This document shows positions 1 through 63,953 of a stretch of 63,953 nt of DNA, one piece after another. The number at the start of each line of letters is the position of its first letter. The first letter of the stretch is position 1. The notes under the pieces are model-generated. The model saw only the letters and a list, made by a program, of their open reading frames with translations. It was not told where the DNA came from and made no database searches. Position numbers and translations under genes: made by a program. Origin of the DNA: a virus. Location of the stretch: the IMG/VR virus record IMGVR_UViG_3300009081_000013, positions 1 to 63,953 of that record; one strand, 5' to 3'.

Positions 1-235
1 ACGCCGCTGACGCTGCCGCTCGTTACGCCGCTGACGCTGCCGCTCGTTACGCCGCTGACGCTGCCGCTCGTTACGCCGCTGACGCTGCCGCTCGTTACGC
101 CGCTGACGCTGCCGCTCGTTACGCCGCCGCCGCTGCCGCTCGTTACGCCGCCGCCGCCGCCGCTCGCTACGCCGCCGCCGCCGCTCGCTACGCCGCCGCC
201 GCTCGCTCCGCCGCCGCCGCTGACGCCGCCGCTGG
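1..235 (+). repeat. 24-bp tandem repeat (AADAAARY codons), start of contig
   Basis: Five exact copies of a 24-bp unit (gccgctgacgctgccgctcg followed by ttac) fill 3-122. Shorter GCC/GCT/CGC-rich degenerate copies follow to about 235. Bases 1-78 repeat 63876-63953 exactly, so the contig ends overlap here and the true unit number in the circular genome cannot be read from this assembly. Confidence 0.95.
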
Positions 236-290
236 GATTGACTTTAAAGCCCTCGCCGCCCGCGCAGTGGAGGTGGTTTGTGAAGGGTAA
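1..290 (+). CDS. Alanine-rich repeat protein, C-terminal part (continues from 63374)
   Basis: This is the end of the gene that starts at 63374. The reading frame begins at base 3 and runs to TAA at 288-290. It encodes five exact AADAAARY units, then degenerate Ala/Arg/Tyr units (AAAAAARY, AAAAARY), and closes with a non-repetitive tail GIDFKALAARAVEVVCEG. In the repeat Asp and Arg alternate every four residues, so i to i+4 salt bridges can form along the whole helix, and a long charged alpha helix is the likely fold. Function unknown. The family, with a short globular N-terminus and an Ala-rich tail, is familiar from phage genomes. The next gene's GTG start at 280 overlaps the last codons. 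Confidence 0.8.
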   Translation, partial: AADAAARYAADAAARYAADAAARYAADAAARYAADAAARYAAAAAARYAAAAAARYAAAAARYAAAARSAAAADAAAGIDFKALAARAVEVVCEG

Positions 291-498
291 AATCACTCAA
301 GGCGGCTGTCTGGTGCTGTGGCGTGGCACCGCCTACGTTCCTCAAATCTGCCCGGAGGCACCAGATTTCTACCCATGCGGCCACTGGTGCCCCCGCTTTG
401 GCGAACCGGACAAAACCTTCGCCGGCGGTCATGTGCTGCGCATTTGTTCCGCCGAGCTTCGCTTTGACGACTTCACCGACGAAAGGGGGAAAGCATGA
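280..498 (+). CDS. Small Cys/His-containing protein, unknown
   Basis: A 72-residue product. I chose the GTG at 280 because GGAGGT lies seven bases upstream, whereas the longer frame from 238 starts inside the repeat gene. The protein has four cysteines plus one histidine (the group ICPEA...CGHWCP around residues 23-36) and an acidic C-terminus, so metal binding is possible but not shown. The stop overlaps the next ATG (ATGA). It is the first of a run of nine very short genes before the helicase. I do not recognise the family. Confidence 0.6.
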   Translation: MKGKITQGGCLVLWRGTAYVPQICPEAPDFYPCGHWCPRFGEPDKTFAGGHVLRICSAELRFDDFTDERGKA

Positions 499-662
499 GT
501 CCTGCGGGCAAAGCAACGGTCGCGCTTCTCTGTCTTAGCGGTCTACTTTTTATGGCGGCGCTGTTCCCTTCGAAGGCCGCCGTTGTCATGCTGGCTTTCC
601 TGGGTGCTGTTGCGGTGCTGGCGCTGTGGTGTGCTCTTTATATTCTTTGCGGGGGAGAATGA
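495..662 (+). CDS. Small two-segment membrane protein
   Basis: A 55-residue protein beginning MSPAGKATVALLCLSG. It has two hydrophobic stretches (about residues 8-24 and 29-51) separated by a short FPSK turn, so it is probably an inner-membrane hairpin. It is translationally coupled to the preceding gene through ATGA, and the next gene starts two bases after its stop. Function unknown; a holin-like role cannot be excluded, but the position in an early-type block argues against it. Confidence 0.6.
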   Translation: MSPAGKATVALLCLSGLLFMAALFPSKAAVVMLAFLGAVAVLALWCALYILCGGE

Positions 663-663
663 C

Positions 664-831
664 ATGCCCGACGTGCGCGTAGAGATCGAGGTCTGGTGTT
701 CCTGCGGTGAAGGACTTTGCGGCCAATCCCGCGGCCGCGCCGGCGGCATCGTCGTCGAGCCGTGCAAGCGGTGCCAACAAGAGGCACACGACGAAGGCTA
801 TGAAGAGGCGATGCGAGCTCAGGAGGTGTAG
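664..831 (+). CDS. Small zinc-ribbon-like protein
   Basis: A 55-residue protein with CSCG...C near residues 12-19 and CKRC at about 34-37, the spacing of a single zinc ribbon, followed by an acidic helix (EAHDEGYEEAMRAQE). GGGGAG precedes the ATG by seven bases. Function unknown. Such mini-ribbons recur throughout this genome. Confidence 0.6.
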   Translation: MPDVRVEIEVWCSCGEGLCGQSRGRAGGIVVEPCKRCQQEAHDEGYEEAMRAQEV

Positions 832-832
832 A

Positions 833-1222
833 GTGAAACAGATCGATGAAGCAACCAAGATCCTCGCCTTGACCGAGTGCCTGCTGATCTGGGATTATAT
901 TGCAAAGCATGGATGCACTAAGACAGAAGCGGTCAAGCGTTTGTACGAGCGGGGTGCGCTTGAAAAGCGACGGTACAACTTTTTGTGCCCCTTTTGTGAT
1001 CGGCTGCGGGAAGGTGACGATTGCAGTCAATGTTTGTGGCCGGGCGCCGGGTACCTGCGTTGCTGTGACGACAGGTCTCCGTTTCTACGCTTCTGTTATT
1101 TTCCTGACGAGCGTAAGAAAGCCGGCCGCGCCATGCTAAAATTCTTGGAGGAAATCGATGTGCGAGCGATGCAAAAAAGTGCCCTACAATTCCCGCCGCC
1201 ACGCGCTCACCGATGCCCCTGA
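833..1222 (+). CDS. Zinc-ribbon protein, paralogue of the N-terminus of the 10646 gene product
   Basis: A 129-residue product from GTG at 833 with AGGAGGT just upstream. An N-terminal helical part (EATKILALTECLLIWDYI) is followed by a CPFC...C..C ribbon (CPFCDRLREGDDCSQC). The order YNFLCPFC, GDDCSQCLWPGAG, then CC and a C-terminal helix matches YENSCPLC, GDRECIRCPWPGRG and the following helix in the product of 10646-11704, so the two are internal paralogues. Its last 65 bases overlap the next gene. Nucleic-acid or protein binding is plausible; the role is unknown. Confidence 0.65.
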   Translation: MKQIDEATKILALTECLLIWDYIAKHGCTKTEAVKRLYERGALEKRRYNFLCPFCDRLREGDDCSQCLWPGAGYLRCCDDRSPFLRFCYFPDERKKAGRAMLKFLEEIDVRAMQKSALQFPPPRAHRCP

Positions 1223-1385
1223 GCGACACGGTACACCCTATCGCTGCAAAGAATGTGGTTATTGGCACGTCGGCCATGCCTGGGCGAAGAAAAGCGCGTT
1301 GGCGGTGAAGGTGAAAAACAGGCGCCGCGGCACACGGGCGTTGTTCCGGCTGATTGATCAGTTGTGTGGGAGTGAGTGCGCTTGA
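1158..1385 (+). CDS. Small zinc-finger protein
   Basis: A 75-residue protein with CERC at residues 2-5 and CKEC-GYWHVGH at about 30-40, then a basic region (KVKNRRRGTR). Two CxxC pairs 28 residues apart fit one zinc site, and the basic tail suggests nucleic-acid contact. It starts inside the preceding gene (65-bp overlap) behind TTGGAGG. Confidence 0.6.
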   Translation: MCERCKKVPYNSRRHALTDAPERHGTPYRCKECGYWHVGHAWAKKSALAVKVKNRRRGTRALFRLIDQLCGSECA

Positions 1386-1396
1386 AGGAGAAAAAG

Positions 1397-1690
1397 ATGA
1401 GTAAAAAGCAAATTGTTTTTCTGGCGGTGGCCTGTTGGCTGTGGTGTGGGCTCTATGGCCACGCGCTTACGCAAGGGTTTTTCTTCGGTAGGTTTAAATC
1501 CCAAGAATGTAGAGCCGACCAGCATGCAGCGATCCCCAAGTGGATTTCGTACACCGGGGTAGAGGTTGCTTCCGCGGTGGCTGGGCCAATCAATCTGGCC
1601 GCCACCGCGCTGTTCCTTGGAAACGACAAGCGCAGATGGGCGTACGGGACGCGCTGGTGTTATTGGGACCGTCTGGACGAATGTGAATAG
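1397..1690 (+). CDS. Membrane-anchored hypothetical protein
   Basis: A 97-residue protein, start ATG at 1397 after GAAGGAG. Residues 5-24 (QIVFLAVACWLWCGLYGHAL) form a signal anchor or signal peptide, and a second weaker hydrophobic stretch lies at about 55-72. The C-terminal part has three cysteines and several tryptophans (YGTRWCYWDRLDEC). Function unknown. Confidence 0.6.
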   Translation: MSKKQIVFLAVACWLWCGLYGHALTQGFFFGRFKSQECRADQHAAIPKWISYTGVEVASAVAGPINLAATALFLGNDKRRWAYGTRWCYWDRLDECE

Positions 1691-1698
1691 GGGGGCGC

Positions 1699-1863
1699 AT
1701 GACAATCTACATCCTGGGTTTGCTGTTCACCCTCGGCCTCGTCATCGGTGAAGATGCTGAGTACGACTGGATAGGAAAATGCATCTTGGTTGGCCTGCTG
1801 CTCTGCTGGCCGGTGTTGTTGGGGTTTATGGCGTACGGGTTGTTTGTGAAGGCGGGGCGATGA
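1699..1863 (+). CDS. Small two-segment membrane protein
   Basis: A 54-residue protein, MTIYILGLLFTLGLVIG, an acidic loop EDAEYD, then a second hydrophobic helix ending FVKAGR. Probably two transmembrane helices with the short basic end inside. The TGA overlaps the next ATG. Function unknown. Confidence 0.6.
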   Translation: MTIYILGLLFTLGLVIGEDAEYDWIGKCILVGLLLCWPVLLGFMAYGLFVKAGR

Positions 1864-1982
1864 TTACTCTTTTGGCTCTTTGGATCTGTGCGGCGTATAA
1901 GACGGACCCGAGCGACGCTTTTCTGGTTACGATGCTGCTCGACATGCTCCTGTTCGCGTTTTTAGCAGCGGTGTTATGCTAA
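1860..1982 (+). CDS. Small membrane protein
   Basis: A 40-residue protein (MITLLALWICAAYK...) with two hydrophobic stretches around a KTDPSD turn. It overlaps the genes on both sides (ATGA upstream, seven bases into the helicase gene downstream), which argues for real translational coupling in spite of its size. Confidence 0.5.
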   Translation: MITLLALWICAAYKTDPSDAFLVTMLLDMLLFAFLAAVLC

Positions 1983-3517
1983 CCTTCGACAGACGCTACA
2001 AGCTGTTCATCTGGAAAGGTGGCCCGCCGCCCATCGAGCTGGACTTCTCCCCGTCGTCCGGCCACTGGTACACCGCCTCACCCTACATTGCGTATCTGCT
2101 GCGCGACCACGCCGACAGCGAAGCCGCCGGCGCGCTGGCGCCTGTGATACGGCGTGTCGAGCGCAGCTCCGCGGCCGAGCCGGTCCTGCCCCCGACCAAT
2201 GGATTGTATGACTACCAGGCCGCCGGGGTGGAGCATTTGGTCGATCAGTTCCGCACCGGCCGCCGGCACCTGCTGCTGGCCGACGACCCGGGCGTGGGCA
2301 AAAGCGCGCAATCGCTCGTCACGGCCAAAGAGCTGGGAGCCGCAAGGCTCCTCATCGTCTGCCCGGCGGGCCTGCGGTTAAACTGGCTGCGCGAGGTGAA
2401 CACCTGGCACGGCGGGCCGGCGATGCCCCTGCTCGAAGGCAAGACAACGGTGTCGCCTAAAGGCTCCATAATCACCTCTTACAACCTGGTGGAAAAAGCC
2501 ATCGGCCGGGCGTATGATTTTCTCATTGTTGATGAGTGCCACGCTCTGAGGGAAGACTCCACCGCCCGCACCAAGGCTATACTTGGTGACGCCACGCGCG
2601 GCTGGCGCGGCCTGGTGGACACGTTGCCCACGCTGTTTCTCTCCGGCACGCCCATACCCAACGGCCGGCCGTCGGAGTTGTGGCCCATCCTCTACCGCTG
2701 CGCCACCGACGCCATCGGCTACCTCAAGTACTCGGCGTTCTGTGCTCGGTATTGCCTCATGGCGCCGGACGGCCGGGGCGGGTTCATGGTTCGGGGCGCC
2801 AAACGCCAGGACGAGCTGTACGCCCGGCTGCGCGGCTCTGGTTTCATGACGCGCCGCCTCAAGGCCGACGTGCTCCACGAGCTGCCGCCCAAGCGCTACA
2901 AAATGGTCGTCTTCCCCGCCGACGGCACCATGAGGAAAATCCTGAACAAAGAGAGCGCGTTTTCGGCAGCGGAGATTTTGACCCACGGCGTTCCGGTGGG
3001 CTCGCCGCTGCCGGAGATTTGGCGTGAGATGGGCTTGGCCAAAGTCTCGGCTGCGGTGGAGTATATAAAGGATCTGCTCGCCGCCGAAGACAAAGCGGTC
3101 GTGTTTGCTCATCACGTCGAAGTGGTGGCGCTGCTGGTGGATGCTTTGAAAGAATACGGTGCGCGATCGATCACAGGATCTACGTTGCCGGCGACGCGCC
3201 AGGCGGCTGTCGATGCGTTCCAGGGTGATGCTTCATGTCGCGTCCTGGTGTGCAACATCGTAGCCGGTGGAACAGGGACGACGCTCACAGCAGGACACGA
3301 TGTGGTGTTCGTTGAGTCCTCCTGGGTGCCGGGAGAAAACGAACAAGCAGAAGATCGGGAGCACAGGATTGGGCAAAAGTTCGCGGTGATCGTTCACCAA
3401 TTGGTGGTGGAAGGATCGCTGGATGCAAAAATCTTGGGGTCCGCAGCACACAAACGACGGGATGTCGGTGGTGTGCTGGATGGCTCAGCACGGGTGCCAG
3501 ACGGGCCAAGGGGGTGA
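1976..3517 (+). CDS. SNF2-like DEAD/DEAH helicase
   Basis: A 513-residue superfamily 2 ATPase of the SNF2 type common in phage replication modules. Visible in order: a Q-like motif GLYDYQAAGVEHL (about 76-88), Walker A DDPGVGKS (103-110), DECH box (about 185), motif III SGTPIPN (about 222), and in the second RecA domain motif V-like GGTGTTLTAG and motif VI EDREHRIGQ (about 458-466). All ATPase motifs look intact. The length matches phage SNF2 proteins, which lack the accessory domains of chromatin remodellers. Expected role: ATP-driven DNA translocation or branch remodelling during replication or recombination. It is followed closely by small genes and the nuclease/polymerase block. Confidence 0.9.
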   Translation: MLTFDRRYKLFIWKGGPPPIELDFSPSSGHWYTASPYIAYLLRDHADSEAAGALAPVIRRVERSSAAEPVLPPTNGLYDYQAAGVEHLVDQFRTGRRHLLLADDPGVGKSAQSLVTAKELGAARLLIVCPAGLRLNWLREVNTWHGGPAMPLLEGKTTVSPKGSIITSYNLVEKAIGRAYDFLIVDECHALREDSTARTKAILGDATRGWRGLVDTLPTLFLSGTPIPNGRPSELWPILYRCATDAIGYLKYSAFCARYCLMAPDGRGGFMVRGAKRQDELYARLRGSGFMTRRLKADVLHELPPKRYKMVVFPADGTMRKILNKESAFSAAEILTHGVPVGSPLPEIWREMGLAKVSAAVEYIKDLLAAEDKAVVFAHHVEVVALLVDALKEYGARSITGSTLPATRQAAVDAFQGDASCRVLVCNIVAGGTGTTLTAGHDVVFVESSWVPGENEQAEDREHRIGQKFAVIVHQLVVEGSLDAKILGSAAHKRRDVGGVLDGSARVPDGPRG

Positions 3518-3519
3518 AC

Positions 3520-3687
3520 GTGGGCAAGCTATCTGATGTAGAATTGGCGCGACTGCTTTCTAACTCACTCAGTGGACAGTGTTCCGAATGGCCTCAACTC
3601 AAGCCTCTTTTATGTCGATTGGCGGACAAGGTTGAAGACTTGGAGCGTCGTATGGAACGCGCCCGTATCGAGCTCACTATTTGGTAA
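3520..3687 (+). CDS. Small coiled-coil protein, unknown
   Basis: A 55-residue protein from GTG at 3520, two bases after the helicase stop. The second half (LADKVEDLERRMERARIEL) has heptad-like leucine spacing and should form a short coiled coil. No family recognised. Confidence 0.5.
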   Translation: MGKLSDVELARLLSNSLSGQCSEWPQLKPLLCRLADKVEDLERRMERARIELTIW

Positions 3688-3702
3688 CGACCAGGAGAAC
3701 AC

Positions 3703-3954
3703 ATGCTCGAAATCCGCATAGATATAGTGCCCTTCGGCCAGGAAAGCATGCGCCGTCCGCTGGAGCAGCTTTACATCATCAACACAGCCGATCACCCGCG
3801 CCGGCCGGAATATGGGAATTACGACGTAAAGGCGGTGAAACATAGCGCGGACGGTATTGAGGTACGGTTTGTCGGGAAGATCAAAGGCCATCCCCGCGAC
3901 AGAGGCTATTGGCCGCTTATCAGAAAAGCAATAAAAGCACTTGACAGCGAGTAA
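3703..3954 (+). CDS. Hypothetical protein
   Basis: An 83-residue protein with an AGGAGAACAC ribosome site. It looks like a mixed alpha/beta domain (EIRIDIVPFGQ..., VRFVGKIKGH) with no recognisable catalytic motif. Its last codons overlap the promoter at 3941-3969. Confidence 0.6.
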   Translation: MLEIRIDIVPFGQESMRRPLEQLYIINTADHPRRPEYGNYDVKAVKHSADGIEVRFVGKIKGHPRDRGYWPLIRKAIKALDSE

Positions 3955-3969
3955 ACGGGAACTCATAAG
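3941..3969 (+). promoter_or_regulatory. Promoter of the shared-spacer family, copy 1
   Basis: TTGACA (3941-3946), 17 bp, CATAAG (3964-3969). The spacer contains AACGGGAACT, and the sequence aligns with the copies at 9675 and 62675 at the same spacing. It would drive the replication genes from 3992 onward. Confidence 0.7.
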
Positions 3970-3991
3970 AGGAGAAAAAGGAGGTGCTGCG

Positions 3992-4183
3992 GTGAAGGTA
4001 ATCGGTAAAAGCAATTTTGATCTTGAAACAGTGAGTGACTTTCTCGTGTGTGATAGCGCGACCAAATATTATGCGAAGCGCATCGCAGCGTTTCTTAACG
4101 CACAAGAAGCCGGCGGTGATTACAGCCAGACCTATTATGTCGCTGTGGAAGACGGCTATGAGTTATACCGATGGGAACCGTAA
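3992..4183 (+). CDS. Hypothetical protein
   Basis: A 63-residue product. I chose GTG at 3992, which has AAGGAGG upstream and lies downstream of the promoter at 3941, over the longer frame that begins inside the promoter. The protein is rich in aromatic residues and ends YYVAVEDGYELYRWEP. First gene after promoter copy 1; function unknown. Confidence 0.55.
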   Translation: MKVIGKSNFDLETVSDFLVCDSATKYYAKRIAAFLNAQEAGGDYSQTYYVAVEDGYELYRWEP

Positions 4184-4201
4184 ATAGAAAAGGAGAAAAA
4201 G

Positions 4202-4849
4202 TTGAACAACCTGATTGAAAGATTTATTGCGGCAATGGAGAAAATTGCGGACGCCCTGTCCACCCCGGCGTTTCCGACCAAGCCCTGTGCGTGTGAGCAG
4301 GCCGCGCCCACAAAGGTCGCTGCGCCAGCGGTTGCCCCGGCAGCGCTCGTCCACGTCGGCCCCGAGCACATCGATGTCGGCTACAAAGGCATCACCGACT
4401 ACGAGGCGCTCAAGAAACTCTGCGCCGAGCGGGGGATCGCCGTGCCTCCTCGTACCAAAGGCCCGACTTTGGTGAAGAACCTGAAGACCTGGGATGCTGT
4501 GCAGATTGTGAACAAGCCCGCGGCGGCGCCCGGCGAAGTCTCTTCTTTTGGTGCCAATCCTCCGGTGGTTCAAGCGCCCGCGCCCGTCTCAGCGCCAGAA
4601 CCTGTGCCGGCGCCAGAAGCTGACCCCTTCGTCGAAAACACCCCCGAGCCGCCGGCCGCCCGCACGTTCGAAGAAACCCTCGTCGTGCTCCAAGCGCTGA
4701 TGAAGGTGAGGGGCAACGCCTACGTGTCGGCCATGATCAAAAAGCACACAGGCTTTGGTGCGTACAAGGACGTAAAGAAGCTGGAAAAGCCAGCGCAAGA
4801 CACGGCCCTCACCGCGCTCTACAACGAAGCTATCCAGGAGCAGAACTGA
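4202..4849 (+). CDS. Modular Ala/Pro-linker protein with SAP-like motif
   Basis: A 215-residue product from TTG at 4202 behind AGGAGAAAAA. An N-terminal helix (residues 1-25) is followed by an Ala/Pro linker, a short helical motif (DYEALKKLCAERGI...TKGPTLVKNL, about 62-95) resembling SAP/HeH DNA-binding motifs, a second Pro/Ala linker (about 105-150), and a helical C-terminal domain (residues 155-215). The arrangement suggests a DNA-associated adaptor for the recombination proteins encoded immediately downstream (the next gene starts on the A of its TGA). The SAP assignment is by eye and tentative. Confidence 0.6.
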   Translation: MNNLIERFIAAMEKIADALSTPAFPTKPCACEQAAPTKVAAPAVAPAALVHVGPEHIDVGYKGITDYEALKKLCAERGIAVPPRTKGPTLVKNLKTWDAVQIVNKPAAAPGEVSSFGANPPVVQAPAPVSAPEPVPAPEADPFVENTPEPPAARTFEETLVVLQALMKVRGNAYVSAMIKKHTGFGAYKDVKKLEKPAQDTALTALYNEAIQEQN

Positions 4850-6135
4850 TGGGTCAACATGCAGAGCGCGGTCTTCAGCCAAGTTCGTTCAAACGGACGT
4901 TGCATTGCCCAGGCTGGGCGAACTTGGTGGAAGACGTTCCTCGCAAAGAGCCGTCAAAGTGGGCGGCCGAAGGCTCCGTGGCGCATGAACTTAACGACCT
5001 GTGCCTCAAGCAAAACAAGTCCGCTTTCGACTTCATCGGCAAAGTAGGCTGGCATGTGGGCGGCAAAACCGGGATCGACACTTCCTCTGGTAAAACTGGC
5101 AAGCATCTCCTCTTCACCATCGATGAGGCCATGGCCGAAGCGTGTCAAATCTACATTGACTTCGTCCGTGGCCTGCGCGATCGCCTGGTCGGCTGCATCT
5201 TTGAAACGGAAAAGAAGCTGGATCTGTCCTGGATCGTGCCCGGTATGTTTGGCACCGGCGACTTTACAGCTATTGAGCCCCTCACCACCATCTACGTCGT
5301 TGACTACAAGCACGGCGCCGGCGTCCCGGTGGACATAGGCGCCACCGTTGGCGACAATGAGCAGACCACTATTTATGCGCTCGGCACCCTCGGCAAAGAC
5401 AATCCCCACGGCGTCTCGCATGTTGAGGCGACGATTGTGCAGCCGCGTGCGTCTTACGCCGGCGGAGTGATTCGTTCGGTGTCTTATCGGGTCAAGGATC
5501 TCTACGCCTGGGCGTTTGACGTGATGAAACCTGCCGCCGAAGCGTCCAAGCGACCCGACGCACCGCTCGCCTCCGGCCCATGGTGTCACTGGTGTCCCGG
5601 GGCTGAGACAATCATGGCCGACGGGCGCGTGCTGTGCCCCGAGATCAGGAAACAAGCGCTGGAGAAAGTTGAGATCATGTTCCCCGAGGTGGTCACAGTT
5701 GATGAGATAAAAGCCAGAGCCGCGCAGCTACCTGGGGAGAGCTTGGACTACATCCTCGAGCGCATGGATATTCTCAAACTCATGTACGAAGCGGCACAAG
5801 CTGAAGCATTCTCCCGGCTGCGCAGCGGAGCGGCCAACGCGCCAACGAAGTTTAAATTGGTCCAGGGGCGGCAGGGCAACCGCGCCTGGGCAGACGATGG
5901 TGCGGCAACAAACGCCCTTTGCATAGTGATAGACGACAACGATTTGTTCGAACGCAAACTGCGCAGTCCCACCAGAATCGAAGCTGCGCTAAAGAAAGGA
6001 GGGCTCAAACCCGCAGAGGTGTCGGCAGTGATCGCACCTTTGCTCGCCGAACGCAGAGCAGGCGCTCCCACCTTGGCCAAGATCGATGACCCCCGGCCAG
6101 CCCTGCCGCCTTCGGCGGAACAAATGTTCGACTGA
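4849..6135 (+). CDS. DUF2800-type PD-(D/E)XK exonuclease
   Basis: A 428-residue protein resembling the phage DUF2800 family, RecB-like nucleases that occur beside DUF2815 and a family A polymerase. The opening SSFKRTLHCPGW and EGSVAHELNDLCL, then GTGDFTA (about 135) and VVDYKHG (about 149-155), provide the D...(D/E)xK core. WCHWCPGAE near 245 with further cysteines may bind an iron-sulfur cluster, as in some RecB-type nucleases. Expected role: resection of DNA ends for phage recombination, working with the protein from 6306. Confidence 0.8.
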   Translation: MGQHAERGLQPSSFKRTLHCPGWANLVEDVPRKEPSKWAAEGSVAHELNDLCLKQNKSAFDFIGKVGWHVGGKTGIDTSSGKTGKHLLFTIDEAMAEACQIYIDFVRGLRDRLVGCIFETEKKLDLSWIVPGMFGTGDFTAIEPLTTIYVVDYKHGAGVPVDIGATVGDNEQTTIYALGTLGKDNPHGVSHVEATIVQPRASYAGGVIRSVSYRVKDLYAWAFDVMKPAAEASKRPDAPLASGPWCHWCPGAETIMADGRVLCPEIRKQALEKVEIMFPEVVTVDEIKARAAQLPGESLDYILERMDILKLMYEAAQAEAFSRLRSGAANAPTKFKLVQGRQGNRAWADDGAATNALCIVIDDNDLFERKLRSPTRIEAALKKGGLKPAEVSAVIAPLLAERRAGAPTLAKIDDPRPALPPSAEQMFD

Positions 6136-6152
6136 CGAAGAACGAGATTACG

Positions 6153-6265
6153 CTCTGGCGCTATGCCGAATCTGTAACAACCCGAAAAAGGACCGGCAGT
6201 GGGTCGCATGATGGGCGCGAAGTTAAACTTAATGTCGCAGTTGCAGATTCCGCATAGCGCCAGAG
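6153..6265. repeat. 22-bp near-perfect inverted repeat (113-bp element)
   Basis: Left arm 6153-6174 begins CTCTGGCGCTATGCC. Right arm 6244-6265 is its reverse complement with one mismatch (C/G at arm position 15). The arms flank 69 bp. The element fills the gap between the nuclease and DUF2815 genes, so transcripts would form a long stem. It could be a structured operon RNA, a processing site or a remnant of a small inverted-repeat element; no open frame is convincing inside. Confidence 0.85.
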
Positions 6266-6305
6266 ACGCACATGCACACATCAGAAACGGAGAAAAAGCA
6301 GAAAC

Positions 6306-6938
6306 ATGGCAAACAACGTATCTAAACCGGCCAGAACCAGCCCGCCCGTGCGGGTGTCCTACACTCAATCCCTTTTCACCCCCAAGGCGTTCCAGGCGGG
6401 CCAAGACCCCAAGTACTCGGTGACGATCATGATCGATAAAACCAATGCCGAGCAAATGGCCTTTATGAAAGCGATCCACGCAGATGCGCAGGCGGCCCTG
6501 GCCGAAGCCTGGCCGGATCAGGCCAAGCGCCCGCGTATTGCGCTGGTGGGTGAAACAAAATCCCTCATCAAAGATGGTGACAAAACGATGGGCAACGACG
6601 GCGTGCCGCTGGTTGAGAAGAACCCCGAGTATGCGGGGCACTACCTCATCCGCGTCTCGGCCAAGCAAAAGCCCGTCGTCGTCGATCGCAATCGCCAGGA
6701 GATCATCGACCCCGCCGTGGTGTACGGCGGCTGTGTCTGCAAGGTGAACATCAACGTCTACAGCTTTGACACCCCGGCCAACAAAGGCGTCACCGCGGGC
6801 ATCAATGGTGTCCAATTCTGGGCGGACGGAGAACGGCTCGGCGGCGGGCGCCCGGCGCTCGAATCTATGTTCGACGCAGCCGGCCCCGCGCCGGTGGATG
6901 ACCCCTTCGTTGGCGTCACCAAAGATATCCCCTTCTAA
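6306..6938 (+). CDS. DUF2815-type probable ssDNA-binding protein
   Basis: A 210-residue protein matching the pattern of phage DUF2815 proteins: an N-terminal RVSYTQSLFTPKAFQ segment, PKYSVTIMIDK, a central GHYLIRVSAKQKP strand, and NVYSFDTPANKGVTAGINGVQ typical of the family's OB-like fold. It ends with the acidic tail DDPFVGVTKDIPF expected of single-strand-binding proteins that recruit partners. It lies between the nuclease and the polymerase and is followed by a good terminator. Confidence 0.8.
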   Translation: MANNVSKPARTSPPVRVSYTQSLFTPKAFQAGQDPKYSVTIMIDKTNAEQMAFMKAIHADAQAALAEAWPDQAKRPRIALVGETKSLIKDGDKTMGNDGVPLVEKNPEYAGHYLIRVSAKQKPVVVDRNRQEIIDPAVVYGGCVCKVNINVYSFDTPANKGVTAGINGVQFWADGERLGGGRPALESMFDAAGPAPVDDPFVGVTKDIPF

Positions 6939-6945
6939 CTCACAG

Positions 6946-6977
6946 GCGACGCGGTGTAAAAGCCGCGTCGCTTTTTT
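6946..6977 (+). terminator. Rho-independent terminator
   Basis: A perfect 9-bp stem GCGACGCGG / CCGCGTCGC (6946-6954 and 6963-6971) with an 8-base loop, followed directly by six T. It is placed just after the DUF2815 stop. Confidence 0.9.
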
Positions 6978-6988
6978 CTGGAGGCCCC

Positions 6989-7147
6989 GTGGATAAAACC
7001 CAAACACCGATCACAATATCCCTCGCCGAATACGAAGAACTTCTCGCCGCGCAAGAAAAGCTGAACACGCTCGAAGCCTTTGGCGTGGATAGCTGGGACG
7101 GCTACGCTGCGGCTATGGAAGCGATGGAGGAAGAAGACGGTTCTTAA
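6989..7147 (+). CDS. Small acidic helical protein
   Basis: A 52-residue product from GTG at 6989 with GGAGG upstream. It has the pattern ITISLAEYEELLAAQEKLNTLEAFGVDSW, a short strand followed by an amphipathic helix, common in small phage proteins of unknown function, then an acidic tail (MEAMEEEDGS). Confidence 0.6.
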   Translation: MDKTQTPITISLAEYEELLAAQEKLNTLEAFGVDSWDGYAAAMEAMEEEDGS

Positions 7148-7166
7148 CGATAGGGAGAACGTGGCT

Positions 7167-7451
7167 ATGTTGAAATCACCTGATAGTGGATGTCCTAAAG
7201 AGTGCCCTTGGTTTGTTGGAACTCACAACTGCCGAGAATGCGATGGTACTGAACGATTCGTGCGGTGGTTCATGTATGGGGCGCCGAGCAGGGCAATGTC
7301 CCAAGAAGAAAGAGCGTTTTTGGTCGAAGACGCCGATCATTGCGGAGAAGGGTTTTACCAGAGTGCCGAACTCGAAATGATGAGCGATAAAGATCTGGCG
7401 TCGGCAGCGTTGAACGCTTGGGGCATGTACGTCAAATCGAATTGTATTTAG
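7167..7451 (+). CDS. Small Cys-containing protein, unknown
   Basis: A 94-residue protein. Cysteines in CPKECPW and HNCREC (residues 9-26) suggest a metal site near the N-terminus; the rest is helical. ATG at 7167 is preferred over GTG at 7161 because the AGGGAG site is too close to the latter. No family recognised. Confidence 0.55.
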   Translation: MLKSPDSGCPKECPWFVGTHNCRECDGTERFVRWFMYGAPSRAMSQEERAFLVEDADHCGEGFYQSAELEMMSDKDLASAALNAWGMYVKSNCI

Positions 7452-7494
7452 GCCCGCAACGACCCGCTTTACGATCCTCCAAGGAGAACGATGA

Positions 7495-9678
7495 TTGATC
7501 CTGACCATCGACTGGGAAACCAGAAGCGCAGCAGACCTTAAATCCTGTGGAGTGTTCCCCTACGCCGTCCACCCATCCACAGAGATGATGTGCCTCTCCG
7601 TCAAAATTGACGCCCGCCCCGTCATGCTCTGGATAAATCAAAAGTTTCAGAGCATGGTGGACATCTCTCAAATTCGCTACGAGATCATCGGCGCCCCGCG
7701 CGTCGCTCAGCTCGTTGCGCAAGCAGATGAGATCCACGCCTTTAATGCCCAATTCGAATACGTAAATTGGAATGACAACGCTGTGCCACGCCTCGGCTGG
7801 GCGCCGCTGCCGCTGGAAAAGCTCCACGATGTCCAGGCACAATGCGCCTACGCAGCGCTGCCCATGCACCTGGGTGAAGCGGGGAAAGCGCTGGGGCTGA
7901 GCATCCAGAAGGACGCCGAGGGCCACAAGATCATGTTAAAACTTTGCCGCCCCCGCCGCCCGCGCAAAGCAGAAAAAGGAGCGTTCCCAAATTGGGCACA
8001 GATGTTGTTCTGGAACGAAGACCCCGCTGACCTGATCAAGCTGTTCAACTATTGTGGCCAGGATGCGGACGCCGAATACTATCTTGGCTCTGTGCTGCCC
8101 AAGCTGCCCGACAAAGAGCGGAAGATCTGGCTCATGGATTTTCGGATCAACAACCGTGGGGTTCCCGTCGATGTCGAAAGCGTCAAGGCTATCATCAAAG
8201 TCGTCGGTGAGCGCGAGGAAAAGCAGTTGGCCCGATTCGCCGAGTTGACCGGGGGCGCCGTGTCTGGTCCACGCAGTTACGTGGCCTTAAAGGCGTGGGT
8301 GCTACAACACATCCCCGGCCTGGACTTTCTTGAATCAGTGGATAAAAATTCTACCGCCGAATTGCTCAAACGTAATGATTTATCCCCCGTCGTAAGAGAA
8401 ATTCTCCAGATCAAGTCCGAATTAAGCAAATCCTCAGTGGCCAAGTTTCGATCCATGATGGATAAACTCTGCGCCGATGAGCGCATCCGAGGTATGTTCG
8501 CCTATCATGGTGCCGCCACGTCACGTTGGGCTGCCCGGGGAGTTCAGCTCCACAACCAGCCACGCGATTCTTACAAGCCAAAGATGTTCGAAGGTGCCGC
8601 CGAGTTGTTCAAAGCCGGGGATGCTGAAGGGCTCGCCCTGCTCTACGACGATCCTTTCTTTGCAGCGTCCCGCTGCATCCGCGGTGCGCTTTGCACGCGC
8701 CCCGGCCGTCGCTTCCTATGCGCTGATTTTTCATCTATCGAAGCAAGGGCTGTGGCACACATCGCCGGCGAGATAGAGGTAGTCGAAGCGTTTCGCTCCG
8801 GCAAAGATCTCTATAAGGTATCCGCCTCCAGCACTTTCAACATACCGTATGAAGAAGTGAACAGCGCCCAGCGCCAGGTGGGCAAGACCTCCATCCTCGC
8901 CCTTGGCTACGGCGGGGGCATCGGCGCATACGCCAAGATGGCCGCCGGTTACAACATCGATCTTGAAACTCTCCCTCCACTCATTCTCCCTACCGCAACG
9001 CCCGAAGAACTCGGCGGGCAGTGGGGGGCCAAAGCGCTCGCCAAAGCCTACCTTGCCCGCACGCCAGATGCTGAGATGAGCTTTGACGCCGCTGTTGCGT
9101 GCGATGTGATCAAGCGCCGCTGGCGAGCCGCCAACCCCAACACTGTGCGCCTGTGGAAAGGTCTGGGCGAAGCAGCCTATCAGGCGGTGGAGCGCCCCGG
9201 CCAGATCTTTGCTTATCGCGGCATCAAGTACGTGGTGCATGGTGGGTTCTTGAAATGTCTCATGCCGGCCGGCGGGGTCATGCATTATTTTGATCCGCAG
9301 ATCCGACCGGTGCGGCGTGTCTGGGAAGAAGATCCGGACTACGAAGGTGATCTGACCATCACTTACATGGGCATGAAGGTGGTCGAAGGTGGGGCGACGA
9401 CGCGCCAATGGACGCGCCTTGCCACCTACGGGGCAAAAATTTGCGAAAATATTACCCAGAAATACTGCCGTGATCTTTTGGCGGAGTCCATGCTACGTCT
9501 CGAAGCCGCTGGCTACCCCGTTGTACTTCATGTTCATGACGAAGCCGCGTCTGAACTCCCTATGGGCGTCGGGTCGCTCAAGGAGTTTGAGCGCCTGGTT
9601 GTTGAAGTCCCCACCTGGGCGGCGGGCATGCCTATCGCTTGTGAAGGTTGGGAGGGGCCGCGCTATTTTAAGGCTTGA
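7495..9678 (+). CDS. Family A DNA polymerase with 3'-5' exonuclease
   Basis: A 727-residue replicative polymerase. The exonuclease domain is complete: IDWE at residues 4-7 (exo I), AFNAQFEYVNW (exo II) and NYCGQDADAEY (exo III). The polymerase domain has motif A ADFSSIEAR (about 410), motif B QVGKTSILALGYGGG (about 459) and motif C HVHDE (about 678). The length and the motif A wording fit the phage PolA clade found with DUF2800/DUF2815. The start is odd: AAGGAG is followed by an in-register ATG at 7491 that is out of frame (it would end after 16 codons), while the polymerase frame opens with TTG at 7495. Confidence 0.93.
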   Translation: MILTIDWETRSAADLKSCGVFPYAVHPSTEMMCLSVKIDARPVMLWINQKFQSMVDISQIRYEIIGAPRVAQLVAQADEIHAFNAQFEYVNWNDNAVPRLGWAPLPLEKLHDVQAQCAYAALPMHLGEAGKALGLSIQKDAEGHKIMLKLCRPRRPRKAEKGAFPNWAQMLFWNEDPADLIKLFNYCGQDADAEYYLGSVLPKLPDKERKIWLMDFRINNRGVPVDVESVKAIIKVVGEREEKQLARFAELTGGAVSGPRSYVALKAWVLQHIPGLDFLESVDKNSTAELLKRNDLSPVVREILQIKSELSKSSVAKFRSMMDKLCADERIRGMFAYHGAATSRWAARGVQLHNQPRDSYKPKMFEGAAELFKAGDAEGLALLYDDPFFAASRCIRGALCTRPGRRFLCADFSSIEARAVAHIAGEIEVVEAFRSGKDLYKVSASSTFNIPYEEVNSAQRQVGKTSILALGYGGGIGAYAKMAAGYNIDLETLPPLILPTATPEELGGQWGAKALAKAYLARTPDAEMSFDAAVACDVIKRRWRAANPNTVRLWKGLGEAAYQAVERPGQIFAYRGIKYVVHGGFLKCLMPAGGVMHYFDPQIRPVRRVWEEDPDYEGDLTITYMGMKVVEGGATTRQWTRLATYGAKICENITQKYCRDLLAESMLRLEAAGYPVVLHVHDEAASELPMGVGSLKEFERLVVEVPTWAAGMPIACEGWEGPRYFKA

Positions 9679-9703
9679 CACCACACAATCGGGAACACAT
9701 AAG
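9675..9703 (+). promoter_or_regulatory. Promoter of the shared-spacer family, copy 2
   Basis: TTGACA (9675-9680), 17 bp, CATAAG (9698-9703). The spacer has ACACAATCGGGAAC, identical to copy 3 at 62675. It overlaps the polymerase stop codon and precedes the gene at 9725. Confidence 0.75.
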
Positions 9704-9724
9704 GGGAGAAAAGGAGGAAAGCAG

Positions 9725-10399
9725 ATGCGACTGAATCAATACGACTTGCAATGGTGTGTCCGGCTGCTCCCCAAGGCGCTGCGCGACATAATGAAAAAAG
9801 AAGAGATTGTTGTCGCCGGCGGGTATGTTCGGTCCTGTGTCACACGCGAGACGGTGAACGACATTGATCTTTTCATCCCCGAGCGTGACTACGCTTTACA
9901 TCTCGCGGCGGCGTTGTCGGTAGGGGCGAAGCCTCACCGAACGGTCAACGCCATCACTGTCCGTGGGTTAAAATACCCGGTGCAGTTTATCACCCGCTGG
10001 GTGTACGACGCCCCACAAGAAGTGCTCTCTTCGTTTGATTTCACCATTTGCCAGGCGGCCTTCTGGTGGGATCACTACTGCCAGCGGTGGGCCAGCGCGG
10101 TGTCGGATGATTTTTACGTGGACCTTGCGGCCAAGCGGCTGGTCTACACCAATCCGGTGCGCGAAGAAGCGCCTGGGGGCAGCATGTTGCGCGTGCTCAA
10201 GTATTACCAGCGCGGCTACCGCATCACAATCAAGTCGCTGTCGGATGTCATCGCCCGGCTGGCCCACGGCGTGCGGTTTGATTACCGCATGGTGTGCGTT
10301 GACGAGTTGGACACGCTGCTGTTCGCTCACGTTGTCAAAGGCTTGCTTCACGAAGTTGATCCGAGCATCGACCCCGATCACATTATTGAGGAGAACTGA
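9725..10399 (+). CDS. Nucleotidyltransferase (polyA-polymerase-head-like)
   Basis: A 224-residue protein. The segment VVAGGYVRSCVTRETVNDIDLFIP (in parts: GGYVRS then DIDLF, about 28-52) is the GG...DxD nucleotidyl-transfer signature of the polymerase beta/CCA-adding superfamily. The remainder lacks the full tRNA-binding body of CCA enzymes, so the substrate is open. Phage versions are usually annotated only as nucleotidyltransferases. It starts behind promoter copy 2 with an AGGAGG site. Confidence 0.7.
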   Translation: MRLNQYDLQWCVRLLPKALRDIMKKEEIVVAGGYVRSCVTRETVNDIDLFIPERDYALHLAAALSVGAKPHRTVNAITVRGLKYPVQFITRWVYDAPQEVLSSFDFTICQAAFWWDHYCQRWASAVSDDFYVDLAAKRLVYTNPVREEAPGGSMLRVLKYYQRGYRITIKSLSDVIARLAHGVRFDYRMVCVDELDTLLFAHVVKGLLHEVDPSIDPDHIIEEN

Positions 10400-10401
10400 C
10401 C

Positions 10402-10653
10402 ATGGCCCACAACCAAATTCACCGAATGGTGCCGGAAGACGAAATCGAGCTGCACGTCACCGTCCTCTCCGACATCATGCAAAACGGTGTGCGCATGATC
10501 CAGGCGCAAAGCGTTCAACCCGCCACCCCGTCGTTCTGGCTGGCTGAAGGTTTCATCGATTACATGTATGACATGGAAGTGAACAAACCGAACGTCCTTT
10601 ACGTTCCTATTACGATCGCCCGGGAAGCGGGTGTGGAGGTGAAACGTGGATAG
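10402..10653 (+). CDS. Hypothetical protein
   Basis: An 83-residue protein, two bases after the nucleotidyltransferase stop with AGGAG upstream, so in the same operon. No cysteines; predicted alpha/beta with an acidic N-terminal half. No family recognised. Confidence 0.6.
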   Translation: MAHNQIHRMVPEDEIELHVTVLSDIMQNGVRMIQAQSVQPATPSFWLAEGFIDYMYDMEVNKPNVLYVPITIAREAGVEVKRG

Positions 10654-11704
10654 ACCAACGAAAGAAGAGGCAATTAAAGAGTCTTTGATCCTGTGGCGCG
10701 AGCTGGCGACGAATCCGAAGCACGATGGCTTTACCGTTAAAAGAGGCGTTGTGCGCAGTCTTGTTTCCGATGGCGTGCTGCCGCCACGTGCGTTGCAGTA
10801 TGAAAACTCTTGCCCGTTATGCGCCTACAGTATGGAAGGCGACCGCGAGTGCATCCGTTGCCCCTGGCCGGGCAGAGGGTGTATCCGGTGTAAGCGCGAA
10901 GGAGTTTATGGCTTGTGGGTGAAACGACCGAGCCACGGCACCGCCCGCCCCGTGTTCGAACTGATGAAGCAGCTTGCCAAAGTCGAAGCGCAGCCCACGT
11001 TCAAGGTCGGCGATCGGGTGAAGCTGGTGGACATGAAGGGCACCGAAGACCAAGTCTACGCCGATGACCCTGTCAACCCGCTCTGGGGCGGCAAAGAAGG
11101 AAAGGTCCGTGGCACAGTGACCGGGCCTCTTAATGACCCCTACTATACGCTGTGCGTGAAGTGGGACAACGGCCAGGATAATCATTACGCTCCGCGCAAC
11201 CTCGCCCTGCTCACCGCCGCTGACGAGCAGCCCACCTTCAAGGTCGGTGATCGGGTGAAGTTGGTGAACCTGCTGTACGAAAACGGTGACGAATGGTCTG
11301 ATGGTAGCCTCAACCCGCTCTGGGGCGGCAAAAGAGGTAAGGTCCGCGGCACGGTGAACCAAGTAGGCATGCTCGCCGCCAGCGACCACTACTTGGTTAT
11401 TGGCGTCGAATGGGACAACGGTTTCAAGAATCAATACAACCAGCGCAACCTCGCCCTGCTCACCGCCGAAGAAGACCGCATCGACATCGTCGCAGGCCAG
11501 CTTTACCACCACGAGGGCCAGGTAATCCTGGCCACATACGATGATGGTTTCATCGCCTTCTATGATCTGAAAGGACACTCCGTCGCCAGTGACGGCGATG
11601 AAGGAGATGTGTTCTCAGCAGATTATGAAGGTTATGACGTTCATCGCAACAAGCTGATCCCCACCGGCAAATCTCTCCAGGATTTATATGCCCGAGCTCA
11701 GTAG
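10646..11704 (+). CDS. Zinc-ribbon protein with tandem SH3/KOW-like repeats
   Basis: A 352-residue multidomain protein from GTG at 10646. Residues 1-110 hold helices and a CPLC...C..C...C..C ribbon homologous to the product of 833-1222. Then come two repeats, each FKVGDRVKLV...NPLWGGK.GKVRGTV...WDNG...Y..RNLALLTA (about 120-195 and 200-280), whose strand pattern fits small beta-barrel KOW/SH3-like domains. A third, diverged barrel follows (GQLYHHEGQVILATYDDG, about 285-345). Protein or nucleic-acid binding is likely. Overlaps its neighbours by 8 and 17 bp. Confidence 0.7.
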   Translation: MDRPTKEEAIKESLILWRELATNPKHDGFTVKRGVVRSLVSDGVLPPRALQYENSCPLCAYSMEGDRECIRCPWPGRGCIRCKREGVYGLWVKRPSHGTARPVFELMKQLAKVEAQPTFKVGDRVKLVDMKGTEDQVYADDPVNPLWGGKEGKVRGTVTGPLNDPYYTLCVKWDNGQDNHYAPRNLALLTAADEQPTFKVGDRVKLVNLLYENGDEWSDGSLNPLWGGKRGKVRGTVNQVGMLAASDHYLVIGVEWDNGFKNQYNQRNLALLTAEEDRIDIVAGQLYHHEGQVILATYDDGFIAFYDLKGHSVASDGDEGDVFSADYEGYDVHRNKLIPTGKSLQDLYARAQ

Positions 11705-12101
11705 CAGAAACGAGTACTCAGTTGATGTCAATTACCTCACACACGAATCACCAGATGACGCGCCTTGGGCAGAAGACGACCTGTATGCCACGCAGCCGTT
11801 TCGGTATTGCACGCTCTGCGGCCATCGCCTCGCCCGCTGCAACACTGGCGAGCAGTGCCTGCGCCATGGCAGCCTGCAAGCCCCGCAGCGTTTGCGCGGG
11901 CGCACGTATGAGGGCTCGCCTTGCAAAATATGCGGCGGCACTGAGCGTTATAATTCATCCGGATCGTGTGTGGCCTGCCAGCGGGGCCGGGTGCTCAAAA
12001 CCATCACTTTTGATGGTCGGCCGTGTGGGACGTGCGGGCGTACGTTGAGATACAAAACAAATCATAACTGCGTGCATTGCGCGCGAAGGAGGAAAAAGTG
12101 A
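11688..12101 (+). CDS. Triple zinc-ribbon protein
   Basis: A 137-residue protein. After an acidic N-terminus it carries three CxxC-CxxC-like units: YCTLCGHRLARC (about 40), CKICGGTERYNSSGSCVACQR (about 78-98, written here in one 20-residue-range unit) and CGTCGRTLRYKTNHNCVHC (about 112-131). The last two are clear duplicates of one another. A basic RRRKK tail follows. This looks like a nucleic-acid-binding zinc-ribbon array; function unknown. Confidence 0.65.
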   Translation: MPELSSRNEYSVDVNYLTHESPDDAPWAEDDLYATQPFRYCTLCGHRLARCNTGEQCLRHGSLQAPQRLRGRTYEGSPCKICGGTERYNSSGSCVACQRGRVLKTITFDGRPCGTCGRTLRYKTNHNCVHCARRRKK

Positions 12102-12403
12102 AAAGAATACTTGCTCTGATCATCTTGTTGGCGCTGTGTGTGCCCGCCTGCGCGGCGGACAAGGACTCGCAGCAATACCAAGTGGATGTCACCATCCGCT
12201 TCAACAGCCTGTCCATGGCTGAGTTTACGGAGATCCAGGCGGTGCTCGACAAGCTGGCCAAGCAGTCATGCAAGACGACGATCGAGCTGACGAAGCTGGA
12301 AGGGTTGGCTACAGTTGGGTGGACGCTCTCTACTGGTGGCAGCGTCACCCGTAGTGTTATTTACGACCTATCAGCGCAAGAAAACAAGGAGGTGAACGAG
12401 TGA
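12098..12403 (+). CDS. Exported small protein
   Basis: A 101-residue product from GTG at 12098 (AGGAGG upstream). N-terminal signal peptide MKRILALIILLALCVPACA with a likely signal peptidase I site (ACA/ADK) or a poor lipobox at Cys18. The mature part is helical (FTEIQAVLDKLAKQS). Adjacent to a second exported protein with a GTGA overlap. The pair resembles the organisation of inner/outer spanin genes, but neither has a clear spanin signature. Confidence 0.6.
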   Translation: MKRILALIILLALCVPACAADKDSQQYQVDVTIRFNSLSMAEFTEIQAVLDKLAKQSCKTTIELTKLEGLATVGWTLSTGGSVTRSVIYDLSAQENKEVNE

Positions 12404-12699
12404 AAAGCATTACCATCATCCTGCTTTTGGTGCTCATCATCGGCTGCGCCGCGCTGCCCAAAGCGCAAGCCCCCGCCCCGCCGGAAAACGTGAACGATCG
12501 CCTGGTCGCTATCGAAGCTTCTCTGCCTGACGCCACGAAAAAGGTAGAGGCCACCGCCGCCTGGGCAGAATATAAAGCAGCGGCGACCGTGACGGACGAA
12601 AAACTCAAGGCGGTGAAAGAGCTGCCGGAGTTCAAAGCCTATCAGCGCCTGATCACCGAGCGTGCCTACTTGCAGAAATTTGTGGAGCCGAAGCGATGA
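12400..12699 (+). CDS. Small lipoprotein
   Basis: A 99-residue product from GTG at 12400. Signal MKSITIILLLVLIIGC with lipobox LIIGC (Cys at 16), then a Pro/Ala-rich linker and a charged helical region to the C-terminus. Expected to be lipid-anchored. Function unknown; a spanin-like envelope role is possible given the coupled exported neighbour. Confidence 0.6.
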   Translation: MKSITIILLLVLIIGCAALPKAQAPAPPENVNDRLVAIEASLPDATKKVEATAAWAEYKAAATVTDEKLKAVKELPEFKAYQRLITERAYLQKFVEPKR

Positions 12700-13196
12700 A
12701 GGGCAGGATAATCGCGTTCTCCGGCACGCACGGCACGGGTAAAACCACGGCGGTGTATGCTTTGGCCGCAGAGATGAAAAAGGCGGTGAGAGGGGAAGTT
12801 GGCATCATCCTCGAAACCGCCCGCCGCTGTCCCTTCCCCATCTGCAAAGTGGAGGAGGAGATGGTAGAAGATGCTCAGCTCTGGATCTTTGCCGAACAAA
12901 TTCGCTGCGAACTCGAAGCCGCGCAGAGATACGATCTGGTGATCTCCGACCGCACCGCCGTGGACTGCATCGCCTATTCGTCGGTGGGCGGGTTCCACGA
13001 GCTGGCCTATGGGCAAGTGGCCGTTGTCCGGCGCCACCTGCCTGTCTACAAAAAGATCATTTTCCTTGGATCGCAGGACAACCCGTACCACACAGATGAT
13101 TGCCTGCGGCATAAAGATCCCACGCTTCGCGCAGAGGTCGAGCTGCGGCTGCTCGACCTTTACCGCGAACTTGGGGTTAAACTGGAGAGAGGGTAA
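12696..13196 (+). CDS. P-loop nucleoside/nucleotide kinase-like ATPase
   Basis: A 166-residue protein with Walker A SGTHGTGKTT (residues 9-18), a LVISDRTAVD segment (about 88-97) corresponding to the DR..D motif of deoxynucleoside and nicotinamide-riboside kinases, and a lid-like basic/His region after it. The size fits the AAA_28/NadR-like small kinase group. Probable role in nucleotide metabolism; the substrate cannot be read from the sequence. Confidence 0.7.
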   Translation: MKGRIIAFSGTHGTGKTTAVYALAAEMKKAVRGEVGIILETARRCPFPICKVEEEMVEDAQLWIFAEQIRCELEAAQRYDLVISDRTAVDCIAYSSVGGFHELAYGQVAVVRRHLPVYKKIIFLGSQDNPYHTDDCLRHKDPTLRAEVELRLLDLYRELGVKLERG

Positions 13197-13197
13197 T

Positions 13198-13587
13198 ATG
13201 AACGACCAACTGCAAACGGCTCTGGCCGAGATGATCAACAAGTCCACCACGGGCATTGAGAAAGCCAGCGGGTTTCTTCAAGCTGAGATCCCCGACGTGG
13301 TGCGCCAGCTTTTGCTCTGGCACGGTATCCAAGATTTTATCTGCTTTTGCACCGGGCTGGTGCTGTTGGCGGGGTGGGGTTACTGCCTGCGCCGCTTCGT
13401 GATAAAAAACTGGGCTGTGATCAAAGAAAAAGATGATAATGAAGGTTTCCTCATAACGATGTTGGCGCTTATATGTGGGGTGGTTTTGGTCATCCCATTT
13501 GCGTTCATCTTCCCCTTGACTTGGCTCAAGATCTGGATCGCCCCCAAAGTTTGGCTGCTCGACTACGCCGCGTCGCTGGTAAAATAA
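13198..13587 (+). CDS. Phage membrane protein, 3 hydrophobic segments
   Basis: A 129-residue protein. A soluble N-terminal helix (MNDQLQTALAEMINKSTTGI) is followed by hydrophobic segments at about 46-62 and 82-108, with the C-terminus amphipathic. Similar short membrane proteins are widespread in phage genomes without known function. It is not next to the lysis genes. Confidence 0.6.
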   Translation: MNDQLQTALAEMINKSTTGIEKASGFLQAEIPDVVRQLLLWHGIQDFICFCTGLVLLAGWGYCLRRFVIKNWAVIKEKDDNEGFLITMLALICGVVLVIPFAFIFPLTWLKIWIAPKVWLLDYAASLVK

Positions 13588-13600
13588 AAGGAGAAAAGCC

Positions 13601-13813
13601 ATGCCCTACACCTACCCCGAAGAGGCCAAGATGGATGCGGCGAAAAGAACCGCCGCTCGAGCACAATGCTATCTTTGTCGGCATTTTCAAAAGGAGGTGT
13701 GGCTGGCCACAACGGTCGGTGTGATTGCTACTGCGCGGTGTCTGGAGAGCGGGAGCTGCTTTCCGGATGCCGCGCATTTGTGTGTGCGCTTTGAAGCAAA
13801 GGAGAAGAGATGA
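13601..13813 (+). CDS. Small Cys protein
   Basis: A 70-residue protein with CYLC at residues 23-26 and single cysteines at about 47, 53 and 61, a possible zinc site of the type seen in small phage C-x2-C...C proteins. Start ATG at 13601 behind AAGGAG; the TGA overlaps the next ATG. Confidence 0.6.
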   Translation: MPYTYPEEAKMDAAKRTAARAQCYLCRHFQKEVWLATTVGVIATARCLESGSCFPDAAHLCVRFEAKEKR

Positions 13814-14592
13814 CTTACGAAGCGTGGAACATAATTGAACCGATGCGCGAAGGCGAGTCCGGACCGGAGCGGTTTCAACGGTATCTTGATTACGAGCATG
13901 AAGCAAACAAAGCCTTCCAGCGCGGCGACCAGTGGAGCGCCTCGGAGATCAAAAAGGCTCTCGACCACTGGAGCGAGCACGTGGCGCTGACACCGAGGGA
14001 AATGTCCAAGAGCAAGGCCACCTGCACATGCGCCGACCCCGTTTACACCTGGAAGCGATACGATTCGCCGTCCGCAGAGAGTATCAAGCTGCGCGCCGAA
14101 GAGGCGAAGACAATTATGAGGGAGATGCTGGACCGCAGATTCTCCCACCTTGTAAAAGATGCATTCACTCCAAAGGAGAAGAAAATGGAAACCAAATACG
14201 AGTACAAAGTGGCAGATCACGCGAACTTGACCCCCGAAAACATCGCCAAGCATAGCCCAAGCGAAAAAGAGTTCGGGCGTTATTCGCTGTGGTATTTTGG
14301 CAGCAAGCGGGGCATGTTTAAAACTGAGCAAAACCTCGCCGCCATCGTCGAGAAAGGCGAAACAGTCTGGCTGGATTGGCTGGTGAGCAAGGGCTTGGTT
14401 GAGCGCACGGAGAAAAAGCGGAAGCTGACGATCGAAGACATGCAACTGTCAACGTGCCACGAAGGCGTGGCCCTGCGGGTGGGTTCTAAAACTGTGCTCA
14501 TTTTCGAGCCGGACGGGTGTGTCCAGCGTGTGCTCTCAGCCCAAACTCCTTTCATTCCTGTGGACAAAGACGGGAAGATCATCATCCGATAA
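13810..14592 (+). CDS. Hypothetical protein with a possible internal start
   Basis: A 260-residue protein. The N-terminal half is helical with CTCADP near 77-82; the C-terminal half (from about 126) is a separate domain, METKYEYKVADHANLT, preceded inside the gene by AAAGGAG and ATG at 14185. The same frame could thus yield a second, shorter product of 135 residues. No family recognised. It is the last gene of the plus-strand block. Confidence 0.55.
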   Translation: MTYEAWNIIEPMREGESGPERFQRYLDYEHEANKAFQRGDQWSASEIKKALDHWSEHVALTPREMSKSKATCTCADPVYTWKRYDSPSAESIKLRAEEAKTIMREMLDRRFSHLVKDAFTPKEKKMETKYEYKVADHANLTPENIAKHSPSEKEFGRYSLWYFGSKRGMFKTEQNLAAIVEKGETVWLDWLVSKGLVERTEKKRKLTIEDMQLSTCHEGVALRVGSKTVLIFEPDGCVQRVLSAQTPFIPVDKDGKIIIR

Positions 14593-14609
14593 AAACCCCG
14601 CCCCGACCA

Positions 14610-14639
14610 CCCACGATCAGGGGCGCCCCTGATCGTGGG
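14610..14639. terminator. 30-bp perfect palindrome between convergent genes
   Basis: CCCACGATCAGGGGC followed directly by its reverse complement, in the 47-bp gap between convergent genes. A bidirectional terminator is the simplest reading. There is no T-run on the plus strand; on the minus strand TTTTT lies about 12 bases beyond the stem. Confidence 0.6.
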
Positions 14640-15494
14640 CTAAACATACTCCTTCACCACATCCACGATTTTCCCCTCCCGCACCAGCAGCACCGGAAAC
14701 CCTAACACCACCGGATCATACATCGCCTTCTCGGCGTAATCCGACACCCCCCGCATCGATGTGCGCCGAAACGTCCCTGTATTCAAATAGTACCGATGGT
14801 CGGGATGGATGTAGCGCGCCGCCTGTTCGCCCTCCATGTAGTTCTGTTTGATTGCCCCATCTTCGGATGTCATGTAAAGCGTCTTCTTGGGCTTGGACAC
14901 CAGGAGAAGGTGTGAATGACCCATCGCCGCCACGGCGCAGTCGCCAGCCTTGTTCTTCAGTTTTCGCTTGAGCGACAGGTTCAGGTTTGCCTCAACCCGA
15001 ATCGGATCATCTGCTGCTGACTTGATTGACCCCCTCCCATGCGCGGCATAGACCTTAAACAGCAGCTCACCGCGCTTGTTGCGATAAGAAATGATGCTGG
15101 TGTACGTGCCATAGGCCACGGACAGGTCGCGGCAGATCCCGCCGACGTAATCGTAATAGCGCATGAGCGTGTCTTCGTGGTTGCCATAGAGCAGCACATC
15201 GATTTGCCGCCGGTGGGGCTTGATCAGGTCGCGGAAGTGCTCGGCCTGGAGTTCCGGCCGGATCTTTTTAAGGTCAATGGTGTGAGTGTCAAAGCGTTTG
15301 TCGGAGTGATCGATCGCTTCGATGTAATCGCCCATACCTATGATGCGGTTGGTTTTGACCCCGTGGTATTCACCGCCGGCGAGCGCCAGCGCAGCGTCAA
15401 AGCCGCTGTCATGAAACAGCAGCGAGCCGATGTGCAGATCACCGAAAAAGAACACGTTGAAATTCTGCGGCACTTCTATGTCTACGAACTCCAT
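14640..15494 (-). CDS. Calcineurin-like metallophosphoesterase
   Basis: A 284-residue protein with the complete metal-ligand set in order: GDLHIG (residues 18-23), GMGDYIE (about 53-59), YGNHED (about 102-107), AAHGRG (about 151) and GHSH (about 190-193). The length fits phage single-domain metallophosphoesterases. The substrate may be a nucleotide, cyclic nucleotide or nucleic acid; nothing in the sequence decides. It is the last gene of the long minus-strand block and overlaps the upstream gene's stop by one base. Confidence 0.85.
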   Translation of the reverse strand: MEFVDIEVPQNFNVFFFGDLHIGSLLFHDSGFDAALALAGGEYHGVKTNRIIGMGDYIEAIDHSDKRFDTHTIDLKKIRPELQAEHFRDLIKPHRRQIDVLLYGNHEDTLMRYYDYVGGICRDLSVAYGTYTSIISYRNKRGELLFKVYAAHGRGSIKSAADDPIRVEANLNLSLKRKLKNKAGDCAVAAMGHSHLLLVSKPKKTLYMTSEDGAIKQNYMEGEQAARYIHPDHRYYLNTGTFRRTSMRGVSDYAEKAMYDPVVLGFPVLLVREGKIVDVVKEYV

Positions 15495-15784
15495 TAGGAT
15501 TCCCTTTGCTGTTTCAGATCATAGCAGTTGGTGCAACGATACTCGTCGCATGGCCGGCCGCAATCAGGGCAAAAACCGCCCGCCTTGCGTGCGGCCCTCT
15601 TACGAGCCTCATAGTCAGACACCTTTTCAATGTGGCGGCGGCGGAAGGCTCTGCTGTGTTTCGCCATCACGGACAGGTGGAACAGGCATTTGGTCCGACC
15701 AGGGTGCAGCGGCCGGTAGCACCGCGAGCATAGCCCGAGGGCTTTATGTTTTTTCGCGTTGCAGGGCATAAGAAAAGCGGCCAC
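15494..15784 (-). CDS. Zinc-finger protein
   Basis: A 96-residue product with two zinc motifs: CNAKKHKALGLCSRCYR...C near the N-terminus and CPDCGRPCDEYRCTNCY at about 72-88. The basic middle (RRRHIEKVSDYEARKRAARK) suggests nucleic-acid binding. The start is uncertain: GTG at 15784 has GAAAGG very close, and an in-frame ATG at 15769 gives a product five residues shorter. Confidence 0.6.
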   Translation of the reverse strand: MAAFLMPCNAKKHKALGLCSRCYRPLHPGRTKCLFHLSVMAKHSRAFRRRHIEKVSDYEARKRAARKAGGFCPDCGRPCDEYRCTNCYDLKQQRES

Positions 15785-15826
15785 ACCTTTCGATGCGCCG
15801 CTCCTTTCTCATCTGGTTTGAAGCTC

Positions 15827-16285
15827 TTATTGCTGGCTCTGTACGCCGGCGATGAACGCTTCCGCGGCGTGGTAGAGCAGGGCTTTATTCACTTTGCTGG
15901 TGTCCACCACGTCTCCATTCACAGTGACGCCAAGACGCCCGTAGAGCCTTTGAATAGCAAACAGCATAAGCGCGCTGTCGGTGTCACCTTTTTTCAAAGC
16001 ACGTACCCAAGCGTCGGTGAGCATGGCTGAAATATTCAGTTCATTATCCATCTGGTCTTTCATGTCCTGGGCTGCGGTCGTCAAGTCTTCAGCCGCATCC
16101 GGGTCTTTAGACGCCCAGATAGCCCCGATGGCAAAAGCGTCCTGGTACACCGCATCTTCCACTTGTGTGGGAGTCATCTCCGGGCCATAGAGTGCGTCCG
16201 TCACTCCGGCGCAGCCGATGACTCCTGCGCAGCCGATAAGCAGGGCCGCGGATAGGATCATTATCGCTTGTGTTTTTTTTCCCAT
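15827..16285 (-). CDS. Lipoprotein
   Basis: A 152-residue protein from ATG at 16285 with AAAGGAG upstream. The signal MGKKTQAIMILSAALLIGC has a lipobox LIGC, and a second GC two turns later (GCAGVIGCAG) comes from a short in-frame duplication. The mature part is helical and acidic. Expected to be lipid-anchored; it sits downstream of the lysis region, so an envelope role in lysis or exclusion is possible. Confidence 0.6.
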   Translation of the reverse strand: MGKKTQAIMILSAALLIGCAGVIGCAGVTDALYGPEMTPTQVEDAVYQDAFAIGAIWASKDPDAAEDLTTAAQDMKDQMDNELNISAMLTDAWVRALKKGDTDSALMLFAIQRLYGRLGVTVNGDVVDTSKVNKALLYHAAEAFIAGVQSQQ

Positions 16286-16407
16286 TTGGCTCTTTTCTCC
16301 TTTTGTAATTGGATGGTCCTGTGAACAGGGCACTTAGCGCAAAACACCGTCCCAATCTTTCTACAGTGTAAACACTTCTGGCTGATAATAGCCTGTGTCT
16401 CTCTCAT
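16261..16407 (-). CDS. Tiny zinc-knuckle protein
   Basis: A 48-residue protein; ATG at 16407 has GGAGG six bases upstream. CLHC...CAKC (residues 12-25) and a basic tail (KEKRAKWEKKHKR). It overlaps the lipoprotein start by 25 bp and the upstream gene by 47 bp. Confidence 0.5.
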   Translation of the reverse strand: MRETQAIISQKCLHCRKIGTVFCAKCPVHRTIQLQKEKRAKWEKKHKR

Positions 16408-16561
16408 CTTCATCCTCCGCGGGGCGCCTGAACGTGATCGGGCAGATGAATTGGTTGGTGTCCGAGTTGTAGGCGGGGTCGGTGTCCATACAATGGCCGC
16501 GATCATAGTAGGCGCAAATGCACCGGGTGTCTTTGATCATACTACGATCGCAGCCGTTCAT
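16361..16561 (-). CDS. Small Cys-rich protein
   Basis: A 66-residue protein with CICAYYDRGHC (residues 14-24) and later FICPITF, a probable metal-binding module, then an acidic C-terminus. Its ATG overlaps the upstream TGA, so it is translationally coupled. Confidence 0.5.
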   Translation of the reverse strand: MNGCDRSMIKDTRCICAYYDRGHCMDTDPAYNSDTNQFICPITFRRPAEDEDERDTGYYQPEVFTL

Positions 16562-16785
16562 GTCAGATCATCGCCGCAATAGGGGCACATCTTAGCCCGC
16601 TCAAAATATGCTACATCGCAAAATAATGCATCGTATTCTTCGCGTGTTATAGTGGCACGTTCAACAGGAATTTCATTTCCACTCGTGAATTTCAGCTTTA
16701 AATTATCATACGCTTCTTTATATTCCACGGGGGCAGCCTTTCTTCTCCAACAGGTCCGACAGATCACGTTCTTCTGTACCTTCAT
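16558..16785 (-). CDS. Small zinc-ribbon protein
   Basis: A 75-residue protein with CRTC (9-12) and CPYCGDD (67-73), a clean split CxxC/CxxC ribbon that supports the start at 16785. That start causes a 68-bp overlap with the upstream gene; a GTG at 16728 with AAAGG upstream would avoid it but lose the first CxxC. Confidence 0.5.
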   Translation of the reverse strand: MKVQKNVICRTCWRRKAAPVEYKEAYDNLKLKFTSGNEIPVERATITREEYDALFCDVAYFERAKMCPYCGDDLT

Positions 16786-16861
16786 CGTTGATACCGGCGA
16801 GCACGTCCTCGTCCATCACCCAGCCCATGTCCAACTCTTCGAACCAGATGATGTGTTCCAT
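16718..16861 (-). CDS. Small acidic protein
   Basis: A 47-residue acidic protein (MEHIIWFEELDMGWVMDEDV...). Start ATG at 16861 with only a weak ribosome site (CGGGG). No motif recognised. Moderate doubt remains because of its size and overlap. Confidence 0.4.
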   Translation of the reverse strand: MEHIIWFEELDMGWVMDEDVLAGINDEGTEERDLSDLLEKKGCPRGI

Positions 16862-16872
16862 GCTGACCCCGT

Positions 16873-17064
16873 TTAGAATTTCTTCGGATTGCCGACGAAG
16901 GGCACGATAGTTTTTAAATTCTCGAAGAACGCCGGCCAGCGGCCTTTGATGAAGGCGCCGCCGATACCACCGATAGCCAGCAACAAGAACTTGTTGTTGG
17001 CCCACACGCCTTCAAACCAGAAGTCGGTGCCAACAGACGACCACCAAAGCATGAAGTCTTTCAT
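16873..17064 (-). CDS. Small membrane protein, possible holin
   Basis: A 63-residue protein. A hydrophobic, glycine-rich segment KFLLLAIGGIGGAFIKG (about 25-41) is flanked by polar ends, giving one transmembrane helix. It lies between peptidoglycan-active genes and lipoproteins in the late region, so a holin or pinholin role is conceivable. It overlaps the upstream gene by 4 bp. Confidence 0.5.
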   Translation of the reverse strand: MKDFMLWWSSVGTDFWFEGVWANNKFLLLAIGGIGGAFIKGRWPAFFENLKTIVPFVGNPKKF

Positions 17065-17282
17065 TCAATCACCTCACCAGCGTTCGCTGAAGTCGTTGTC
17101 CATGTTGTTTGTGGATTCCACCAAGGGGTGTAGTCTGGGTAGGAAGGCGCAGGGTAGGTCGGCCACACGTAGACCGGCGCCTGTGGCGCGTTGAACATGC
17201 GCTTCAGCGCTTCGTATTGGTCTTTGGTGAGCACGATCTTTTTCTCACCGAGGGTTATGGTTACTTCGGTTATTTCAATCAT
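17061..17282 (-). CDS. Small protein with Pro/Tyr/Trp-rich tail
   Basis: A 73-residue protein. The N-terminal half (IEITEVTITLGEKKIVLTKD, then QYEALKRMF) is strand-strand-helix; the second half is a Pro/Tyr/Trp-rich tail (VYVWPTYPAPSYPDYTPWW). It overlaps both neighbours by 4 bp. Function unknown. Confidence 0.55.
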   Translation of the reverse strand: MIEITEVTITLGEKKIVLTKDQYEALKRMFNAPQAPVYVWPTYPAPSYPDYTPWWNPQTTWTTTSANAGEVIE

Positions 17283-17536
17283 TTGGTTTCTCCTAATTCC
17301 CAGAAGTGTTTGTCAATCAGAGCACTGATACCCGGGGGTGAGTCTTGCTGCATAGATTCAAGATCGCGTCCGAACTTCTCCAGCATCGCCGCCAACTTTG
17401 GTGTCGGCACCGGGCCTGTCAGCACGCCGAAGCAACCGGTGTCGTCACCGCGTTTTTCGTGGGCGAGGCTGCTTGCTTTCATCCGTCGGGCGAAGCGCCT
17501 GTAATCGCGAGTGCCTTGTACCAACCAGCCGCTCAT
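17279..17536 (-). CDS. Hypothetical protein
   Basis: An 85-residue protein with a basic N-terminal region (RDYRRFARRMKASSL) and no recognisable motif. Coupled by 4-bp overlaps to the genes on both sides, within the lysis region. Confidence 0.55.
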   Translation of the reverse strand: MSGWLVQGTRDYRRFARRMKASSLAHEKRGDDTGCFGVLTGPVPTPKLAAMLEKFGRDLESMQQDSPPGISALIDKHFWELGETK

Positions 17537-18174
17537 CTCGTCACATTTCCTTCCACATCATAAATGGGCAGCCCACTGTCGCGCATAATCCCCGCCGTCA
17601 GCTCGCCTTCAAACGCCACATCAAACGAATCACCGCGTGTCACCAGCATCTCCAAGTCCGCCGGGGTCCAGCCGCGCCAGCCGGTCGAAAAATCCTCCAG
17701 CCCGTAGCCATGATAAAACGCTGAGACGATTTCAGAGCAGATGGCATTCGCCCCGGCGCCGATCGATGTAATCCAGCGGGGCAGGGCGACGGCCGCCAGC
17801 CCCTGGATGACCAGGCGGTGCAACGGATACACAGAGCCGTCGAAGCGGCCCATCGCCGCCTTATCCCAGGCCAGCCAAAACTTAGGGGAGGTCATGCCCA
17901 CGCTTTTCGCCGGGCGGCCGATAATGATGCGTGAGCCAAGATAGTCACAGAGTCCGTTTGCGCGTCTGCGTGTGCGCCAGCGAGCCGCAAAGGTTTCACC
18001 CAGATGGTTGGTGATCAGCTCAGCATGAGAGCAGGTGGGTTCGAAGTGCGGGGATTGTAGCGCTTGAGCACGGATGATGGTTTTGGACAGCAGCTTGTCG
18101 CGCCATTTGGCGTCTGGTCCACCGACACCGGAGGTGAGTAATATGTCGCCTGGCGAGAGATTCAGCGTGGGCAT
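17533..18174 (-). CDS. Permuted NlpC/P60-like (papain-fold) enzyme
   Basis: A 213-residue protein with the pattern of permuted NlpC/P60 proteins: PGDILLTSG near the start (8-16), SHAELIT (about 49-55) giving the histidine, and NAICSEIVSAFYHGYG (about 142-157) giving the candidate nucleophile in CSE[IL]V. A hydrophobic stretch LVIQGLAAVALP lies between them. The family cleaves peptide or amide bonds in peptidoglycan or lipids. Its place beside a SleB-like hydrolase suggests a role in lysis or entry. Confidence 0.6.
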   Translation of the reverse strand: MPTLNLSPGDILLTSGVGGPDAKWRDKLLSKTIIRAQALQSPHFEPTCSHAELITNHLGETFAARWRTRRRANGLCDYLGSRIIIGRPAKSVGMTSPKFWLAWDKAAMGRFDGSVYPLHRLVIQGLAAVALPRWITSIGAGANAICSEIVSAFYHGYGLEDFSTGWRGWTPADLEMLVTRGDSFDVAFEGELTAGIMRDSGLPIYDVEGNVTR

Positions 18175-18217
18175 GACTACTCCTTGTAGGTAATATAGGT
18201 TCCTAAATGATTGTTCG

Positions 18218-18466
18218 TCAACAACTTTTTGCTTTCACCGCAGCACGCATGGCGCTCCACAAATGATAGAGCTGCTGGGCCTCGTAGGCGGCAGCGCTGT
18301 GCGTCTTGTTGGCTTTGCACAGATCAAAGTGTTTCTTGCTGTAAGCAGCGATATTTTTGTCGATGAGGACCAGATCGAGCTGAACTTTTTTGTCTTTGCC
18401 AAACCAGAGCACGGGGTTATTTCCTCCACCCTTAGCTATCCGTTTTTTATTGATCCTTGCCTTCAT
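18218..18466 (-). CDS. Basic helical protein
   Basis: An 82-residue basic protein (MKARINKKRIAKGGGNNPVLW...) ending in a helix SAMRAAVKAKSC. It overlaps the upstream small gene by 20 bp. No family recognised. Confidence 0.5.
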   Translation of the reverse strand: MKARINKKRIAKGGGNNPVLWFGKDKKVQLDLVLIDKNIAAYSKKHFDLCKANKTHSAAAYEAQQLYHLWSAMRAAVKAKSC

Positions 18467-18584
18467 TTTTCTTGAATATTGAGATGAAACTCAGCGCCGC
18501 TACCACGGCGTCAAGAAACAGTTCGAATTTAGACGGTTTGGATTCTTCGCTGTGGCGTTGTTTACGCCGTTCCTTTCTGTCCAT
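18447..18584 (-). CDS. Tiny protein with a C-terminal hydrophobic helix
   Basis: A 45-residue protein: a charged N-terminal half (MDRKERRKQRHSEESKPSKF), then the hydrophobic segment ELFLDAVVAALSFISIF. Start ATG at 18584 behind AAAGGA. Position and structure would fit a small membrane-associated lysis protein. Confidence 0.45.
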   Translation of the reverse strand: MDRKERRKQRHSEESKPSKFELFLDAVVAALSFISIFKKNEGKDQ

Positions 18585-18600
18585 GAGATCATCCTTTCAG

Positions 18601-18996
18601 TTATTTTCGCAGGTTGTAAAACCGCACACGGCCGATCTGCTTTACGAACTTTGTTTCATCCGCCCACTTGGGCGGCGGGATGGACACGTCGTAGTAGTGC
18701 GTCGCCGCCAAGCCGCCTGGCCGTCCGGCCACCGCGTCCTCTGCGATTTGCATACACTCGAGCCACTGCTTGTCATCTTCCTTGGGCCAGAAGGTAAGCT
18801 GCGCGTCCTTGGGGTCGGTGAGGCTGGAGAACTGCCACTTTTGAAACAGCACGCCCATCACCCCTCGCCCCCACCAGCCAGGCGCTGACGCCCGTGTCAT
18901 GACCACTGAAGCGATGGCGCGCCGGCATTCGATCGATTCACCCCGGGCTTCACGCCAAAGCGCCAAGGCCAAAAACACTACATCGTCTTTTTTCAT
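18601..18996 (-). CDS. SleB-like cell-wall hydrolase (candidate endolysin)
   Basis: A 131-residue protein; ATG at 18996 behind AAGGCGGGGAG is preferred to the longer upstream frame. ALALWREARGES (about 10-21) contains the catalytic glutamate of the Hydrolase_2/SleB lysozyme-like family, followed by AIASVVMTRASAPGWWGRGV, the family's second conserved block, and ATHYYDV near 107. It probably cuts glycan strands. The membrane-protein gene immediately upstream and the small genes downstream complete a plausible lysis cassette. Confidence 0.75.
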   Translation of the reverse strand: MKKDDVVFLALALWREARGESIECRRAIASVVMTRASAPGWWGRGVMGVLFQKWQFSSLTDPKDAQLTFWPKEDDKQWLECMQIAEDAVAGRPGGLAATHYYDVSIPPPKWADETKFVKQIGRVRFYNLRK

Positions 18997-19271
18997 CAGC
19001 TCCCCGCCTTTCGAAGATACTCCGCCACGGCGATCACAATGTAGTCCTTGGCAGCCAGCCAGAGGGCGTACACCGCCGCCGCTCCGCCGACCATACCCCC
19101 ACCTGTTTGCATGCATGTGTTGCGCAGCCAGCGGCGGCGAGAATCAGCTTCATACTTGGCCTTGAATTGGATGTGGTTCCATATCAGCCGGCCGAGCGCT
19201 TTGTCTGGGTTTTCCTGGACATACTTTACCGCGTCGTCTTCTGATCTGATTTCAACTTCAAGTCCGCTCAT
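18996..19271 (-). CDS. Membrane protein, candidate holin
   Basis: A 91-residue protein: charged N-terminal 45 residues, then the hydrophobic helix GGGMVGGAAAVYALWLAA (about 57-74) continuing to IVIAVAEYL. Its stop shares one base with the start codon of the SleB-like gene, typical of a holin-endolysin pair, although one or two helices and the long soluble N-terminus are not diagnostic. Confidence 0.55.
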   Translation of the reverse strand: MSGLEVEIRSEDDAVKYVQENPDKALGRLIWNHIQFKAKYEADSRRRWLRNTCMQTGGGMVGGAAAVYALWLAAKDYIVIAVAEYLRKAGS

Positions 19272-19283
19272 GTTTGTGGCTCC

Positions 19284-20648
19284 CTATTGGTAGCTTCCAG
19301 TCCCATGAATTATAGTATTCACACCCATACGGCGCGCTGATTCTGTCTCATAAAAACTGTTCGCGTATTCTTCGATGTTCAGGTATCCATCGCTGTCTGT
19401 ATCGCTCAAGGCGTCGTTCGCGGACGGATTCATACCGTGAGCCGATTCCCATGCGTCTGGTATTCCGTCCGAGTCAGTGTCGGTTGGATAGGAGCCTGAA
19501 AGCGTGGGATACCCACCAGCTTCGGTCACGGTATCGTATAGCGTTCCCGTACCGTCCACAACCTGTTGAACAATGCGCGTATCAATCACATCTCTGTCCC
19601 ACGGACGCGCGCCGACAGAAGCAAGGACGCTTGAATAGATCGTTGAACCTTCCGCGAAACTCGTACCGGCCCCGGTAAATGCTGGTGTTCCGACCACGTT
19701 TTCTTCGTCAGTGTAAAAGTCTAAAGCTCCGTACCCGGAAGAGTAATTCAGCGTATCGTAAACAGCGGTTGTACCCGTATTTTCTGCTGGCAGGATCATG
19801 ACATGCGGCCAAACAGTATCCCAATTAAGGCCACGCTTTAGGTAGTTTCCTATGATATTCACGCGAAAGGTTTGCGTCGGATGGTCAGGATCGCCAATCC
19901 GTATTCCGTGCGTTTCGCGGTTGTAGAAGATGTTCGATATGATCTCTATCTCGTCTCCGCGAAGGAGAGGATTCCTGCTTTTAGTGTTGGCCAGAAGGTT
20001 TCGGTAGAATGAAATTTTAGACGACTGATAATGGAAATATACGCCCATCGCGTGGATGCCGTCAGGATGGATAGAATCCGCGAGCGCTTCTCCAATAAGG
20101 CAGCTTGAGATAGTGACGTTTGCAACATCTGGATGCCATGTTGAAATAGTTTCATCGCTGGCCCAAGTTAACGAGCAGTGGTCTATGATGTGGTTTGACG
20201 TGCCTGTTCCAGCGGATTCTTCTATTTGAACGCAATCTCTATTATCGACCGCCGATCCTGTGTCGGTGCGATCTCCTGGGCGGATAATAAGTCCTCTGGT
20301 AATCGTGTTTTTGCATTTGTACCGGATGCCTGCATTTGCAAGACATAGCCCGCCCGGTGAAGTCGATCCAAAAATGGTCATATTATCTTCATCGGCTATG
20401 ATATTATCGGTAAGCTGGATCGTGCCGGATGCTTTTACCACAATTATCTTAGGTCCTACCACAGCCGCCGCTGCACGAAGGCTACCTGTTCCGCTATCAT
20501 TGGTATTTGTGACGAAGACAAGTTGGGTCCCGTCAACTCTGCCTCCAGTAGCAGAAGCGCCGAAGCCTATCGCGCCCGGGAAAGCATTTAAGGCATACGC
20601 CTCAGATGATGAAAGAACAAATATCAATATGGCTAAAATAATCTTCAA
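19284..20648 (-). CDS. Pectate-lyase-like beta-helix protein with signal peptide
   Basis: A 454-residue protein. Signal peptide MKIILAILIFVLSSSEAYA; then the characteristic opening NAFPGAIGFGASATGG and VTNTNDSGTGSLR of polysaccharide-lyase family 1-like right-handed beta-helices, with helix rungs including IIDHCSLTWASDE (the DHCSxSW-like lyase segment, about 150). Near the C-terminus two Asp-rich calcium loops, DTDSDGIPDAWE and DTDSDGYLNIEEY, resemble type-3/dockerin-like repeats. It ends HGTGSYQ. Likely a virion or secreted depolymerase against a host polysaccharide. Confidence 0.8.
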   Translation of the reverse strand: MKIILAILIFVLSSSEAYALNAFPGAIGFGASATGGRVDGTQLVFVTNTNDSGTGSLRAAAAVVGPKIIVVKASGTIQLTDNIIADEDNMTIFGSTSPGGLCLANAGIRYKCKNTITRGLIIRPGDRTDTGSAVDNRDCVQIEESAGTGTSNHIIDHCSLTWASDETISTWHPDVANVTISSCLIGEALADSIHPDGIHAMGVYFHYQSSKISFYRNLLANTKSRNPLLRGDEIEIISNIFYNRETHGIRIGDPDHPTQTFRVNIIGNYLKRGLNWDTVWPHVMILPAENTGTTAVYDTLNYSSGYGALDFYTDEENVVGTPAFTGAGTSFAEGSTIYSSVLASVGARPWDRDVIDTRIVQQVVDGTGTLYDTVTEAGGYPTLSGSYPTDTDSDGIPDAWESAHGMNPSANDALSDTDSDGYLNIEEYANSFYETESARRMGVNTIIHGTGSYQ

Positions 20649-21832
20649 TGATAGCCGCCTGTGCCATAAATACGCGTACCGTTGCCGCCAAAAGAGCGTG
20701 CTGGAATTGGCGTCGGTGTAGGTGTTGGAGTCGGTGTAGGTGTTGGAGTCGGTGTTGCTTCCCCGCCGAATGTAATAGCCGCTGATGCCGGTGATATTCC
20801 ACCCGTTGAATCCACCACAAACAGGTATCCCGTATCGCCGGAGCTAAATAGCCCCTGATTTATCTGAGCCGTAATACTGTTAGCTCCCCACGACGTTGGC
20901 GTCAGCATAGTCAGTTTAGTGCAATTTGCGTATGTGGCGTTGTTTCCTATCTCCACATGGGCGCGAGCATTTGCTCCTGTGGCCACGTAGATGTCGTCCA
21001 TAATGGCTCCAGCACATGACGATGCGGTCAGCCATCCAGTAAACCTTATTTGCGTCCAATATGGCGAGTTAGCGTCAGAAAATATGCGCTGGTTTGTGAT
21101 AGTAGTAGTATTTATGCCGTCTGTCTGGTTTAAATCCTGCCATGTATAGATGCCATTCGCAGATGCCGGATTACTACTATCTGCCTTTAGGTAGACCGAA
21201 AACCGCATCCACTGGCCCCATCTCCAATTTAAATCTTGGTAGGTGTTGAACCCCCCACCGTTGCCGTCCACTTTCCAGCCGGGGGTATAAGTCGGAATAC
21301 ACAAATCATCATCGCCTACCGAACTATTGTTCGTCAACCACGTCATCTTCCAAGATGACGCCTCCGGGAAATTTCCTGGTGAAGATGTACCAGGAAAACA
21401 TTTTCCACCAGGTATTTGAACCCAATATGAGATATAAATCTCAGTCGCATTTGGAAATGTTACCGTATTGCCGAGGATGTATTGTGGGTATGACGTGGTG
21501 TCATCTCTTTCAACAAGGCCAGCGTAATTTCCTGTGACATGCCCTAAATTAGAATACCGGACATATCCTCCAACATCCACCACGCCGTACCATGAGCCGT
21601 AACGCGGGCCGGAGTTGGTTGAGTCCTGCCCATTGGTTTTGCCCGACTCGTCAAACGTCTCAAAGATTTGCACAGTCGGGCCATCGCCAAAAGCGCACGA
21701 TCCATCGGAGCAGCCTATAGTGACCGTACTTTCATCGGTGATCGTTCCGCTGACCACCGGCTGGTCAGGCGCGGCCCATAAAAATGACGGAAGCAAGAGT
21801 AACAGCAGCAGGGCATATTTTACTATTCGCAT
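20645..21832 (-). CDS. Lectin-like host-interaction protein with signal peptide and Thr-Pro linker
   Basis: A 395-residue protein. Signal peptide MRIVKYALLLLLLLPSFLWA, then a beta-rich body with many aromatic residues (about 60-310), reminiscent of concanavalin-like carbohydrate-binding folds, a (TP)n linker encoded by a short tandem repeat near 20715-20755, and the tail RIYGTGGYH. That tail matches the end of the lyase protein (IIHGTGSYQ). It overlaps the lyase gene by 4 bp. Function inferred only from composition and position. Confidence 0.65.
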   Translation of the reverse strand: MRIVKYALLLLLLLPSFLWAAPDQPVVSGTITDESTVTIGCSDGSCAFGDGPTVQIFETFDESGKTNGQDSTNSGPRYGSWYGVVDVGGYVRYSNLGHVTGNYAGLVERDDTTSYPQYILGNTVTFPNATEIYISYWVQIPGGKCFPGTSSPGNFPEASSWKMTWLTNNSSVGDDDLCIPTYTPGWKVDGNGGGFNTYQDLNWRWGQWMRFSVYLKADSSNPASANGIYTWQDLNQTDGINTTTITNQRIFSDANSPYWTQIRFTGWLTASSCAGAIMDDIYVATGANARAHVEIGNNATYANCTKLTMLTPTSWGANSITAQINQGLFSSGDTGYLFVVDSTGGISPASAAITFGGEATPTPTPTPTPTPTPTPIPARSFGGNGTRIYGTGGYH

Positions 21833-22599
21833 ACGTCACCTATAGCCGATGTCTTCACTAAAATTTGGTCATACCTGAAGTCGGAGCCACTGCCGTGCTC
21901 TGAACTCGGATAGGCTGCTACCCGGTCGGTTGTCCATGCGCCATTCGTCACCGTGATGGCATTACTTCCCGGCATCGTTACGGTTTCTGAAATCCGTAAC
22001 CATGCCTGCGCGTTGGCTCCGGTGCCTTTGGCCATGTAGTACCAGATGTGATACCATGTGTTCAGAGACAATGCTGACGTAGAACTGCTGCTCGTTCCCA
22101 TCCATGACAATTTCAGGGTCCGGTCGGTGTCCATCAATATGGCTACGAGCTGCGTAACGTCAGCGTCAGACGTTGATAACACGTCACTTCCATTGCTGCT
22201 TGGGCCAGTTGCTACATACATTATAAAATGGCCGTAGATGCTGCCCTGTGCAGAAAACGTCGTATAAGTATATGAAGGCGTATCCGACCCAGGTACGATC
22301 CTCAGAGACTGAGACCCCCTTCCCACGTTTGTGGTGTAGTTCTCATCCACTATGCCGCCAGTACTACCTACTGATTCTGTCCAGGATTCTGAGTTGTCAT
22401 AACCGGTGCCCTCGAAGTTCTGGCAGACAAGAAAGCCGGAACAGCTCGAATCGGCGCATGGCGTCGGAGTAGGTGTTGCGCCAGAAACGGCAATCACCAT
22501 TCCATCAGCTTCTACACCTTGTAAGCTGACAAAGGCGAGCCCCAACAATACTGCCGCTATGCAGATAGCGCATGCCGTATCTATTAGTTTTTTTAGCAT
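21823..22599 (-). CDS. LamG/concanavalin-like protein with N-terminal hydrophobic segment
   Basis: A 258-residue protein; ATG at 22599 shares one base with the upstream TAA. The N-terminal signal LKKLIDTACAICIAAVLLGL is followed by a short TPTPTPC linker and a beta-sandwich-like domain containing SLRIVPGSD, LNTWYHIWYYM and WLRISETV, typical of LamG-like lectin sheets. It belongs to the fibre/lyase cluster. Confidence 0.6.
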   Translation of the reverse strand: MLKKLIDTACAICIAAVLLGLAFVSLQGVEADGMVIAVSGATPTPTPCADSSCSGFLVCQNFEGTGYDNSESWTESVGSTGGIVDENYTTNVGRGSQSLRIVPGSDTPSYTYTTFSAQGSIYGHFIMYVATGPSSNGSDVLSTSDADVTQLVAILMDTDRTLKLSWMGTSSSSTSALSLNTWYHIWYYMAKGTGANAQAWLRISETVTMPGSNAITVTNGAWTTDRVAAYPSSEHGSGSDFRYDQILVKTSAIGDVCE

Positions 22600-25500
22600 T
22601 AGTTCACCTGGTCCACGGTGTATTCGAAACACACCATCGCGTCAGTGTTTGTCCCACTGACAGATGTAGTATGCCACTGAATTACATCATTTGCGTCAAT
22701 GCTGGCATTGCTTAAGGTACCATCGTCCGTCGCTTGTGTTGAGGTTGCTGTGATGTCAGCAGTACTGTCAATGGTAGCACAGTTGGCACCGGCACTGTCG
22801 CATTCATCGAGATGACCAATGATGTTTGTCGCGCCTCGCTGGTTTACCCTCACGGCCCTGATTGTGATGGCATATGGCAGGCTTTCTACCATGTAATCAC
22901 TGGAAGAAGTGACAGCCGCCATGGTCGTGCATTTTGTCTGGTACGCTGGTAAGGTAAAGGCGGCTGCGCCGTAAGCGCGGATGCCCTGCCCTGCTCCAGC
23001 AGAGCTGTCAACTGCAATCTCTCCAGCGGCATCCGTGGTAGGATTCGCGCCGTTTGGCGCTTCAAAAGAAGTCGCGCCGCCAGCGTCAATTGCGCCAGCC
23101 AAAACTCCAATGGTTACAGTCCCGCCGCTAAGGTTGGAAGCCGCACCGATTGATCCTATCCCACCAGTAAATGCGACAGCGGGTGTAAAAGCAATCGTTG
23201 CGCTGGTGCCGCTGGCAAACGTCCAAAGGTTGGTCCCAGCAGTAGCCGTCAAGTCTTCGCTGTTTGCGAACCAGGAAAAAGCGTTGGAGATGTAACCTGC
23301 TTCGCCGTCAGCATTGGCAGCCGAGTTGCCCACGAAAGCCGGTGCCGTCTGGTTGCCGGTGTAGGTATTTGCCCCGAGTACCGCAAGGGTCCCGGTAGCA
23401 GCCGGAAGAGTTATTGTTGCTGCCCCAGCCTGCGAAGCGTTTGGAACGATGGTTGCCGAGTAGTCCGTTGCCCCAAGCTCATTGTAAAGGACCAGGGAAC
23501 CATCCTGACCGGCTTCGCCCAAGGTCAAAGCGTCGGTGGTTTTGTTGAACACAAACCCAGCGTCGGCTCCAATAGCGGAGCCGCCATCATTAAACTGTAC
23601 TTGGGTATCAGAGCCAGCAGCGGCAGCAGTAGGTGTAGCAAAAGAAAGAACGCCGTTTCCATCCGTCTGCACGAACTGGCCGGAATTACCATCTGTTGTG
23701 GGCATGGTGAGCGTGTAGCTCGCTGCCAGTGCTGGTACAGTAAAGGTCACTGTACTGGACCCGTCGTCGCTGTCTTCTGCGATAATAAGTTGACCAGCAC
23801 CTGTCGCCCCACGGTTGACCGTAAGGGCGGCAGAAAGGGTCTTGGCTCCGCTGATGGTCTGAGCATCCTGCACATTGACGACCGCTTTTTCTGAGCCATT
23901 GACAGAGTACTTCAGCTGGTCGGACGAGTCGGTTTCAAACCATAGGGCGTATTCTGAAGCGCCAGGAGATCGCCCGCCTGCGTTGTTGGCGAGGCTGATG
24001 TAAGACTCGCCGGCACCCACGACCTGAAAAGATGTGGCGTAGACAGTTCCAGACGATTCAATATCGCCCTCCACGAAGAGTTCGTTGGTTGCTGTGGCAT
24101 AGGTCGGCGCAACGGTCGTGTCGTCGTCAATCCATACTGCGTGAGAGTTTGCGCCACGAAGAACGGATTGGAGGGCGAGTGTGTCGGTGTCGGCGTTGCC
24201 AATGGTGAGCGAGCCGGTAAAAGTCTGGTCGCTTCCAAGGTTGGCCAGGGTTTGTGCGGCATCGACAAGCGTAATTGCCCGAGCTGTTGAAAGTCCGGTC
24301 ACTGTGATGTAACCGGTACCATCTGAATCGTAGAAGCGATCCACATGGCTGGAAGCATTAACATCATCAGCAGAAACGCGTTGATGCGTCGTGCCATCGG
24401 TGATGTTATCTATGCTGCGGTTTGTGACCTGCGTGATATTTGTCAGGGTGATGTTGTCGGCGACATAGGTGTCCGCGACGGCCGTTCCCTGCCAAGTGCC
24501 AGCCGAGATCGTTCCAGCGTTGGCAATACCACCTGAAAACGTGGTGGCCGGGGTGATCGTCACACCAGAAGCCCCGGAAGCTCCAATGGCTACGACTTCG
24601 GCAGAGGTGACACCAATAACCGAAATATCCGTGCCGGCAGCGTCCGCTTCTGAATAGATGTACCCTGCGTTGGGGAGGCGAATTGATCCTGCGTCAGCCG
24701 GGTCAGCACCGAGGGCTATGTGCGAACTTGCCGCAACCGAAGCTGCGCCGCTCACAGCATTGGAATCGTCAACACTTATGCCAGTTATCTCAGTAAGGTT
24801 GCCGGTTCCGCTGGTTTTGGTTAAGCGGTTGTCAGTGCCGTAACCAGCAGGGCCAAGAACGATTGTGCCGGTTTCGGCAGGAATGGTTACAGTTACATCA
24901 GCGCCGGGGTTCGCGCCGGACAGAGCAATTTCAAAGTCGTTTACCGTGGCACCTTCAAAGTAAAGCGTGTTGGCTGTATTACCATCCGATGCGCCATTGG
25001 TAAAAGCAGCGCCACTCGAAGCATCGCCTACGGCTGTGATGTCGCCAGAACCTGCGGGATCACCCCACTGAGGGTTGGCACCAGCGCCTTGGGTCTGGAG
25101 GAACTGACCGTTGACTCCAGGGCCAAGAGTCACCCATGCCGAGCCATTACCATAGAGGACGTTACCTTGGGTGGGAGTGGTAGCTGCGATGTCGCCAAGT
25201 TCATCGTCTGCGGCCTGGTAGGTCGTCGCGGGCAGGGTAGAAAGAACACCAGCGTCCGAAGATACCACCAGGGCATTCGCAGCGCCAGGGTAAGCTGTGG
25301 GGAGCGTCCATGTCAGGTTGGCCACCGAGTTGCCGGGGGAGAGTTGGGTGTAATTGCTGTTGCCGTCGTAGAGCCGAACATAGGTGCCGCCGTCGCTTGA
25401 TCCGTCCAGACAAGCGCCATCGGTGCAATCTCCTACGGAAAGAACGTCACCAGAAGACGAAGCAGCCAGAGCAGCGATAGCCTGGGCCACACGAAGAGGA

Positions 25501-26147
25501 GACATGGAGCGAAGACCAGCCTCTGTGCCAGCTTCCATCTCGTCTTGACTTGCAGCAGCCAGAGCGGGCTCGAAGGTGGCGGGATCGGTCCAGCCTGCCG
25601 TACCATTTGTATCCACGTTGAACAGGGCGTTGTTCACGGTAGGGTAGGCGGTCTGGAGTGCGATGCCCCAGTTCTCCGTAAAGTTTGAAGCGTAGAGGTC
25701 AAAATGGAACACGTTTTCTGCCGTGTTGTCGTACCAGCGGACAGTGCCTTTGGTCGTTCCGGCGACACCGACATGTAACCCGTCTGAGCCTGTGATGGTC
25801 AGACCGTAGAGCGACAGCGCAGAGTCCGCGATGCTCCCGTCTCCATCAGGATCAATGGTCGCCATCATGTAGTCAATGAAGGCGTCCTGTGAGACGGCGT
25901 GTGTTTTGTCGTCAACATAGTTCGCGGCGGTCGCGGCCTCGTCTTGGACCTCAACTGAGCCCGCGCCGGCCACCGCTACAGCGATGTCATACACCGCATC
26001 CGGGTACATAGAGACAAGCTTGGTGTCACCTGACGGTGAAGCAATCTGCGCCGCAGTGATCCTGGGCGGGGGCGGGGGATTTGCTGCTGACGCAGCCGTA
26101 GTCACCCCAAGAACAATCAACAACAGCAAGAGAAAAGTCCGTTTCAT
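22599..26147 (-). CDS. Large tail-fibre-like protein with signal peptide
   Basis: An 1182-residue protein. Signal peptide MKRTFLLLLLIVLGVTTAASA, a Pro-rich start (NPPPPPRI), then a long series of fibre-type beta repeats such as TVTIPAETGTIVLG, LTMPTTDGNSGQFVQTDGNG and TITLPAATGTLAVLGANTYTG. These GTL/GTI strand-turn units are typical of phage fibre shafts. The C-terminal 100 residues are a separate domain (MAAVTSSSDYMVESLPYAI...). A Sec signal on a fibre is unusual for a virion protein. Confidence 0.7.
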   Translation of the reverse strand: MKRTFLLLLLIVLGVTTAASAANPPPPPRITAAQIASPSGDTKLVSMYPDAVYDIAVAVAGAGSVEVQDEAATAANYVDDKTHAVSQDAFIDYMMATIDPDGDGSIADSALSLYGLTITGSDGLHVGVAGTTKGTVRWYDNTAENVFHFDLYASNFTENWGIALQTAYPTVNNALFNVDTNGTAGWTDPATFEPALAAASQDEMEAGTEAGLRSMSPLRVAQAIAALAASSSGDVLSVGDCTDGACLDGSSDGGTYVRLYDGNSNYTQLSPGNSVANLTWTLPTAYPGAANALVVSSDAGVLSTLPATTYQAADDELGDIAATTPTQGNVLYGNGSAWVTLGPGVNGQFLQTQGAGANPQWGDPAGSGDITAVGDASSGAAFTNGASDGNTANTLYFEGATVNDFEIALSGANPGADVTVTIPAETGTIVLGPAGYGTDNRLTKTSGTGNLTEITGISVDDSNAVSGAASVAASSHIALGADPADAGSIRLPNAGYIYSEADAAGTDISVIGVTSAEVVAIGASGASGVTITPATTFSGGIANAGTISAGTWQGTAVADTYVADNITLTNITQVTNRSIDNITDGTTHQRVSADDVNASSHVDRFYDSDGTGYITVTGLSTARAITLVDAAQTLANLGSDQTFTGSLTIGNADTDTLALQSVLRGANSHAVWIDDDTTVAPTYATATNELFVEGDIESSGTVYATSFQVVGAGESYISLANNAGGRSPGASEYALWFETDSSDQLKYSVNGSEKAVVNVQDAQTISGAKTLSAALTVNRGATGAGQLIIAEDSDDGSSTVTFTVPALAASYTLTMPTTDGNSGQFVQTDGNGVLSFATPTAAAAGSDTQVQFNDGGSAIGADAGFVFNKTTDALTLGEAGQDGSLVLYNELGATDYSATIVPNASQAGAATITLPAATGTLAVLGANTYTGNQTAPAFVGNSAANADGEAGYISNAFSWFANSEDLTATAGTNLWTFASGTSATIAFTPAVAFTGGIGSIGAASNLSGGTVTIGVLAGAIDAGGATSFEAPNGANPTTDAAGEIAVDSSAGAGQGIRAYGAAAFTLPAYQTKCTTMAAVTSSSDYMVESLPYAITIRAVRVNQRGATNIIGHLDECDSAGANCATIDSTADITATSTQATDDGTLSNASIDANDVIQWHTTSVSGTNTDAMVCFEYTVDQVN

Positions 26148-26149
26148 TC

Positions 26150-26566
26150 TTAGCTCCTCTTGGCAAAGCGCAGTTTCACAACCAAGTTCTTCGAGTTGCC
26201 TACGTTGGCTGCATTGGTGTTCGCAGTGGCTGCTATCCTCACCGTCAGCGTGTTGTCCACAGCAGGATAGTATCCAAGGTCTTCATGGCCGCTTTGTCTT
26301 TCCTCTGCACCGGCCGCACTGCGGTCACTGCCCAAAAACATGCGCCCGGCATTGGCACTGGTGATGTAGATGCGATACGCTGTGGTCGGAGGAGCGGCTC
26401 CGGGGGTGGTGATGATTTCTCGCAGCTCAAGTCCGGAGAGTCCAGCCAGCGCGGTGTCGGGGATTGTGCCGTTGGCACTGTCCGACACGCAGGTCAGCGT
26501 CACAATCCGCTCGATCTTTACTTTGCCCGGGTTGGTGGTGCGGGTTTGAACAACTGTGCCTGCCAT
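26150..26566 (-). CDS. Virion-type hypothetical protein
   Basis: A 138-residue beta-rich protein (MAGTVVQTRTTNPGKVKIERIV...), rich in Thr and Ala, without signal peptide. It lies between the fibre and the 1632-residue virion gene and is probably a small structural protein, for instance a fibre adaptor or decoration protein. No family recognised. Confidence 0.55.
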   Translation of the reverse strand: MAGTVVQTRTTNPGKVKIERIVTLTCVSDSANGTIPDTALAGLSGLELREIITTPGAAPPTTAYRIYITSANAGRMFLGSDRSAAGAEERQSGHEDLGYYPAVDNTLTVRIAATANTNAANVGNSKNLVVKLRFAKRS

Positions 26567-26568
26567 GA

Positions 26569-29500
26569 TTATCTCTCCTTATCTTGTCGTTTGTGCATCT
26601 CGGCGAGCGCATCGCCTGAGACAAATCCTTCTTGCATCATTTGATCGAGAAAATCTTGGAACTCATCGGGCGGCATTTCCATTGAGAACATGTCGAGGTA
26701 CATGCCACGCTTTTTATTGCTGCTCGCGTAGGACAGGGCGCGGATGCGCTCATCTTCTCTGCCACCGGTTTGAATTGCCCTGAACCACGTTTCGAACTTC
26801 TTGAACGTGTAGTCCTCTGGAAGCAGTCCTTTTTGCCGGAGGTTATCATAGAGCGGAAAACGGTCTTCCGTCTTTGTAGCGTAGCCGTTCTTGTTGATGA
26901 AACTGGTGATCTCTTTTTTGGCTTTGAGCTTGAGCGCCTTGTCTTCTTTGTCCATCGCTTCGCCCGCTTCGCGGTATCGCTCGGCGTGGCCGGCATCGGT
27001 GAGGGTGAAGACGGCGGTGGTGAGGTTAGGGCCAAAGGTGCGCAGCTTATCTTTGATTGGGTCAGGCTCTTTGTCGAGGTCGCCGGTTTGAAAGCGGTGG
27101 ATGACTGACAGGCCAAGTTGGTTGGAGGTGTGCTTGATCATCTCCTTCGCCGCGTCCCAGCCGCCCACTTCATACACATCTTTGGGAAGGACGTTGCCCC
27201 CGGTATGATCATTGACTGGGTTGTTCCCCATCAGGTAGTACTGAATCAAATCCCACCCGGCGGCAAGATACGGGCCAGTGCTGTAGGGGATTTTACCCCA
27301 TACGTCTTTAGCCACGCCCGCGGCGCCGATGCCAGGGAGATCATCAGTGACGCCTTCGACCAGCTTATAAAACACCGAGCCCCAGAACTGTCCTTCGTAG
27401 TCTTCGGGGATCAGGAGCGCCATGGAGTTACCCAAAGAGGAACTTCCTTTATAAGTCCAGGGCAAGGGGATGACTGAGTAAGCTGTTTTCTGGTATCGAG
27501 TCAGGCCATCCATCGCTTTTTTTACGTAGGGCATGAGCTTTTGGCCATATTCATGCTCGGCCGCGGCGTAAAGCGCCAGCTTCGGAAGCACATTATACAT
27601 CACCGTCTTCCAAATGTATGCAGACTTGTCCTCCTGGAAGGACTCCCACGCGGAGCGCAGACCCTCTTTGTTCACGTTGGAAAAGAGGAAGATGTTGTTG
27701 GTCAGGGCATGGATGTTGCGGCTGCCCTGGCGCTTGAAATCGGGTGTGCCAACGCGCGTGCGAACAACATGCCCGATCTCGGAGTCGGCGCGTGTGCCCA
27801 TCTCTTTGAGGAACTTGTAACCAGCAATCTTACCGCCGATTTCAGAAACGCGGCCCCATTTATCCAAGTTGCCATATTTGATCTTGCGGATGACGCGGTT
27901 TTCCGACTGTTCCATTTTGTGGATGCCACGCTTCAGCTTCTGCCAGATCTTGGCCGGCCCCGTAGCCTGTTCGTTTACGCCAGGATCAAACACCACACCC
28001 CATTCTTCTTTAAGGCGCATGATCTCGTTGTCGCTGTTTTGCTCTTTGGTGCCAAAGACTCGCTCGGCGGTGAGCATTTTTCCCGCCATCATGTCTTTGA
28101 TGTCCTGGCTGCGGTCGCTGTGCCACACGTCGCGCCATGCTTCACCGTAGGCTTTCTTGTACGCCCGGGCCAGCTTGGGCAGGTTTTTGATGCGCGCTTC
28201 GGGCAAGTTTTTGATAGTGGCGCGCACGTCACGCATGACGTTTCGAATCATCCAGATCGGGTTTTTGCTGACAAGCAAATCGCGCAGCGGGCGATGAAGC
28301 AGGCCGATGACTTCGGCAGCTTTGGTTGCTTCGACCGGGTTCCATTTAAACGAATCAGATATTTCTTTGTTGACGATGTAGTCAAAAGGCTTGCCATCGC
28401 GCATCACCGTGAGCAGGCCCTTGGTTTCATCTTTAGGGTCCTTGGCTTCACGGCGCTTGGTGATTGGGTTGTAAGTGGTTTCTTTGGCCGGCTCAATCAC
28501 GCCCGCGTCCATCAGCGCATCCACCATGCTGGTCTTGGCTTTGTTGATGTGGGCGGCGCGCAGCAGGCTCATGTCCTGCATGATGGTGGCGGTGAGCGGA
28601 TTCATGGCTTCGTCCAGCCCGCCGATCTGGTGGAAAATTCTGCCGGCTACGCCGGCGCCATGCTCCACCGTGATGTGCTTGACATAACTTACTTTGGCAT
28701 ATTCGCCGCGGGAATTGAGGATGTCCATCACCGCAGGGGTTGTCATGCCAGATTTGGCGATGCGGGGGAGCACCAGTTCTTCCCTGATCTTACGGTAGGC
28801 TTTGGACAGATCCTCAAGCTTGTTGTACTTGGCGTCGCCGATCTGACGTTTGAGCGCGTCGAGCACCCCCTGCGCCGTTTTGGCGTCCAGGCCGCCCGGG
28901 CTGAAAATGTCTTTACGGTTTTCGATGATGTGGCGGTTGAGCAGATAAGAGCCAAACTGTTTCACGTCCACACCCAGCTTGAGCAGCGGCTCGACGACTT
29001 CTTTGAGCGAAGCGTTGATGTAGTTGCTCACTTCGGATGCGATGTACTGAACTTCCTCCAGATCCGTCCTGGCCTTGCGCGCACGTTTGACCACATCTGG
29101 ATCGCTGGACTTTTCCATCTTGGCGACGTGCTTTAACATCTGCCGATTTTTGTCGATCAGCGCCGTGAACAAGGTGTCAGCGATTTCTTTGGGCGGGCGG
29201 AGCCCGGCTTTCTGCGCTTCGCGCAAAGCGGTGTCACCGCGCTCGAAACCTTCAACCTGATTGGCCAGGCGCCGATCACCGACCGCATCTGGCCCGCCGG
29301 CGTAAAGGTTGAGCACATCGTTGATTGCTTCGGAAAACTCTGGCCGCTCGGTGGCGTAGTTGTCCATGGCCCGGGCAAACGTCGGGGCGGTTTGGCGGAG
29401 CAGCTCGGGATCGTTCATCATCACCGACACCGCATCGGCGTAGAGTTCTTTGTCGCCGTAGCGGTAGGCAGTGTAATCCTCGTTCTGCTTGTCGTCGAAA

Positions 29501-31467
29501 GGTTTCCACTCTTTGGTCAGCGCTTTGAGTTCTTCCTTGATCTTCACCCGCTCGGCCGCCGTACTGTTTGGCATGGCGTTTGCCACACCGCCGGTGATCT
29601 TGGAGATGAAGTTCGGCAGTTTGCCTTTGATCTTGGCCATGCCGGGAAACCATTGGTCCCAGTGGCCAAGTTCGTGCATCAGTGTTTTGGTAGCGACGGT
29701 TGGATCTTTGCGATAAGCAAAAAAATCCGTCTCGCCGGTTTTGCGATTGTATTCTTTTGTGAACACCAGGCTCGCCGGATCGATCTTTACACTTTGCTTT
29801 GTCCGGTCCTGAAAATCCACAAACTTCTGATCGATGTCTGCCGCTTCTTCGGCGCGGGCTGTGGCTTTGTCCTGCGCCTTTGATTTTTTGGGTCGCACCG
29901 CTGCTGAGTTGATGCGATCGCCGATGGCCAGATCGGGGCGCAACACGATGTCGGAGGACTCGGCGTCGTATTCAAAGCGGCCGCGAGCGCGTGCATCTTT
30001 TACCACCTTTGGTACTTTGCCCTCATTAAGCTGCTTTACCATCTCGACAGCTTCAGGAAGCTGAATGCCATAAGGTGATTGCGGCCGGGGGGCGTAGGTG
30101 GAGGTCGCAGTGCCTTTGATCTGCGCCTTTGCACCAGTACGTGACTCATCGGCCGCCGACTCCATGTCATTTTCTACGGAGCGCTCTGTTCGTTTTTCCT
30201 GAACGGGCGACGTTTCTTGAACAGGAACATCCCGCCCGCCAAGAAACTCCGGCGTGTCAGGGCCGGCCGGCGGGGTCTGCTCAGGCATTGCCGACTCTTC
30301 ACCACCGAGAAACTCCGGCTTGTCGCTGGGGATCTTCGCCTCTTCAGCGATTTTATCCATCATACTTTCAAGATCGCCAACAACGTCGGCGGTGGCGTCC
30401 ACCCGGGCGTCTTCCTTGGCGGCCAGTTTGTTGTAGCCGGTGACGGCGCCTTTAACGCCCGCCGCCGCGCCGCCGAGCATGAGCCCCGCTACGCCGGCGA
30501 CCTTCGCCGCTTCTTTGGCGCTGGCTTTTGTCTCAGGCAAGCGCTTCTTGTATTCAGCCGTCCAGTCCTCGACTGAGCCGCCGGGGTTGTCGGCGTAGAC
30601 ATCGGCGGCTGCTTCCCAATATGATTGCGACACCTCTTCGCCAACTTCTGGCAGCACCAACTGAGGCACAGCCATGGCCCACTTGAGCACCTTGCCGCTC
30701 ACGCTCTTGGCAAACGGGCCGACCAGATCTTTCATCGCCCCAACCTGGAGCATGTTGCTGCCCTGCTCGATGGCGGTGGCGGGCAGCGCATTAAGCAGCG
30801 CCGCGTCCCGGGCCACCTGCGGGTCTTTGCCCTGCTTTTCATACTTGTCATACGACTGGCCATACATCGTCTGAAAGATCGCACCTGTGGCGGCCGGCTG
30901 CATACCGGGGATAAAGTTCATGGCCATGGGGATGGCTGTTGGCCCCACCGCCTTTACTGCTTTTTCAACCAGGCCCCCGACGCCCTCTGGATCGCCCGGG
31001 AGAAACTCCGGCATGTCCTTGGCGAACGTGTCGGCAGCTTTCTGATCAGAGCGCAGCTTATCCTGGATGAATTTATACATCGCCGGCCGCTGCTGGTCTT
31101 CGGGCAGCTCGGCGGCGATCTCTCCCCATTCTGCTTTATCCGATTCGGACAGCCGGGCAAAATAGCGCGCCATGGTTTCCGGCTGGCCGGGGGCGCCTGT
31201 GGGTGCTGCGGCGTTGCGCTGAGCAGAATCAGCCATGCCGCCTATCTGGGCGCCAAAGGCTTGGGCAGCAGAGCCCGCACCCTGCGCCACGGAGCGGCCA
31301 GCCTGGGATGCCAAGCGGTCGAGGGAAAACTCAGGCGTGCCTTGACGGATCGAGAACATGTGCTCGTCCGCGATTTCATCCATCGTCGCATCGAACGCAT
31401 CCACGGGGGCTTTACGGCCAGAACTCTCCCGCTCTATTTCGTCAAACAAGTCGTCGAGCTGGGTCAT
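26569..31467 (-). CDS. Giant virion protein with metallopeptidase and LPD38-like regions
   Basis: A 1632-residue polyvalent protein. Ala/Gly-rich helical segments lie around 165-360. A zinc metallopeptidase motif TLMHELGHWDQW is at about 596-607 (HExxH), with the likely third ligand in KELYADAVSVMM about 70 residues later. Around 1055-1100, LLVSKNPIWMIRNVMRDVRA and the following NLPEARIKNLP match the style of the LPD38 domain of large phage polyvalent proteins. Such proteins are packaged and probably ejected with the DNA, as in other podoviruses; the peptidase could act on a virion or host protein. The C-terminal helices are highly charged. Confidence 0.75.
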   Translation of the reverse strand: MTQLDDLFDEIERESSGRKAPVDAFDATMDEIADEHMFSIRQGTPEFSLDRLASQAGRSVAQGAGSAAQAFGAQIGGMADSAQRNAAAPTGAPGQPETMARYFARLSESDKAEWGEIAAELPEDQQRPAMYKFIQDKLRSDQKAADTFAKDMPEFLPGDPEGVGGLVEKAVKAVGPTAIPMAMNFIPGMQPAATGAIFQTMYGQSYDKYEKQGKDPQVARDAALLNALPATAIEQGSNMLQVGAMKDLVGPFAKSVSGKVLKWAMAVPQLVLPEVGEEVSQSYWEAAADVYADNPGGSVEDWTAEYKKRLPETKASAKEAAKVAGVAGLMLGGAAAGVKGAVTGYNKLAAKEDARVDATADVVGDLESMMDKIAEEAKIPSDKPEFLGGEESAMPEQTPPAGPDTPEFLGGRDVPVQETSPVQEKRTERSVENDMESAADESRTGAKAQIKGTATSTYAPRPQSPYGIQLPEAVEMVKQLNEGKVPKVVKDARARGRFEYDAESSDIVLRPDLAIGDRINSAAVRPKKSKAQDKATARAEEAADIDQKFVDFQDRTKQSVKIDPASLVFTKEYNRKTGETDFFAYRKDPTVATKTLMHELGHWDQWFPGMAKIKGKLPNFISKITGGVANAMPNSTAAERVKIKEELKALTKEWKPFDDKQNEDYTAYRYGDKELYADAVSVMMNDPELLRQTAPTFARAMDNYATERPEFSEAINDVLNLYAGGPDAVGDRRLANQVEGFERGDTALREAQKAGLRPPKEIADTLFTALIDKNRQMLKHVAKMEKSSDPDVVKRARKARTDLEEVQYIASEVSNYINASLKEVVEPLLKLGVDVKQFGSYLLNRHIIENRKDIFSPGGLDAKTAQGVLDALKRQIGDAKYNKLEDLSKAYRKIREELVLPRIAKSGMTTPAVMDILNSRGEYAKVSYVKHITVEHGAGVAGRIFHQIGGLDEAMNPLTATIMQDMSLLRAAHINKAKTSMVDALMDAGVIEPAKETTYNPITKRREAKDPKDETKGLLTVMRDGKPFDYIVNKEISDSFKWNPVEATKAAEVIGLLHRPLRDLLVSKNPIWMIRNVMRDVRATIKNLPEARIKNLPKLARAYKKAYGEAWRDVWHSDRSQDIKDMMAGKMLTAERVFGTKEQNSDNEIMRLKEEWGVVFDPGVNEQATGPAKIWQKLKRGIHKMEQSENRVIRKIKYGNLDKWGRVSEIGGKIAGYKFLKEMGTRADSEIGHVVRTRVGTPDFKRQGSRNIHALTNNIFLFSNVNKEGLRSAWESFQEDKSAYIWKTVMYNVLPKLALYAAAEHEYGQKLMPYVKKAMDGLTRYQKTAYSVIPLPWTYKGSSSLGNSMALLIPEDYEGQFWGSVFYKLVEGVTDDLPGIGAAGVAKDVWGKIPYSTGPYLAAGWDLIQYYLMGNNPVNDHTGGNVLPKDVYEVGGWDAAKEMIKHTSNQLGLSVIHRFQTGDLDKEPDPIKDKLRTFGPNLTTAVFTLTDAGHAERYREAGEAMDKEDKALKLKAKKEITSFINKNGYATKTEDRFPLYDNLRQKGLLPEDYTFKKFETWFRAIQTGGREDERIRALSYASSNKKRGMYLDMFSMEMPPDEFQDFLDQMMQEGFVSGDALAEMHKRQDKER

Positions 31468-32555
31468 TTACCCTTCGCTTTCTTTTGCTCGTACAGCGCT
31501 CGGGCGCGGGCCTTCACCGCCGGCGTCACAGGCTCGCCTTCTTTCCAACCTGTCTCCATCATCAGCGCCTTGACCTCTTCTTTAGAGGGCAAGCCGTCCA
31601 TCTCTTTGGGAGCGTCTTTGGCGGTGCGCACCGATGGCGCCGGGCCTTTCTTTGCCGTCTCGTCAGGCATGGGCACAGTGGCGGCTTCACTCAGCGGCCC
31701 GCGGCCGGGGAGGTAGCCTTTACGCCGGGCGTCTTCAATGAACTGATCATAGGGCTTTTCCGCCAGGCGCTGCTCGTTGGCTTTCTTCTCCTCATCTGAC
31801 AGCCCCACCCACCGAGGTGAATAAGGCTCGATGTACCGAACACTGTTCTTCCACGCTTTATCCACCTGGGGCTCGGAGTACCAAGAGTCACCGATCTCAA
31901 TCTTGCCGGCGTCGAGCAGCTTCTGCCGACGGTCCTCGGGTGTGTCACCGCCCCCGCTGGAGCCCTCGGTGGACAACACACGAATGCGGTTAAGGATTTC
32001 CTGGTGGCGCGGCGATCCTTCGGGGTAGTCCTTGAGCTTGTCCTGTAACCGGATGATCTCAGGATCGGCTTGTTCTTTCCGACTGGTGAGCATCTCAATG
32101 CGTGCTTGCAGTTGCGCCCGCTGTGGAGAATCTTCCGGCAGCCGGTCCATGTAGCGCTGCAACCGCACGATCTCTGGCACATCCTTTTCCACCAACGGGT
32201 CAGGCGCCAAATCCTGCTGCATCTTGAGCATCTGGCCAGTGACGAGTTTTTGCTGAAGCGTCAAATTAGGATTGGACATCACCGACTGCATGCGCGCCTG
32301 CGCCGTAGCCGGATCAGACGCAACTGCCTGCGGATCTTGCGGCAGATTCATCGAAATGCCTTCGGCCCCAGGGATCTGGTTATCATTCGGGTTGGTGCCA
32401 AGCAGCTCTGCGAGCAACTGCTCCTGCTCGCGCTTCTTCTGTTCTTCTTGGGTTTTCATGTAAGAGCTGAGCAGCCCAGCCAATGCTTGCTGTGTGCTGC
32501 CCGCAGGCCCGCCGAAAGGATCTTTGGTCATTCCACCAAATTGAATTACTGGCAT
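31464..32555 (-). CDS. Helical virion-associated protein
   Basis: A 363-residue protein from ATG at 32555 (TAATG overlap with the upstream gene). Long helices rich in Gln, Glu and Arg (MKTQEEQKKREQEQLLAELL; RLQRYMDRLPEDSPQRAQLQ) include two related segments spaced about 45 residues apart (RLQRYMDRLPEDSPQRAQLQ and RLQDKLKDYPEGSPRHQEIL). Position suggests an internal or ejected virion protein. Overlaps the giant gene by 4 bp. Confidence 0.6.
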   Translation of the reverse strand: MPVIQFGGMTKDPFGGPAGSTQQALAGLLSSYMKTQEEQKKREQEQLLAELLGTNPNDNQIPGAEGISMNLPQDPQAVASDPATAQARMQSVMSNPNLTLQQKLVTGQMLKMQQDLAPDPLVEKDVPEIVRLQRYMDRLPEDSPQRAQLQARIEMLTSRKEQADPEIIRLQDKLKDYPEGSPRHQEILNRIRVLSTEGSSGGGDTPEDRRQKLLDAGKIEIGDSWYSEPQVDKAWKNSVRYIEPYSPRWVGLSDEEKKANEQRLAEKPYDQFIEDARRKGYLPGRGPLSEAATVPMPDETAKKGPAPSVRTAKDAPKEMDGLPSKEEVKALMMETGWKEGEPVTPAVKARARALYEQKKAKGK

Positions 32556-33367
32556 TAGAACCAATCCTCTATTTTACTGAGTATTCCTTGAATGGGGTCC
32601 GAAATAAACCCGATCACATCTCCAACACCTTCATCGCCAAAGACTTTCTCCCCGATATTACTCCACGTGTCATTTCCGACCCACGAACGTATCGGATCGG
32701 CCCAGTAGTCGGCTGCGGCGGGCAGGCGCTTTAGCGCCGTGTCCCAGTCGGAGTTGTTCACAGCGGCGTCGAACTCTTCACCGACGGTAGGATCCCAACC
32801 AAGCTTATCATGGCCCCAAGCGAGCCAAGGCTCTGTGGCAAACGATGGGTTCCAGCCACCGTCGCCAATGCCGGTGAACACGTTGCCGGTCTTCTGGCCG
32901 TCCACGACGGTGTCCGTGTTGTTGGATGCGGCGAGCTGTGCGCCAATGGCTGCGGCGATGTAGGCAACCGGGGCTGCTGCGGCCATACCGCCGCCCGATC
33001 CCCCCGCGCCCCCGGCGCCTGCGCCGCCTCCTGCGCCTCCGCCGCTGAGCCCGCCAGAGAACTGCCCCCCACCCAAGCCGCCGCTAATGCCTGAAGTCTC
33101 CCCGCCCATCGCGCCCATGCCGCCGGAGAACTCTCCAGTGGCGCCGACACCCACTGCCGGCCCGCCACCGGATGACGTTGTGGTGCCAGACGGCTGCGCA
33201 CTCTGCCCCTGCATCTGGTCCATGATGTCCTGGACCTGATCGTAGCTGGGCTGGTTGTCCTTTTTCTCCCGCTGATCGTAAGTCGGTTGTTCCTGCTCAA
33301 AGGCGTAGGTGCCTTGGTCACCCCGGGTCAGTTCTTCGATCATTTGCTGGATTTCATAGTCAGTCAT
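32555..33367 (-). CDS. Glycine-rich virion-associated protein
   Basis: A 270-residue protein. An acidic Gln-rich N-terminus is followed by a Gly/Ser-rich stretch (about 60-130, GGLGGGQFSGGLSGGGAGGG) and an AAAAPVAYIAAAIGAQLAAS hydrophobic segment, then a Trp/Asp-rich C-terminus. Composition resembles internal virion or membrane-active ejection proteins; the function is not established. Confidence 0.6.
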   Translation of the reverse strand: MTDYEIQQMIEELTRGDQGTYAFEQEQPTYDQREKKDNQPSYDQVQDIMDQMQGQSAQPSGTTTSSGGGPAVGVGATGEFSGGMGAMGGETSGISGGLGGGQFSGGLSGGGAGGGAGAGGAGGSGGGMAAAAPVAYIAAAIGAQLAASNNTDTVVDGQKTGNVFTGIGDGGWNPSFATEPWLAWGHDKLGWDPTVGEEFDAAVNNSDWDTALKRLPAAADYWADPIRSWVGNDTWSNIGEKVFGDEGVGDVIGFISDPIQGILSKIEDWF

Positions 33368-33376
33368 CGGTGCTCC

Positions 33377-34354
33377 CTACTTCTTCCACAAGCTGCTGAA
33401 ATCCGTTCCGCTGGCGGAGCCCATGATGGTCTGAAGCAAGCCACTCTGCTGCGTCGGGCCTTGGACAATGGGGCTGAAAGCAGAGGTGCCAAGCGTGCTC
33501 GGAAGCAAATTGAGCCAGGGGTTATTGTACGCCTGCTGAGACAACCACTGGTTGTAATCTCCTGTCGCCTGCGCCTGGTTGATCCCGTACTGCGTGCCGC
33601 CCACGTTCTGGCCCTGTGTGAGCATGGCCATGAGTTGATCGAAGGGCTGCTGCTGCGTGGAGTTGGCCAAGCCCGGCACCTGCGCTGTGCGACTCAAATC
33701 CGCCTGGCCGGCGTTGAACACATTGTTGGTGTAATTGGCATTGGCCGTGTTCTGCGCGCCGGTTTGTGCCATGCCAGCGGAGAACTTGTTGGCGTCAAAG
33801 CCCTGCTTTTCCCCGTAGAGCGCATTGGCGAGCTGGGAGTTGAGCCCTGTCATCATGTCTTCGGCGGAGCCAGCAATAGCACGATTGGCCGCGCCGGACG
33901 ACCCGGCGTTGTTGGCGATGAATTTTTCCTGCACCGCCGGGGCGACGTTTTTCTCCCAATTCTGCATGGCGGGATTGACCAGCGCGTTCTGATACCACTC
34001 CTGCACCGCGGCCGGATCAAACTCACCCACATCGTAGCCGGCCACCTCTTGTTGCTGGATGCTGTTGGGGTCCGTGCCGGCCATCAACTTTTGAATAGCC
34101 TTAAGTGATGTCTGGTTCTGCGTCGGGTTGTTGCCAAGCAGACTTTGCATCTTGGCAAAAACATCCTGCTGGATACCCGTCGGCCCGGTAGTGGTCGTCC
34201 CCTGGTAACCCTGCACCCCTTCGCCAAGCTGCTCACCGAGCATGCCGCTGAGCTGATCAAGCAGCTCTCGCTGGCCTTTGGTAAGGGTTTGAGCATTGCC
34301 GGTTTGCTTCGCGTCTTCGGAATCGCCCAACAAAAAATCGCCTACACCACCCAT
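33377..34354 (-). CDS. Helical virion-associated protein
   Basis: A 325-residue protein rich in Gln, Asn, Gly and Ala with many short helices (e.g. VQEKFIANNAGSSGAANRAI). It matches by composition the unnamed proteins found just after the nozzle gene in podovirus-like genomes. No catalytic motif. Confidence 0.6.
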   Translation of the reverse strand: MGGVGDFLLGDSEDAKQTGNAQTLTKGQRELLDQLSGMLGEQLGEGVQGYQGTTTTGPTGIQQDVFAKMQSLLGNNPTQNQTSLKAIQKLMAGTDPNSIQQQEVAGYDVGEFDPAAVQEWYQNALVNPAMQNWEKNVAPAVQEKFIANNAGSSGAANRAIAGSAEDMMTGLNSQLANALYGEKQGFDANKFSAGMAQTGAQNTANANYTNNVFNAGQADLSRTAQVPGLANSTQQQPFDQLMAMLTQGQNVGGTQYGINQAQATGDYNQWLSQQAYNNPWLNLLPSTLGTSAFSPIVQGPTQQSGLLQTIMGSASGTDFSSLWKK

Positions 34355-34356
34355 GT

Positions 34357-34797
34357 CTACTCCTCCAATTCCATAACGGTCATTTCAGAACGCTTCAGAC
34401 CGACTCGCTCAAAAGCTTTCGGGCTACGTGTTGCGAGCGTCAGCTTGGCCGCGCCAACTTCACGCATGAGTTTTTTCCCGATGTTTTTTGCTTCAGACAA
34501 AATACCCCTGTTCTGGTACTCTTTATCCACCGAGAGCATGTGGCAATGCAGCACCCGGGTGATCGGGTTGAGCGTAAACCACATAAACCCTTTGATGATA
34601 TGCTCATGGTCGGCGAACACCCCGATGAAGTTGATCGACCAAAAACTCTCGGAGCTGCTGGCTGCTTTGAGCACATTATACAGCCGATCAATGTCGGGCA
34701 CCGCGGGTTTTATCTGCTCTATCAGATACCTGGGAAGCAGGGCGGCGTCATTTACGGGAGTGTAGCGAAGTCCTGTACCTTTTTTCATATGCCTCAC
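34357..34797 (-). CDS. GNAT-like acetyltransferase
   Basis: A 146-residue protein with a GNAT-type core: MLSVDKEYQNRGILSEAKNI (about 88-107) fits the V...Q-x-x-G-x-[GA] acetyl-CoA loop imperfectly (NRGIL), then KLTLATRSPKAFERVGL. The start is GTG at 34797 (GTGA overlap) or ATG at 34788. GNAT proteins of this kind sit in the structural blocks of several phages, with unknown targets. Confidence 0.55.
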   Translation of the reverse strand: MRHMKKGTGLRYTPVNDAALLPRYLIEQIKPAVPDIDRLYNVLKAASSSESFWSINFIGVFADHEHIIKGFMWFTLNPITRVLHCHMLSVDKEYQNRGILSEAKNIGKKLMREVGAAKLTLATRSPKAFERVGLKRSEMTVMELEE

Positions 34798-35030
34798 GCT
34801 GGGGGTGGGTGTGAGTTGTGAACGTCATAGCGCGTCTTGAGCGTTTGCACCTCGGCGTTGAGCCGATTGATGGTGTCCGCGATATCGGCGTAGGACCGAT
34901 CAAGATAAAGCACCAGGAGCCGGAAATACTCTTGTAGAACTTCGGGTCTGGCGTTGCGAACATCACGCAGCGCTTCGGCGACAGCTTCAGGTTTCCAAGG
35001 AACATTTGCAGAAGTAGGCAGTGTTGGCAT
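34794..35030 (-). CDS. Small helical protein
   Basis: A 78-residue protein; the second half (YADIADTINRLNAEVQTLKTRY) is a coiled-coil-like helix, and the N-terminal part PEVLQEYFRLLVLYLD is amphipathic. It overlaps the nozzle-like gene's stop by one base. Virion or chaperone role possible. Confidence 0.55.
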   Translation of the reverse strand: MPTLPTSANVPWKPEAVAEALRDVRNARPEVLQEYFRLLVLYLDRSYADIADTINRLNAEVQTLKTRYDVHNSHPPPA

Positions 35031-36817
35031 TAAATAGCCCCTGTCGGCTTAAAGTACGGAACAACCGCGTGAATCTTTACCGGCTGATCCGCCTCGTTGT
35101 TATAAAAGCGCACCCGGTGAAACTCTCCCTCGGCGCCGGCATAAAACCGCAGCCACACTTTGCTGTCTGCAACCTCGGGGGCGTCATCCCCACAAGCTTC
35201 GGTTTGCGTGACATATGGCGCAGCTTCGTGATTGATGTAAAAAGCAAGTTGAAGATTTATGTCCGGATTGCGGTCCACCAAAAGATCCACCCAGCCGAGA
35301 CGTGCCAGCCGACCATTTTTGGCGTAAGGATTCCAGCGGCCGGTAAAAATGTCCATCTCAATCGGATCGCCGTCATCATCTTCGCCGGTGTTTACTGTCC
35401 ACACGTAGCCCGACGAATCGCCGCCGATCGTTGTCGGGTAGCTGGCCTGAATTGACACATCGTCAAAAGAGGTGGTGATGTCGTCCAGTACTTCGGTGAT
35501 GTCGTCCAGAATAAGTCCTGTTTGGCCCACCTTGTAGTACCCATACACGTTATAGCCAAAGCTGTACTCGCTCCACGCTTTATCATCATAGTTGTAAACC
35601 GCGGACCAATCATTTACAGTGGAGCCGATTTTTGGGTACGAGAGGAGCGCCTGACGCAACTCGGTGGACACGATAGCGTAGGTAAGCCCAAAGTTGGTGT
35701 GATCAATCGATGCTGCAAGATCCGGCACTTTTTCATCGATGGCATAGACCTGCAAACCATCTGTCTCGTTGATGCTGGTTTCTCCGACTGCGCCCATTTT
35801 GTCGCCATAATTAAAACCGGAGTAGGGGCTGTACGCTCCATCCACACCGCTGATTCGTTCCCAACGAAACGGAAGCTCCGAGTCGCCGGTATAACGCAGA
35901 CGCCAGGTGGATTGCTGGAAAAACACAACCAAATCGTCTTTGACAAAATCGGCTGCGATGATCCACTCGTTGGTGGGACAGTCCACGTACCCATCGTTGG
36001 TCCAATCATCCGGATCGCCGGCGACGCACCACCTCGCCCGCTGGGGAAAGAACGTGCCATCTTCAGTGGTTCGCAGCGCCACCAGACGCTCTTTGTATAG
36101 CAGGATCAGCAGACAGCTATCGATGTCCGTGCCGTCACCGAGATCCGTGGTGACAGCGGAAAACGCTGTGCCGTTGTAACTTTGGAGAGGATCATTGTTG
36201 TTGGTGACAAAGAGCCGACCTTGGTAATTGGCGCCCCAAAACAAATCTTCCGCTGCGCCAGTCCAAATGTTCGTGGTCCCGATCGCTTTTAGCTCACTGT
36301 CGGTTTCGTCATAATAAGCTGCGCGCTTAGTGTCGAACACAACCAAAGCCGACGTGCCAGCGGTGTTGTCTTGATGGCCCTCGATACCCACGATCGGATA
36401 GCCTGGGTAGTGGGAGTAGGCAACAGTGACCGCAGCTGTTGTGTTGCCTGAAAACGTGATGTCGAACACGCCAGTTGTGTAATTGATCGTGCCGGTGCCG
36501 TCGCCAGAGAGCGTGCCATCGCCATCATCGGTGATGACAAGCGTAGCGTCTGTGAACTCAACAGAGCCAATCTGCACAGGTAGATGCGCGAGCGTGCCTG
36601 TGTAGTTATCCGTGCCCAGCGCGCCCACCGCTTCAGCGGCAACGCCGTGTGGCATACGTGCAAATTCTGCACGACCTCGCCGCTTGGTGATCACCCCGCG
36701 CCGCAGGTAACAATTTTTCATCGTGGTGTAGGCTTCGCTCGGTGCAAGCCAAGGCTCTACGCCCAGCTCGACACCATAGCGGAAGTTTCCAACGAGAAAG
36801 GGGGTGTACCCGGCCAT
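35030..36817 (-). CDS. Beta-rich tail protein (nozzle/stabilisation-like)
   Basis: A 595-residue, almost entirely beta-strand protein. The start GNFRYGVELGVEPWLAPSEAY and MKNCYLRRGVITKRRGRAEF are typical of podovirus tail-tube/nozzle-type proteins, and the centre has repeated WANYQGRLFVTNN-like blades compatible with a beta-propeller. It would be attached below the adaptor encoded at 37955-38581. First gene downstream of the lipoprotein insertion. Confidence 0.65.
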   Translation of the reverse strand: MAGYTPFLVGNFRYGVELGVEPWLAPSEAYTTMKNCYLRRGVITKRRGRAEFARMPHGVAAEAVGALGTDNYTGTLAHLPVQIGSVEFTDATLVITDDGDGTLSGDGTGTINYTTGVFDITFSGNTTAAVTVAYSHYPGYPIVGIEGHQDNTAGTSALVVFDTKRAAYYDETDSELKAIGTTNIWTGAAEDLFWGANYQGRLFVTNNNDPLQSYNGTAFSAVTTDLGDGTDIDSCLLILLYKERLVALRTTEDGTFFPQRARWCVAGDPDDWTNDGYVDCPTNEWIIAADFVKDDLVVFFQQSTWRLRYTGDSELPFRWERISGVDGAYSPYSGFNYGDKMGAVGETSINETDGLQVYAIDEKVPDLAASIDHTNFGLTYAIVSTELRQALLSYPKIGSTVNDWSAVYNYDDKAWSEYSFGYNVYGYYKVGQTGLILDDITEVLDDITTSFDDVSIQASYPTTIGGDSSGYVWTVNTGEDDDGDPIEMDIFTGRWNPYAKNGRLARLGWVDLLVDRNPDINLQLAFYINHEAAPYVTQTEACGDDAPEVADSKVWLRFYAGAEGEFHRVRFYNNEADQPVKIHAVVPYFKPTGAI

Positions 36818-36827
36818 AAAATTCCTA

Positions 36828-36856
36828 TTGACAAATTGCCAAGTTTATGCACATTG
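36828..36856 (+). promoter_or_regulatory. Candidate promoter of the inserted lipoprotein gene
   Basis: TTGACA at 36828-36833 with a weak -10 (ACATTG at 17 bp; TTTATG also nearby). It lies in the 61-bp divergent gap upstream of the plus-strand gene at 36879. Confidence 0.5.
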
Positions 36857-36878
36857 TTGGCGAAAAAGGAGAACCGCC

Positions 36879-37253
36879 ATGAAAACTATCGTTGCTTTGT
36901 GTCTTTTGCTCTTGGTTGGCTGTGCGTCCGCCCCGTTTGAAGGCTGGACGAAAGCCGACACCACCCGCCAAGTTGCTTATTCGGCCCTGCACGTCGCAGA
37001 TTGGGCGCAGACCGTCGAAATAACCCACAGCAACGGCCGGTACTACGAGGCTGGCCTGGCGTCCTATGCCATGGGGCACCACCCTGATGAACCCGAGGTC
37101 CATCTTTATATGGGCTCTACTCTTCTGCTTCAAACCGCCATCAGCGCCATGCTCGAACCGAAATACAGAAGGGCTTGGCAATACGTTTGGATCGGGTCTG
37201 AAGGCGGAACGGTTTTGCACAATTACTCCATAGGGCTTAGGTTTGGTTTTTAA
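36879..37253 (+). CDS. Moron-like lipoprotein on the opposite strand
   Basis: A 124-residue product; ATG at 36879 behind AAAGGAG. Signal MKTIVALCLLLLVGC with lipobox LVGC. The mature part holds an aromatic helix region (LHVADWAQTVEI) and HHPDEPEVHLYMG, then hydrophobic STLLLQTAISAML. It is the only plus-strand gene in a 32-kb minus-strand block, has its own TTGACA element, and its TAA overlaps the stop of the converging gene. That arrangement is typical of a moron. Superinfection exclusion or another surface alteration is the best guess. Confidence 0.7.
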   Translation: MKTIVALCLLLLVGCASAPFEGWTKADTTRQVAYSALHVADWAQTVEITHSNGRYYEAGLASYAMGHHPDEPEVHLYMGSTLLLQTAISAMLEPKYRRAWQYVWIGSEGGTVLHNYSIGLRFGF

Positions 37254-37945
37254 TCTATATAAGTTACAAGAATATAGCCCCTATTCATCACCGCATCATT
37301 ATAATTCGTTGAATCAAAATCTCCGCCTGTTACCCTGTTTAAAATAACGTTGGTAGTAGTTACCGATGATATGTATAAATCGTGATCTCCAGCATCGGTA
37401 TCTCCTGTGTATGGTATAGGATCGCCGGTTGACAAAGCATCATTGAAAAGTATACCACTCACACTGACTATTTTCGTTAAAGTTACACCATGAGCGACTG
37501 AAACCGCTGAAGTGGAATCCATATTCCAAACGCCGATATTGATTACTTTTTGCCTTGGTTGCGCAATTCCACCGCGCTGCACTACCACAGATAATCCCAT
37601 ATCGACAAACCCATCTGCCACTGTAAAACCGGTCGTAAATGTCTTTGTGCCACCGATACTTTGATTATCGACAGTATTTACCAGCGTTTTACCATCACAC
37701 TGATTCAACTCAGCAGCGGAAGCAGTAACGTCTGAAGCACCTGTAGCCAAAGTATGCGTGTGGGAGTTTTTAGCGGTAGAACCATCGCACGTCGTATTGA
37801 TCTCGGCAGCGGTTGCAGTGATCGCCGCGCGCGCGGCCAAATGCGTTCCAATGACTGCATCGATCGCCGCATTGTTGGTCCGAACAGCGTCGTCCAAGTA
37901 GCGCGCCTGTATCCCGGGAGCAGGCACATCTTTATCCCAACTCAT
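37250..37945 (-). CDS. Short tail-fibre-like protein
   Basis: A 231-residue protein. The N-terminus (MSWDKDVPAPGIQARYLDD) is followed by helical ATAAEIN and AASAAELNQCDG-type fibre repeats, NSHTHTLATG, and QSIGGTKTFTTG, a common fibre strand-turn unit. The C-terminal half is beta-rich and without a signal peptide, unlike the fibres at 19284-26147. Probably a connector-proximal fibre. Confidence 0.65.
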   Translation of the reverse strand: MSWDKDVPAPGIQARYLDDAVRTNNAAIDAVIGTHLAARAAITATAAEINTTCDGSTAKNSHTHTLATGASDVTASAAELNQCDGKTLVNTVDNQSIGGTKTFTTGFTVADGFVDMGLSVVVQRGGIAQPRQKVINIGVWNMDSTSAVSVAHGVTLTKIVSVSGILFNDALSTGDPIPYTGDTDAGDHDLYISSVTTTNVILNRVTGGDFDSTNYNDAVMNRGYILVTYID

Positions 37946-37954
37946 CTTCTCTCC

Positions 37955-38581
37955 TTAAAACGACGGTTTGTTCCGTGTGCCGATAGGTATCTGCGCCACG
38001 GTGTTGTTGTGGATCAGCCCGACGTAGACTTTGTAGAGCGGCGCCAGCGACTGCATGCCATCTGTGTCGCCTTCATCACTTTTCAGCTCGATGGCGGCGC
38101 CATAGACAATAGCCCTGCCCCACAACTCGTTGTCGGGCAGATCGGCGTCATTCACCAATTCATCCGGCGTGCTCGACACCTTACGCATCTTGAGCGTGTA
38201 AACGCCATCGGGGATCTTGCGCACATAGAGCGTTCGATCAAAAAGAAGCACCCCCGTGGGCTGGCCCTCATCTGTGTCGTCCATGGGGTATTCGTCAAAG
38301 AACACTTCTTTGTCGGTGTAAAAATCGATCTGCTCATCGTCTAAATAGAGCGGACCCGACACGGCGATGATCGTCGCCGGCAACGCATAAGTTTCCGTGC
38401 TGTCCACCGTGTTGATGGAATACCAGCCTTTAAACTCAGGAGGGCTTATGATCTCCGGCAAGCGGACGCGATAAAAATCGTTCAACGCCGCTTTAACGTC
38501 CACTGCACTCATTTGAGCAATCGTCCGCTTGCCGGTGATCTTCCGGAAATCATTTTGCATACGAAGAAAAGTGTAAGCCAT
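37955..38581 (-). CDS. Head-tail adaptor-like protein
   Basis: A 208-residue protein. A helical N-terminus (QNDFRKITGKRTIAQMSAVDVKAAL) then beta strands (WYSINTVDSTETYALPATII), the layout of podovirus adaptor proteins (P22 gp4/T7 gp11-like by position and length). Its order in the block, between capsid and nozzle-like genes, fits. Confidence 0.6.
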   Translation of the reverse strand: MAYTFLRMQNDFRKITGKRTIAQMSAVDVKAALNDFYRVRLPEIISPPEFKGWYSINTVDSTETYALPATIIAVSGPLYLDDEQIDFYTDKEVFFDEYPMDDTDEGQPTGVLLFDRTLYVRKIPDGVYTLKMRKVSSTPDELVNDADLPDNELWGRAIVYGAAIELKSDEGDTDGMQSLAPLYKVYVGLIHNNTVAQIPIGTRNKPSF

Positions 38582-38590
38582 GGCTTCCTG

Positions 38591-39226
38591 CTACTTCGGG
38601 GATTCAATCTGCTCAGTTACAGCCGCAGCCGTCAGGGTAGACGGGAGTGACCCGCCCATTGTGTAGAACAGGCCGGCCATGTTGTTATAGACCACCGTGC
38701 TGTTGGCCGCGTTCAGAGCGGTTGCGCCGAAAGTGAAAGCTCCGTCTGATTTTGTGACCGTTACATACCCAATCCGCACATGATCCGTGCCGACAGCGGG
38801 AAGACCAGCGGCAGCCAAACCAGCAGAATCATACCCGGTGGCATTGTCGGCTGCTTCCACAGCGTCGATGGTCAGATTGATGCCAATGTCAAGGGCAACA
38901 GCGCCAAACTTGTTCTGCGGGATGATGTCGTTGCCCGGCGCTGTGCCGGCGGCAACGGCTGCCTTGGTGTAGAGCTTTCCGTTGGCAATGAACGAGAACT
39001 GCAAAGTGGCAATGTTCTGAGTCGTGCTGCCAAGGGCCAGCTCGGCGGATGTAACCAGATAATCTCCAGACATCAGCCCAAGAGCTGCGATCAGGGTAGC
39101 ATGGTCATCACGCAACTCGTTGACAGCGGCACGCAAAGCATCGACTTCAGCGTCTTCAGCTTTGTGCAGTAGGATATGCTCCTCGGCGCGGCTGACCGAT
39201 TCGAGGTTTATTTTTCTCTTAGCCAA
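38591..39226 (-). CDS. Virion-type protein
   Basis: A 211-residue protein. Helical coiled N-terminus (EDAEVDALRAAVNELRDDH), then a beta-rich domain (QFSFIANGKLYTKAAVAAGT). Likely a small structural or decoration protein. It overlaps the upstream gene by 8 bp. Confidence 0.6.
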   Translation of the reverse strand: MAKRKINLESVSRAEEHILLHKAEDAEVDALRAAVNELRDDHATLIAALGLMSGDYLVTSAELALGSTTQNIATLQFSFIANGKLYTKAAVAAGTAPGNDIIPQNKFGAVALDIGINLTIDAVEAADNATGYDSAGLAAAGLPAVGTDHVRIGYVTVTKSDGAFTFGATALNAANSTVVYNNMAGLFYTMGGSLPSTLTAAAVTEQIESPK

Positions 39227-39647
39227 TTACTTTTTCCTTTTTCGGAGCGCTGCGGGTAATGCCGCCGCGCGATTCGATAACCGGCAGACACATGAACCGC
39301 CTCAACGTGCCCGAGCGCGAGCTGCGCAGGGCGCCTGTAATCGGGTCCGTCTCGTTCGAATACACCAGCATGGTCAGACTGTTCACATGATGCACGACCT
39401 CTTCAGGCCACTCCACCACATCGCCGTGTTTCACCGAGTACTTGATGCCATTGTAATCAAACTTCACCTCGGGCGAAGGCTGGCCGGTGCCAGGCGGGTC
39501 TTCGTTGTTCTGGAACTCCACCTTCATCTTCGGGCCTTCTTCGAGACGCTTTTTCACTTCAGCCTTGTGAGCCTTTACACGCCGAAGTTCCTCTTTGACT
39601 TGCGCGTTGATGGACGCGGTTTCTTTATCTGCCAGGGTCATGCCCAT
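39219..39647 (-). CDS. Virion-associated hypothetical protein
   Basis: A 142-residue protein. Charged helical N-terminus (KEELRRVKAHKAEVKKRLEE), central strand region KFDYNGIKYSVKHGDVVEWP and basic C-terminus. Its position after the decoration-like gene fits a head-completion role; no family recognised. Confidence 0.55.
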   Translation of the reverse strand: MGMTLADKETASINAQVKEELRRVKAHKAEVKKRLEEGPKMKVEFQNNEDPPGTGQPSPEVKFDYNGIKYSVKHGDVVEWPEEVVHHVNSLTMLVYSNETDPITGALRSSRSGTLRRFMCLPVIESRGGITRSAPKKEKVIG

Positions 39648-39674
39648 GGGTACTACTCCTTTTGTCTTGGTTAA

Positions 39675-39703
39675 CCCAGACGGAGGGTTCAGCTCCGTCT
39701 GGG
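39675..39703 (-). terminator. Hairpin after the 39719-40384 gene
   Basis: A perfect 11-bp stem CCCAGACGGAG / CTCCGTCTGGG with a 7-base loop in the 71-bp intergenic gap. On the minus strand it is followed by TTAACC rather than a long T-run, so it is more likely a transcription attenuator or RNA-processing site than a full terminator. Confidence 0.65.
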
Positions 39704-39718
39704 CCGTTGGTGTTTTGC

Positions 39719-40384
39719 TTAGGCTACGTCGCCCAGATCCATGTATTCATCGAAATACTCAGCTTCCCAATAGATGACATCGCCGTCATCCATGAAAGCC
39801 GTATCGATCGTGACACCGGAGCCGGAGCCTTTGCCGCCCAGCGTCATATCACTGATGCTGATGACGTAGTTGGGAGGCGTGCCATCGGAGCCAAAGCCGA
39901 AGGCGGTGCCGCCTTTGGTAGCGCTGATGCGGAAGGTCGTGGCCGTGGCGTCGATAACGTAGTACTGACTCAAGGCACTCACGTTGGTAGGCAGTCCGCC
40001 ACCAGCGACGAACATCACCTTGTCGTTGTTCTTCAGGCCATGGCCGGCCGCATCGACGCAGGTGATCAGATCTTCGGAGGCGCCACCGGTGTCGTCGAAA
40101 GTGACACTCTTGCGGTCACCAATGACCGTGCCGGGGGCAAAGGCGCTGATCAGACCGCCGGAGGTTTTCTTCAGAAAGAAGTCACCCGTGCTGGTGCCAG
40201 CCAAGAAGCGGTCGTACTGCACTTCCTGCGCATCGCCCATGCCATAAATCCACTCGAGGATAGCGATCTCTTGGACCGCTGCGGTCATGTTCTGGACCCG
40301 AAATTTATCGGGCACACCTCCGGGCAGCACCAGATTGTAACTGTTGCCGTCGGAGATGAATTTTCCACCGTATTTTCTGCTCAC
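39719..40384 (-). CDS. Capsid-adjacent structural protein (possible decoration protein)
   Basis: A 221-residue beta-rich protein (YNLVLPGGVPDKFRVQNMTA...; CVDAAGHGLKNNDKVMF; YYVIDATATTFRISATKGG, an Ig/beta-barrel-like repeat seen in phage decoration and tail proteins). Immediately downstream of the capsid gene and ahead of a hairpin, which fits a highly expressed head protein. Confidence 0.6.
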   Translation of the reverse strand: MSRKYGGKFISDGNSYNLVLPGGVPDKFRVQNMTAAVQEIAILEWIYGMGDAQEVQYDRFLAGTSTGDFFLKKTSGGLISAFAPGTVIGDRKSVTFDDTGGASEDLITCVDAAGHGLKNNDKVMFVAGGGLPTNVSALSQYYVIDATATTFRISATKGGTAFGFGSDGTPPNYVISISDMTLGGKGSGSGVTIDTAFMDDGDVIYWEAEYFDEYMDLGDVA

Positions 40385-40438
40385 TTTACTTCTCCTTTTG
40401 AAATGTTCTACTCAACAAACTGTGCGGCCACCGATAGG

Positions 40439-41377
40439 TTAGGTATCTTTGGTCACGCGCAGGTTGTGGATGTACGCGTCATTGAGGATGCGGCCGGCCC
40501 AGATGGCCTTCCAGCCGGAGGTGGCGTACCGATCCAACTTGCTGCCCGCCTCGGAGAACCCTTTCACGACACTCTGAATGCCATCCAGGGACACGTCGCC
40601 AAAGGCGTCGGCGCCAAAGATCGGCAGGTAGTACACGGGGGTGGCATCGGTGGATTTGTGGGCATTGGTCGTCCACTCCCAGCGGGTGTTACCCAAAGAA
40701 CCCCACTCCCAGTTAGTAACGCCGGTCTGACTGGCGTAAGCGGCCATGGAGATAAAGCCTGTGCAGGCTTCGAGGTCCATGAGCAGCTCGTCGTGGATGA
40801 TACCGCGGAAGGCAGGGCGGAGAGGCGCACTTCCGACACCGGTGCCGGCTGACACCATCTTGGTGATGAATTTGGCGTTGCCGCCGAGCAAGGACAGCAC
40901 GATGTCATCCACGTCGCCGCGGGTGATCTCGGTGGGGGTGCCACCGTTGTTGCCACCGGAGGCGTTGGTCGCAGAAGCAGAAGCCGCCAGGATGTCACGC
41001 ATGAGCGTCTCGAAGGTGATGTCGGCCTGGTAGCCGTTGCGCTCGGCAGACATGCTGAGCACGGGGTCTTGGTTGGTGACATCGACTTCCTCGACAACGT
41101 GCTCAAAATCGCCAAACCACTGGACCTTTGCAGTCAATGCTTCTTGAGACACTTTGCGGCCAGCCGGGTCTTGACCGGGAGACAGCGGCGTGGTAGCCGC
41201 GGCAGGCATAGGATACCGATGCCATTTGTAAGTATCGCCGCTGTTACGCGGCATGGTGGCCTTCTGGGCGTGCTGCCGGTAGACCATGTTCTCTTTGGAC
41301 GCCTCGAGCAGTACTTTGTTGTAGAAAATTCCTACAGCAGGCACCACATCGGTTACTGAGGTAATGTTGTCGGGCAC
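40439..41377 (-). CDS. Major capsid protein, N4-gp56-like
   Basis: A 312-residue protein with the opening ITSVTDVVPAVGIFYNKVLL and MVYRQHAQKATMPRNSGDTY, characteristic of the N4 gp56 family of HK97-fold capsid proteins, and conserved downstream blocks (QWFGDFEHVVEEVDVTNQDP; FRGIIHDELLMDLEA). The length is typical of the family. Preceded by the scaffold gene, as usual. Confidence 0.85.
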   Translation of the reverse strand: MPDNITSVTDVVPAVGIFYNKVLLEASKENMVYRQHAQKATMPRNSGDTYKWHRYPMPAAATTPLSPGQDPAGRKVSQEALTAKVQWFGDFEHVVEEVDVTNQDPVLSMSAERNGYQADITFETLMRDILAASASATNASGGNNGGTPTEITRGDVDDIVLSLLGGNAKFITKMVSAGTGVGSAPLRPAFRGIIHDELLMDLEACTGFISMAAYASQTGVTNWEWGSLGNTRWEWTTNAHKSTDATPVYYLPIFGADAFGDVSLDGIQSVVKGFSEAGSKLDRYATSGWKAIWAGRILNDAYIHNLRVTKDT

Positions 41378-41389
41378 TGTCGTTCTCCT

Positions 41390-42256
41390 TTAGAGGGTCA
41401 CTTCGCCTCTATTCACCCGAGCTTTGAAGTCCGCGAACTCTGCTGAACTCATCTGTGGGATCTTGGCCGCCCACGAAAGCGCTGTAGCCGGCGTACCCCC
41501 AGCCGCCCCGGGGTTGCCCGGCTTGGCCTGATTTTCGATGATTCTGTTCAGCTCATCCATTAAGTTTGCCGGAGCGGCGGCCGGAACCTGCGGAGGCGCG
41601 GCGGGCAGAGCAGCAGCTTGCTGCCGAGCACGCAGCATTGCAAACTGCGCGGCCGTTGCGAGCTGTTTTTCGCGTGGCAAACTTTTGATGAGTTCCGCGA
41701 CCCACGGTTGCTCCTGGATCAAAGCGGGAAGTTGTTCCTTCATGATTTGTTTGAATTGGGGATTTTCCTGGGCCAACTCCAAGGCCATAAGTTTGGGCTG
41801 CAACTGACCCAGCGCCTGCTGGACCAGAGCCTGCACCTTTTGCTCCTGCTGCTGGGATAACGCCGACAAGGCTTTTCGAACCTCGCCAGCTTCAATCAGC
41901 CGATCATCCGGCGCCCCATTAAGCAGATCAGCTACGGCGGCTTGAACTTGAGGCGGGGCCAGAGTGGGTTGCTGCGGCGCAGGCATGTTCGCCCGATAAA
42001 GCGCGAGCCGTTCATTGGCCAACTGCATTTGCTGCTGGTACTCGGAGAGCTGGCTTTTGGATGCCTGCAACTCAGAGCGCAGCTTTTCCATCACCGGCAC
42101 CGGCACCATCCTGGTTTCGACAGGAGCGGGGGCTGGGGCTTCAGTGGTGGGGGCCACAGGGGCTGTGGAAGCCGCGGGGGCGGGCGCAGATGTAGCAGGC
42201 GCTGGAGCCGGGGCGGGGGTAACACTCGGAGTTGGGGTAACGATTGGGTCTGTCAT
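41390..42256 (-). CDS. Scaffolding protein
   Basis: A 288-residue protein. A disordered Pro/Ala/Thr N-terminus (1-48) is followed by a Gln-rich coiled coil (MEKLRSELQASKSQLSEYQQ, about 55-90), further helices, and a C-terminal helix SSAEFADFKARVNRGEVTL that would bind the capsid protein. Composition, lack of enzymatic motifs and the position directly upstream of the capsid gene identify it. Confidence 0.8.
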   Translation of the reverse strand: MTDPIVTPTPSVTPAPAPAPATSAPAPAASTAPVAPTTEAPAPAPVETRMVPVPVMEKLRSELQASKSQLSEYQQQMQLANERLALYRANMPAPQQPTLAPPQVQAAVADLLNGAPDDRLIEAGEVRKALSALSQQQEQKVQALVQQALGQLQPKLMALELAQENPQFKQIMKEQLPALIQEQPWVAELIKSLPREKQLATAAQFAMLRARQQAAALPAAPPQVPAAAPANLMDELNRIIENQAKPGNPGAAGGTPATALSWAAKIPQMSSAEFADFKARVNRGEVTL

Positions 42257-42406
42257 GTGAACCTCTTACGCCCGTTCCATGCGGGTTTGGCCGTCCCGGC
42301 GGCGGACTGTCTCTCGCTTTCGGCGATGAGCTTTAACGCCCTGTGGCCTTGCCCGCCGGCGATTACACCCGGCGGCGGTGTGTTGGGGCCGCTTTCGGCG
42401 GCTGGG
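42257..42406 (-). other. Intergenic region with several GC-rich hairpins
   Basis: 150 bp between the portal-side gene and the scaffold gene without a convincing reading frame. On the minus strand it can fold into GCCGC-cgaaa-GCGGC, TCGC-cgaaa-GCGA and CCGCCGG/CCGGCGG hairpins in series. The repeated GCCGAAAGCG core suggests a structured leader or processing region ahead of scaffold and capsid. Confidence 0.5.
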
Positions 42407-42835
42407 TTAAAAAACCAAACCTTTCACCGGCATGCCGACGGCATCTTTGCAGATGCTGGGCAGCGCGCCGGATGGATCCAAAACACCGGACAGAACGATG
42501 CGGTCGTAGGGCAGCACCCATTCTTTCCGGAAAAGTCCTTGCCGGTTGTTCACGTAAAAGCACATGGTGCCAAGAGTCCTGAAGTTTTCGATCTTGACCG
42601 TCGGGGGCAGCAGATAAATCACTGAGCGCACAGCGCGCTTGCCCACAGCGTCAAAACGCGCGTGGATGAACATGTAGTACGCTTCTTTGGCCGCGTGCTT
42701 GTCGAGCATCTTTTCCATGCTGCGCAGCAGGCCCATGGTAAAATCCTTGGTGATGTCGCCCAGATAAATCTGGTGTGTCTGCTTACGCATGCCAAAAACG
42801 TCGTACATCTGCTTGATCATGATGTTCGGGTTCAT
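42407..42835 (-). CDS. Virion-block hypothetical protein
   Basis: A 142-residue protein, one base after the portal stop. Begins MNPNIMIKQMYDVFGMRKQT, continues with a helix MGLLRSMEKMLDKHAAKEAY, and has a beta-rich end (VLPYDRIVLSGVLDPSG). No family recognised; an assembly or maturation role is suggested only by position. Confidence 0.55.
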   Translation of the reverse strand: MNPNIMIKQMYDVFGMRKQTHQIYLGDITKDFTMGLLRSMEKMLDKHAAKEAYYMFIHARFDAVGKRAVRSVIYLLPPTVKIENFRTLGTMCFYVNNRQGLFRKEWVLPYDRIVLSGVLDPSGALPSICKDAVGMPVKGLVF

Positions 42836-44800
42836 TTACATCCCCATCGGCGCCGGAGCGGCCGGGTTGCCGGGCGCCGGAGCGCCTGCTTCTGTTTGCT
42901 GTTTGATCATCGTCAGCACACGCACCAGAGTTTCCAGATTGGTAAGATCGATCGACTGGAGATCCTTAAGCGTTTTGACCCGATCGTAGGTGGCTGAGGT
43001 CCGATTCTCATGCGCTTGGGTCATGCGCTCGGCGGTCTTTGCGATATTGGCCTGCATCATCGCCTGGTTCATCTGCGTCTGCTGACGGTTCATTTCCTGA
43101 TTGGCCGCGTCTTGCTTGGCCGCCGCCTCTTCCCGGGCCTTGATTTGCCGGATCAAATCGCTTTTGCCCTCAAGCGGCCAGGCTTCGATGATCGCCGAAG
43201 TCGGGATTTCTTCCATGCCCATTTTGCGCATGGCCATGAGCTGTGCGTAATAGTGCTGTTTCTGCGTATCAGTGAGCAGACCCTCGACGCACACAACGTC
43301 GTATTTGCCAAAGTCCTTTTCAAGCAACTGTGGCGTGGGGGGTTTGTTGGTAATGCGCTGGAACTTCTGGGGCGTGTAGTTTTTCTGCATCGCCCGCAGT
43401 GTCTTTGACCCAAGGATCTTCTGAGACAGACTTAGGTTGTCGAACAAATCGTGGAGCACCGTGAGTCCTGCGTGCTGCCGAAGCTTGGCCAGGATCGCGC
43501 TCACTTCGACATCCTGCGTATCCGGCATGCCAAACATCTCTTTTGAAAAGCCGGGGATCTCCACCACATCCTGGTCCATGAGCGCAGTCAAGGTGAACAG
43601 CCCCTGCGGGATGTCTGACGCACGCAGTTCTTTGATGTCTTGCTCGATCGGACGATCACCGGGGTTGAGCCAAATGACCTTGCCCTGGCCGGTTTGATAA
43701 AGCTGCTCTTTGTTTTGCACCGAATCCGCGCGGGCGGCGTAGCCAGAACTGATTTGGCTATCAATGATGTCCAGCATTTTGCTCCGGCGCTTGTTGATTT
43801 CGTCTTGCGGATCGCGGTCACAACGGATCAGACCCTGAATGCGAAGCTCGGGCTTGGCTGCCTCGGGGCTCCAAAAGCCGATGAAAGGCACCCACGGGAA
43901 ATCATCTAAGCCCACGGGGTCAGGGCCAGTCCAGACGTGAATGCCATTGGCGAACACGCGCAGCTCAACAGTGGTTTTGGCTCGTTTCACCACCGCGATT
44001 TGGTCTTCGGTCACACCCATGACTTGAAAGTATTCGCGCAACCGCGCATCATCACCGTTCCACTTGGCCACCTGGCCATTGGACTTATCGATGAGCGCTG
44101 TGTGAGAAGCAGTGGTCCGCACCCACATACGATCGTAGGCATATGGCGACTGGTTGTTACGCATGCGATGCGTGCTGGTCATCTGCGGAAACTTCATGCC
44201 ACCGCTGGCCGGCGGGCCGAGGTCGTCCACTTTGATATTGGGCAAAAGCATTTGCAGCCGGTCGCGGCCAACGAGCGTGCGGTTGAGCACTGCTTCGCAG
44301 TCTTTCATGTCCCGCTGGCGACAGGTCATATCAAAAAGTACGCTGTTGTAGTCATGGCGGTACCAGGATATGTCACCGTTGACCAAATCATTGGTATAAT
44401 CCACCATCAACTCGACCATGTTCAAACCGGTGATCAGCGGACCGTGCTCAAAGGCGTCGGAAATCAGATTGTATCCATTGCAGTATTGGGTGTTCCACAG
44501 CAACGCCGCGGACAGGATCTCGCCGGTCATCTGGTCGGACCCTTCGACCGGATCGAGCCGCATGGACAGCCGATTTGCTCTTTGATAACCGCCGACGGCT
44601 TTGATGATGCGCCGGACTTTATTGAACACCAGCGCTTCGCGGCGCTGGCTTTTCAAATAGTTCTTCATGCGCGAGTCCCACTGGTCGCCCAGCATGACTT
44701 CCAGGTCGCGCTTCATCTCCATGTGGAGTTGGCTCCAATCCGCCGAATAGGCACCGTACGCCTCATCGAACTCTTGTGTCTTTTGCAGATCGGTCGCCAT
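42836..44800 (-). CDS. Portal protein (P22-like)
   Basis: A 654-residue protein with the opening segment WSQLHMEMKRDLEVMLGDQW and the YLKSQRREALVFNKVRRIIK pattern of P22-type portals, then VGGYQRANRLSMRLDPVEG and MVELMVDYTND. The C-terminal third is a Gln/Met/Ala-rich helix (NQEMNRQQTQMNQAMMQANI), the barrel region typical of this class. Forms the dodecameric DNA-entry ring; it lies directly after the terminase. Confidence 0.85.
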   Translation of the reverse strand: MATDLQKTQEFDEAYGAYSADWSQLHMEMKRDLEVMLGDQWDSRMKNYLKSQRREALVFNKVRRIIKAVGGYQRANRLSMRLDPVEGSDQMTGEILSAALLWNTQYCNGYNLISDAFEHGPLITGLNMVELMVDYTNDLVNGDISWYRHDYNSVLFDMTCRQRDMKDCEAVLNRTLVGRDRLQMLLPNIKVDDLGPPASGGMKFPQMTSTHRMRNNQSPYAYDRMWVRTTASHTALIDKSNGQVAKWNGDDARLREYFQVMGVTEDQIAVVKRAKTTVELRVFANGIHVWTGPDPVGLDDFPWVPFIGFWSPEAAKPELRIQGLIRCDRDPQDEINKRRSKMLDIIDSQISSGYAARADSVQNKEQLYQTGQGKVIWLNPGDRPIEQDIKELRASDIPQGLFTLTALMDQDVVEIPGFSKEMFGMPDTQDVEVSAILAKLRQHAGLTVLHDLFDNLSLSQKILGSKTLRAMQKNYTPQKFQRITNKPPTPQLLEKDFGKYDVVCVEGLLTDTQKQHYYAQLMAMRKMGMEEIPTSAIIEAWPLEGKSDLIRQIKAREEAAAKQDAANQEMNRQQTQMNQAMMQANIAKTAERMTQAHENRTSATYDRVKTLKDLQSIDLTNLETLVRVLTMIKQQTEAGAPAPGNPAAPAPMGM

Positions 44801-44810
44801 GCTTTATCCT

Positions 44811-46496
44811 CTAATAAACAGGAGCGCAGTACTTAGCCTTCATCTCACGATGCGCCGCATCGCTCATCGCGTTGCCGGTGTAACCCTTGTGCGGCGAAAA
44901 CGTGAGCGCCAAAGAATCCAATTTGTTCGGCGAGCGCTTGAGCAAATCCCGAATGGTGTCTTTGTCCGTGATCTTGACCCGGCCGTTTTTATCCCAGAAG
45001 CGCAGCACCTGAAGTTCTTCCCGCAGCTCATCGTCGTCGGGCAGCATCGCCGCAGGATTGTCCTTTAAAAACAACCGCACCTGCCACAGCAACTGATCGC
45101 GCATGCGGTCAAATTCGCCTTCTTCGCACACTTCAGTTGCCCGAACCTGGGTTTTGACACCGACTGCGTTGATGCCGACGCGGCGCAGAGCGGGAGCTGT
45201 TCCCGCGCCAAAGCCGTTGGCGTCAACAAATGTCTTTTTGGTGCCGGCGCGCTTGATCTCTTCTTCAGATCGATCGTTGGTGACACCCATATCCACCCCG
45301 CCCCAGCCGGCGAACTCTTTTACGAACGCGCCAAAGCGGTGACACAGCGAGGTCTTGTCCACACCAAGTTCGCCCGGATCAATTCCGGTCGTTCCCTCGG
45401 CGCCTTCGGGCGGGTCTTCGCCATGCTGGTCCACGTAGGCTTCCCAGCGGGCCATGGCGTTATCGATCCAGCCTTCTTCGATGAGGACATTTTCTTCCTT
45501 GGATGGGTATTCGCCCAACACCATGTAGGAAAACTTGGGATTTTCAATACGATAGCGACCGGGACGAAGCGGAGGATACAGCGTGCCGTCTTTTTTGCGG
45601 GCGACATAGCCAACCATAAACTCAGGCAGCACAAACACGTCCGCGCCAGCGTAGTCGTCATCGTCGCGCAACCACCGGCACCAGTTGTTGATACGCCAAC
45701 CGGTTTTCTCCCGCGTTACCGCGCCAGGGTAGACGTCTTCGCCGGTGGTGACGTTGGGGTGCTCAAAGGCGGAGAGCTGGACCACAACTGCTTCGTGGTC
45801 CTTGATCATTTTATAAACGCGGCCGTGCTTGTGCCGGGGGTTAAACATCACCAGCAGGCGGGCCATACCGCCGGACATGCACGACTCGATGCCGGAGTAA
45901 ACAGGATCAGGCACAGCGTCGCCCTCGTCCACGATGAACACAATGACGGGGGCGTGGCGGCCAGAGAAGCGGGCCTCTCTTTCGTGCTCCATGCCCTGCC
46001 CGGGGATTGTCAGACCGTCGATCGTTGAGCTGCCCATACGAAGGGTCATGCCGGAAATCCGACACGGCCCAAAGACCGCTTCGGCGCTCTTGACGTTGCC
46101 GGTAACTTTGTCCCAGAGGATGCGCCGAAGGTTTTTCTCCGGCGGAGCGGCGGTCATGTAGACTTCGGCGTTTGGGAAGCACTTAGCGAAAAACACCGCT
46201 AAATCGGCTGCCGCGTAGGATTTACCGACAGCGTTCCCTGATTGGGCCACAACCACTTCGTTTTCAATCACCGCATTGAGCAACCGGGTGACGTTCTCCG
46301 GATAGGTATGGCCGAGAACCTCTTTGCTAAAAAGCGCGGGGTCTTTTTGATATTGAGTCATAACAGCGGTCTGGGTTTCCAACTCGGGGTTGCCGCCAAA
46401 GCCGGCGAGCAGCTCGGAGAACAGTTGATCCTTCACGGCGCGGGCGCCATTGGGAGCAACCAGATCAAATCCAAGTCGAGAAGCTGCGCTATTCAA
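44811..46496 (-). CDS. terL: Terminase large subunit
   Basis: A 561-residue packaging ATPase-nuclease. Walker A VVAQSGNAVGKSYA (about 81-94), Walker B VIVFIVDEGDAV (about 184-195) with the catalytic glutamate, and motif III-like LLVMFNPRH (about 213). The C-terminal nuclease domain opens with TGIDPGELGVDKTS (about 381, first acidic residue) and has FVDANGFGAGTAP (about 430). Drives DNA into the prohead with the small subunit encoded at 46669-47280. Confidence 0.9.
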   Translation of the reverse strand: MNSAASRLGFDLVAPNGARAVKDQLFSELLAGFGGNPELETQTAVMTQYQKDPALFSKEVLGHTYPENVTRLLNAVIENEVVVAQSGNAVGKSYAAADLAVFFAKCFPNAEVYMTAAPPEKNLRRILWDKVTGNVKSAEAVFGPCRISGMTLRMGSSTIDGLTIPGQGMEHEREARFSGRHAPVIVFIVDEGDAVPDPVYSGIESCMSGGMARLLVMFNPRHKHGRVYKMIKDHEAVVVQLSAFEHPNVTTGEDVYPGAVTREKTGWRINNWCRWLRDDDDYAGADVFVLPEFMVGYVARKKDGTLYPPLRPGRYRIENPKFSYMVLGEYPSKEENVLIEEGWIDNAMARWEAYVDQHGEDPPEGAEGTTGIDPGELGVDKTSLCHRFGAFVKEFAGWGGVDMGVTNDRSEEEIKRAGTKKTFVDANGFGAGTAPALRRVGINAVGVKTQVRATEVCEEGEFDRMRDQLLWQVRLFLKDNPAAMLPDDDELREELQVLRFWDKNGRVKITDKDTIRDLLKRSPNKLDSLALTFSPHKGYTGNAMSDAAHREMKAKYCAPVY

Positions 46497-46650
46497 TAAA
46501 GTCGGCTACTTTCGCGGGTAGTTCATCAAGGGAAGCCAAATAGGCCCGATACGTGTCATATGTCTCGTTGGTGGAGTCCGGATCATGCACTTGGGTCATC
46601 GCATCAATAAACTGCTTGGCGCACCGCAATGCTTCGAGGATCTCAGCCAT
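46489..46650 (-). CDS. Small helical protein between terminase genes
   Basis: A 53-residue protein from ATG at 46650. Helical (AEILEALRCAKQFIDAMTQV) and acidic. Its stop lies inside the terL start region (8-bp overlap), so it is co-translated with the packaging genes. Function unknown. Confidence 0.5.
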   Translation of the reverse strand: MAEILEALRCAKQFIDAMTQVHDPDSTNETYDTYRAYLASLDELPAKVADFIE

Positions 46651-46668
46651 TACCGAACTCTCCGTGCT

Positions 46669-47280
46669 TTATCGGAACTCCAATGCGCTGCGCAAAGCGT
46701 TCTTTTGCTGAAGCGCTTTAATCAGCGCCGCCTTGGTAGCCGGGTCCACAGAGTTGATCACCTCGATGACCGTCTCCTGAAACTCTTTGACCGCCTTGGC
46801 GTCTGTCAGGGTTTGAAAAATCTCGAGCTGGAACTTTAACTGGGCGCGGATCTCTGCCATGGTGCGAAGCGCCAGGTTGGGGTCGGTCAACGCCATTTGG
46901 CTCCGCTTTTCACCGGAGATCGGATCGGTTGCTTCCACCGTCGTGTAGAGCGTGTCAAGCAGATCATTGGCTGTTTTATTGATTTTGCAGAGCTGGTCGG
47001 CGGTGCGGATCTCACGGGCGATAATCTGCGGTGCTACGCCGGCTGCTTCCCTCACTATCGCGTGCTTTAGCCGGGAGATACGCTGGGACACAGCCGCTGA
47101 GGACACGCCAAAGTGCCGGGCGATCTGGGCGTTGGTACGCCCGGCGCGCACCATCTCATGGAGCTTTGTGTCGTCGATCGTCCCGTGGCCCCGGCCCTTG
47201 TGCGGTTCGGCCGGAACAATAACAAATTCACGGGTTTTCTCGTCGTAATACTCAGTAGTAGGATCGACGCCGACGGGCAT
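46669..47280 (-). CDS. Terminase small subunit-like HTH protein
   Basis: A 203-residue protein. HTH segment VRAGRTNAQIARHFGVSSAA (about 45-64) with SQRISRLKHAI completing the recognition helix, then a helical oligomerisation body. I chose ATG at 47280 (CGGAG six bases upstream) because the longer start at 47325 lies inside the -10 box of the minus promoter. The position just before terL and the HTH fold support recognition of the packaging site. Confidence 0.75.
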   Translation of the reverse strand: MPVGVDPTTEYYDEKTREFVIVPAEPHKGRGHGTIDDTKLHEMVRAGRTNAQIARHFGVSSAAVSQRISRLKHAIVREAAGVAPQIIAREIRTADQLCKINKTANDLLDTLYTTVEATDPISGEKRSQMALTDPNLALRTMAEIRAQLKFQLEIFQTLTDAKAVKEFQETVIEVINSVDPATKAALIKALQQKNALRSALEFR

Positions 47281-47323
47281 TTGGCACTCCGAGGCATGCC
47301 GTTTTGGTATGCCATTTTGGGAC

Positions 47324-47352
47324 ATGTTACCAAAAATACACACAAATGTAAA
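47324..47352 (-). promoter_or_regulatory. Late-block promoter, minus strand
   Basis: On the minus strand TTTACA (47352-47347), 17 bp, TAACAT (47329-47324). It would give a leader of about 37 bases before the small-terminase start at 47280 and drive the long structural block. Confidence 0.6.
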
Positions 47353-47360
47353 GAACGGGC

Positions 47361-47390
47361 TTGACAGAGGGTGTTTTGGGGATGTAGAAA
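47361..47390 (+). promoter_or_regulatory. Divergent promoter, plus strand
   Basis: TTGACA (47361-47366) and TAGAAA (47385-47390) at 18 bp (GTAGAA at 17). It diverges from the late-block promoter and precedes the gene at 47426. Confidence 0.5.
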
Positions 47391-47425
47391 GTGGCTAACA
47401 AACTGCTAAGACTTGGAGGTGGGAA

Positions 47426-47800
47426 ATGGAGTGCGCGTGTATTGATGCCAACGATGGTAACTACGCAATGATGTTGGGTGATCATAAGATCAAGGCGCGA
47501 ACCACACACATCTGCTGCGAGTGCAAAAGAAAGATACTACCCAGCGAGGTTTACAGAAAAGAAGTCGCTGTGTACGACGGGAAAGTGGCTACCTACAAAA
47601 CTTGCAGTGATTGCAACAGCATCCGTGATGAATTTGTTTGTAGCTGGTATTGGGGTGAGATTCACGAAGCTGTAAGAGAGTCGGTATTCAGCAACCTTTG
47701 CGACATCTCAGAAAGCGGAATCGCAAACCTGACCCCGCGGGCCAGGGGTCTTGTTTGTGAATGGATTGAAGAGTGCTGGGAATGGCACGACGAAGATTAA
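47426..47800 (+). CDS. Zinc-ribbon protein
   Basis: A 124-residue protein with THICCECKRKILPSEVY (CxxC at about 30-33) and KTCSDCNSI (CxxC at about 58-61), a treble-clef-like ribbon flanking the strand pair EVYRKEVAVYDGKVATYK. The C-terminal half is helical and acidic with two further cysteines. First gene of the plus-strand accessory block. Confidence 0.65.
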   Translation: MECACIDANDGNYAMMLGDHKIKARTTHICCECKRKILPSEVYRKEVAVYDGKVATYKTCSDCNSIRDEFVCSWYWGEIHEAVRESVFSNLCDISESGIANLTPRARGLVCEWIEECWEWHDED

Positions 47801-47812
47801 AAGGAGGTGACT

Positions 47813-48043
47813 TTGAAAACCATAACCGCATACCAAACATCAGACGGCATGACATTCGCGCTCAAACAGGACGCCGCGTATCATGAACGCGGCATTATGC
47901 TCAGTAATTTTTTCAGAGATCATACAGATCCAGGAGACTGTTGGGCCGCCGCTTTCCAAGCGATCCTGGACAACCACAAAGAGTTCATGGAAATGATGCA
48001 CGCCGCGCCGGCGGACGACGTGGATGTGGAGATGCCACTGTGA
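47813..48043 (+). CDS. Hypothetical protein
   Basis: A 76-residue product from TTG at 47813, which is better spaced from AAGGAGG than the GTG at 47807. The opening KTITAYQTSDGMTFALKQDAAYHE is typical of small phage proteins with a strand followed by a helix. Function unknown. Confidence 0.55.
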   Translation: MKTITAYQTSDGMTFALKQDAAYHERGIMLSNFFRDHTDPGDCWAAAFQAILDNHKEFMEMMHAAPADDVDVEMPL

Positions 48044-48459
48044 GCAAACAGTCCGGCCAGGAACACCCTGAGATCCCCGCCGCGCCCAAAAAGACCAAGC
48101 GCAATCGCCGCCCCACTGCTTGTTCTGTGAAGCGCCGTTCGTACCGTGGCTGTGGCATCTGCGGATCTGAGAACACCGCGAGCCAGGGCGTGGAATACTG
48201 TACGGTATGCGGTGAAGAAACTGAGACCTTACGTCTCACCCACGAGCGCTGGTGGAGATCACCGCCAAAACTGCCGTGCTCATGCTCGAATTGGTCTGCC
48301 AAAATCGTCCACTACATCAGAAGCCGCTGGATCGGCGTAGAAAAATGCCTCGACTGCGGTGCGGTGAAATCGCGCTTTTGTCCCAACGGCCATGACGCTT
48401 GGAAGCATTGGCGCGGCGAGATCTACTGCGCCACGTGTGGATACCGGAGGAAATCATGA
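48040..48459 (+). CDS. Multi-zinc-ribbon protein
   Basis: A 139-residue product from GTG at 48040 (GTGA overlap). After a basic Pro/Lys N-terminus it carries CGICGSE, CTVCGEE, CSCSNW, CLDCGAV, CPNGH and CATCGYR, enough for three zinc ribbons. Probably a nucleic-acid- or protein-binding adaptor. Confidence 0.6.
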   Translation: MSKQSGQEHPEIPAAPKKTKRNRRPTACSVKRRSYRGCGICGSENTASQGVEYCTVCGEETETLRLTHERWWRSPPKLPCSCSNWSAKIVHYIRSRWIGVEKCLDCGAVKSRFCPNGHDAWKHWRGEIYCATCGYRRKS

Positions 48460-48671
48460 ATGGTGCGACAATCAGCAAAATGACCATACTGTTCACCCCT
48501 CAAGCAAAAATAACCATGAAAGACGCCGCGCAGATTCTGACCACCCGCCAACAGGAAAAAAAGACCTTTGCCTGGTGGATAGAAAATAATGACACCTTCG
48601 TTGTGTTGGGAGACACCGAAGACGTGGAGAGCGCGGTATATGACATCCTCAGGTTGGAGGAGTCCTTATGA
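48456..48671 (+). CDS. Hypothetical protein
   Basis: A 71-residue protein from ATG at 48456, coupled by ATGA to the preceding gene and to the recombinase after it. Mixed alpha/beta: an N-terminal strand and helix (KMTILFTPQAKITMKDAAQI), then FAWWIENNDTFVVLG. Not recognised. Confidence 0.55.
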   Translation: MNGATISKMTILFTPQAKITMKDAAQILTTRQQEKKTFAWWIENNDTFVVLGDTEDVESAVYDILRLEESL

Positions 48672-49300
48672 CCGACACGAATCTGGTTCCGAATAGGAAC
48701 CACCCAGAAAAAGGCGCCAAGCTCTGGAAGTCGCCCATCAAAAACATCGATGATGTGGAGCGCATCGCCAACATCCTGCGCCCGTCGGCTCGCAACCATG
48801 CGATCTTCCTGGTGGGGGTAAACACCAACCTGCGGGCGTCAGACCTCTGTGCCCTGACGATAGGCGATGTGCGCGATCTCAAAGTGGGCGACCCGCTCAT
48901 GCTCAAAGACCAAAAGCCCAACCGCTACGTCATCCGCGCCGCCAACAAGACACTGGTGGGGGCGGTCAAGCGGCTGCTGGCGGAACACCCGCGATCAGGC
49001 GACGCCGGCGCGCCGCTGTTCCTGTCGCAGCGCGGGGGACCAATTGAAGTTTCGTCGCTGTCGCGTCTGGTGAAAAGCTGGTGCAAGCACGCAAAACTAC
49101 GCGGCCGTTACGGCAGCCACAGTCTGAGGAAAACCTGGGCGTACCATGCGCTGAACACGTTCAGTGTAGAGTTCCACATCGTCTCCGCCGCGCTCGGCCA
49201 TCGTGACCATGCCACAACGCTCACCTACCTTGGCATTCCGGTGAAGGCGATCAAGGCAGCTTTTATGAATGAACTGGGTGTGCCACAACCAAAGGAGTGA
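48668..49300 (+). CDS. Small tyrosine recombinase
   Basis: A 210-residue phage-integrase-family catalytic domain. Active-site set: R56 (NLRASDL), likely Lys83 in the beta hairpin, H151-x-x-R154 (HSLRKT), H178 (GHRDH) and the nucleophile Y187 (TLTYLG). Only about 25 residues precede the catalytic domain, so the arm-binding and most of the core-binding domain of classical integrases are missing. Possible roles: integration with a minimal site, genome-dimer resolution, or inversion. A candidate site lies at 53278-53306. Confidence 0.85.
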   Translation: MTDTNLVPNRNHPEKGAKLWKSPIKNIDDVERIANILRPSARNHAIFLVGVNTNLRASDLCALTIGDVRDLKVGDPLMLKDQKPNRYVIRAANKTLVGAVKRLLAEHPRSGDAGAPLFLSQRGGPIEVSSLSRLVKSWCKHAKLRGRYGSHSLRKTWAYHALNTFSVEFHIVSAALGHRDHATTLTYLGIPVKAIKAAFMNELGVPQPKE

Positions 49301-49303
49301 TCC

Positions 49304-49675
49304 ATGACAAGACGCTATTTTCTCGCTGGAAAAGAGATTTCTCTGCCCGAATACCCCGCGGCAACCATGAGCGACCATCCGGCGGTGTTCAACGGTGCGC
49401 TCGACTCTAAAGACCCACTGCTCGCAGAAAGCCTCCGTGCTGCCAAGGTGCTGCTCAGAGAGTCCTTCATCGTGCTTTACGACGACGGCAGCGCGGCTGT
49501 TTACCGGATCAAAGGGAATCTGTCCGAACCGTGTTGTGAGAACTTTATCCACCAGTGGTTTGAGTCATTCGGCGGCGCCGGCCGTGAGCTACACCCTTAC
49601 CAATTCTGCCCGATGTGCGGGAAAAACCTGCTTCGATACGTTGAGGAGCGTTATGAAACCAACCAAAAAGCGTAA
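49304..49675 (+). CDS. Zinc-site hypothetical protein
   Basis: A 123-residue protein. The C-terminal HPYQFCPMCGKNLLRY (about 98-113) is a common CxxCG ribbon half-site, with CC near residue 78 as partner. The N-terminal half is mixed alpha/beta. Similar YxFCPxCGxxL endings are frequent in phage proteins without known function. Confidence 0.6.
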   Translation: MTRRYFLAGKEISLPEYPAATMSDHPAVFNGALDSKDPLLAESLRAAKVLLRESFIVLYDDGSAAVYRIKGNLSEPCCENFIHQWFESFGGAGRELHPYQFCPMCGKNLLRYVEERYETNQKA

Positions 49676-49907
49676 CAGGCCAAAGCCACACGGTGTGCGC
49701 CGGCGGGCGTATGCGGCGAGCCAACAGCCCCCAAAAGCATGGACCGCGTACCAGCGACACCATGGCTCGCCGACCTACGAAGAGGTGCAGGCGGTGGCGC
49801 AGATGCTGTTTGATAAATGCCAAGACAATCTCTTTGGTTTGGCGCTTGGATACGGTGTCGCCTGCATGGATGCCCGACGCTGGTATGAGGAGGGTACTGA
49901 CTGGTGA
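49653..49907 (+). CDS. Small basic protein
   Basis: An 84-residue protein from ATG at 49653 behind GAGGAG, overlapping the preceding gene by 23 bp. The basic N-terminus (KPTKKRNRPKPHGVRRR) suggests nucleic-acid binding; the rest is helical. Confidence 0.55.
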   Translation: MKPTKKRNRPKPHGVRRRAYAASQQPPKAWTAYQRHHGSPTYEEVQAVAQMLFDKCQDNLFGLALGYGVACMDARRWYEEGTDW

Positions 49908-50152
49908 AAAAGACCTTCTTTCCCCCACCCGCGTCAAAATGTCATACCGTGCAGGCGTCACGCAGCATCTTCCAACACGAACTCACCTACAGCCGCTTCA
50001 CCGAACTGCAACTCATCGGGGTCCACATCAAGCGCTTGGTTGAGATGCTACGCGCCCGGGGCGGTGTGTATGGTCAACGCTTTTACATCGATCGACCCGA
50101 CTTGCCGGGAATGCCGGCGGTGATCGTGGGCTGGATCGGATTTGAGGATTAA
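49904..50152 (+). CDS. Hypothetical protein
   Basis: An 82-residue product from GTG at 49904 (GTGA overlap). No motif recognised; C-terminus strand-like (GMPAVIVGWIGFED). Confidence 0.55.
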   Translation: MKKTFFPPPASKCHTVQASRSIFQHELTYSRFTELQLIGVHIKRLVEMLRARGGVYGQRFYIDRPDLPGMPAVIVGWIGFED

Positions 50153-50165
50153 GGAGGAAAAATCA

Positions 50166-50564
50166 GTGTGCTACACCAACTTCCCATCAACTAAAGGAGA
50201 AAAACCGAGGGCTTACACAACAGCAGAAATAGCTCGTGAACCGTATGACCCTCGTGCCGTTTATGGCCCGTTCCCAGTGCCAACGGTGCAAGAGCCCCAA
50301 CCCTCATCGGTGTTCATGACCCCCTCCGAGGCGCTCATCTGCCGCTTCGATGCGGCGGTGAAAGACCTCTGCTGCACCGTCACCGACCTGGAACGGCGGC
50401 TCGAGTCCTCGATCGCTTACCAGGAGAGCGCCAAGGCAGCGACGCCAAACATGAAGGACGCACCGTATAGCTCCCCGCTCCTGCGCCGGCTGGACGAGCT
50501 GGTGGGCGCCGTGGAGGGGCAAATCGCCGTCATGCAGCGGCTGCTGGGACGACTGGAGGTGTAA
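50166..50564 (+). CDS. Coiled-coil hypothetical protein
   Basis: A 132-residue product from GTG at 50166, eight bases after AAGGAGG. N-terminal Pro-rich part (YDPRAVYGPFPVPTVQEPQP), then a helical C-terminal half (LICRFDAAVKDLCCTVTDLE; LLRRLDELVGAVEGQIAVMQ) predicted to form a coiled coil. Confidence 0.55.
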   Translation: MCYTNFPSTKGEKPRAYTTAEIAREPYDPRAVYGPFPVPTVQEPQPSSVFMTPSEALICRFDAAVKDLCCTVTDLERRLESSIAYQESAKAATPNMKDAPYSSPLLRRLDELVGAVEGQIAVMQRLLGRLEV

Positions 50565-50566
50565 CC

Positions 50567-50932
50567 ATGAGCGAAACAATAAAAAAGCACGAAAGAGGAT
50601 CGATCGGCGAGTGGATCTCAAAGAGCGAAAAACCTTTTTTCATCCACTTGTACGTGGCCGGCAGCTACGAAACAGCAGAACGATGCTGCCGTGAAGCGTG
50701 TTTCCCTTCGGGGCTGTGTGTCACCATTGAGCCCGTACGCTACATCTTCGGTGGCGGCTCTGAAGACGGTGTTCGTGTTGGTTTTATCCAGTACCCACCT
50801 TTCCCCGAAAACGAGCAAGATATTTATGCAAAAGCCGAAAACTTAGGCAAACGAATCTGCGAAGAGGGTTTTCAGTTCTCATTTACGCTGGTAACTCCAA
50901 ACGAAAACACGTTTTTCTCACGCAGAAAGTAG
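50567..50932 (+). CDS. Hypothetical protein
   Basis: A 121-residue alpha/beta protein (FFIHLYVAGSYETAERCCRE; GLCVTIEPVRYIFGGG), possibly a ferredoxin-like fold from its strand-helix order. It precedes the PP-loop enzyme by six bases and may act with it. Not recognised. Confidence 0.55.
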   Translation: MSETIKKHERGSIGEWISKSEKPFFIHLYVAGSYETAERCCREACFPSGLCVTIEPVRYIFGGGSEDGVRVGFIQYPPFPENEQDIYAKAENLGKRICEEGFQFSFTLVTPNENTFFSRRK

Positions 50933-50938
50933 ACACCT

Positions 50939-51649
50939 ATGACCAGACACATCGTAGCACTTTCCGGCGGTAAAGATTCAACGGCGATGAGCTTGCGGCT
51001 CAAAGAGCTGCACCCCGACCGCCAATTTGAGTTCGTTGTAACCCCAACTGGCGATGAGCTGCCAGACATGGAGCGCCACTGGCGAATGCTGGAACGCCTG
51101 CTCGGCGGGCTCACCAGGCTGTCTGGCATGACCCTTTTTGAGTGCATCGAGCGCGAACAGATGATCCCCAACTCCCGCGCCCGCTTTTGTACCAGAATCC
51201 TTAAAATCGAACCGTTTATGGACTTTATGGACGCTTTGCCGCCAGGGTCGTCCATGTACGTTGGCCTTCGCCACGATGAACCAGACCGCCTTGGGATTGT
51301 GCGGCCGGAAAGCCAGTTCAACATCGTTTACCCCATGAGAGAATGGCAGTGGGGTCTGCCAGAGGTAAAGCGGTACTTGGCCGCCAAAGGTGTTGAAATC
51401 CCAAAACGCACCGACTGCGGCGCGTGTTTCTACCAGCGGCTGCCTGAGTGGCGAGAACTGCTGGAAACAGCCCCTGACCGATACGAAAAATACGTCCAAA
51501 TCGAGAAAAAGATCGGCCACACGTTCCGATCCCCAAGCCGTGACACTTGGCCCGCAGATCTTGACGGACTGCGGCGGGAAATCCTGAGCGGCCGAAAGAT
51601 GCGCAACACCACCGGGCGCAACCAGCGGTGCCGGTTCTGCTCCATGTAG
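50939..51649 (+). CDS. PAPS-reductase-like PP-loop enzyme
   Basis: A 236-residue protein with PP-loop ALSGGKDSTA (residues 7-16) and the acidic VVTPTGDELPD (about 35-45) of the PAPS reductase/adenylating superfamily. Cysteines in RFCTRILK (about 82), DCGACFYQR (about 160) and the C-terminal CRFCSM could hold a zinc or iron-sulfur site, as in DndC-like and tRNA-thiolation relatives. Phage versions may supply activated sulfur or adenylate for nucleic-acid modification; the substrate is unknown. A strong terminator follows. Confidence 0.75.
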   Translation: MTRHIVALSGGKDSTAMSLRLKELHPDRQFEFVVTPTGDELPDMERHWRMLERLLGGLTRLSGMTLFECIEREQMIPNSRARFCTRILKIEPFMDFMDALPPGSSMYVGLRHDEPDRLGIVRPESQFNIVYPMREWQWGLPEVKRYLAAKGVEIPKRTDCGACFYQRLPEWRELLETAPDRYEKYVQIEKKIGHTFRSPSRDTWPADLDGLRREILSGRKMRNTTGRNQRCRFCSM

Positions 51650-51677
51650 GGCCGCGCCAACAAAAAATTTTACGCTT

Positions 51678-51704
51678 GGGCCTCTTTTGAGGCCCTTTTC
51701 TTTT
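51678..51704 (+). terminator. Rho-independent terminator
   Basis: Stem GGGCCTC / GAGGCCC with a TTTT loop, then TTTTCTTTT (to 51704). It closes the plus-strand block after the PP-loop gene. Confidence 0.9.
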
Positions 51705-51767
51705 GGAAATCTGCTGGTTGTGGCCCCTACCCCCTGTTTTAACCATGCAATTGCGTGATTTTACCCC

Positions 51768-52250
51768 TCATCCCGGTACTACAACCTGCCCCAAGCCGCT
51801 CTGGCGCAGCATGTAAAGGTCTATCTCGCCATACGCCACCAGACAGATGGGCGCTCCACTGTTAAAATCCGCTCTGCGGCCGTCCACGTAGTGGAAATGC
51901 GGCCGGCTCTTGATGAAAAGCACGCCATTGGCCACAGGCCACACTGACTCATAGAACATCGCCGTCTCTGTGCGGGCGGGTATAAGCGCCGTTCCACAGC
52001 CATAAGACGCCATTTTACGCAACCACAGGGCGGCCGCCTTGCCAAACGGCGGGTTAAGCCACACTCGACCAAACCAGGGTTGTACGAGGCCATCGTCTTC
52101 GATCGTAAAAACGTGCCCTGCGGTCGGCCAAGGCTGAACGATGGGCGCGCACGGGTCGAGATCGAAATACCCAAGGCGGTCCAGGATGCTCGGCGGTGTC
52201 AGCCACTCATCGGTTCCCATGCTATGGCTCTGGTGCGACGAAAGACCCAT
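51768..52250 (-). CDS. Phage Dam-type DNA N6-adenine methyltransferase
   Basis: A 160-residue protein. DEWLTPPSILDRLG (about 14-27) and FDLDPCAP match the phage DNA N-6-adenine methyltransferase family, and the catalytic VWLNPPFG (about 63-70) is the DPPY-type motif. No separate target-recognition domain. Probably methylates adenine in the phage genome to evade host restriction. The start at 52250 has no clear ribosome site; an ATG at 52220 is possible. Confidence 0.8.
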   Translation of the reverse strand: MGLSSHQSHSMGTDEWLTPPSILDRLGYFDLDPCAPIVQPWPTAGHVFTIEDDGLVQPWFGRVWLNPPFGKAAALWLRKMASYGCGTALIPARTETAMFYESVWPVANGVLFIKSRPHFHYVDGRRADFNSGAPICLVAYGEIDLYMLRQSGLGQVVVPG

Positions 52251-52256
52251 AAAAAC

Positions 52257-52490
52257 AGCCCCCTGTGTGTCATTTTTGATGCTTTATTATACTGTCCAGA
52301 GCTGCGGTGAGCAAGAAAAAAGCAGGCTGTGCCTCGAAAACAGCCCCTGATCGCCACAGAATCTGCGGTGAAACACGTTAAAAAGCCCCCTGAGCGCCCG
52401 TTAATCTGCGGTTTCACCTGCTGTTCTGCGCTAAAAGCCCCTGATCGCCTGTGAACAGGCCGGTTTCACCTGCTGTTCTGGGGCGAGGCG
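52257..52490. repeat. Degenerate repeats in intergenic region
   Basis: Between the methyltransferase start and the HNH stop lie three imperfect direct repeats built from AGCCCCTGA[TG]CGCC, [A]ATCTGCGGT and TTTCACCTGCTGTTCTG. The last block occurs twice exactly, at about 52411 and 52463. No gene is seen. Function unknown; candidates are protein-binding sites or a recombination relic. Confidence 0.7.
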
Positions 52491-52493
52491 GGG

Positions 52494-53051
52494 CTAAAAA
52501 AGCCTTCTCCACCTAAAAATGCTCTGAACATACTGATATGCGGGGCTATTGCTGTCGCACCCCGCCCAATCGAGACACTGCTCCGCTGCCAGGCGGGCGC
52601 AAACCGCGTCATCGAAGTCCCTGTAGTGCCCCAAAGGCTTCTCTTCCCCCATAACTGTAACCGACGCAAACCATGCAAACATACTCCGGTCCCACATAAC
52701 CCCTTTAATCCCGCTGGAGTTGTGCTTGTGGTTGCCAGTATTCCGCTGGTTACACATGTTTGTAGCTTCCCTCAGGTTATCTAAACGGTTGTCCAGCGGG
52801 TTACGGTTGATGTGGTCAATGTAGTGTTCGGGAAAATAACCATGGACGTGCAGCCAGATGAGGCGGTGGAGCATGTATGCTTTTCGATTGATATGGACCA
52901 CTTTGTAGCTGCGGCCCCCCTTGCTGCTTTTCTTGGTCTTGCCAACCTCCCGCCCCACCGCCCCCCTTGGGCCTCTGCGAACGCGCCGGGTCATAACACC
53001 TTTGACTGGATCATAATCAAACAAGGATCGGACATACTCTTGTGTTAACAA
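52494..53051 (-). CDS. HNH endonuclease with AP2-like DNA-binding domain
   Basis: A 185-residue product. TTG at 53051 is preferred because AGGAG lies eight bases upstream. The HNH core reads MLHRLIWLHVHG...YIDHINRNPLDNRLDNLR (about 82-115, given here in parts), followed by NMCNQRN and, at the C-terminus, SGIKGVMWDRSMFAWFASV, the AP2-like segment common in phage homing-type HNH enzymes. A stand-alone mobile endonuclease gene. Confidence 0.85.
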   Translation of the reverse strand: MLTQEYVRSLFDYDPVKGVMTRRVRRGPRGAVGREVGKTKKSSKGGRSYKVVHINRKAYMLHRLIWLHVHGYFPEHYIDHINRNPLDNRLDNLREATNMCNQRNTGNHKHNSSGIKGVMWDRSMFAWFASVTVMGEEKPLGHYRDFDDAVCARLAAEQCLDWAGCDSNSPAYQYVQSIFRWRRLF

Positions 53052-53277
53052 TGGTTTTTCTCCTCTCTGTAGGTAATTAAGCACATTCTACCACATTGGG
53101 GGGTATAAAATAAAGTCCCCCATTAGAAGCTGTTTTATAAATAGCTTAAAAAATTATGTTTTTGATGGCATTGTATTGCGAGACCGACGCTATTAGGGGA
53201 TCGACTTTGGCAAGGGGTACCACCTTATCAGGAACTATTCCTATTAAAGCCCCTGTTTTCCCCTGATTCTGCCCCAA

Positions 53278-53306
53278 CTTGCCAACTATTCCAATTAGTT
53301 GGCAAG
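53278..53306. other. Perfect 11-7-11 inverted repeat, candidate recombination core site
   Basis: CTTGCCAACTA, a 7-bp spacer TTCCAAT, then TAGTTGGCAAG. Perfect arms of 11 bp around a 6-8 bp asymmetric spacer are the geometry of tyrosine-recombinase core sites (dif, att cores). The phage encodes a small tyrosine recombinase. A simple RNA hairpin is the alternative; no T-run follows on either strand. Confidence 0.5.
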
Positions 53307-53410
53307 CGTATGATGTAAGGTATGCTGCTGGAATTACAGGGAATAGTGCTTGTTTAGCTGGTTCGCTGTCCAGAATCAAATGACTTGGCCCGGGAAAATC
53401 AGAATCAGAC

Positions 53411-53534
53411 GAGACACCTTATATAGTAGGCGCTGGGTATCCTGGCGCTGCTGGGCAATCGATCAGCAAGCGCCGGATAAAAGGCGACGAAGTGTCTCAC
53501 GTGATACACAAGTGTCTCATTTGCTCGTGAGACA
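53411..53534. promoter_or_regulatory. TGTCTCA/TGAGACA site cluster
   Basis: Sites at 53411-53417 (GAGACAC), 53493-53499 and 53513-53519 (TGTCTCA, starts exactly 20 bp apart) and 53528-53534 (TGAGACA, forming an inverted repeat with the third). The helical spacing suggests binding of one protein to one face of the DNA. Confidence 0.55.
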
Positions 53535-53600
53535 GTGCGTCATTTTGGCGCACCTTCGAAAGCTATCAGCTCTATCAATAGCACCTATTGAAAAAGACAA

Positions 53601-53617
53601 TCGTGCAATTTGCACGA
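53601..53617. promoter_or_regulatory. 17-bp perfect palindrome, candidate operator
   Basis: TCGTGCAA-T-TTGCACGA, centred 66 bp upstream of the -35 box at 53675. The size and symmetry suit a dimeric repressor or activator. Confidence 0.5.
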
Positions 53618-53674
53618 ATACAGTACGCCGCATCTGCTCTCTATGAATATTTATTCGAAATGTGAAAATATTTG

Positions 53675-53703
53675 TTGACAAGGATTATGATTATGATAAT
53701 AAT
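53675..53703 (+). promoter_or_regulatory. Strong promoter of the early-type block
   Basis: TTGACA (53675-53680), exactly 17 bp, AATAAT (53698-53703), in a very AT-rich context. It drives the run of small genes from 53735. Its spacer differs from the shared-spacer family. Confidence 0.75.
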
Positions 53704-53734
53704 CGACCATACAACAACAGAAAGGATGGACCGA

Positions 53735-53863
53735 ATGAAATGCAAATGCCAACTGTGCGGTTATGAGTGGCAAGCCCGCACCGAAAACCCGAAGTCTTGC
53801 CCCAACTGCAAAAGCTATAAATGGAACAAAGAAGAAGAGAAAGGGGAGCAAGAAAAGAAATGA
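53735..53863 (+). CDS. Rubredoxin-like mini zinc ribbon
   Basis: A 42-residue protein. CQLCGYEW (5-12) and CPNCKSYKW (23-31) form a rubredoxin-type zinc ribbon, followed by a Glu/Lys tail. I chose ATG at 53735, eight bases after AAAGGA. First gene after the strong promoter. Its stop overlaps the HNH start. Confidence 0.6.
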   Translation: MKCKCQLCGYEWQARTENPKSCPNCKSYKWNKEEEKGEQEKK

Positions 53864-54150
53864 ACCGGGTATCAACTGAAACGAAAAGCCGCAGACTTGC
53901 CCGCGAAATGGCCAAAAAGATCCATCCTTTTATAAGGCCGGATCAGCACGTGCACCACATCGACGGAAACCCGATGAACAACTCTATTGAAAATCTTTGC
54001 ATACTACCCGCGAGTTTCCACGCGCATCTTCACCATTATGGTAAACCAAGCAAATTTAAAAACGTTAGACGGGTAGATTTAAAACGCGACTTAGCAACAC
54101 TCGAAAGATTATTAAAAATTTATAACGAAGGTTTTGTGGATCTTTATTGA
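53860..54150 (+). CDS. HNH endonuclease
   Basis: A 96-residue minimal HNH nuclease. HVHHIDGNPMNNSIENLCIL (about 32-51) contains the two histidines and the asparagines, and SFHAHLHHYG supplies the last histidine. A stand-alone homing-type enzyme. ATG at 53860 overlaps the preceding TGA. Confidence 0.8.
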   Translation: MNRVSTETKSRRLAREMAKKIHPFIRPDQHVHHIDGNPMNNSIENLCILPASFHAHLHHYGKPSKFKNVRRVDLKRDLATLERLLKIYNEGFVDLY

Positions 54151-54204
54151 AAGGGCTTGCGCGGAGGAGTTAAAACCAGAACCAACAGACAAGGAGAAAA
54201 GCAG

Positions 54205-54405
54205 ATGGATAAAATCTACATCATCCAACACCGAGGATATGGTATGAGCGCTTTCCAGAAAATAGAAACCGCTTTAACCAGGTTACACACTATCACTGGG
54301 GAAAAGTTCACAAAAAGGGACCGCGCGCACGTTGAATCCGGCGGAACAATTGATCTACTCGAAAAGCATGAAGTGCGCTTGATACCATTAGCCATAGAGG
54401 ACTAA
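54205..54405 (+). CDS. Hypothetical protein
   Basis: A 66-residue protein with AAGGAG upstream. Strand-helix pattern (KIYIIQHRGYGMSAFQKIET) and an acidic C-terminus. Not recognised. Confidence 0.5.
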   Translation: MDKIYIIQHRGYGMSAFQKIETALTRLHTITGEKFTKRDRAHVESGGTIDLLEKHEVRLIPLAIED

Positions 54406-54409
54406 CCCA

Positions 54410-54499
54410 ATGCTCCCAGAACTTCTTTCAATCATCGCCTCAATACCTTATTTAATGCTCGTACTCGTGGGCATTGGGTATCTGGTAACAAGGAGATAA
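54410..54499 (+). CDS. Tiny membrane protein
   Basis: A 29-residue protein, MLPELLSIIASIPYLMLVLV then GIGYLVTRR: one transmembrane helix with a basic inside end. Very short and without a strong ribosome site, so uncertain. Confidence 0.35.
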   Translation: MLPELLSIIASIPYLMLVLVGIGYLVTRR

Positions 54500-54503
54500 G
54501 CAG

Positions 54504-54644
54504 ATGAAGTTATCTCTCGAACTCCAAATTAAGACCATAACGCCGTGTAAGCGATGCCCACTATTCAAGCAATGCCCGTTTGCATCCAAGGGCAAGTGTG
54601 AACTCCAAAACGCATGGGATCAGACCATGCAGGAAAGGAAATAA
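54504..54644 (+). CDS. Tiny four-Cys protein
   Basis: A 46-residue protein with the Cys pattern TPCKRCPLFKQCPF...KC (residues 14-32), which resembles a cysteine cluster motif for zinc or iron-sulfur binding. ATG at 54504, preceded by AAGGAG. Confidence 0.55.
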   Translation: MKLSLELQIKTITPCKRCPLFKQCPFASKGKCELQNAWDQTMQERK

Positions 54645-54648
54645 GACC

Positions 54649-55251
54649 ATGACAACATATAAAGGTGTCGACTACGGCATGGGAAAAACCAATATCGGCG
54701 AAAAAGGCATACGTTTTGGTGTTATCAACCAGAATGAAGTCGGACAAGCTTGGTTTGAACAAGCCGAAGCCGACTATGGCCCGCCGACTTGTCCGAAATG
54801 CGGCAATGAAGCAATAATCCTTGAGACAATCTCAAGAGAAAGCGACCCACCGGGCTCCTGGGTATCCTTTGAAACTGTTATCCCTAAACACATGGAAAAC
54901 TGGAAAGAAGAAAACCGAGGGTGTATCGAATACGCTTGCGAACATTGCGAATACTTGTTCAGCTCTGACGATGCTTTCGGAGACGAACCACTTGCCTTTT
55001 CCTACACTGGGAGCATATACAAAATCCACCAAAGCGGAAACGACACCGACCTGTTTATCGAAAAATCACCCTTTTTCACCTACGCTCAATTTTGTTCACC
55101 TTGCGCGCCAGGCGCCGTATATCTCATGAACCCCTTGGACGAACCGGACCAGAACAATAAAGGCTATTGCCTTGGTCATGACTGGTTCGAAAGCGGAAAA
55201 GCGCCATACAAGGTTTTCAATGTAGAAACGGGCGAAGAAGTGTCTATTTGA
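54649..55251 (+). CDS. Zinc-ribbon hypothetical protein
   Basis: A 200-residue protein. CPKCGNEAIIL (about 47-57) and CEHCEYLF (about 98-105) form a ribbon; further cysteines appear in FCSPCAPGAVYL (about 148), a pattern seen in several unnamed phage proteins. The N-terminal FGVINQNEVGQAWFE region is unassigned. In the early-type block. Confidence 0.6.
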   Translation: MTTYKGVDYGMGKTNIGEKGIRFGVINQNEVGQAWFEQAEADYGPPTCPKCGNEAIILETISRESDPPGSWVSFETVIPKHMENWKEENRGCIEYACEHCEYLFSSDDAFGDEPLAFSYTGSIYKIHQSGNDTDLFIEKSPFFTYAQFCSPCAPGAVYLMNPLDEPDQNNKGYCLGHDWFESGKAPYKVFNVETGEEVSI

Positions 55252-55329
55252 CTCCTAATCACAGGGACAAGCCAAAGCGCTTGCCCTTGTCATGAGGTAG
55301 TCAAACAACTAAACCGAAAGGAAAAACCA

Positions 55330-55650
55330 ATGAAGAAAGCCACTTTTAGAATCACCCTTGTCAACCCCAAACGCGAACAATTTGTCACCGGATGGATAGG
55401 CCGACAATTTGGCGCGCATAAGAACAACTCCGGAAACTATGTTGTTACCCATTTGCGAACCGGCGTGCGCGTAAGCTGGTTCAACTACCTGAAAAACGCT
55501 AAAGACTTTATTGACCGTATGGAAAAAGCGGCGTGGAAGCAAACCTGGGATTCAAACGACGTTCAAGCAATCGCCAAAGTAAACGGACCTAAAACCAAAG
55601 CGCTCGAAGCAATTGCGCGTGGTATCCAAGGCGTTACTATACCTGAATAG
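55330..55650 (+). CDS. Hypothetical basic protein
   Basis: A 106-residue basic protein (MKKATFRITLVNPKREQFVT...), strand-rich first half, helical second (FIDRMEKAAWKQTW). AAAGGAAA upstream. Not recognised. Confidence 0.55.
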   Translation: MKKATFRITLVNPKREQFVTGWIGRQFGAHKNNSGNYVVTHLRTGVRVSWFNYLKNAKDFIDRMEKAAWKQTWDSNDVQAIAKVNGPKTKALEAIARGIQGVTIPE

Positions 55651-55667
55651 CCTTAAATGGGGGAATA

Positions 55668-55748
55668 ATGAAAGAAGCACTCGCTTTGCTTATTTTCTTT
55701 TGTTGGATGTTTTTTATGCTTGCATTGGGAAACATTTTAGGCTTATAA
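55668..55748 (+). CDS. Tiny membrane protein
   Basis: A 26-residue protein, almost entirely hydrophobic (ALALLIFFCWMFFMLALG). GGGGG precedes the ATG. Size makes it uncertain. Confidence 0.35.
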   Translation: MKEALALLIFFCWMFFMLALGNILGL

Positions 55749-55774
55749 CGAGACCAAAACAAAGGAGAAAAAAC

Positions 55775-55951
55775 ATGTGGGTACTACAAAGGATAAGTCA
55801 AGGCGGCGGATACGTGGCCAAACCAGGACACACAAAATCTTACACTTCCCGAATTCAATACGCGCAAAAATACCTCACCGAAGAAGAGGCACGCGCGGAT
55901 AGCTGCATAGAAAACGAGCGCCCTGTAAGAATCGAATACGTTATAAACTGA
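55775..55951 (+). CDS. Small hypothetical protein
   Basis: A 58-residue protein (MWVLQRISQGGGYVAKPG...) with AAAGGAG upstream. A short strand-turn-strand then a helix YLTEEEARADS, a common small phage protein layout. Function unknown. Confidence 0.5.
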   Translation: MWVLQRISQGGGYVAKPGHTKSYTSRIQYAQKYLTEEEARADSCIENERPVRIEYVIN

Positions 55952-55964
55952 CAAGGAGACTACC

Positions 55965-56126
55965 ATGACCATGAAAAAATTTATCAAGCAAAACAAGGAC
56001 GATCTTGACCGGGCGATCCGGCGCGCATGCTCTAATTGCCGACTAAACGACGCCGAGCGCCGCATGTGGATATTGAACGACGAAGGGCTTTATCGCTGGG
56101 CGCGCAGTGAAGGCGTGAAAATCTAA
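55965..56126 (+). CDS. Small hypothetical protein
   Basis: A 53-residue protein with AAGGAG upstream. Basic helix (KQNKDDLDRAIRRACSNC) with one CxxC. Similar tiny proteins with this DLDRAI...RA pattern occur in phage early regions; function unknown. Confidence 0.5.
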   Translation: MTMKKFIKQNKDDLDRAIRRACSNCRLNDAERRMWILNDEGLYRWARSEGVKI

Positions 56127-56148
56127 CCCAAGAAAGGAAACCAAAGCC

Positions 56149-56571
56149 ATGAAACAATCCGATTTTATCAAAAGCTCAAACATCCCAGCCGAACTTATCC
56201 GCGCTGTCGTTCGCCAGTCGCGCGGCTGGAAAGCGTTTCAGGAAATAGCCGCCGACGTTACCAACCACGGCGCGGATGCGGGATTCTCCCGATGGATATA
56301 CTACACCGAAACCAACGCCTTCACCAAGAGAAACAAAAAAGCAATCCTCGCCTATGCGGCCGAACAAGCCAAAGAGTTTGGCCAAGGCTTGCTTGAAATG
56401 ATCGCCGGGTTTAACGTGTTCAAGCGCGACCCCGTTTCGTTCGATGAAGTTGCGGCGGCCGTTTACCGGGGTAAGGGTTACACGTACATGGCCGAGCAAA
56501 TCCTAAACGTGCTCGCCTGGTATGCACTCGAAGAAGTAGCGCGCGCGTATTGTGACCTGCTGGACGCTTAG
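56149..56571 (+). CDS. Helical hypothetical protein
   Basis: A 140-residue all-helical protein (QSDFIKSSNIPAELIRAVVR; FQEIAADVTNHGADAGFSRW). The type is common in phages with unknown role. AAAGGAA upstream. In the early-type run. Confidence 0.6.
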   Translation: MKQSDFIKSSNIPAELIRAVVRQSRGWKAFQEIAADVTNHGADAGFSRWIYYTETNAFTKRNKKAILAYAAEQAKEFGQGLLEMIAGFNVFKRDPVSFDEVAAAVYRGKGYTYMAEQILNVLAWYALEEVARAYCDLLDA

Positions 56572-56586
56572 CCGCATGACGAGCCG

Positions 56587-56608
56587 CCCATGAAAAGCAT
56601 TTCATGGG
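56587..56608 (+). other. Short hairpin in a leader
   Basis: CCCATGAAA / TTTCATGGG with an AGCA loop, 38 bases ahead of the next start codon. No T-run follows, so it is an mRNA hairpin rather than a terminator. Confidence 0.5.
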
Positions 56609-56646
56609 GGCGTGTGAGGCGACTAACAAACAAGGAGGAGAAGACT

Positions 56647-56925
56647 ATGAGCAAGCATACACCTGGACCATGGACAAACTCTGTGTTTCACCCAACAAGT
56701 AACACCGTCGAACAAGTGGTTATGCGTGGAACCGAAACCCTTGCATCTGTCTATGACTTGGGTCGCGGCCGCCGAAAAGAGTTTAACGCAAATGCCGTGT
56801 TGGTGGCCCATGCGCCGGATCTGCTCCAAGCATGTGAAACCGCCGTGGACCAGATCTACAACAACGACCTCACCGGCGCGATTGCGACACTGCAAGCCGC
56901 CGCCAAAAAAGCCAAAGGAGAATGA
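56647..56925 (+). CDS. MSKHTPGPW-type hypothetical protein
   Basis: A 92-residue protein. The start SKHTPGPWTNSVFH, then ASVYDLGRGRRKEFNANAVL and HAPDLLQACETAV, is a frequent phage protein pattern (short globular domain followed by a helix with AP-x-L) without known function. AAGGAGG site upstream of ATG at 56647. Confidence 0.7.
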   Translation: MSKHTPGPWTNSVFHPTSNTVEQVVMRGTETLASVYDLGRGRRKEFNANAVLVAHAPDLLQACETAVDQIYNNDLTGAIATLQAAAKKAKGE

Positions 56926-56928
56926 CCC

Positions 56929-57135
56929 GTGAAATGCTGTTTTTGTGAAAAAACCCTAACCCGCATGAACTCATACGAGCGCGCCAACGGAAACCTCATG
57001 GGCATCTGCCGCCAGTGCTCCAAAGACCGCGTAACCATCAACAAGTGGAAAAAGCGAGGACCGGCCGCCATCGCCCGACGCTTGAGCCAACTTAACCGGG
57101 AAATAAACCTTATCAAACAAGCGATAGGAGAATAA
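56929..57135 (+). CDS. Small zinc-finger protein
   Basis: A 68-residue product from GTG at 56929 (three bases after the preceding stop). CCFCEKTL and GICRQCSKDR form a treble-clef-like finger, then a basic helix (WKKRGPAAIARRLSQLNREI). Possible nucleic-acid binding. Confidence 0.6.
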   Translation: MKCCFCEKTLTRMNSYERANGNLMGICRQCSKDRVTINKWKKRGPAAIARRLSQLNREINLIKQAIGE

Positions 57136-57137
57136 AA

Positions 57138-57536
57138 ATGGCCTGGACAAAGACCGAACAAGAAAAAGCGAAAAACACCCTCCGCGCCCTCCTGCCCCCC
57201 GGCGCCACAGTGTTCACCGACGTAACACACGTCAGCCGATCCAGCATGAGCCGCACGATCAAGGCATACATCCGCACGGCCGAGGACATCCAAGGCATTT
57301 CCCTGCTGGTGGCCAAAGCGACCGACACCGCGCTCGATCCGAAGCTCTATGGTGTGAAGATGGGGGGTTGTGGTATGGACATGGGGTTTGAGCTTGTGTA
57401 CCAGCTCGGCCGCTCACTCTATCCGAACGGGTTCCCTTGCATTGGCAAGGGTTGCCCGGCGAACGATCACGCCAACCGCGAAGACAACACCCAACACAGC
57501 GACGGCGGCTATGCGCTGCGCCAGCGCTGGTTATAG
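57138..57536 (+). CDS. Hypothetical phage protein
   Basis: A 132-residue protein. The sequence HVSRSSMSRTIKAYI and GMDMGFELVYQLGRSLYP, then GKGCPANDHANR, is characteristic of a widespread phage protein of unknown function. Good AGGAG site. Confidence 0.65.
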   Translation: MAWTKTEQEKAKNTLRALLPPGATVFTDVTHVSRSSMSRTIKAYIRTAEDIQGISLLVAKATDTALDPKLYGVKMGGCGMDMGFELVYQLGRSLYPNGFPCIGKGCPANDHANREDNTQHSDGGYALRQRWL

Positions 57537-57565
57537 GGCACCGAATAAAAAAACAGAAATAACTA

Positions 57566-57594
57566 TTGACACCACACCATTGGGACCTTAGGAG
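57566..57594 (+). promoter_or_regulatory. Promoter of the shared-spacer family, degenerate copy
   Basis: TTGACA (57566-57571), then CCACACCATTGGGACCT, then TAGGAG. It aligns over its full length with copies 2 and 3, but the -10 box is poor and overlaps the ribosome site of the gene at 57601. Confidence 0.5.
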
Positions 57595-57600
57595 AACACC

Positions 57601-57861
57601 ATGCACCTTGAAAAATCAATCAATTTACCCACCCTGCTCTGTGTCGCCTGCCGCGCCTCCCCGGCCTCGGGCATCTACACAGATGGCTTGATCCACGCGC
57701 CGCTTTGTTCCGACTGTTCACCCAAACCAACGAGCGCAATTTACGCCGCGATTATGGAGACGACCAATGCTGTGCCCCCCCTTAAACTGCACAAACATGT
57801 CCGAAGCCGGTTGCCTCGCCAATCAATCCCTTGCCTCCCGAGCCGCAACCAAAGTGAGTAA
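57601..57861 (+). CDS. Small zinc-site protein
   Basis: An 86-residue protein with LLCVACRASPAS (CxxC at 14-17) and PLCSDCSPK (CxxC at 36-39), a one-site zinc finger. The C-terminal 30 residues overlap the next gene in another frame and may be less constrained. AGGAGAACACC site. Confidence 0.55.
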   Translation: MHLEKSINLPTLLCVACRASPASGIYTDGLIHAPLCSDCSPKPTSAIYAAIMETTNAVPPLKLHKHVRSRLPRQSIPCLPSRNQSE

Positions 57862-58102
57862 ATGCAACCCCCAATCAATCCGGGCGCGGTCGGCCATGGC
57901 CGCGCTCACAGACCAGGAACTTGACCGCCTGCGCGCCTGTTCGGGGTGCCCGTGCTGCGCGCCCGGCACGCGTAACACGCTCGCTGCCGCCAAGACCGCG
58001 CTCGCCGCGCAATGGAAACGCTCCTTCAGCCTTGCCGAAGCTGCGCTCGAAAAAGGTGGACATTCACGGCTGGGCTACGCCCCCAAACCAAGGAGAATAT
58101 GA
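57767..58102 (+). CDS. Cys-rich hypothetical protein
   Basis: A 111-residue protein with CPPLNCTNMSEAGC near the start and CSGCPCC at about 58-64, then a helical KTALAAQWKRSFSLAEAAL region. Start ATG at 57767 behind GGAG, inside the preceding gene (95-bp overlap). The ordered cysteines suggest the frame is used. Confidence 0.5.
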   Translation: MLCPPLNCTNMSEAGCLANQSLASRAATKVSKCNPQSIRARSAMAALTDQELDRLRACSGCPCCAPGTRNTLAAAKTALAAQWKRSFSLAEAALEKGGHSRLGYAPKPRRI

Positions 58103-58104
58103 CC

Positions 58105-58650
58105 ATGACCAAAATCGAACAGCTGCGCGTCTATTGCCGCACGGTGGGCAAGCCTTTCACCTCCAAAGAAGCGCTCGCCGCCGTGCCCATGGGAAAGTCG
58201 TGCATGTCCGTCTATTTGCCCACGTTGGCCAAACAAGGCTTGATCCGCAACAGTGGTCACCGCGTTGACGGCTTGTACCTTTACGAACTGGTCCAGGACG
58301 CGCGGGCCGATGTGGATACCGTTGAACGTCCTGTGGACGAACCTAAGCCCTCGACAAAAGCCAAGGCAATGCCCTCCTCCCTTTCCCTGGATGACATTGG
58401 CGCCGCCGTCATGGGCCACGTCGAGCGCCTGGAGCGCCGCATAGCCACCTTGGAAGGCCAAGCCAAGGACACCGCCACACAGGCTCGCCTGCGCGCCGCT
58501 GAACACAAACGCGCGCTGGATGAGAAAGAACAAGAGAAGCGGCGGCTGGCCGACACCATTGTCGAGCTGAACGGGCGCATCGCTGCCCTCCAAGTCGTTC
58601 GCCGTCCGGCTGTCGCCGTGGGGCGGTTTTTTGAGGGGGTGGGGAAATGA
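58105..58650 (+). CDS. Winged-helix plus coiled-coil protein
   Basis: A 181-residue protein. Residues 1-65 look like a winged helix (KPFTSKEALAAVPMGKSCMS; VYLPTLAKQGLIRN). After a Pro/Lys linker, residues 95-165 form a long charged coiled coil (RLERRIATLEGQAKDTATQA). Probably a DNA-binding, dimerising regulator. ATG at 58105 or 58099, both behind AAGGAG. Confidence 0.6.
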   Translation: MTKIEQLRVYCRTVGKPFTSKEALAAVPMGKSCMSVYLPTLAKQGLIRNSGHRVDGLYLYELVQDARADVDTVERPVDEPKPSTKAKAMPSSLSLDDIGAAVMGHVERLERRIATLEGQAKDTATQARLRAAEHKRALDEKEQEKRRLADTIVELNGRIAALQVVRRPAVAVGRFFEGVGK

Positions 58651-58898
58651 GCCGAAAATATTGGCGCGACTTAGAGTTGGAGAGCATGACCCCGCCTTTC
58701 GAGGACGACCCACCGGCGAACAAGCCAAGTCTTGAGTCCATTCAGAGATGGTTGGATGAGCGCATGGTGAGTTACACCGACTCGCGCCAGCCGACGGAGG
58801 AGGAAGTCACCATCGCTTGGCTGTTGTGCGAAGTTGAAAGACTGAAAAAGCTGTTGACAACACCGAACGCCGATCCTAAGATGGGTCCCGAAGCCTAA
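58647..58898 (+). CDS. Small acidic protein
   Basis: An 83-residue protein coupled by ATGA to the preceding gene. Pro-rich start, then helices (SLESIQRWLDERMVSYTD; VTIAWLLCEVERLKKLL). A terminator follows, so it ends the transcription unit. Confidence 0.55.
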   Translation: MSRKYWRDLELESMTPPFEDDPPANKPSLESIQRWLDERMVSYTDSRQPTEEEVTIAWLLCEVERLKKLLTTPNADPKMGPEA

Positions 58899-58934
58899 TT
58901 CATCTTACCCCGATCCACCCCCTCCCCCCACGTT

Positions 58935-58971
58935 GAGGCTCGATGGCACCGCCGTCGAGCCTCTTTCTTTT
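58935..58971 (+). terminator. Rho-independent terminator
   Basis: Stem GAGGCTCGA / TCGAGCCTC with an 11-base loop, followed by TTTCTTTTT. It ends the plus-strand early-type block. Confidence 0.9.
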
Positions 58972-59024
58972 TGTCCTCGGCTCGCTGATAGCCTCCAGGA
59001 GCCGACTTTATTCCATGGGGCGTG

Positions 59025-59372
59025 TCAGCAGCCGGCCAATGGGTCGAACTCATCCTGGCGCTCATCCAAGGTGTGGTACGTTTCATCCTTGTGACAGTCC
59101 ACGCACAGGGTTTCGAGCTGGGATGGATCGCAGAGCAGGTACTCCCTGACGGCGGCAATAAGCGCTGCCCAGTTTTGGATGCCGCCATTTTTGTGGTGAA
59201 CTTCCACTTTGACGATATGGTCTTTCCGCCGAGACTGTTTCACGCCGCAACGCTGACAAGTGTATTTGTCGGCTTTGATCCGCGACCCTCTCTCGCGGGA
59301 ACGGAGGAAGAGCTGGCGGAAGGTGGAGCGGATTTGCGAGTTCGTGGTGCGGGTGGGATCCTTTTTAGCCAA
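59025..59372 (-). CDS. HNH endonuclease
   Basis: A 115-residue product from TTG at 59372 with AAGGAGG upstream. CQRCGVKQ (about 39-46), KVEVHHKNGG (about 55-64), an asparagine about 10 residues later, and LCVDCHKDE (about 88-96) make a zinc-ribbon HNH nuclease. Stand-alone, next to the candidate origin. Confidence 0.85.
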   Translation of the reverse strand: MAKKDPTRTTNSQIRSTFRQLFLRSRERGSRIKADKYTCQRCGVKQSRRKDHIVKVEVHHKNGGIQNWAALIAAVREYLLCDPSQLETLCVDCHKDETYHTLDERQDEFDPLAGC

Positions 59373-59868
59373 TGTACTTTAAGCCTCCTTAACTTAAACT
59401 CAGTTAGCGCTCGCGTCAGTTGCTACAGGTTGGGGAGATAACCGTCGGACGGGATAACCGTCCAGACGTATCTCCCTAAGCAACTTGCATTTGGACTGTT
59501 TGACCACCCGACGGTTATTAAGTATTGGAATTTACAACAAAAAGATTTTTTGGGAAACCGTCCGGGAAACCGTCCGACGGTTAAACCCTCCGACGGTTTG
59601 CACAAAAGTGCACATTTTTCTTCTATGTCCTTGATTTTATTCATAGCGAGCAAACCGTCCGAACCTTAACTGTTTTAAACTGTTTAGCCGTTTTAAGCCT
59701 TAACTCGTCTAAACTCCAACCATTTTGTGCACAAAAGTAGACACTTTTTAAGCTTAACTCGTCTAAACCACCGGGAAACTGTGTCTAAAAAACAACACTT
59801 TAAGCTTAACTCACTTCTACTGCCGGGAACTTTAGCCGGCTTAACACGCGGGAACTGTTTAGCGCAGT
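59373..59868. other. AT-rich repeat region, candidate replication origin
   Basis: 496 bp with no convincing gene. ACCGTC[CG]GACGG-type sites occur at least six times between about 59450 and 59665, some palindromic. A second repeat, TTAAG[C]CTTAACTCGTCTAAAC, lies at about 59694 and 59749 with a shortened copy at about 59800. Two GTGCACAAAAG-like elements and several GGGAA[AC]CTGT copies add to it. Iterated sites in AT-rich DNA next to a prim-pol/RepA-type gene suggest an origin. Confidence 0.55.
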
Positions 59869-61869
59869 TTAGCAGACCAAAACCCGCCCAATCCCCGCCG
59901 CAGATTTGCCTGTGCTGCCGGTTATCATCACCCGTTCGAACAATTCTTCGACCACCGTGACCGTTTCTTCCTCGGGAAAAGCATGCTTGATCCGATTCTC
60001 CAACCCTCTTTGGCCTGACTTTCCGACCATCGCGGACAGCTCGGCAGCCCGGGGACGCCTGTCGTCCTTCGCGTCAGAAAGGATGCCCGCGGCCAAAGAA
60101 TAGATGGTCTTTTCGCCTTCTCGCAGAATGCGACCGGCCACTTCTTCGCGCAGCAGGTCTTCTTCGTCGGCCGCGCTGACATATTCGAGCACAGCCATCT
60201 CCGGCACCGCGACCACATCCTCATCATCAAAGAACATTTTGCGGGTCTGCATCTTGAACCAGTGGGGGGATTTGGACTTGCGTGACATATTGGCTTTGGC
60301 CGAATCGAGCCGGCGGTAAAGATCACTGTCGGCGATGGGGACGTTGAACTGCGCGGCCTCTTTGTCGGTCATGGTGTAAAGAGTGTGGGCCACGCGCACA
60401 CTGGAGATAAAGGCCGTAGCACCGCGGGATTTATCCGCATTGCCGGGGTCGGCTTTTCCTTTGGACATGTGGTGCACGAGAGAAACTGCGCAGCCGGTTT
60501 CTTCGGTGATGTCTTGGAACTGCTGGAGCACAAGGTCAATGCCGTCGTTGTCATTTTCTTTCACCGAGTGGCAGCGCACAAACGGGTCAACGATGAGCAG
60601 TTTGATGTCTCTTTCGCGGACACCTTGGACGAGTTCGGCGACGGCGGCATGGTTGATCACCATTCCTTTTTTGGGGTCGTCGGTGACAAGCTTCATCCGT
60701 TTGGATGTGACGGTGAGTTTGCCTTCGAGGGCGTCCAAAGGGATCCTGTGGTGGTCAGCGGCGGCGATGATGCGGCGGCGCAGCTCGTCCATCGGATCTT
60801 CGGTGTTGATGTACCACACGTTGCCGGGCTCGGAGACTTCACTGAAGGTGAGGTTTTTTCCGGTCGCCATGGCCAGCGCCTCGACAATGACAAGCGAGGA
60901 TTTGCCGGTGCCGCCGGGGGCGACGGTTGCGGTTGTGAATCCTTTAATATAGCGGCCACGCATGAGCCACTGGCGCTTGGTCAATCGGGCGCGCTCAGCT
61001 TCGCAGATGCTGATCGTCTCTTCTTTGCCGGAGGCGAACATCACGTTGACCGATGCGCAGCCGAGGGGGCTTTCCCGGTTCTTGTACGCCTGGACGACGC
61101 ACTTTCTCACGTCCGCTTCGGTGAAGTCATGATCATATTCGATCTTCGGTGAGTACACCGACAGCATCAGCTTTATGGCTGTCGGGATGGTGATGTTCAG
61201 ATCGCCCAGCTTGCGGCCGACCCGCAGGCAGGTGTCGTCACGCACTCTTTTTTCTGCTGGCTTGGCTTCGGTAGCCAGATACTCCGCAGCGGCGATGATG
61301 TCGTCCACGGTGTCGGGTGCCCGGGTGAAAGTCGAGGTGTCCACCAACGGGTCTTTGGGCGCCGGCAGCGGGCCGAGCCGATCAGTCACCCACATAGGGA
61401 TAAACGGCAGTTTCGCAGCATCTGAGGTTATGGTGTAAACCCCGCCGTCTACCACCGAACCTGGGATGAGGACATATCCACCCTTGCTTTTGGAATCAAC
61501 GCTGGGGCCAATGACACTCGCTGTGGATTTGGTGCTCCCACGGAAGTACCGGTGCTGGCCACCCGAAGGTGTCAACACGGTGAAGGGCGACTCAACAGGG
61601 GGCAGTGCTTTGATTGTCTCATAGCCGTTCGGCCGCCCTGGTTTGCAGTCAATGTCAATGATGGAGAGCCCAGACTTGTCGCAGTCAAGACCCCAATTGC
61701 AGTCGGGGTGCCGTGCGGCCATCGTTCGTACTTCGGCCGGATCGACGGTCGATTTGTTCTGCCAGCCAACCTCGCATGGCTCTTTGGAGTTGCCTTTTTT
61801 TACCGGGAAAACATAGTAGCCGCGCTTGGCGAAATCCAGAGCGCAGTCCAGAGGTGTGTTATCGGACAA
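59869..61869 (-). CDS. Prim-pol primase fused to RepA-like ATPase
   Basis: A 666-residue replication protein; TTG at 61869 (GGGGAGGT six bases upstream) chosen over the longer frame. The N-terminal bifunctional prim-pol domain has GLDCDKSGLSIIDIDCK (about 59-75, DxD) and HRYFRG (about 105). After a helical linker, the RecA-type ATPase has PGGTGKSS (Walker A, about 324), INTEDP, LLIVDPF (Walker B, about 421) and SLVHHMSKG (about 450). The C-terminal 100 residues may be a winged helix. It should prime and open DNA at the origin. Confidence 0.88.
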   Translation of the reverse strand: MSDNTPLDCALDFAKRGYYVFPVKKGNSKEPCEVGWQNKSTVDPAEVRTMAARHPDCNWGLDCDKSGLSIIDIDCKPGRPNGYETIKALPPVESPFTVLTPSGGQHRYFRGSTKSTASVIGPSVDSKSKGGYVLIPGSVVDGGVYTITSDAAKLPFIPMWVTDRLGPLPAPKDPLVDTSTFTRAPDTVDDIIAAAEYLATEAKPAEKRVRDDTCLRVGRKLGDLNITIPTAIKLMLSVYSPKIEYDHDFTEADVRKCVVQAYKNRESPLGCASVNVMFASGKEETISICEAERARLTKRQWLMRGRYIKGFTTATVAPGGTGKSSLVIVEALAMATGKNLTFSEVSEPGNVWYINTEDPMDELRRRIIAAADHHRIPLDALEGKLTVTSKRMKLVTDDPKKGMVINHAAVAELVQGVRERDIKLLIVDPFVRCHSVKENDNDGIDLVLQQFQDITEETGCAVSLVHHMSKGKADPGNADKSRGATAFISSVRVAHTLYTMTDKEAAQFNVPIADSDLYRRLDSAKANMSRKSKSPHWFKMQTRKMFFDDEDVVAVPEMAVLEYVSAADEEDLLREEVAGRILREGEKTIYSLAAGILSDAKDDRRPRAAELSAMVGKSGQRGLENRIKHAFPEEETVTVVEELFERVMITGSTGKSAAGIGRVLVC

Positions 61870-62398
61870 CCGGCACCTCCCCAAATTCGAAGCGCGCGCC
61901 CCTTACATTTTCTATGATCTTCATATAGTCTTTGTAGTAAGGGCCTTCGTTGTTCAACATGAATTGGGACAAGAAGTGCAAGAAATATCCCCTTTGGTGG
62001 GAGTAGCTGGATACTGTGCTTATCTGCCCAAATGGCCGGAGGATGTTGCTGGAGGGATAGATTTTTATCCAAATGTTGTCACAGTAAGAAGGAGCGCCGC
62101 AGAGTATGTTCACAAGAAAGTCACCCTCTGTGGCCAACTCCCAAGCGAGATCCAGTTCGTGCAAAGACGGGGCTTCGCCTTTGATTTCGATCCACTCACC
62201 AGTCGCGGGGAGCCGATGTGGCAGAACTGTCGGGTGGTACGGTAGCCAGAAGTCGGGCAGATACCGGCCGGACGGCAGCTCGTACCCCTCTTTTTCGTAC
62301 TCAAATTTGATGTTGAGCTGGTTAAATAGGACAGCCCACCTGGCTTCGGTGCGGCTGCGAAATCGCCATCCATTCCAACAAGTTTCAATCGCTTTCAT
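61859..62398 (-). CDS. PD-(D/E)XK nuclease
   Basis: A 179-residue protein with the phage-type pattern WRFRSRTEARWAVLF (about 11-25, conserved acidic), LPDFWLP (about 47-53) and EWIEIKGEAP (about 68-77), the E...PD...ExK catalytic series. Resembles the small restriction-endonuclease-like proteins near phage primases. Probably a structure-specific or nicking nuclease in replication. Overlaps the primase gene by 11 bp. Confidence 0.8.
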   Translation of the reverse strand: MKAIETCWNGWRFRSRTEARWAVLFNQLNIKFEYEKEGYELPSGRYLPDFWLPYHPTVLPHRLPATGEWIEIKGEAPSLHELDLAWELATEGDFLVNILCGAPSYCDNIWIKIYPSSNILRPFGQISTVSSYSHQRGYFLHFLSQFMLNNEGPYYKDYMKIIENVRGARFEFGEVPVVR

Positions 62399-62411
62399 CG
62401 TCGGGGCGCTC

Positions 62412-62564
62412 CTATCTGGTGGGCGGATTGAAGATCAGCATGCGGACGTAGGCGCTCACTGACATGGGGCGACCGTCGGGGCCGAGCTCAGCGTCGGCCT
62501 TTTCTTTAAGGATCTTTTTCTCGTCATCGGACAGCCAGATTACAAGTTGCCGTTTCGTTCTCAT
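62412..62564 (-). CDS. Small ribbon-helix-helix-like protein
   Basis: A 50-residue basic protein. KRQLVIWLSDDEKKILKEKA followed by a loop and SVSAYVRMLIF is the strand-helix-helix order of mobilisation/plasmid-type ribbon-helix-helix proteins. First gene of the replication transcript, right behind its promoter, so autoregulation is likely. Confidence 0.6.
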   Translation of the reverse strand: MRTKRQLVIWLSDDEKKILKEKADAELGPDGRPMSVSAYVRMLIFNPPTR

Positions 62565-62611
62565 TGGGTAAGTCAGTCCTCCGTGGGGGTGTGATGGTAG
62601 AATTTATGCAC

Positions 62612-62640
62612 ATTATACATTCCCCCCACACAAACAGCAA
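62612..62640 (-). promoter_or_regulatory. Promoter of the minus-strand replication block
   Basis: On the minus strand TTGCTG (62640-62635), 17 bp, TATAAT (62617-62612). It precedes the small DNA-binding gene and the prim-pol gene. Confidence 0.65.
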
Positions 62641-62674
62641 GCAGCCCAAACTTTCTTCCCCCAGCATTTTCCTC

Positions 62675-62703
62675 TTGACAGCACACAATCGGGAACTCAT
62701 AAG
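62675..62703 (+). promoter_or_regulatory. Promoter of the shared-spacer family, copy 3
   Basis: TTGACA (62675-62680), 17 bp including ACACAATCGGGAAC, CATAAG (62698-62703). It diverges from the minus-strand promoter at 62612-62640 and drives the genes from 62734 through the contig junction. Confidence 0.75.
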
Positions 62704-62733
62704 CGGAATACACCCCGAACAAAGGAGAAAACG

Positions 62734-63141
62734 ATGATTCAAGAATTTGTGGGCCGATTCATGGCGAACAAGGAAATCCTGGCGGCGCAGTTTCGCCTCA
62801 CCCCGCCGAGCGATTACGAAGATCTGGTGCGCAGTACTATCAAATTGATAGCGGGCGAGGAGGAGTATGACGACCCCGATCCGGAGCGCGTCCACAAGAT
62901 TGACGATGGTGATTACCAAGGCACGCTGGTCTTTGTCATCGGCGCGCAAGGCTACCAGCCTGATCGCTATTGGTACGTCAAGGTTGGCTACGGGTCTTGC
63001 TCTGGCTGTGACACCTTGCAGCGCATCGAGGCTGATGGTGAGTTCGACGAGTCACCGAACGAAGGACAGGTTGCTGATTACGTAACCTTGGCGCTGCACA
63101 TCGTTCAAGGATTAAAGGAGATGGGCGATGAAGTTGTTTAA
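62734..63141 (+). CDS. Hypothetical protein
   Basis: A 135-residue alpha/beta acidic protein. DYQGTLVFVIGAQGYQPDRY and WYVKVGYGSCSGCDTLQRIE, with a conserved SCSGCD, is a frequent phage protein of unknown function. First gene after promoter copy 3, AAAGGAG site. Confidence 0.7.
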   Translation: MIQEFVGRFMANKEILAAQFRLTPPSDYEDLVRSTIKLIAGEEEYDDPDPERVHKIDDGDYQGTLVFVIGAQGYQPDRYWYVKVGYGSCSGCDTLQRIEADGEFDESPNEGQVADYVTLALHIVQGLKEMGDEVV

Positions 63142-63193
63142 ACTGACGACCAAAGAGAACACCGCCACTCAAGCCAGTAGGAGAAAACGATGA
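63128..63193 (+). pseudogene. Truncated duplicate of the 63374 gene's 5' end
   Basis: A 21-codon frame MKLFKLTTKENTATQASRRKR. Its first 12 codons are nearly identical in DNA to the start of the gene at 63374 (MKLFKLTTKENT). It is either a decayed tandem duplicate or a short coupled leader. Confidence 0.6.
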
Positions 63194-63387
63194 AACGAAA
63201 ACATGCCGAAGATTTCCACGACGTATATGCTTACTATGCGTACATCGATCGAGTGTTTGAGCTGCTGGCCGAAGCCCTTGACCATTTGGATTATTGTGGC
63301 TGGGGGGATGGCTGGGAGCGGGAGGTTTCGCAGAACATACGAAAACGAGCGGATGATTTTAAAGGAGAACACGATGAAGCTGTTTAA
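63190..63387 (+). CDS. Small helical protein
   Basis: A 65-residue protein rich in aromatic and acidic residues (YAYYAYIDRVFELLAEALDH), AGGAGAAAACG site. It sits between the truncated duplicate and the full-length gene, overlapping the latter by 14 bp. Confidence 0.55.
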   Translation: MKRKHAEDFHDVYAYYAYIDRVFELLAEALDHLDYCGWGDGWEREVSQNIRKRADDFKGEHDEAV

Positions 63388-63953
63388 ACTGACGACCAAA
63401 GAGAACACCACCAAAGGAGACACGCTGTGGGGAACAAACGTGACTCACCGCCTTCCCGCCAGGGAAGACCCTCGCCTCTGCACCTCAACAGTGATTCACG
63501 CCTATGACGATTTGAATCTGGCCCTGCTGCTTAACCCTATTCACGGTGGTTTCGAGCCCTTTAACATTTGGGAAGCAGAAGGCGAGGTTGTGGTGCGTGA
63601 TTGGGGAAAAGTCGGCTGCTTTGAGCTGACGACGGTGCGCCAAATCGGGCTGCCACAGTGGTATGTCGAACGACGAATAGCGGTGTGTGTTGAGTTTGCT
63701 AAGCTATGTGCCGCCGCCGCCGCTCGCTCCGCCACTCGCTACGCCGTCGACGCCGCTTGCTACGCCGACGCCACTCGCTACGCCGCCGCTCGCTCCGCCG
63801 CTCGCTCCGCCGCTCGCTCCGCCGCTGACGCCGCCGCTGACGCTGCCGCTCGTTGCGCCGCCGATGCCGCTCGTTACGCCGCTGACGCTGCCGCTCGTTA
63901 CGCCGCTGACGCTGCCGCTCGTTACGCCGCTGACGCTGCCGCTCGTTACGCCG
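63374..63953 (+). CDS. Alanine-rich repeat protein, N-terminal part (continues at 1)
   Basis: ATG at 63374 behind AAAGGAG. The N-terminal domain of about 110 residues (MKLFKLTTKENTTKGDTLWG; LALLLNPIHGGFEPFNIWEA; CFELTTVRQIGLPQWYVERR) is conserved in a family of phage proteins with Ala-rich tails. After FAKLCAAAAA the sequence turns into Ala/Arg/Ser/Tyr/Asp repeats that settle into exact AADAAARY units at 63878. It runs off the window and ends at 290 once the circle is closed. Function unknown. Confidence 0.8.
   Translation, partial: MKLFKLTTKENTTKGDTLWGTNVTHRLPAREDPRLCTSTVIHAYDDLNLALLLNPIHGGFEPFNIWEAEGEVVVRDWGKVGCFELTTVRQIGLPQWYVERRIAVCVEFAKLCAAAAARSATRYAVDAACYADATRYAAARSAARSAARSAADAAADAAARCAADAARYAADAAARYAADAAARYAADAAARYA
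63878..63953 (+). repeat. 24-bp tandem repeat, end of contig
   Basis: Three exact 24-bp units and four bases of a fourth. 63876-63953 equals 1-78, showing that the genome is circular or circularly permuted and that the assembler stopped within this array. Confidence 0.95.

Follow-up and report, generated by a model that had tools for sequence, protein, structure and literature searches.

A perfect 11-7-11 inverted repeat in a phage genome as a probable core site for a short, element-encoded tyrosine recombinase

Does the perfect inverted repeat that lies between two divergent genes of this virus serve the tyrosine recombinase encoded about 4 kb away and, if so, in what reaction? The DNA analyzed here (the window) is the whole of an IMG/VR record, 63,953 bases in length. 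The repeat, CTTGCCAACTA-TTCCAAT-TAGTTGGCAAG, occupies positions 53278-53306 and consists of two 11-bp arms around a 7-bp spacer (Table 1). A first-pass annotation had described it as perfect and noncoding and both points were borne out; it is also unique in the window, even when up to three mismatches are allowed. The 650-bp gap that holds it separates a leftward HNH gene (52494-53084) from a rightward operon, in which a zinc-ribbon protein comes first and a second HNH protein next. The sole open reading frame that spans the dyad (53146-53379, minus strand) matched nothing in PHROG or in the relatives described below.

The exact dyad pattern did not occur in shuffled sequence (0 occurrences). 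Nevertheless, about 0.2 perfect dyads with arms of at least 11 and a spacer of 5-9 would be expected in Markov random sequence of the size of the window, compared to two observed. With an expectation this near to chance for 64 kb, the palindrome alone is weak evidence and outside, comparative evidence was needed; it is comparison that gives the dyad its significance. Other perfect, GC-rich dyads were seen at 39675-39703 (11-7-11) and 14610-14639 (13-4-13), possibly terminators or chance occurrences.

Table 1. Positions of the dyad, its surroundings and the recombinase gene in the window.
Feature	Position	Strand	Remark
Left half-site CTTGCCAACTA	53278..53288	+	AACT nearly invariant across 38 sites
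Central spacer TTCCAAT, 7 bp, non-palindromic, presumed overlap/crossover region	53289..53295		
Right half-site, minus strand reads CTTGCCAACTA	53296..53306	-	
Noncoding region holding the dyad, flanked by divergent genes	53085..53734		650 bp
Small zinc-ribbon protein gene, first on the right	53735..53863	+	conserved in L004
Promoter-like TTGACA-17-AATAAT for the rightward operon, on the downstream side of the dyad	53675..53703	+	11/12 consensus matches
Conserved block CGCTATTAGGGGATCGACTT, perhaps an accessory site	53188..53207	+	shared with three relatives
Catalytic-domain-only tyrosine recombinase, 210 aa, presumed dyad binder	48668..49300	+	PF00589, phrog_216

The recombinase itself was as the annotation had reported it, a protein of 210 residues with a full catalytic set whose gene ends 3,977 bp from the dyad. 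The window encodes no second PF00589 protein. The recombinase matches this family over residues 28-188 (6.5e-21) and also phrog_216 (2.7e-33). The residues R56, K83, H151, R154, H178 and Y187 are all present, and invariant across 44 orthologues, giving the sequence the catalytic R-K-H-R-H/W set and nucleophilic Y of an active tyrosine recombinase. Its alignment with XerA, XerD and XerH covers their catalytic domains only (XerA residues 108-273). An AlphaFold2 model (mean pLDDT 87.6, pTM 0.81) has no helix ahead of residue 27, and the nearest solved folds are XerA, XerH, the Tn1549 integrase and Cre. Orthologous frames have a median length of 197 aa. The window recombinase is thus a catalytic domain alone, with its active-site residues retained. 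The other genes recognized in the window belong mainly to replication, packaging and lysis.

A whole-region nucleotide search against phages and plasmids gave nothing useful, a search of bacterial genomes with the terminase found no match and the exact arms of the dyad occurred in no other IMG/VR contig. Relatives (L003-L006) were retrieved via the terminase. The recombinases of L004, L005 and L006 are 49-63% identical to that of the window and, in a tree of the 44 orthologues, they group with the window phage in a four-member clade that has 99% SH-aLRT support. The exact window arms were absent from all three genomes, yet each has an 11-7-11 dyad in the noncoding region homologous to that of the window (CTCGGCAACTT-CTCTGGT-AAGTTACCAAG, CTCGACAACTT-CTCTGGT-AAGTTGGCAAG and CTTGCTAACTT-TCTGAAA-AAGTTGCCGAA, respectively). 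The spacer, of 7 bp in each case (CTCTGGT in L004 and L005, TCTGAAA in L006), and the outer bases differ from those of the window, while the half-site is shared: across the four phages, the only departure from CTYGNYAACTW among eight half-sites is at one outer base. Of the 11 possible Watson-Crick pairs between the arms, L004 and L005 keep 9 each and L006 keeps 7. Their dyads lie 1.2-1.8 kb from the start of the recombinase match, compared to 4 kb in the window, where extra genes intervene. The first-pass annotation had taken absence from recombinase-carrying relatives as grounds to drop its proposal; absence holds for the exact arms, but what recombinase carriers conserve is the half-site consensus. 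In the relative G003, a second match was limited to the core (AACTW-N7-WAGTT).

To see the site beyond these phages, a first profile was built from the four phage dyads only, and loci fetched from IMG/VR and GTDB genomes with the recombinase alignment were scanned. The top matches outside the phages were 11-8-11 dyads, many of which preceded a recombinase gene by a fixed distance. A refined profile recovered about 25 bacterial loci, mostly from Desulfobacterota, with the dyad some 160-220 bp upstream of the start of the recombinase match. At scores >24, it gave 24 matches in 25.6 kb of recombinase-upstream sequence vs. 3 in 1.10 Mb elsewhere, and these three exceptions were also within recombinase loci (L047, L051 and L093). 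Since the refined profile was built partly from the same sites, two further tests were run. In the first, which used no profile, dyads whose arms pair at 10 or all of their 11 positions were present upstream in 27 of 105 loci vs. 1.1% of 792 control windows; clades with other arms retain both geometry and position (for example AATCTAAACTA-N8-TAGTTTAGATT in Geobacter). The second used an evenly drawn sample of 297 Desulfobacterota genomes, 18 of which have the recombinase. The exact motif was found in five of the 297, and four of these five have the recombinase: G012, G014 and G018 were previously known, while G157 is a new case outside the training set, in which the site precedes the gene by 144 bp. 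Three loci of the same set (L138, L139 and L145) have altered arms, with position and geometry kept.

The association was not universal. More than half of the 105 recombinase loci, mainly the distant ones, had no recognized upstream dyad. Genome G238 (L135:1055-2202) carries an exact dyad, CTTGCTAACTT-N8-AAGTTAGCGAG, 123 bp after a different, full-length integrase of 331 aa and has no orthologue of the short recombinase at E<=1e-20; this dyad could be the att site of the 331-aa integrase. A motif-first search of IMG/VR returned seven contigs, with the recombinase in one and in none of the six that were new (0/6). Since most contigs found in this way lack the recombinase, the motif alone is weak evidence in viral contigs. 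Five of the six (L127-L131) share one near-identical element with the dyad CTTGTCAACTA-ACCCGGCT-TAGTTGACAAG or its reverse; in L131, this dyad precedes a gene resembling a terminase small subunit. Within 21 kb of a bacterial chromosome (G101 contig 1, 3106815-3128023), the short recombinase occurs four times, whole or as fragments, and the recognized dyad is absent there. From the distribution of the recombinase, our guess is that the host of the window phage belongs to the Desulfobacterota.

Across 38 sites, the half-site consensus is CTYGYYAACTW, with a near-invariant inner AACT and variable outer bases. The two arms of a site differ from each other at 1.3 positions, compared to 3.2 between sites (0 of 10,000 permutations), and 27 of the 50 arm mismatches cannot be wobble pairs on either strand, with no excess of G-U. 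The covariation of arms within a site, together with the lack of wobble bias, argues for a DNA site rather than an RNA hairpin, and the pattern is that predicted for a site bound by two copies of one protein. The spacer is 7 bp in 6 of the 38 sites (the four window-group phages, L028 and L087) and 8 bp in the remaining 32. Both arrangements, 11-7-11 and the 11-8-11 seen in relatives, have the geometry of dif, lox and cer sites, with two inverted half-sites of about 11 bp and a spacer of 6-8 bp. Among cultured bacteria, Desulfatibacillum alkenivorans DSM 16219 has a module of the 11-8-11 form.

From the conserved association between dyad and recombinase, we infer that the dyad is bound by the encoded enzyme. 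This agrees with the proposal of the first-pass annotation that the repeat is a target of the recombinase, which the conserved pairing in relatives makes very probable. The reading we favor, with a probability of roughly 0.6, is that the dyad is the core binding site of the recombinase and that the likeliest reaction is resolution between copies of this single site. In such a reaction, one recombinase monomer would sit on each of the two 11-bp half-sites, strand exchange would occur within the 7-bp spacer and two copies of the dyad would recombine where a circular or terminally redundant genome had formed dimers or concatemers, in a manner comparable to loxP, cer, difSL and difH. Resolution is the likeliest outcome since each genome has one site with an asymmetric spacer and no partner elsewhere; taken by itself, we give this choice of reaction slightly better than even odds. 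When whole bacterial genomes were searched, nearly all had one site for each copy of the recombinase; like the unique site of the window, this agrees with the one site per replicon typical of dif, lox and cer. Two recombinases accompany two sites in G012 and G022. Second sites are also present in G008 and G010, the former exact and the latter with two mismatches. Of the three functions the annotation had offered, dimer resolution is the best fit to a single site, as a predicted reaction. The recombinase and its site together form a module in elements, some of which have a separate integrase. Four observations count against the core-site reading: the core-binding domain that Xer and Cre possess is missing from the recombinase, the window dyad is 4 kb from the gene rather than adjoining it, G238 and the motif-only viral contigs carry the motif without the recombinase, and more than half of the 105 recombinase loci show no recognized dyad upstream.

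Known systems offer close parallels. XerS/difSL of streptococci and XerH/difH of epsilonproteobacteria likewise pair a single tyrosine recombinase with a near-palindromic site, usually near its gene (PMC2731167, PMC5357621). However, XerS and XerH are proteins of about 350-363 aa with a core-binding domain that act at the chromosome terminus on other arms, whereas the window family has about 200 aa and is found in phages and mobile elements with CTYGYYAACTW arms and spacers of 7-8; enzyme size and arm sequence thus place it outside both systems. Like the window phage, phage P1 encodes a single recombinase, Cre, and has one copy of a site, loxP, with palindromic arms and an asymmetric spacer (8 bp in loxP). 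The loxP arms are 13 bp and unrelated in sequence to those of the window, Cre has an N-terminal core-binding domain and, in contrast to P1, plasmid-maintenance genes were not found here. The cer site of ColE1 is 11-8-11 and occurs once per replicon (PMC5357621), but depends on XerC/XerD of the host and on accessory proteins, whereas the recombinase is element-encoded here. The simple (Xer-like) YR class is defined by a core-binding domain followed by a catalytic domain (PMC8138268), a description that the 210-aa, catalytic-domain-only recombinase of the window does not fit. The window system works like those of XerH, XerS and Cre, and is a member of none.

An alternative is that the dyad is an operator, bound by a protein of recombinase fold mainly for transcription control, the targets being the rightward early operon in the phage and the recombinase's own gene in bacteria. 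Consistent with this, pairs of half-sites 18-19 bp apart, one helical turn beyond the spacing in the dyad, reach their highest frequency ahead of bacterial recombinase genes, over the promoter, and the window dyad sits between divergent transcription units. There is also a precedent in MrpR of SPbeta, a repressor in which the tyrosine-recombinase fold serves DNA binding (PMC10516654). MrpR, however, has lost its catalytic residues, has a core-binding domain and binds many copies of a repeated 15-bp element, whereas all six catalytic residues are invariant in the 44 orthologues; their retention sets the window recombinase apart from repressors of this type. The 11-7/8-11 arrangement is moreover that of a recombination core. 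As to position, about 100 bp separate the dyad from the bacterial promoters downstream of it, and the nearest good promoter in the window is 370 bp away. We therefore consider a mainly regulatory role unlikely. Since half-sites spaced by 18-19 bp flank the recombinase promoter, the gene is probably autorepressed in the bacterial modules; no pair with this spacing was found in the window. A tentative extension of the core-site reading, possible though on balance doubtful, is that phages and mobile elements of Desulfobacterota share a self-contained and self-regulated resolution module, whose catalytic-domain-only recombinase would act at the single 11-7/8-11 site and also repress its own promoter, by way of half-sites whose spacing exceeds that of the dyad by one helical turn.

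The first-pass annotation had also suggested an attP core, through which the phage would integrate at an attB site of its host. The recombinase is indeed the sole PF00589 protein in the window and in its relatives G003 and G004, and spacers of 7-8 bp are usual for att cores. In Tyrovirus, perfect 11-bp inverted repeats around a 6-bp core, beside the gene of the phage tyrosine recombinase Gp50, were called a putative attP (PMC9703825); this site, which received its name without a test, has a spacer of 6 and adjoins the gene in the structural module. Several results make integration at the dyad improbable, more so than an operator. Most bacterial genomes have no partner site at <=2 mismatches and only one site per recombinase copy. 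Module copies within the same genome share homology across the site by 43-468 bp (L061/L088, L054/L105 and L047/L051); since homology crosses the site, there is no attL/attR junction there, and an integration junction was rejected for these modules on this ground. The comparison of L044 with L063, where rightward homology begins within 1 bp of the site, would look junction-like alone, but the same-genome module pairs differ. No attL/attR pair was found around an integrated copy in the bacterial relatives. Some elements have separate integrases (a serine recombinase in L105, a 423-aa tyrosine integrase in L065 and a 372-aa PF00589 open frame in phage G006). Attachment at a tRNA was excluded for the dyad, as no tRNA was found in the window. 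Finally, the window group has no HTH_3 repressor above the cut-off, and ParA is likewise missing from the window, G003 and G004. Integration, and with it the temperate or plasmid-like lifestyle that the annotation had deduced, is not supported. The inversion site it had listed as a further option is contradicted by the presence of one site per genome. FimB and FimE are also tyrosine recombinases of about 200 aa without a classical core-binding domain, but act at two inverted sites around a switch; an invertible switch of this type was rejected on finding a single copy (<=3 mismatches).

That the palindrome is an RNA feature (a hairpin or terminator) or a chance repeat is scarcely credible: the dyad strand does fold with z = -3.6, a conserved noncoding block had also raised the idea and about 0.2-0.4 such dyads per 64 kb are expected by chance, but no T-run follows the dyad on either strand, which rules out a terminator, an Rfam search gave no match, the absence of wobble bias and the location of bacterial dyads upstream of the promoter rule out an RNA hairpin, and the half-site recurs beside recombinase genes across phyla.

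Phage genomes often encode 'integrases' of about 200 aa, to which annotation usually assigns a role in integration, so that their phages are marked as temperate. Our data suggest that many short 'integrases' are not the integrase of their element. They also provide a predicted target site for many members of this recombinase family, making its function directly testable. If the enzyme acts alone, the outcome would be a compact recombination system made up of one protein and a defined site of 29-30 bp, with divergent arm variants.

Other features surround the dyad in the window. Within the conserved block, ATTAGGGG begins 86 bp ahead of the window dyad and 56-96 bp ahead of those of the three relatives; across all IMG/VR, the block CGCYATTAGGGGA(N)TCGACTT is confined to the window phage, L004, L005 and L006. 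It may act as an accessory site or belong to an origin. The TTGACA of the rightward promoter is kept in L004. Between the dyad and this promoter (53410-53541) lies a cluster of GTGTCTC(A) repeats, which looks like the operators of a regulator, together with a 16-bp inverted repeat, GACGAAGTGTCTCACG / CGTGAGACAGTGCGTC. The sequence ACTATTCC has three copies in the entire window (53234, 53285 and 53340), all within 115 bp around the dyad. At the ends of the window (1-233 and 63717-63953), there is a 24-bp tandem repeat and an end overlap of 78 bases; with the repeat at both ends, circularity deduced from them could be a repeat artefact. Lastly, repeats were seen at 52337-52480, in the space that separates the Dam-like gene from the HNH gene: a 33-nt unit occurs three times in imperfect form, and a 20-nt unit, CGGTTTCACCTGCTGTTCTG, is perfectly repeated.
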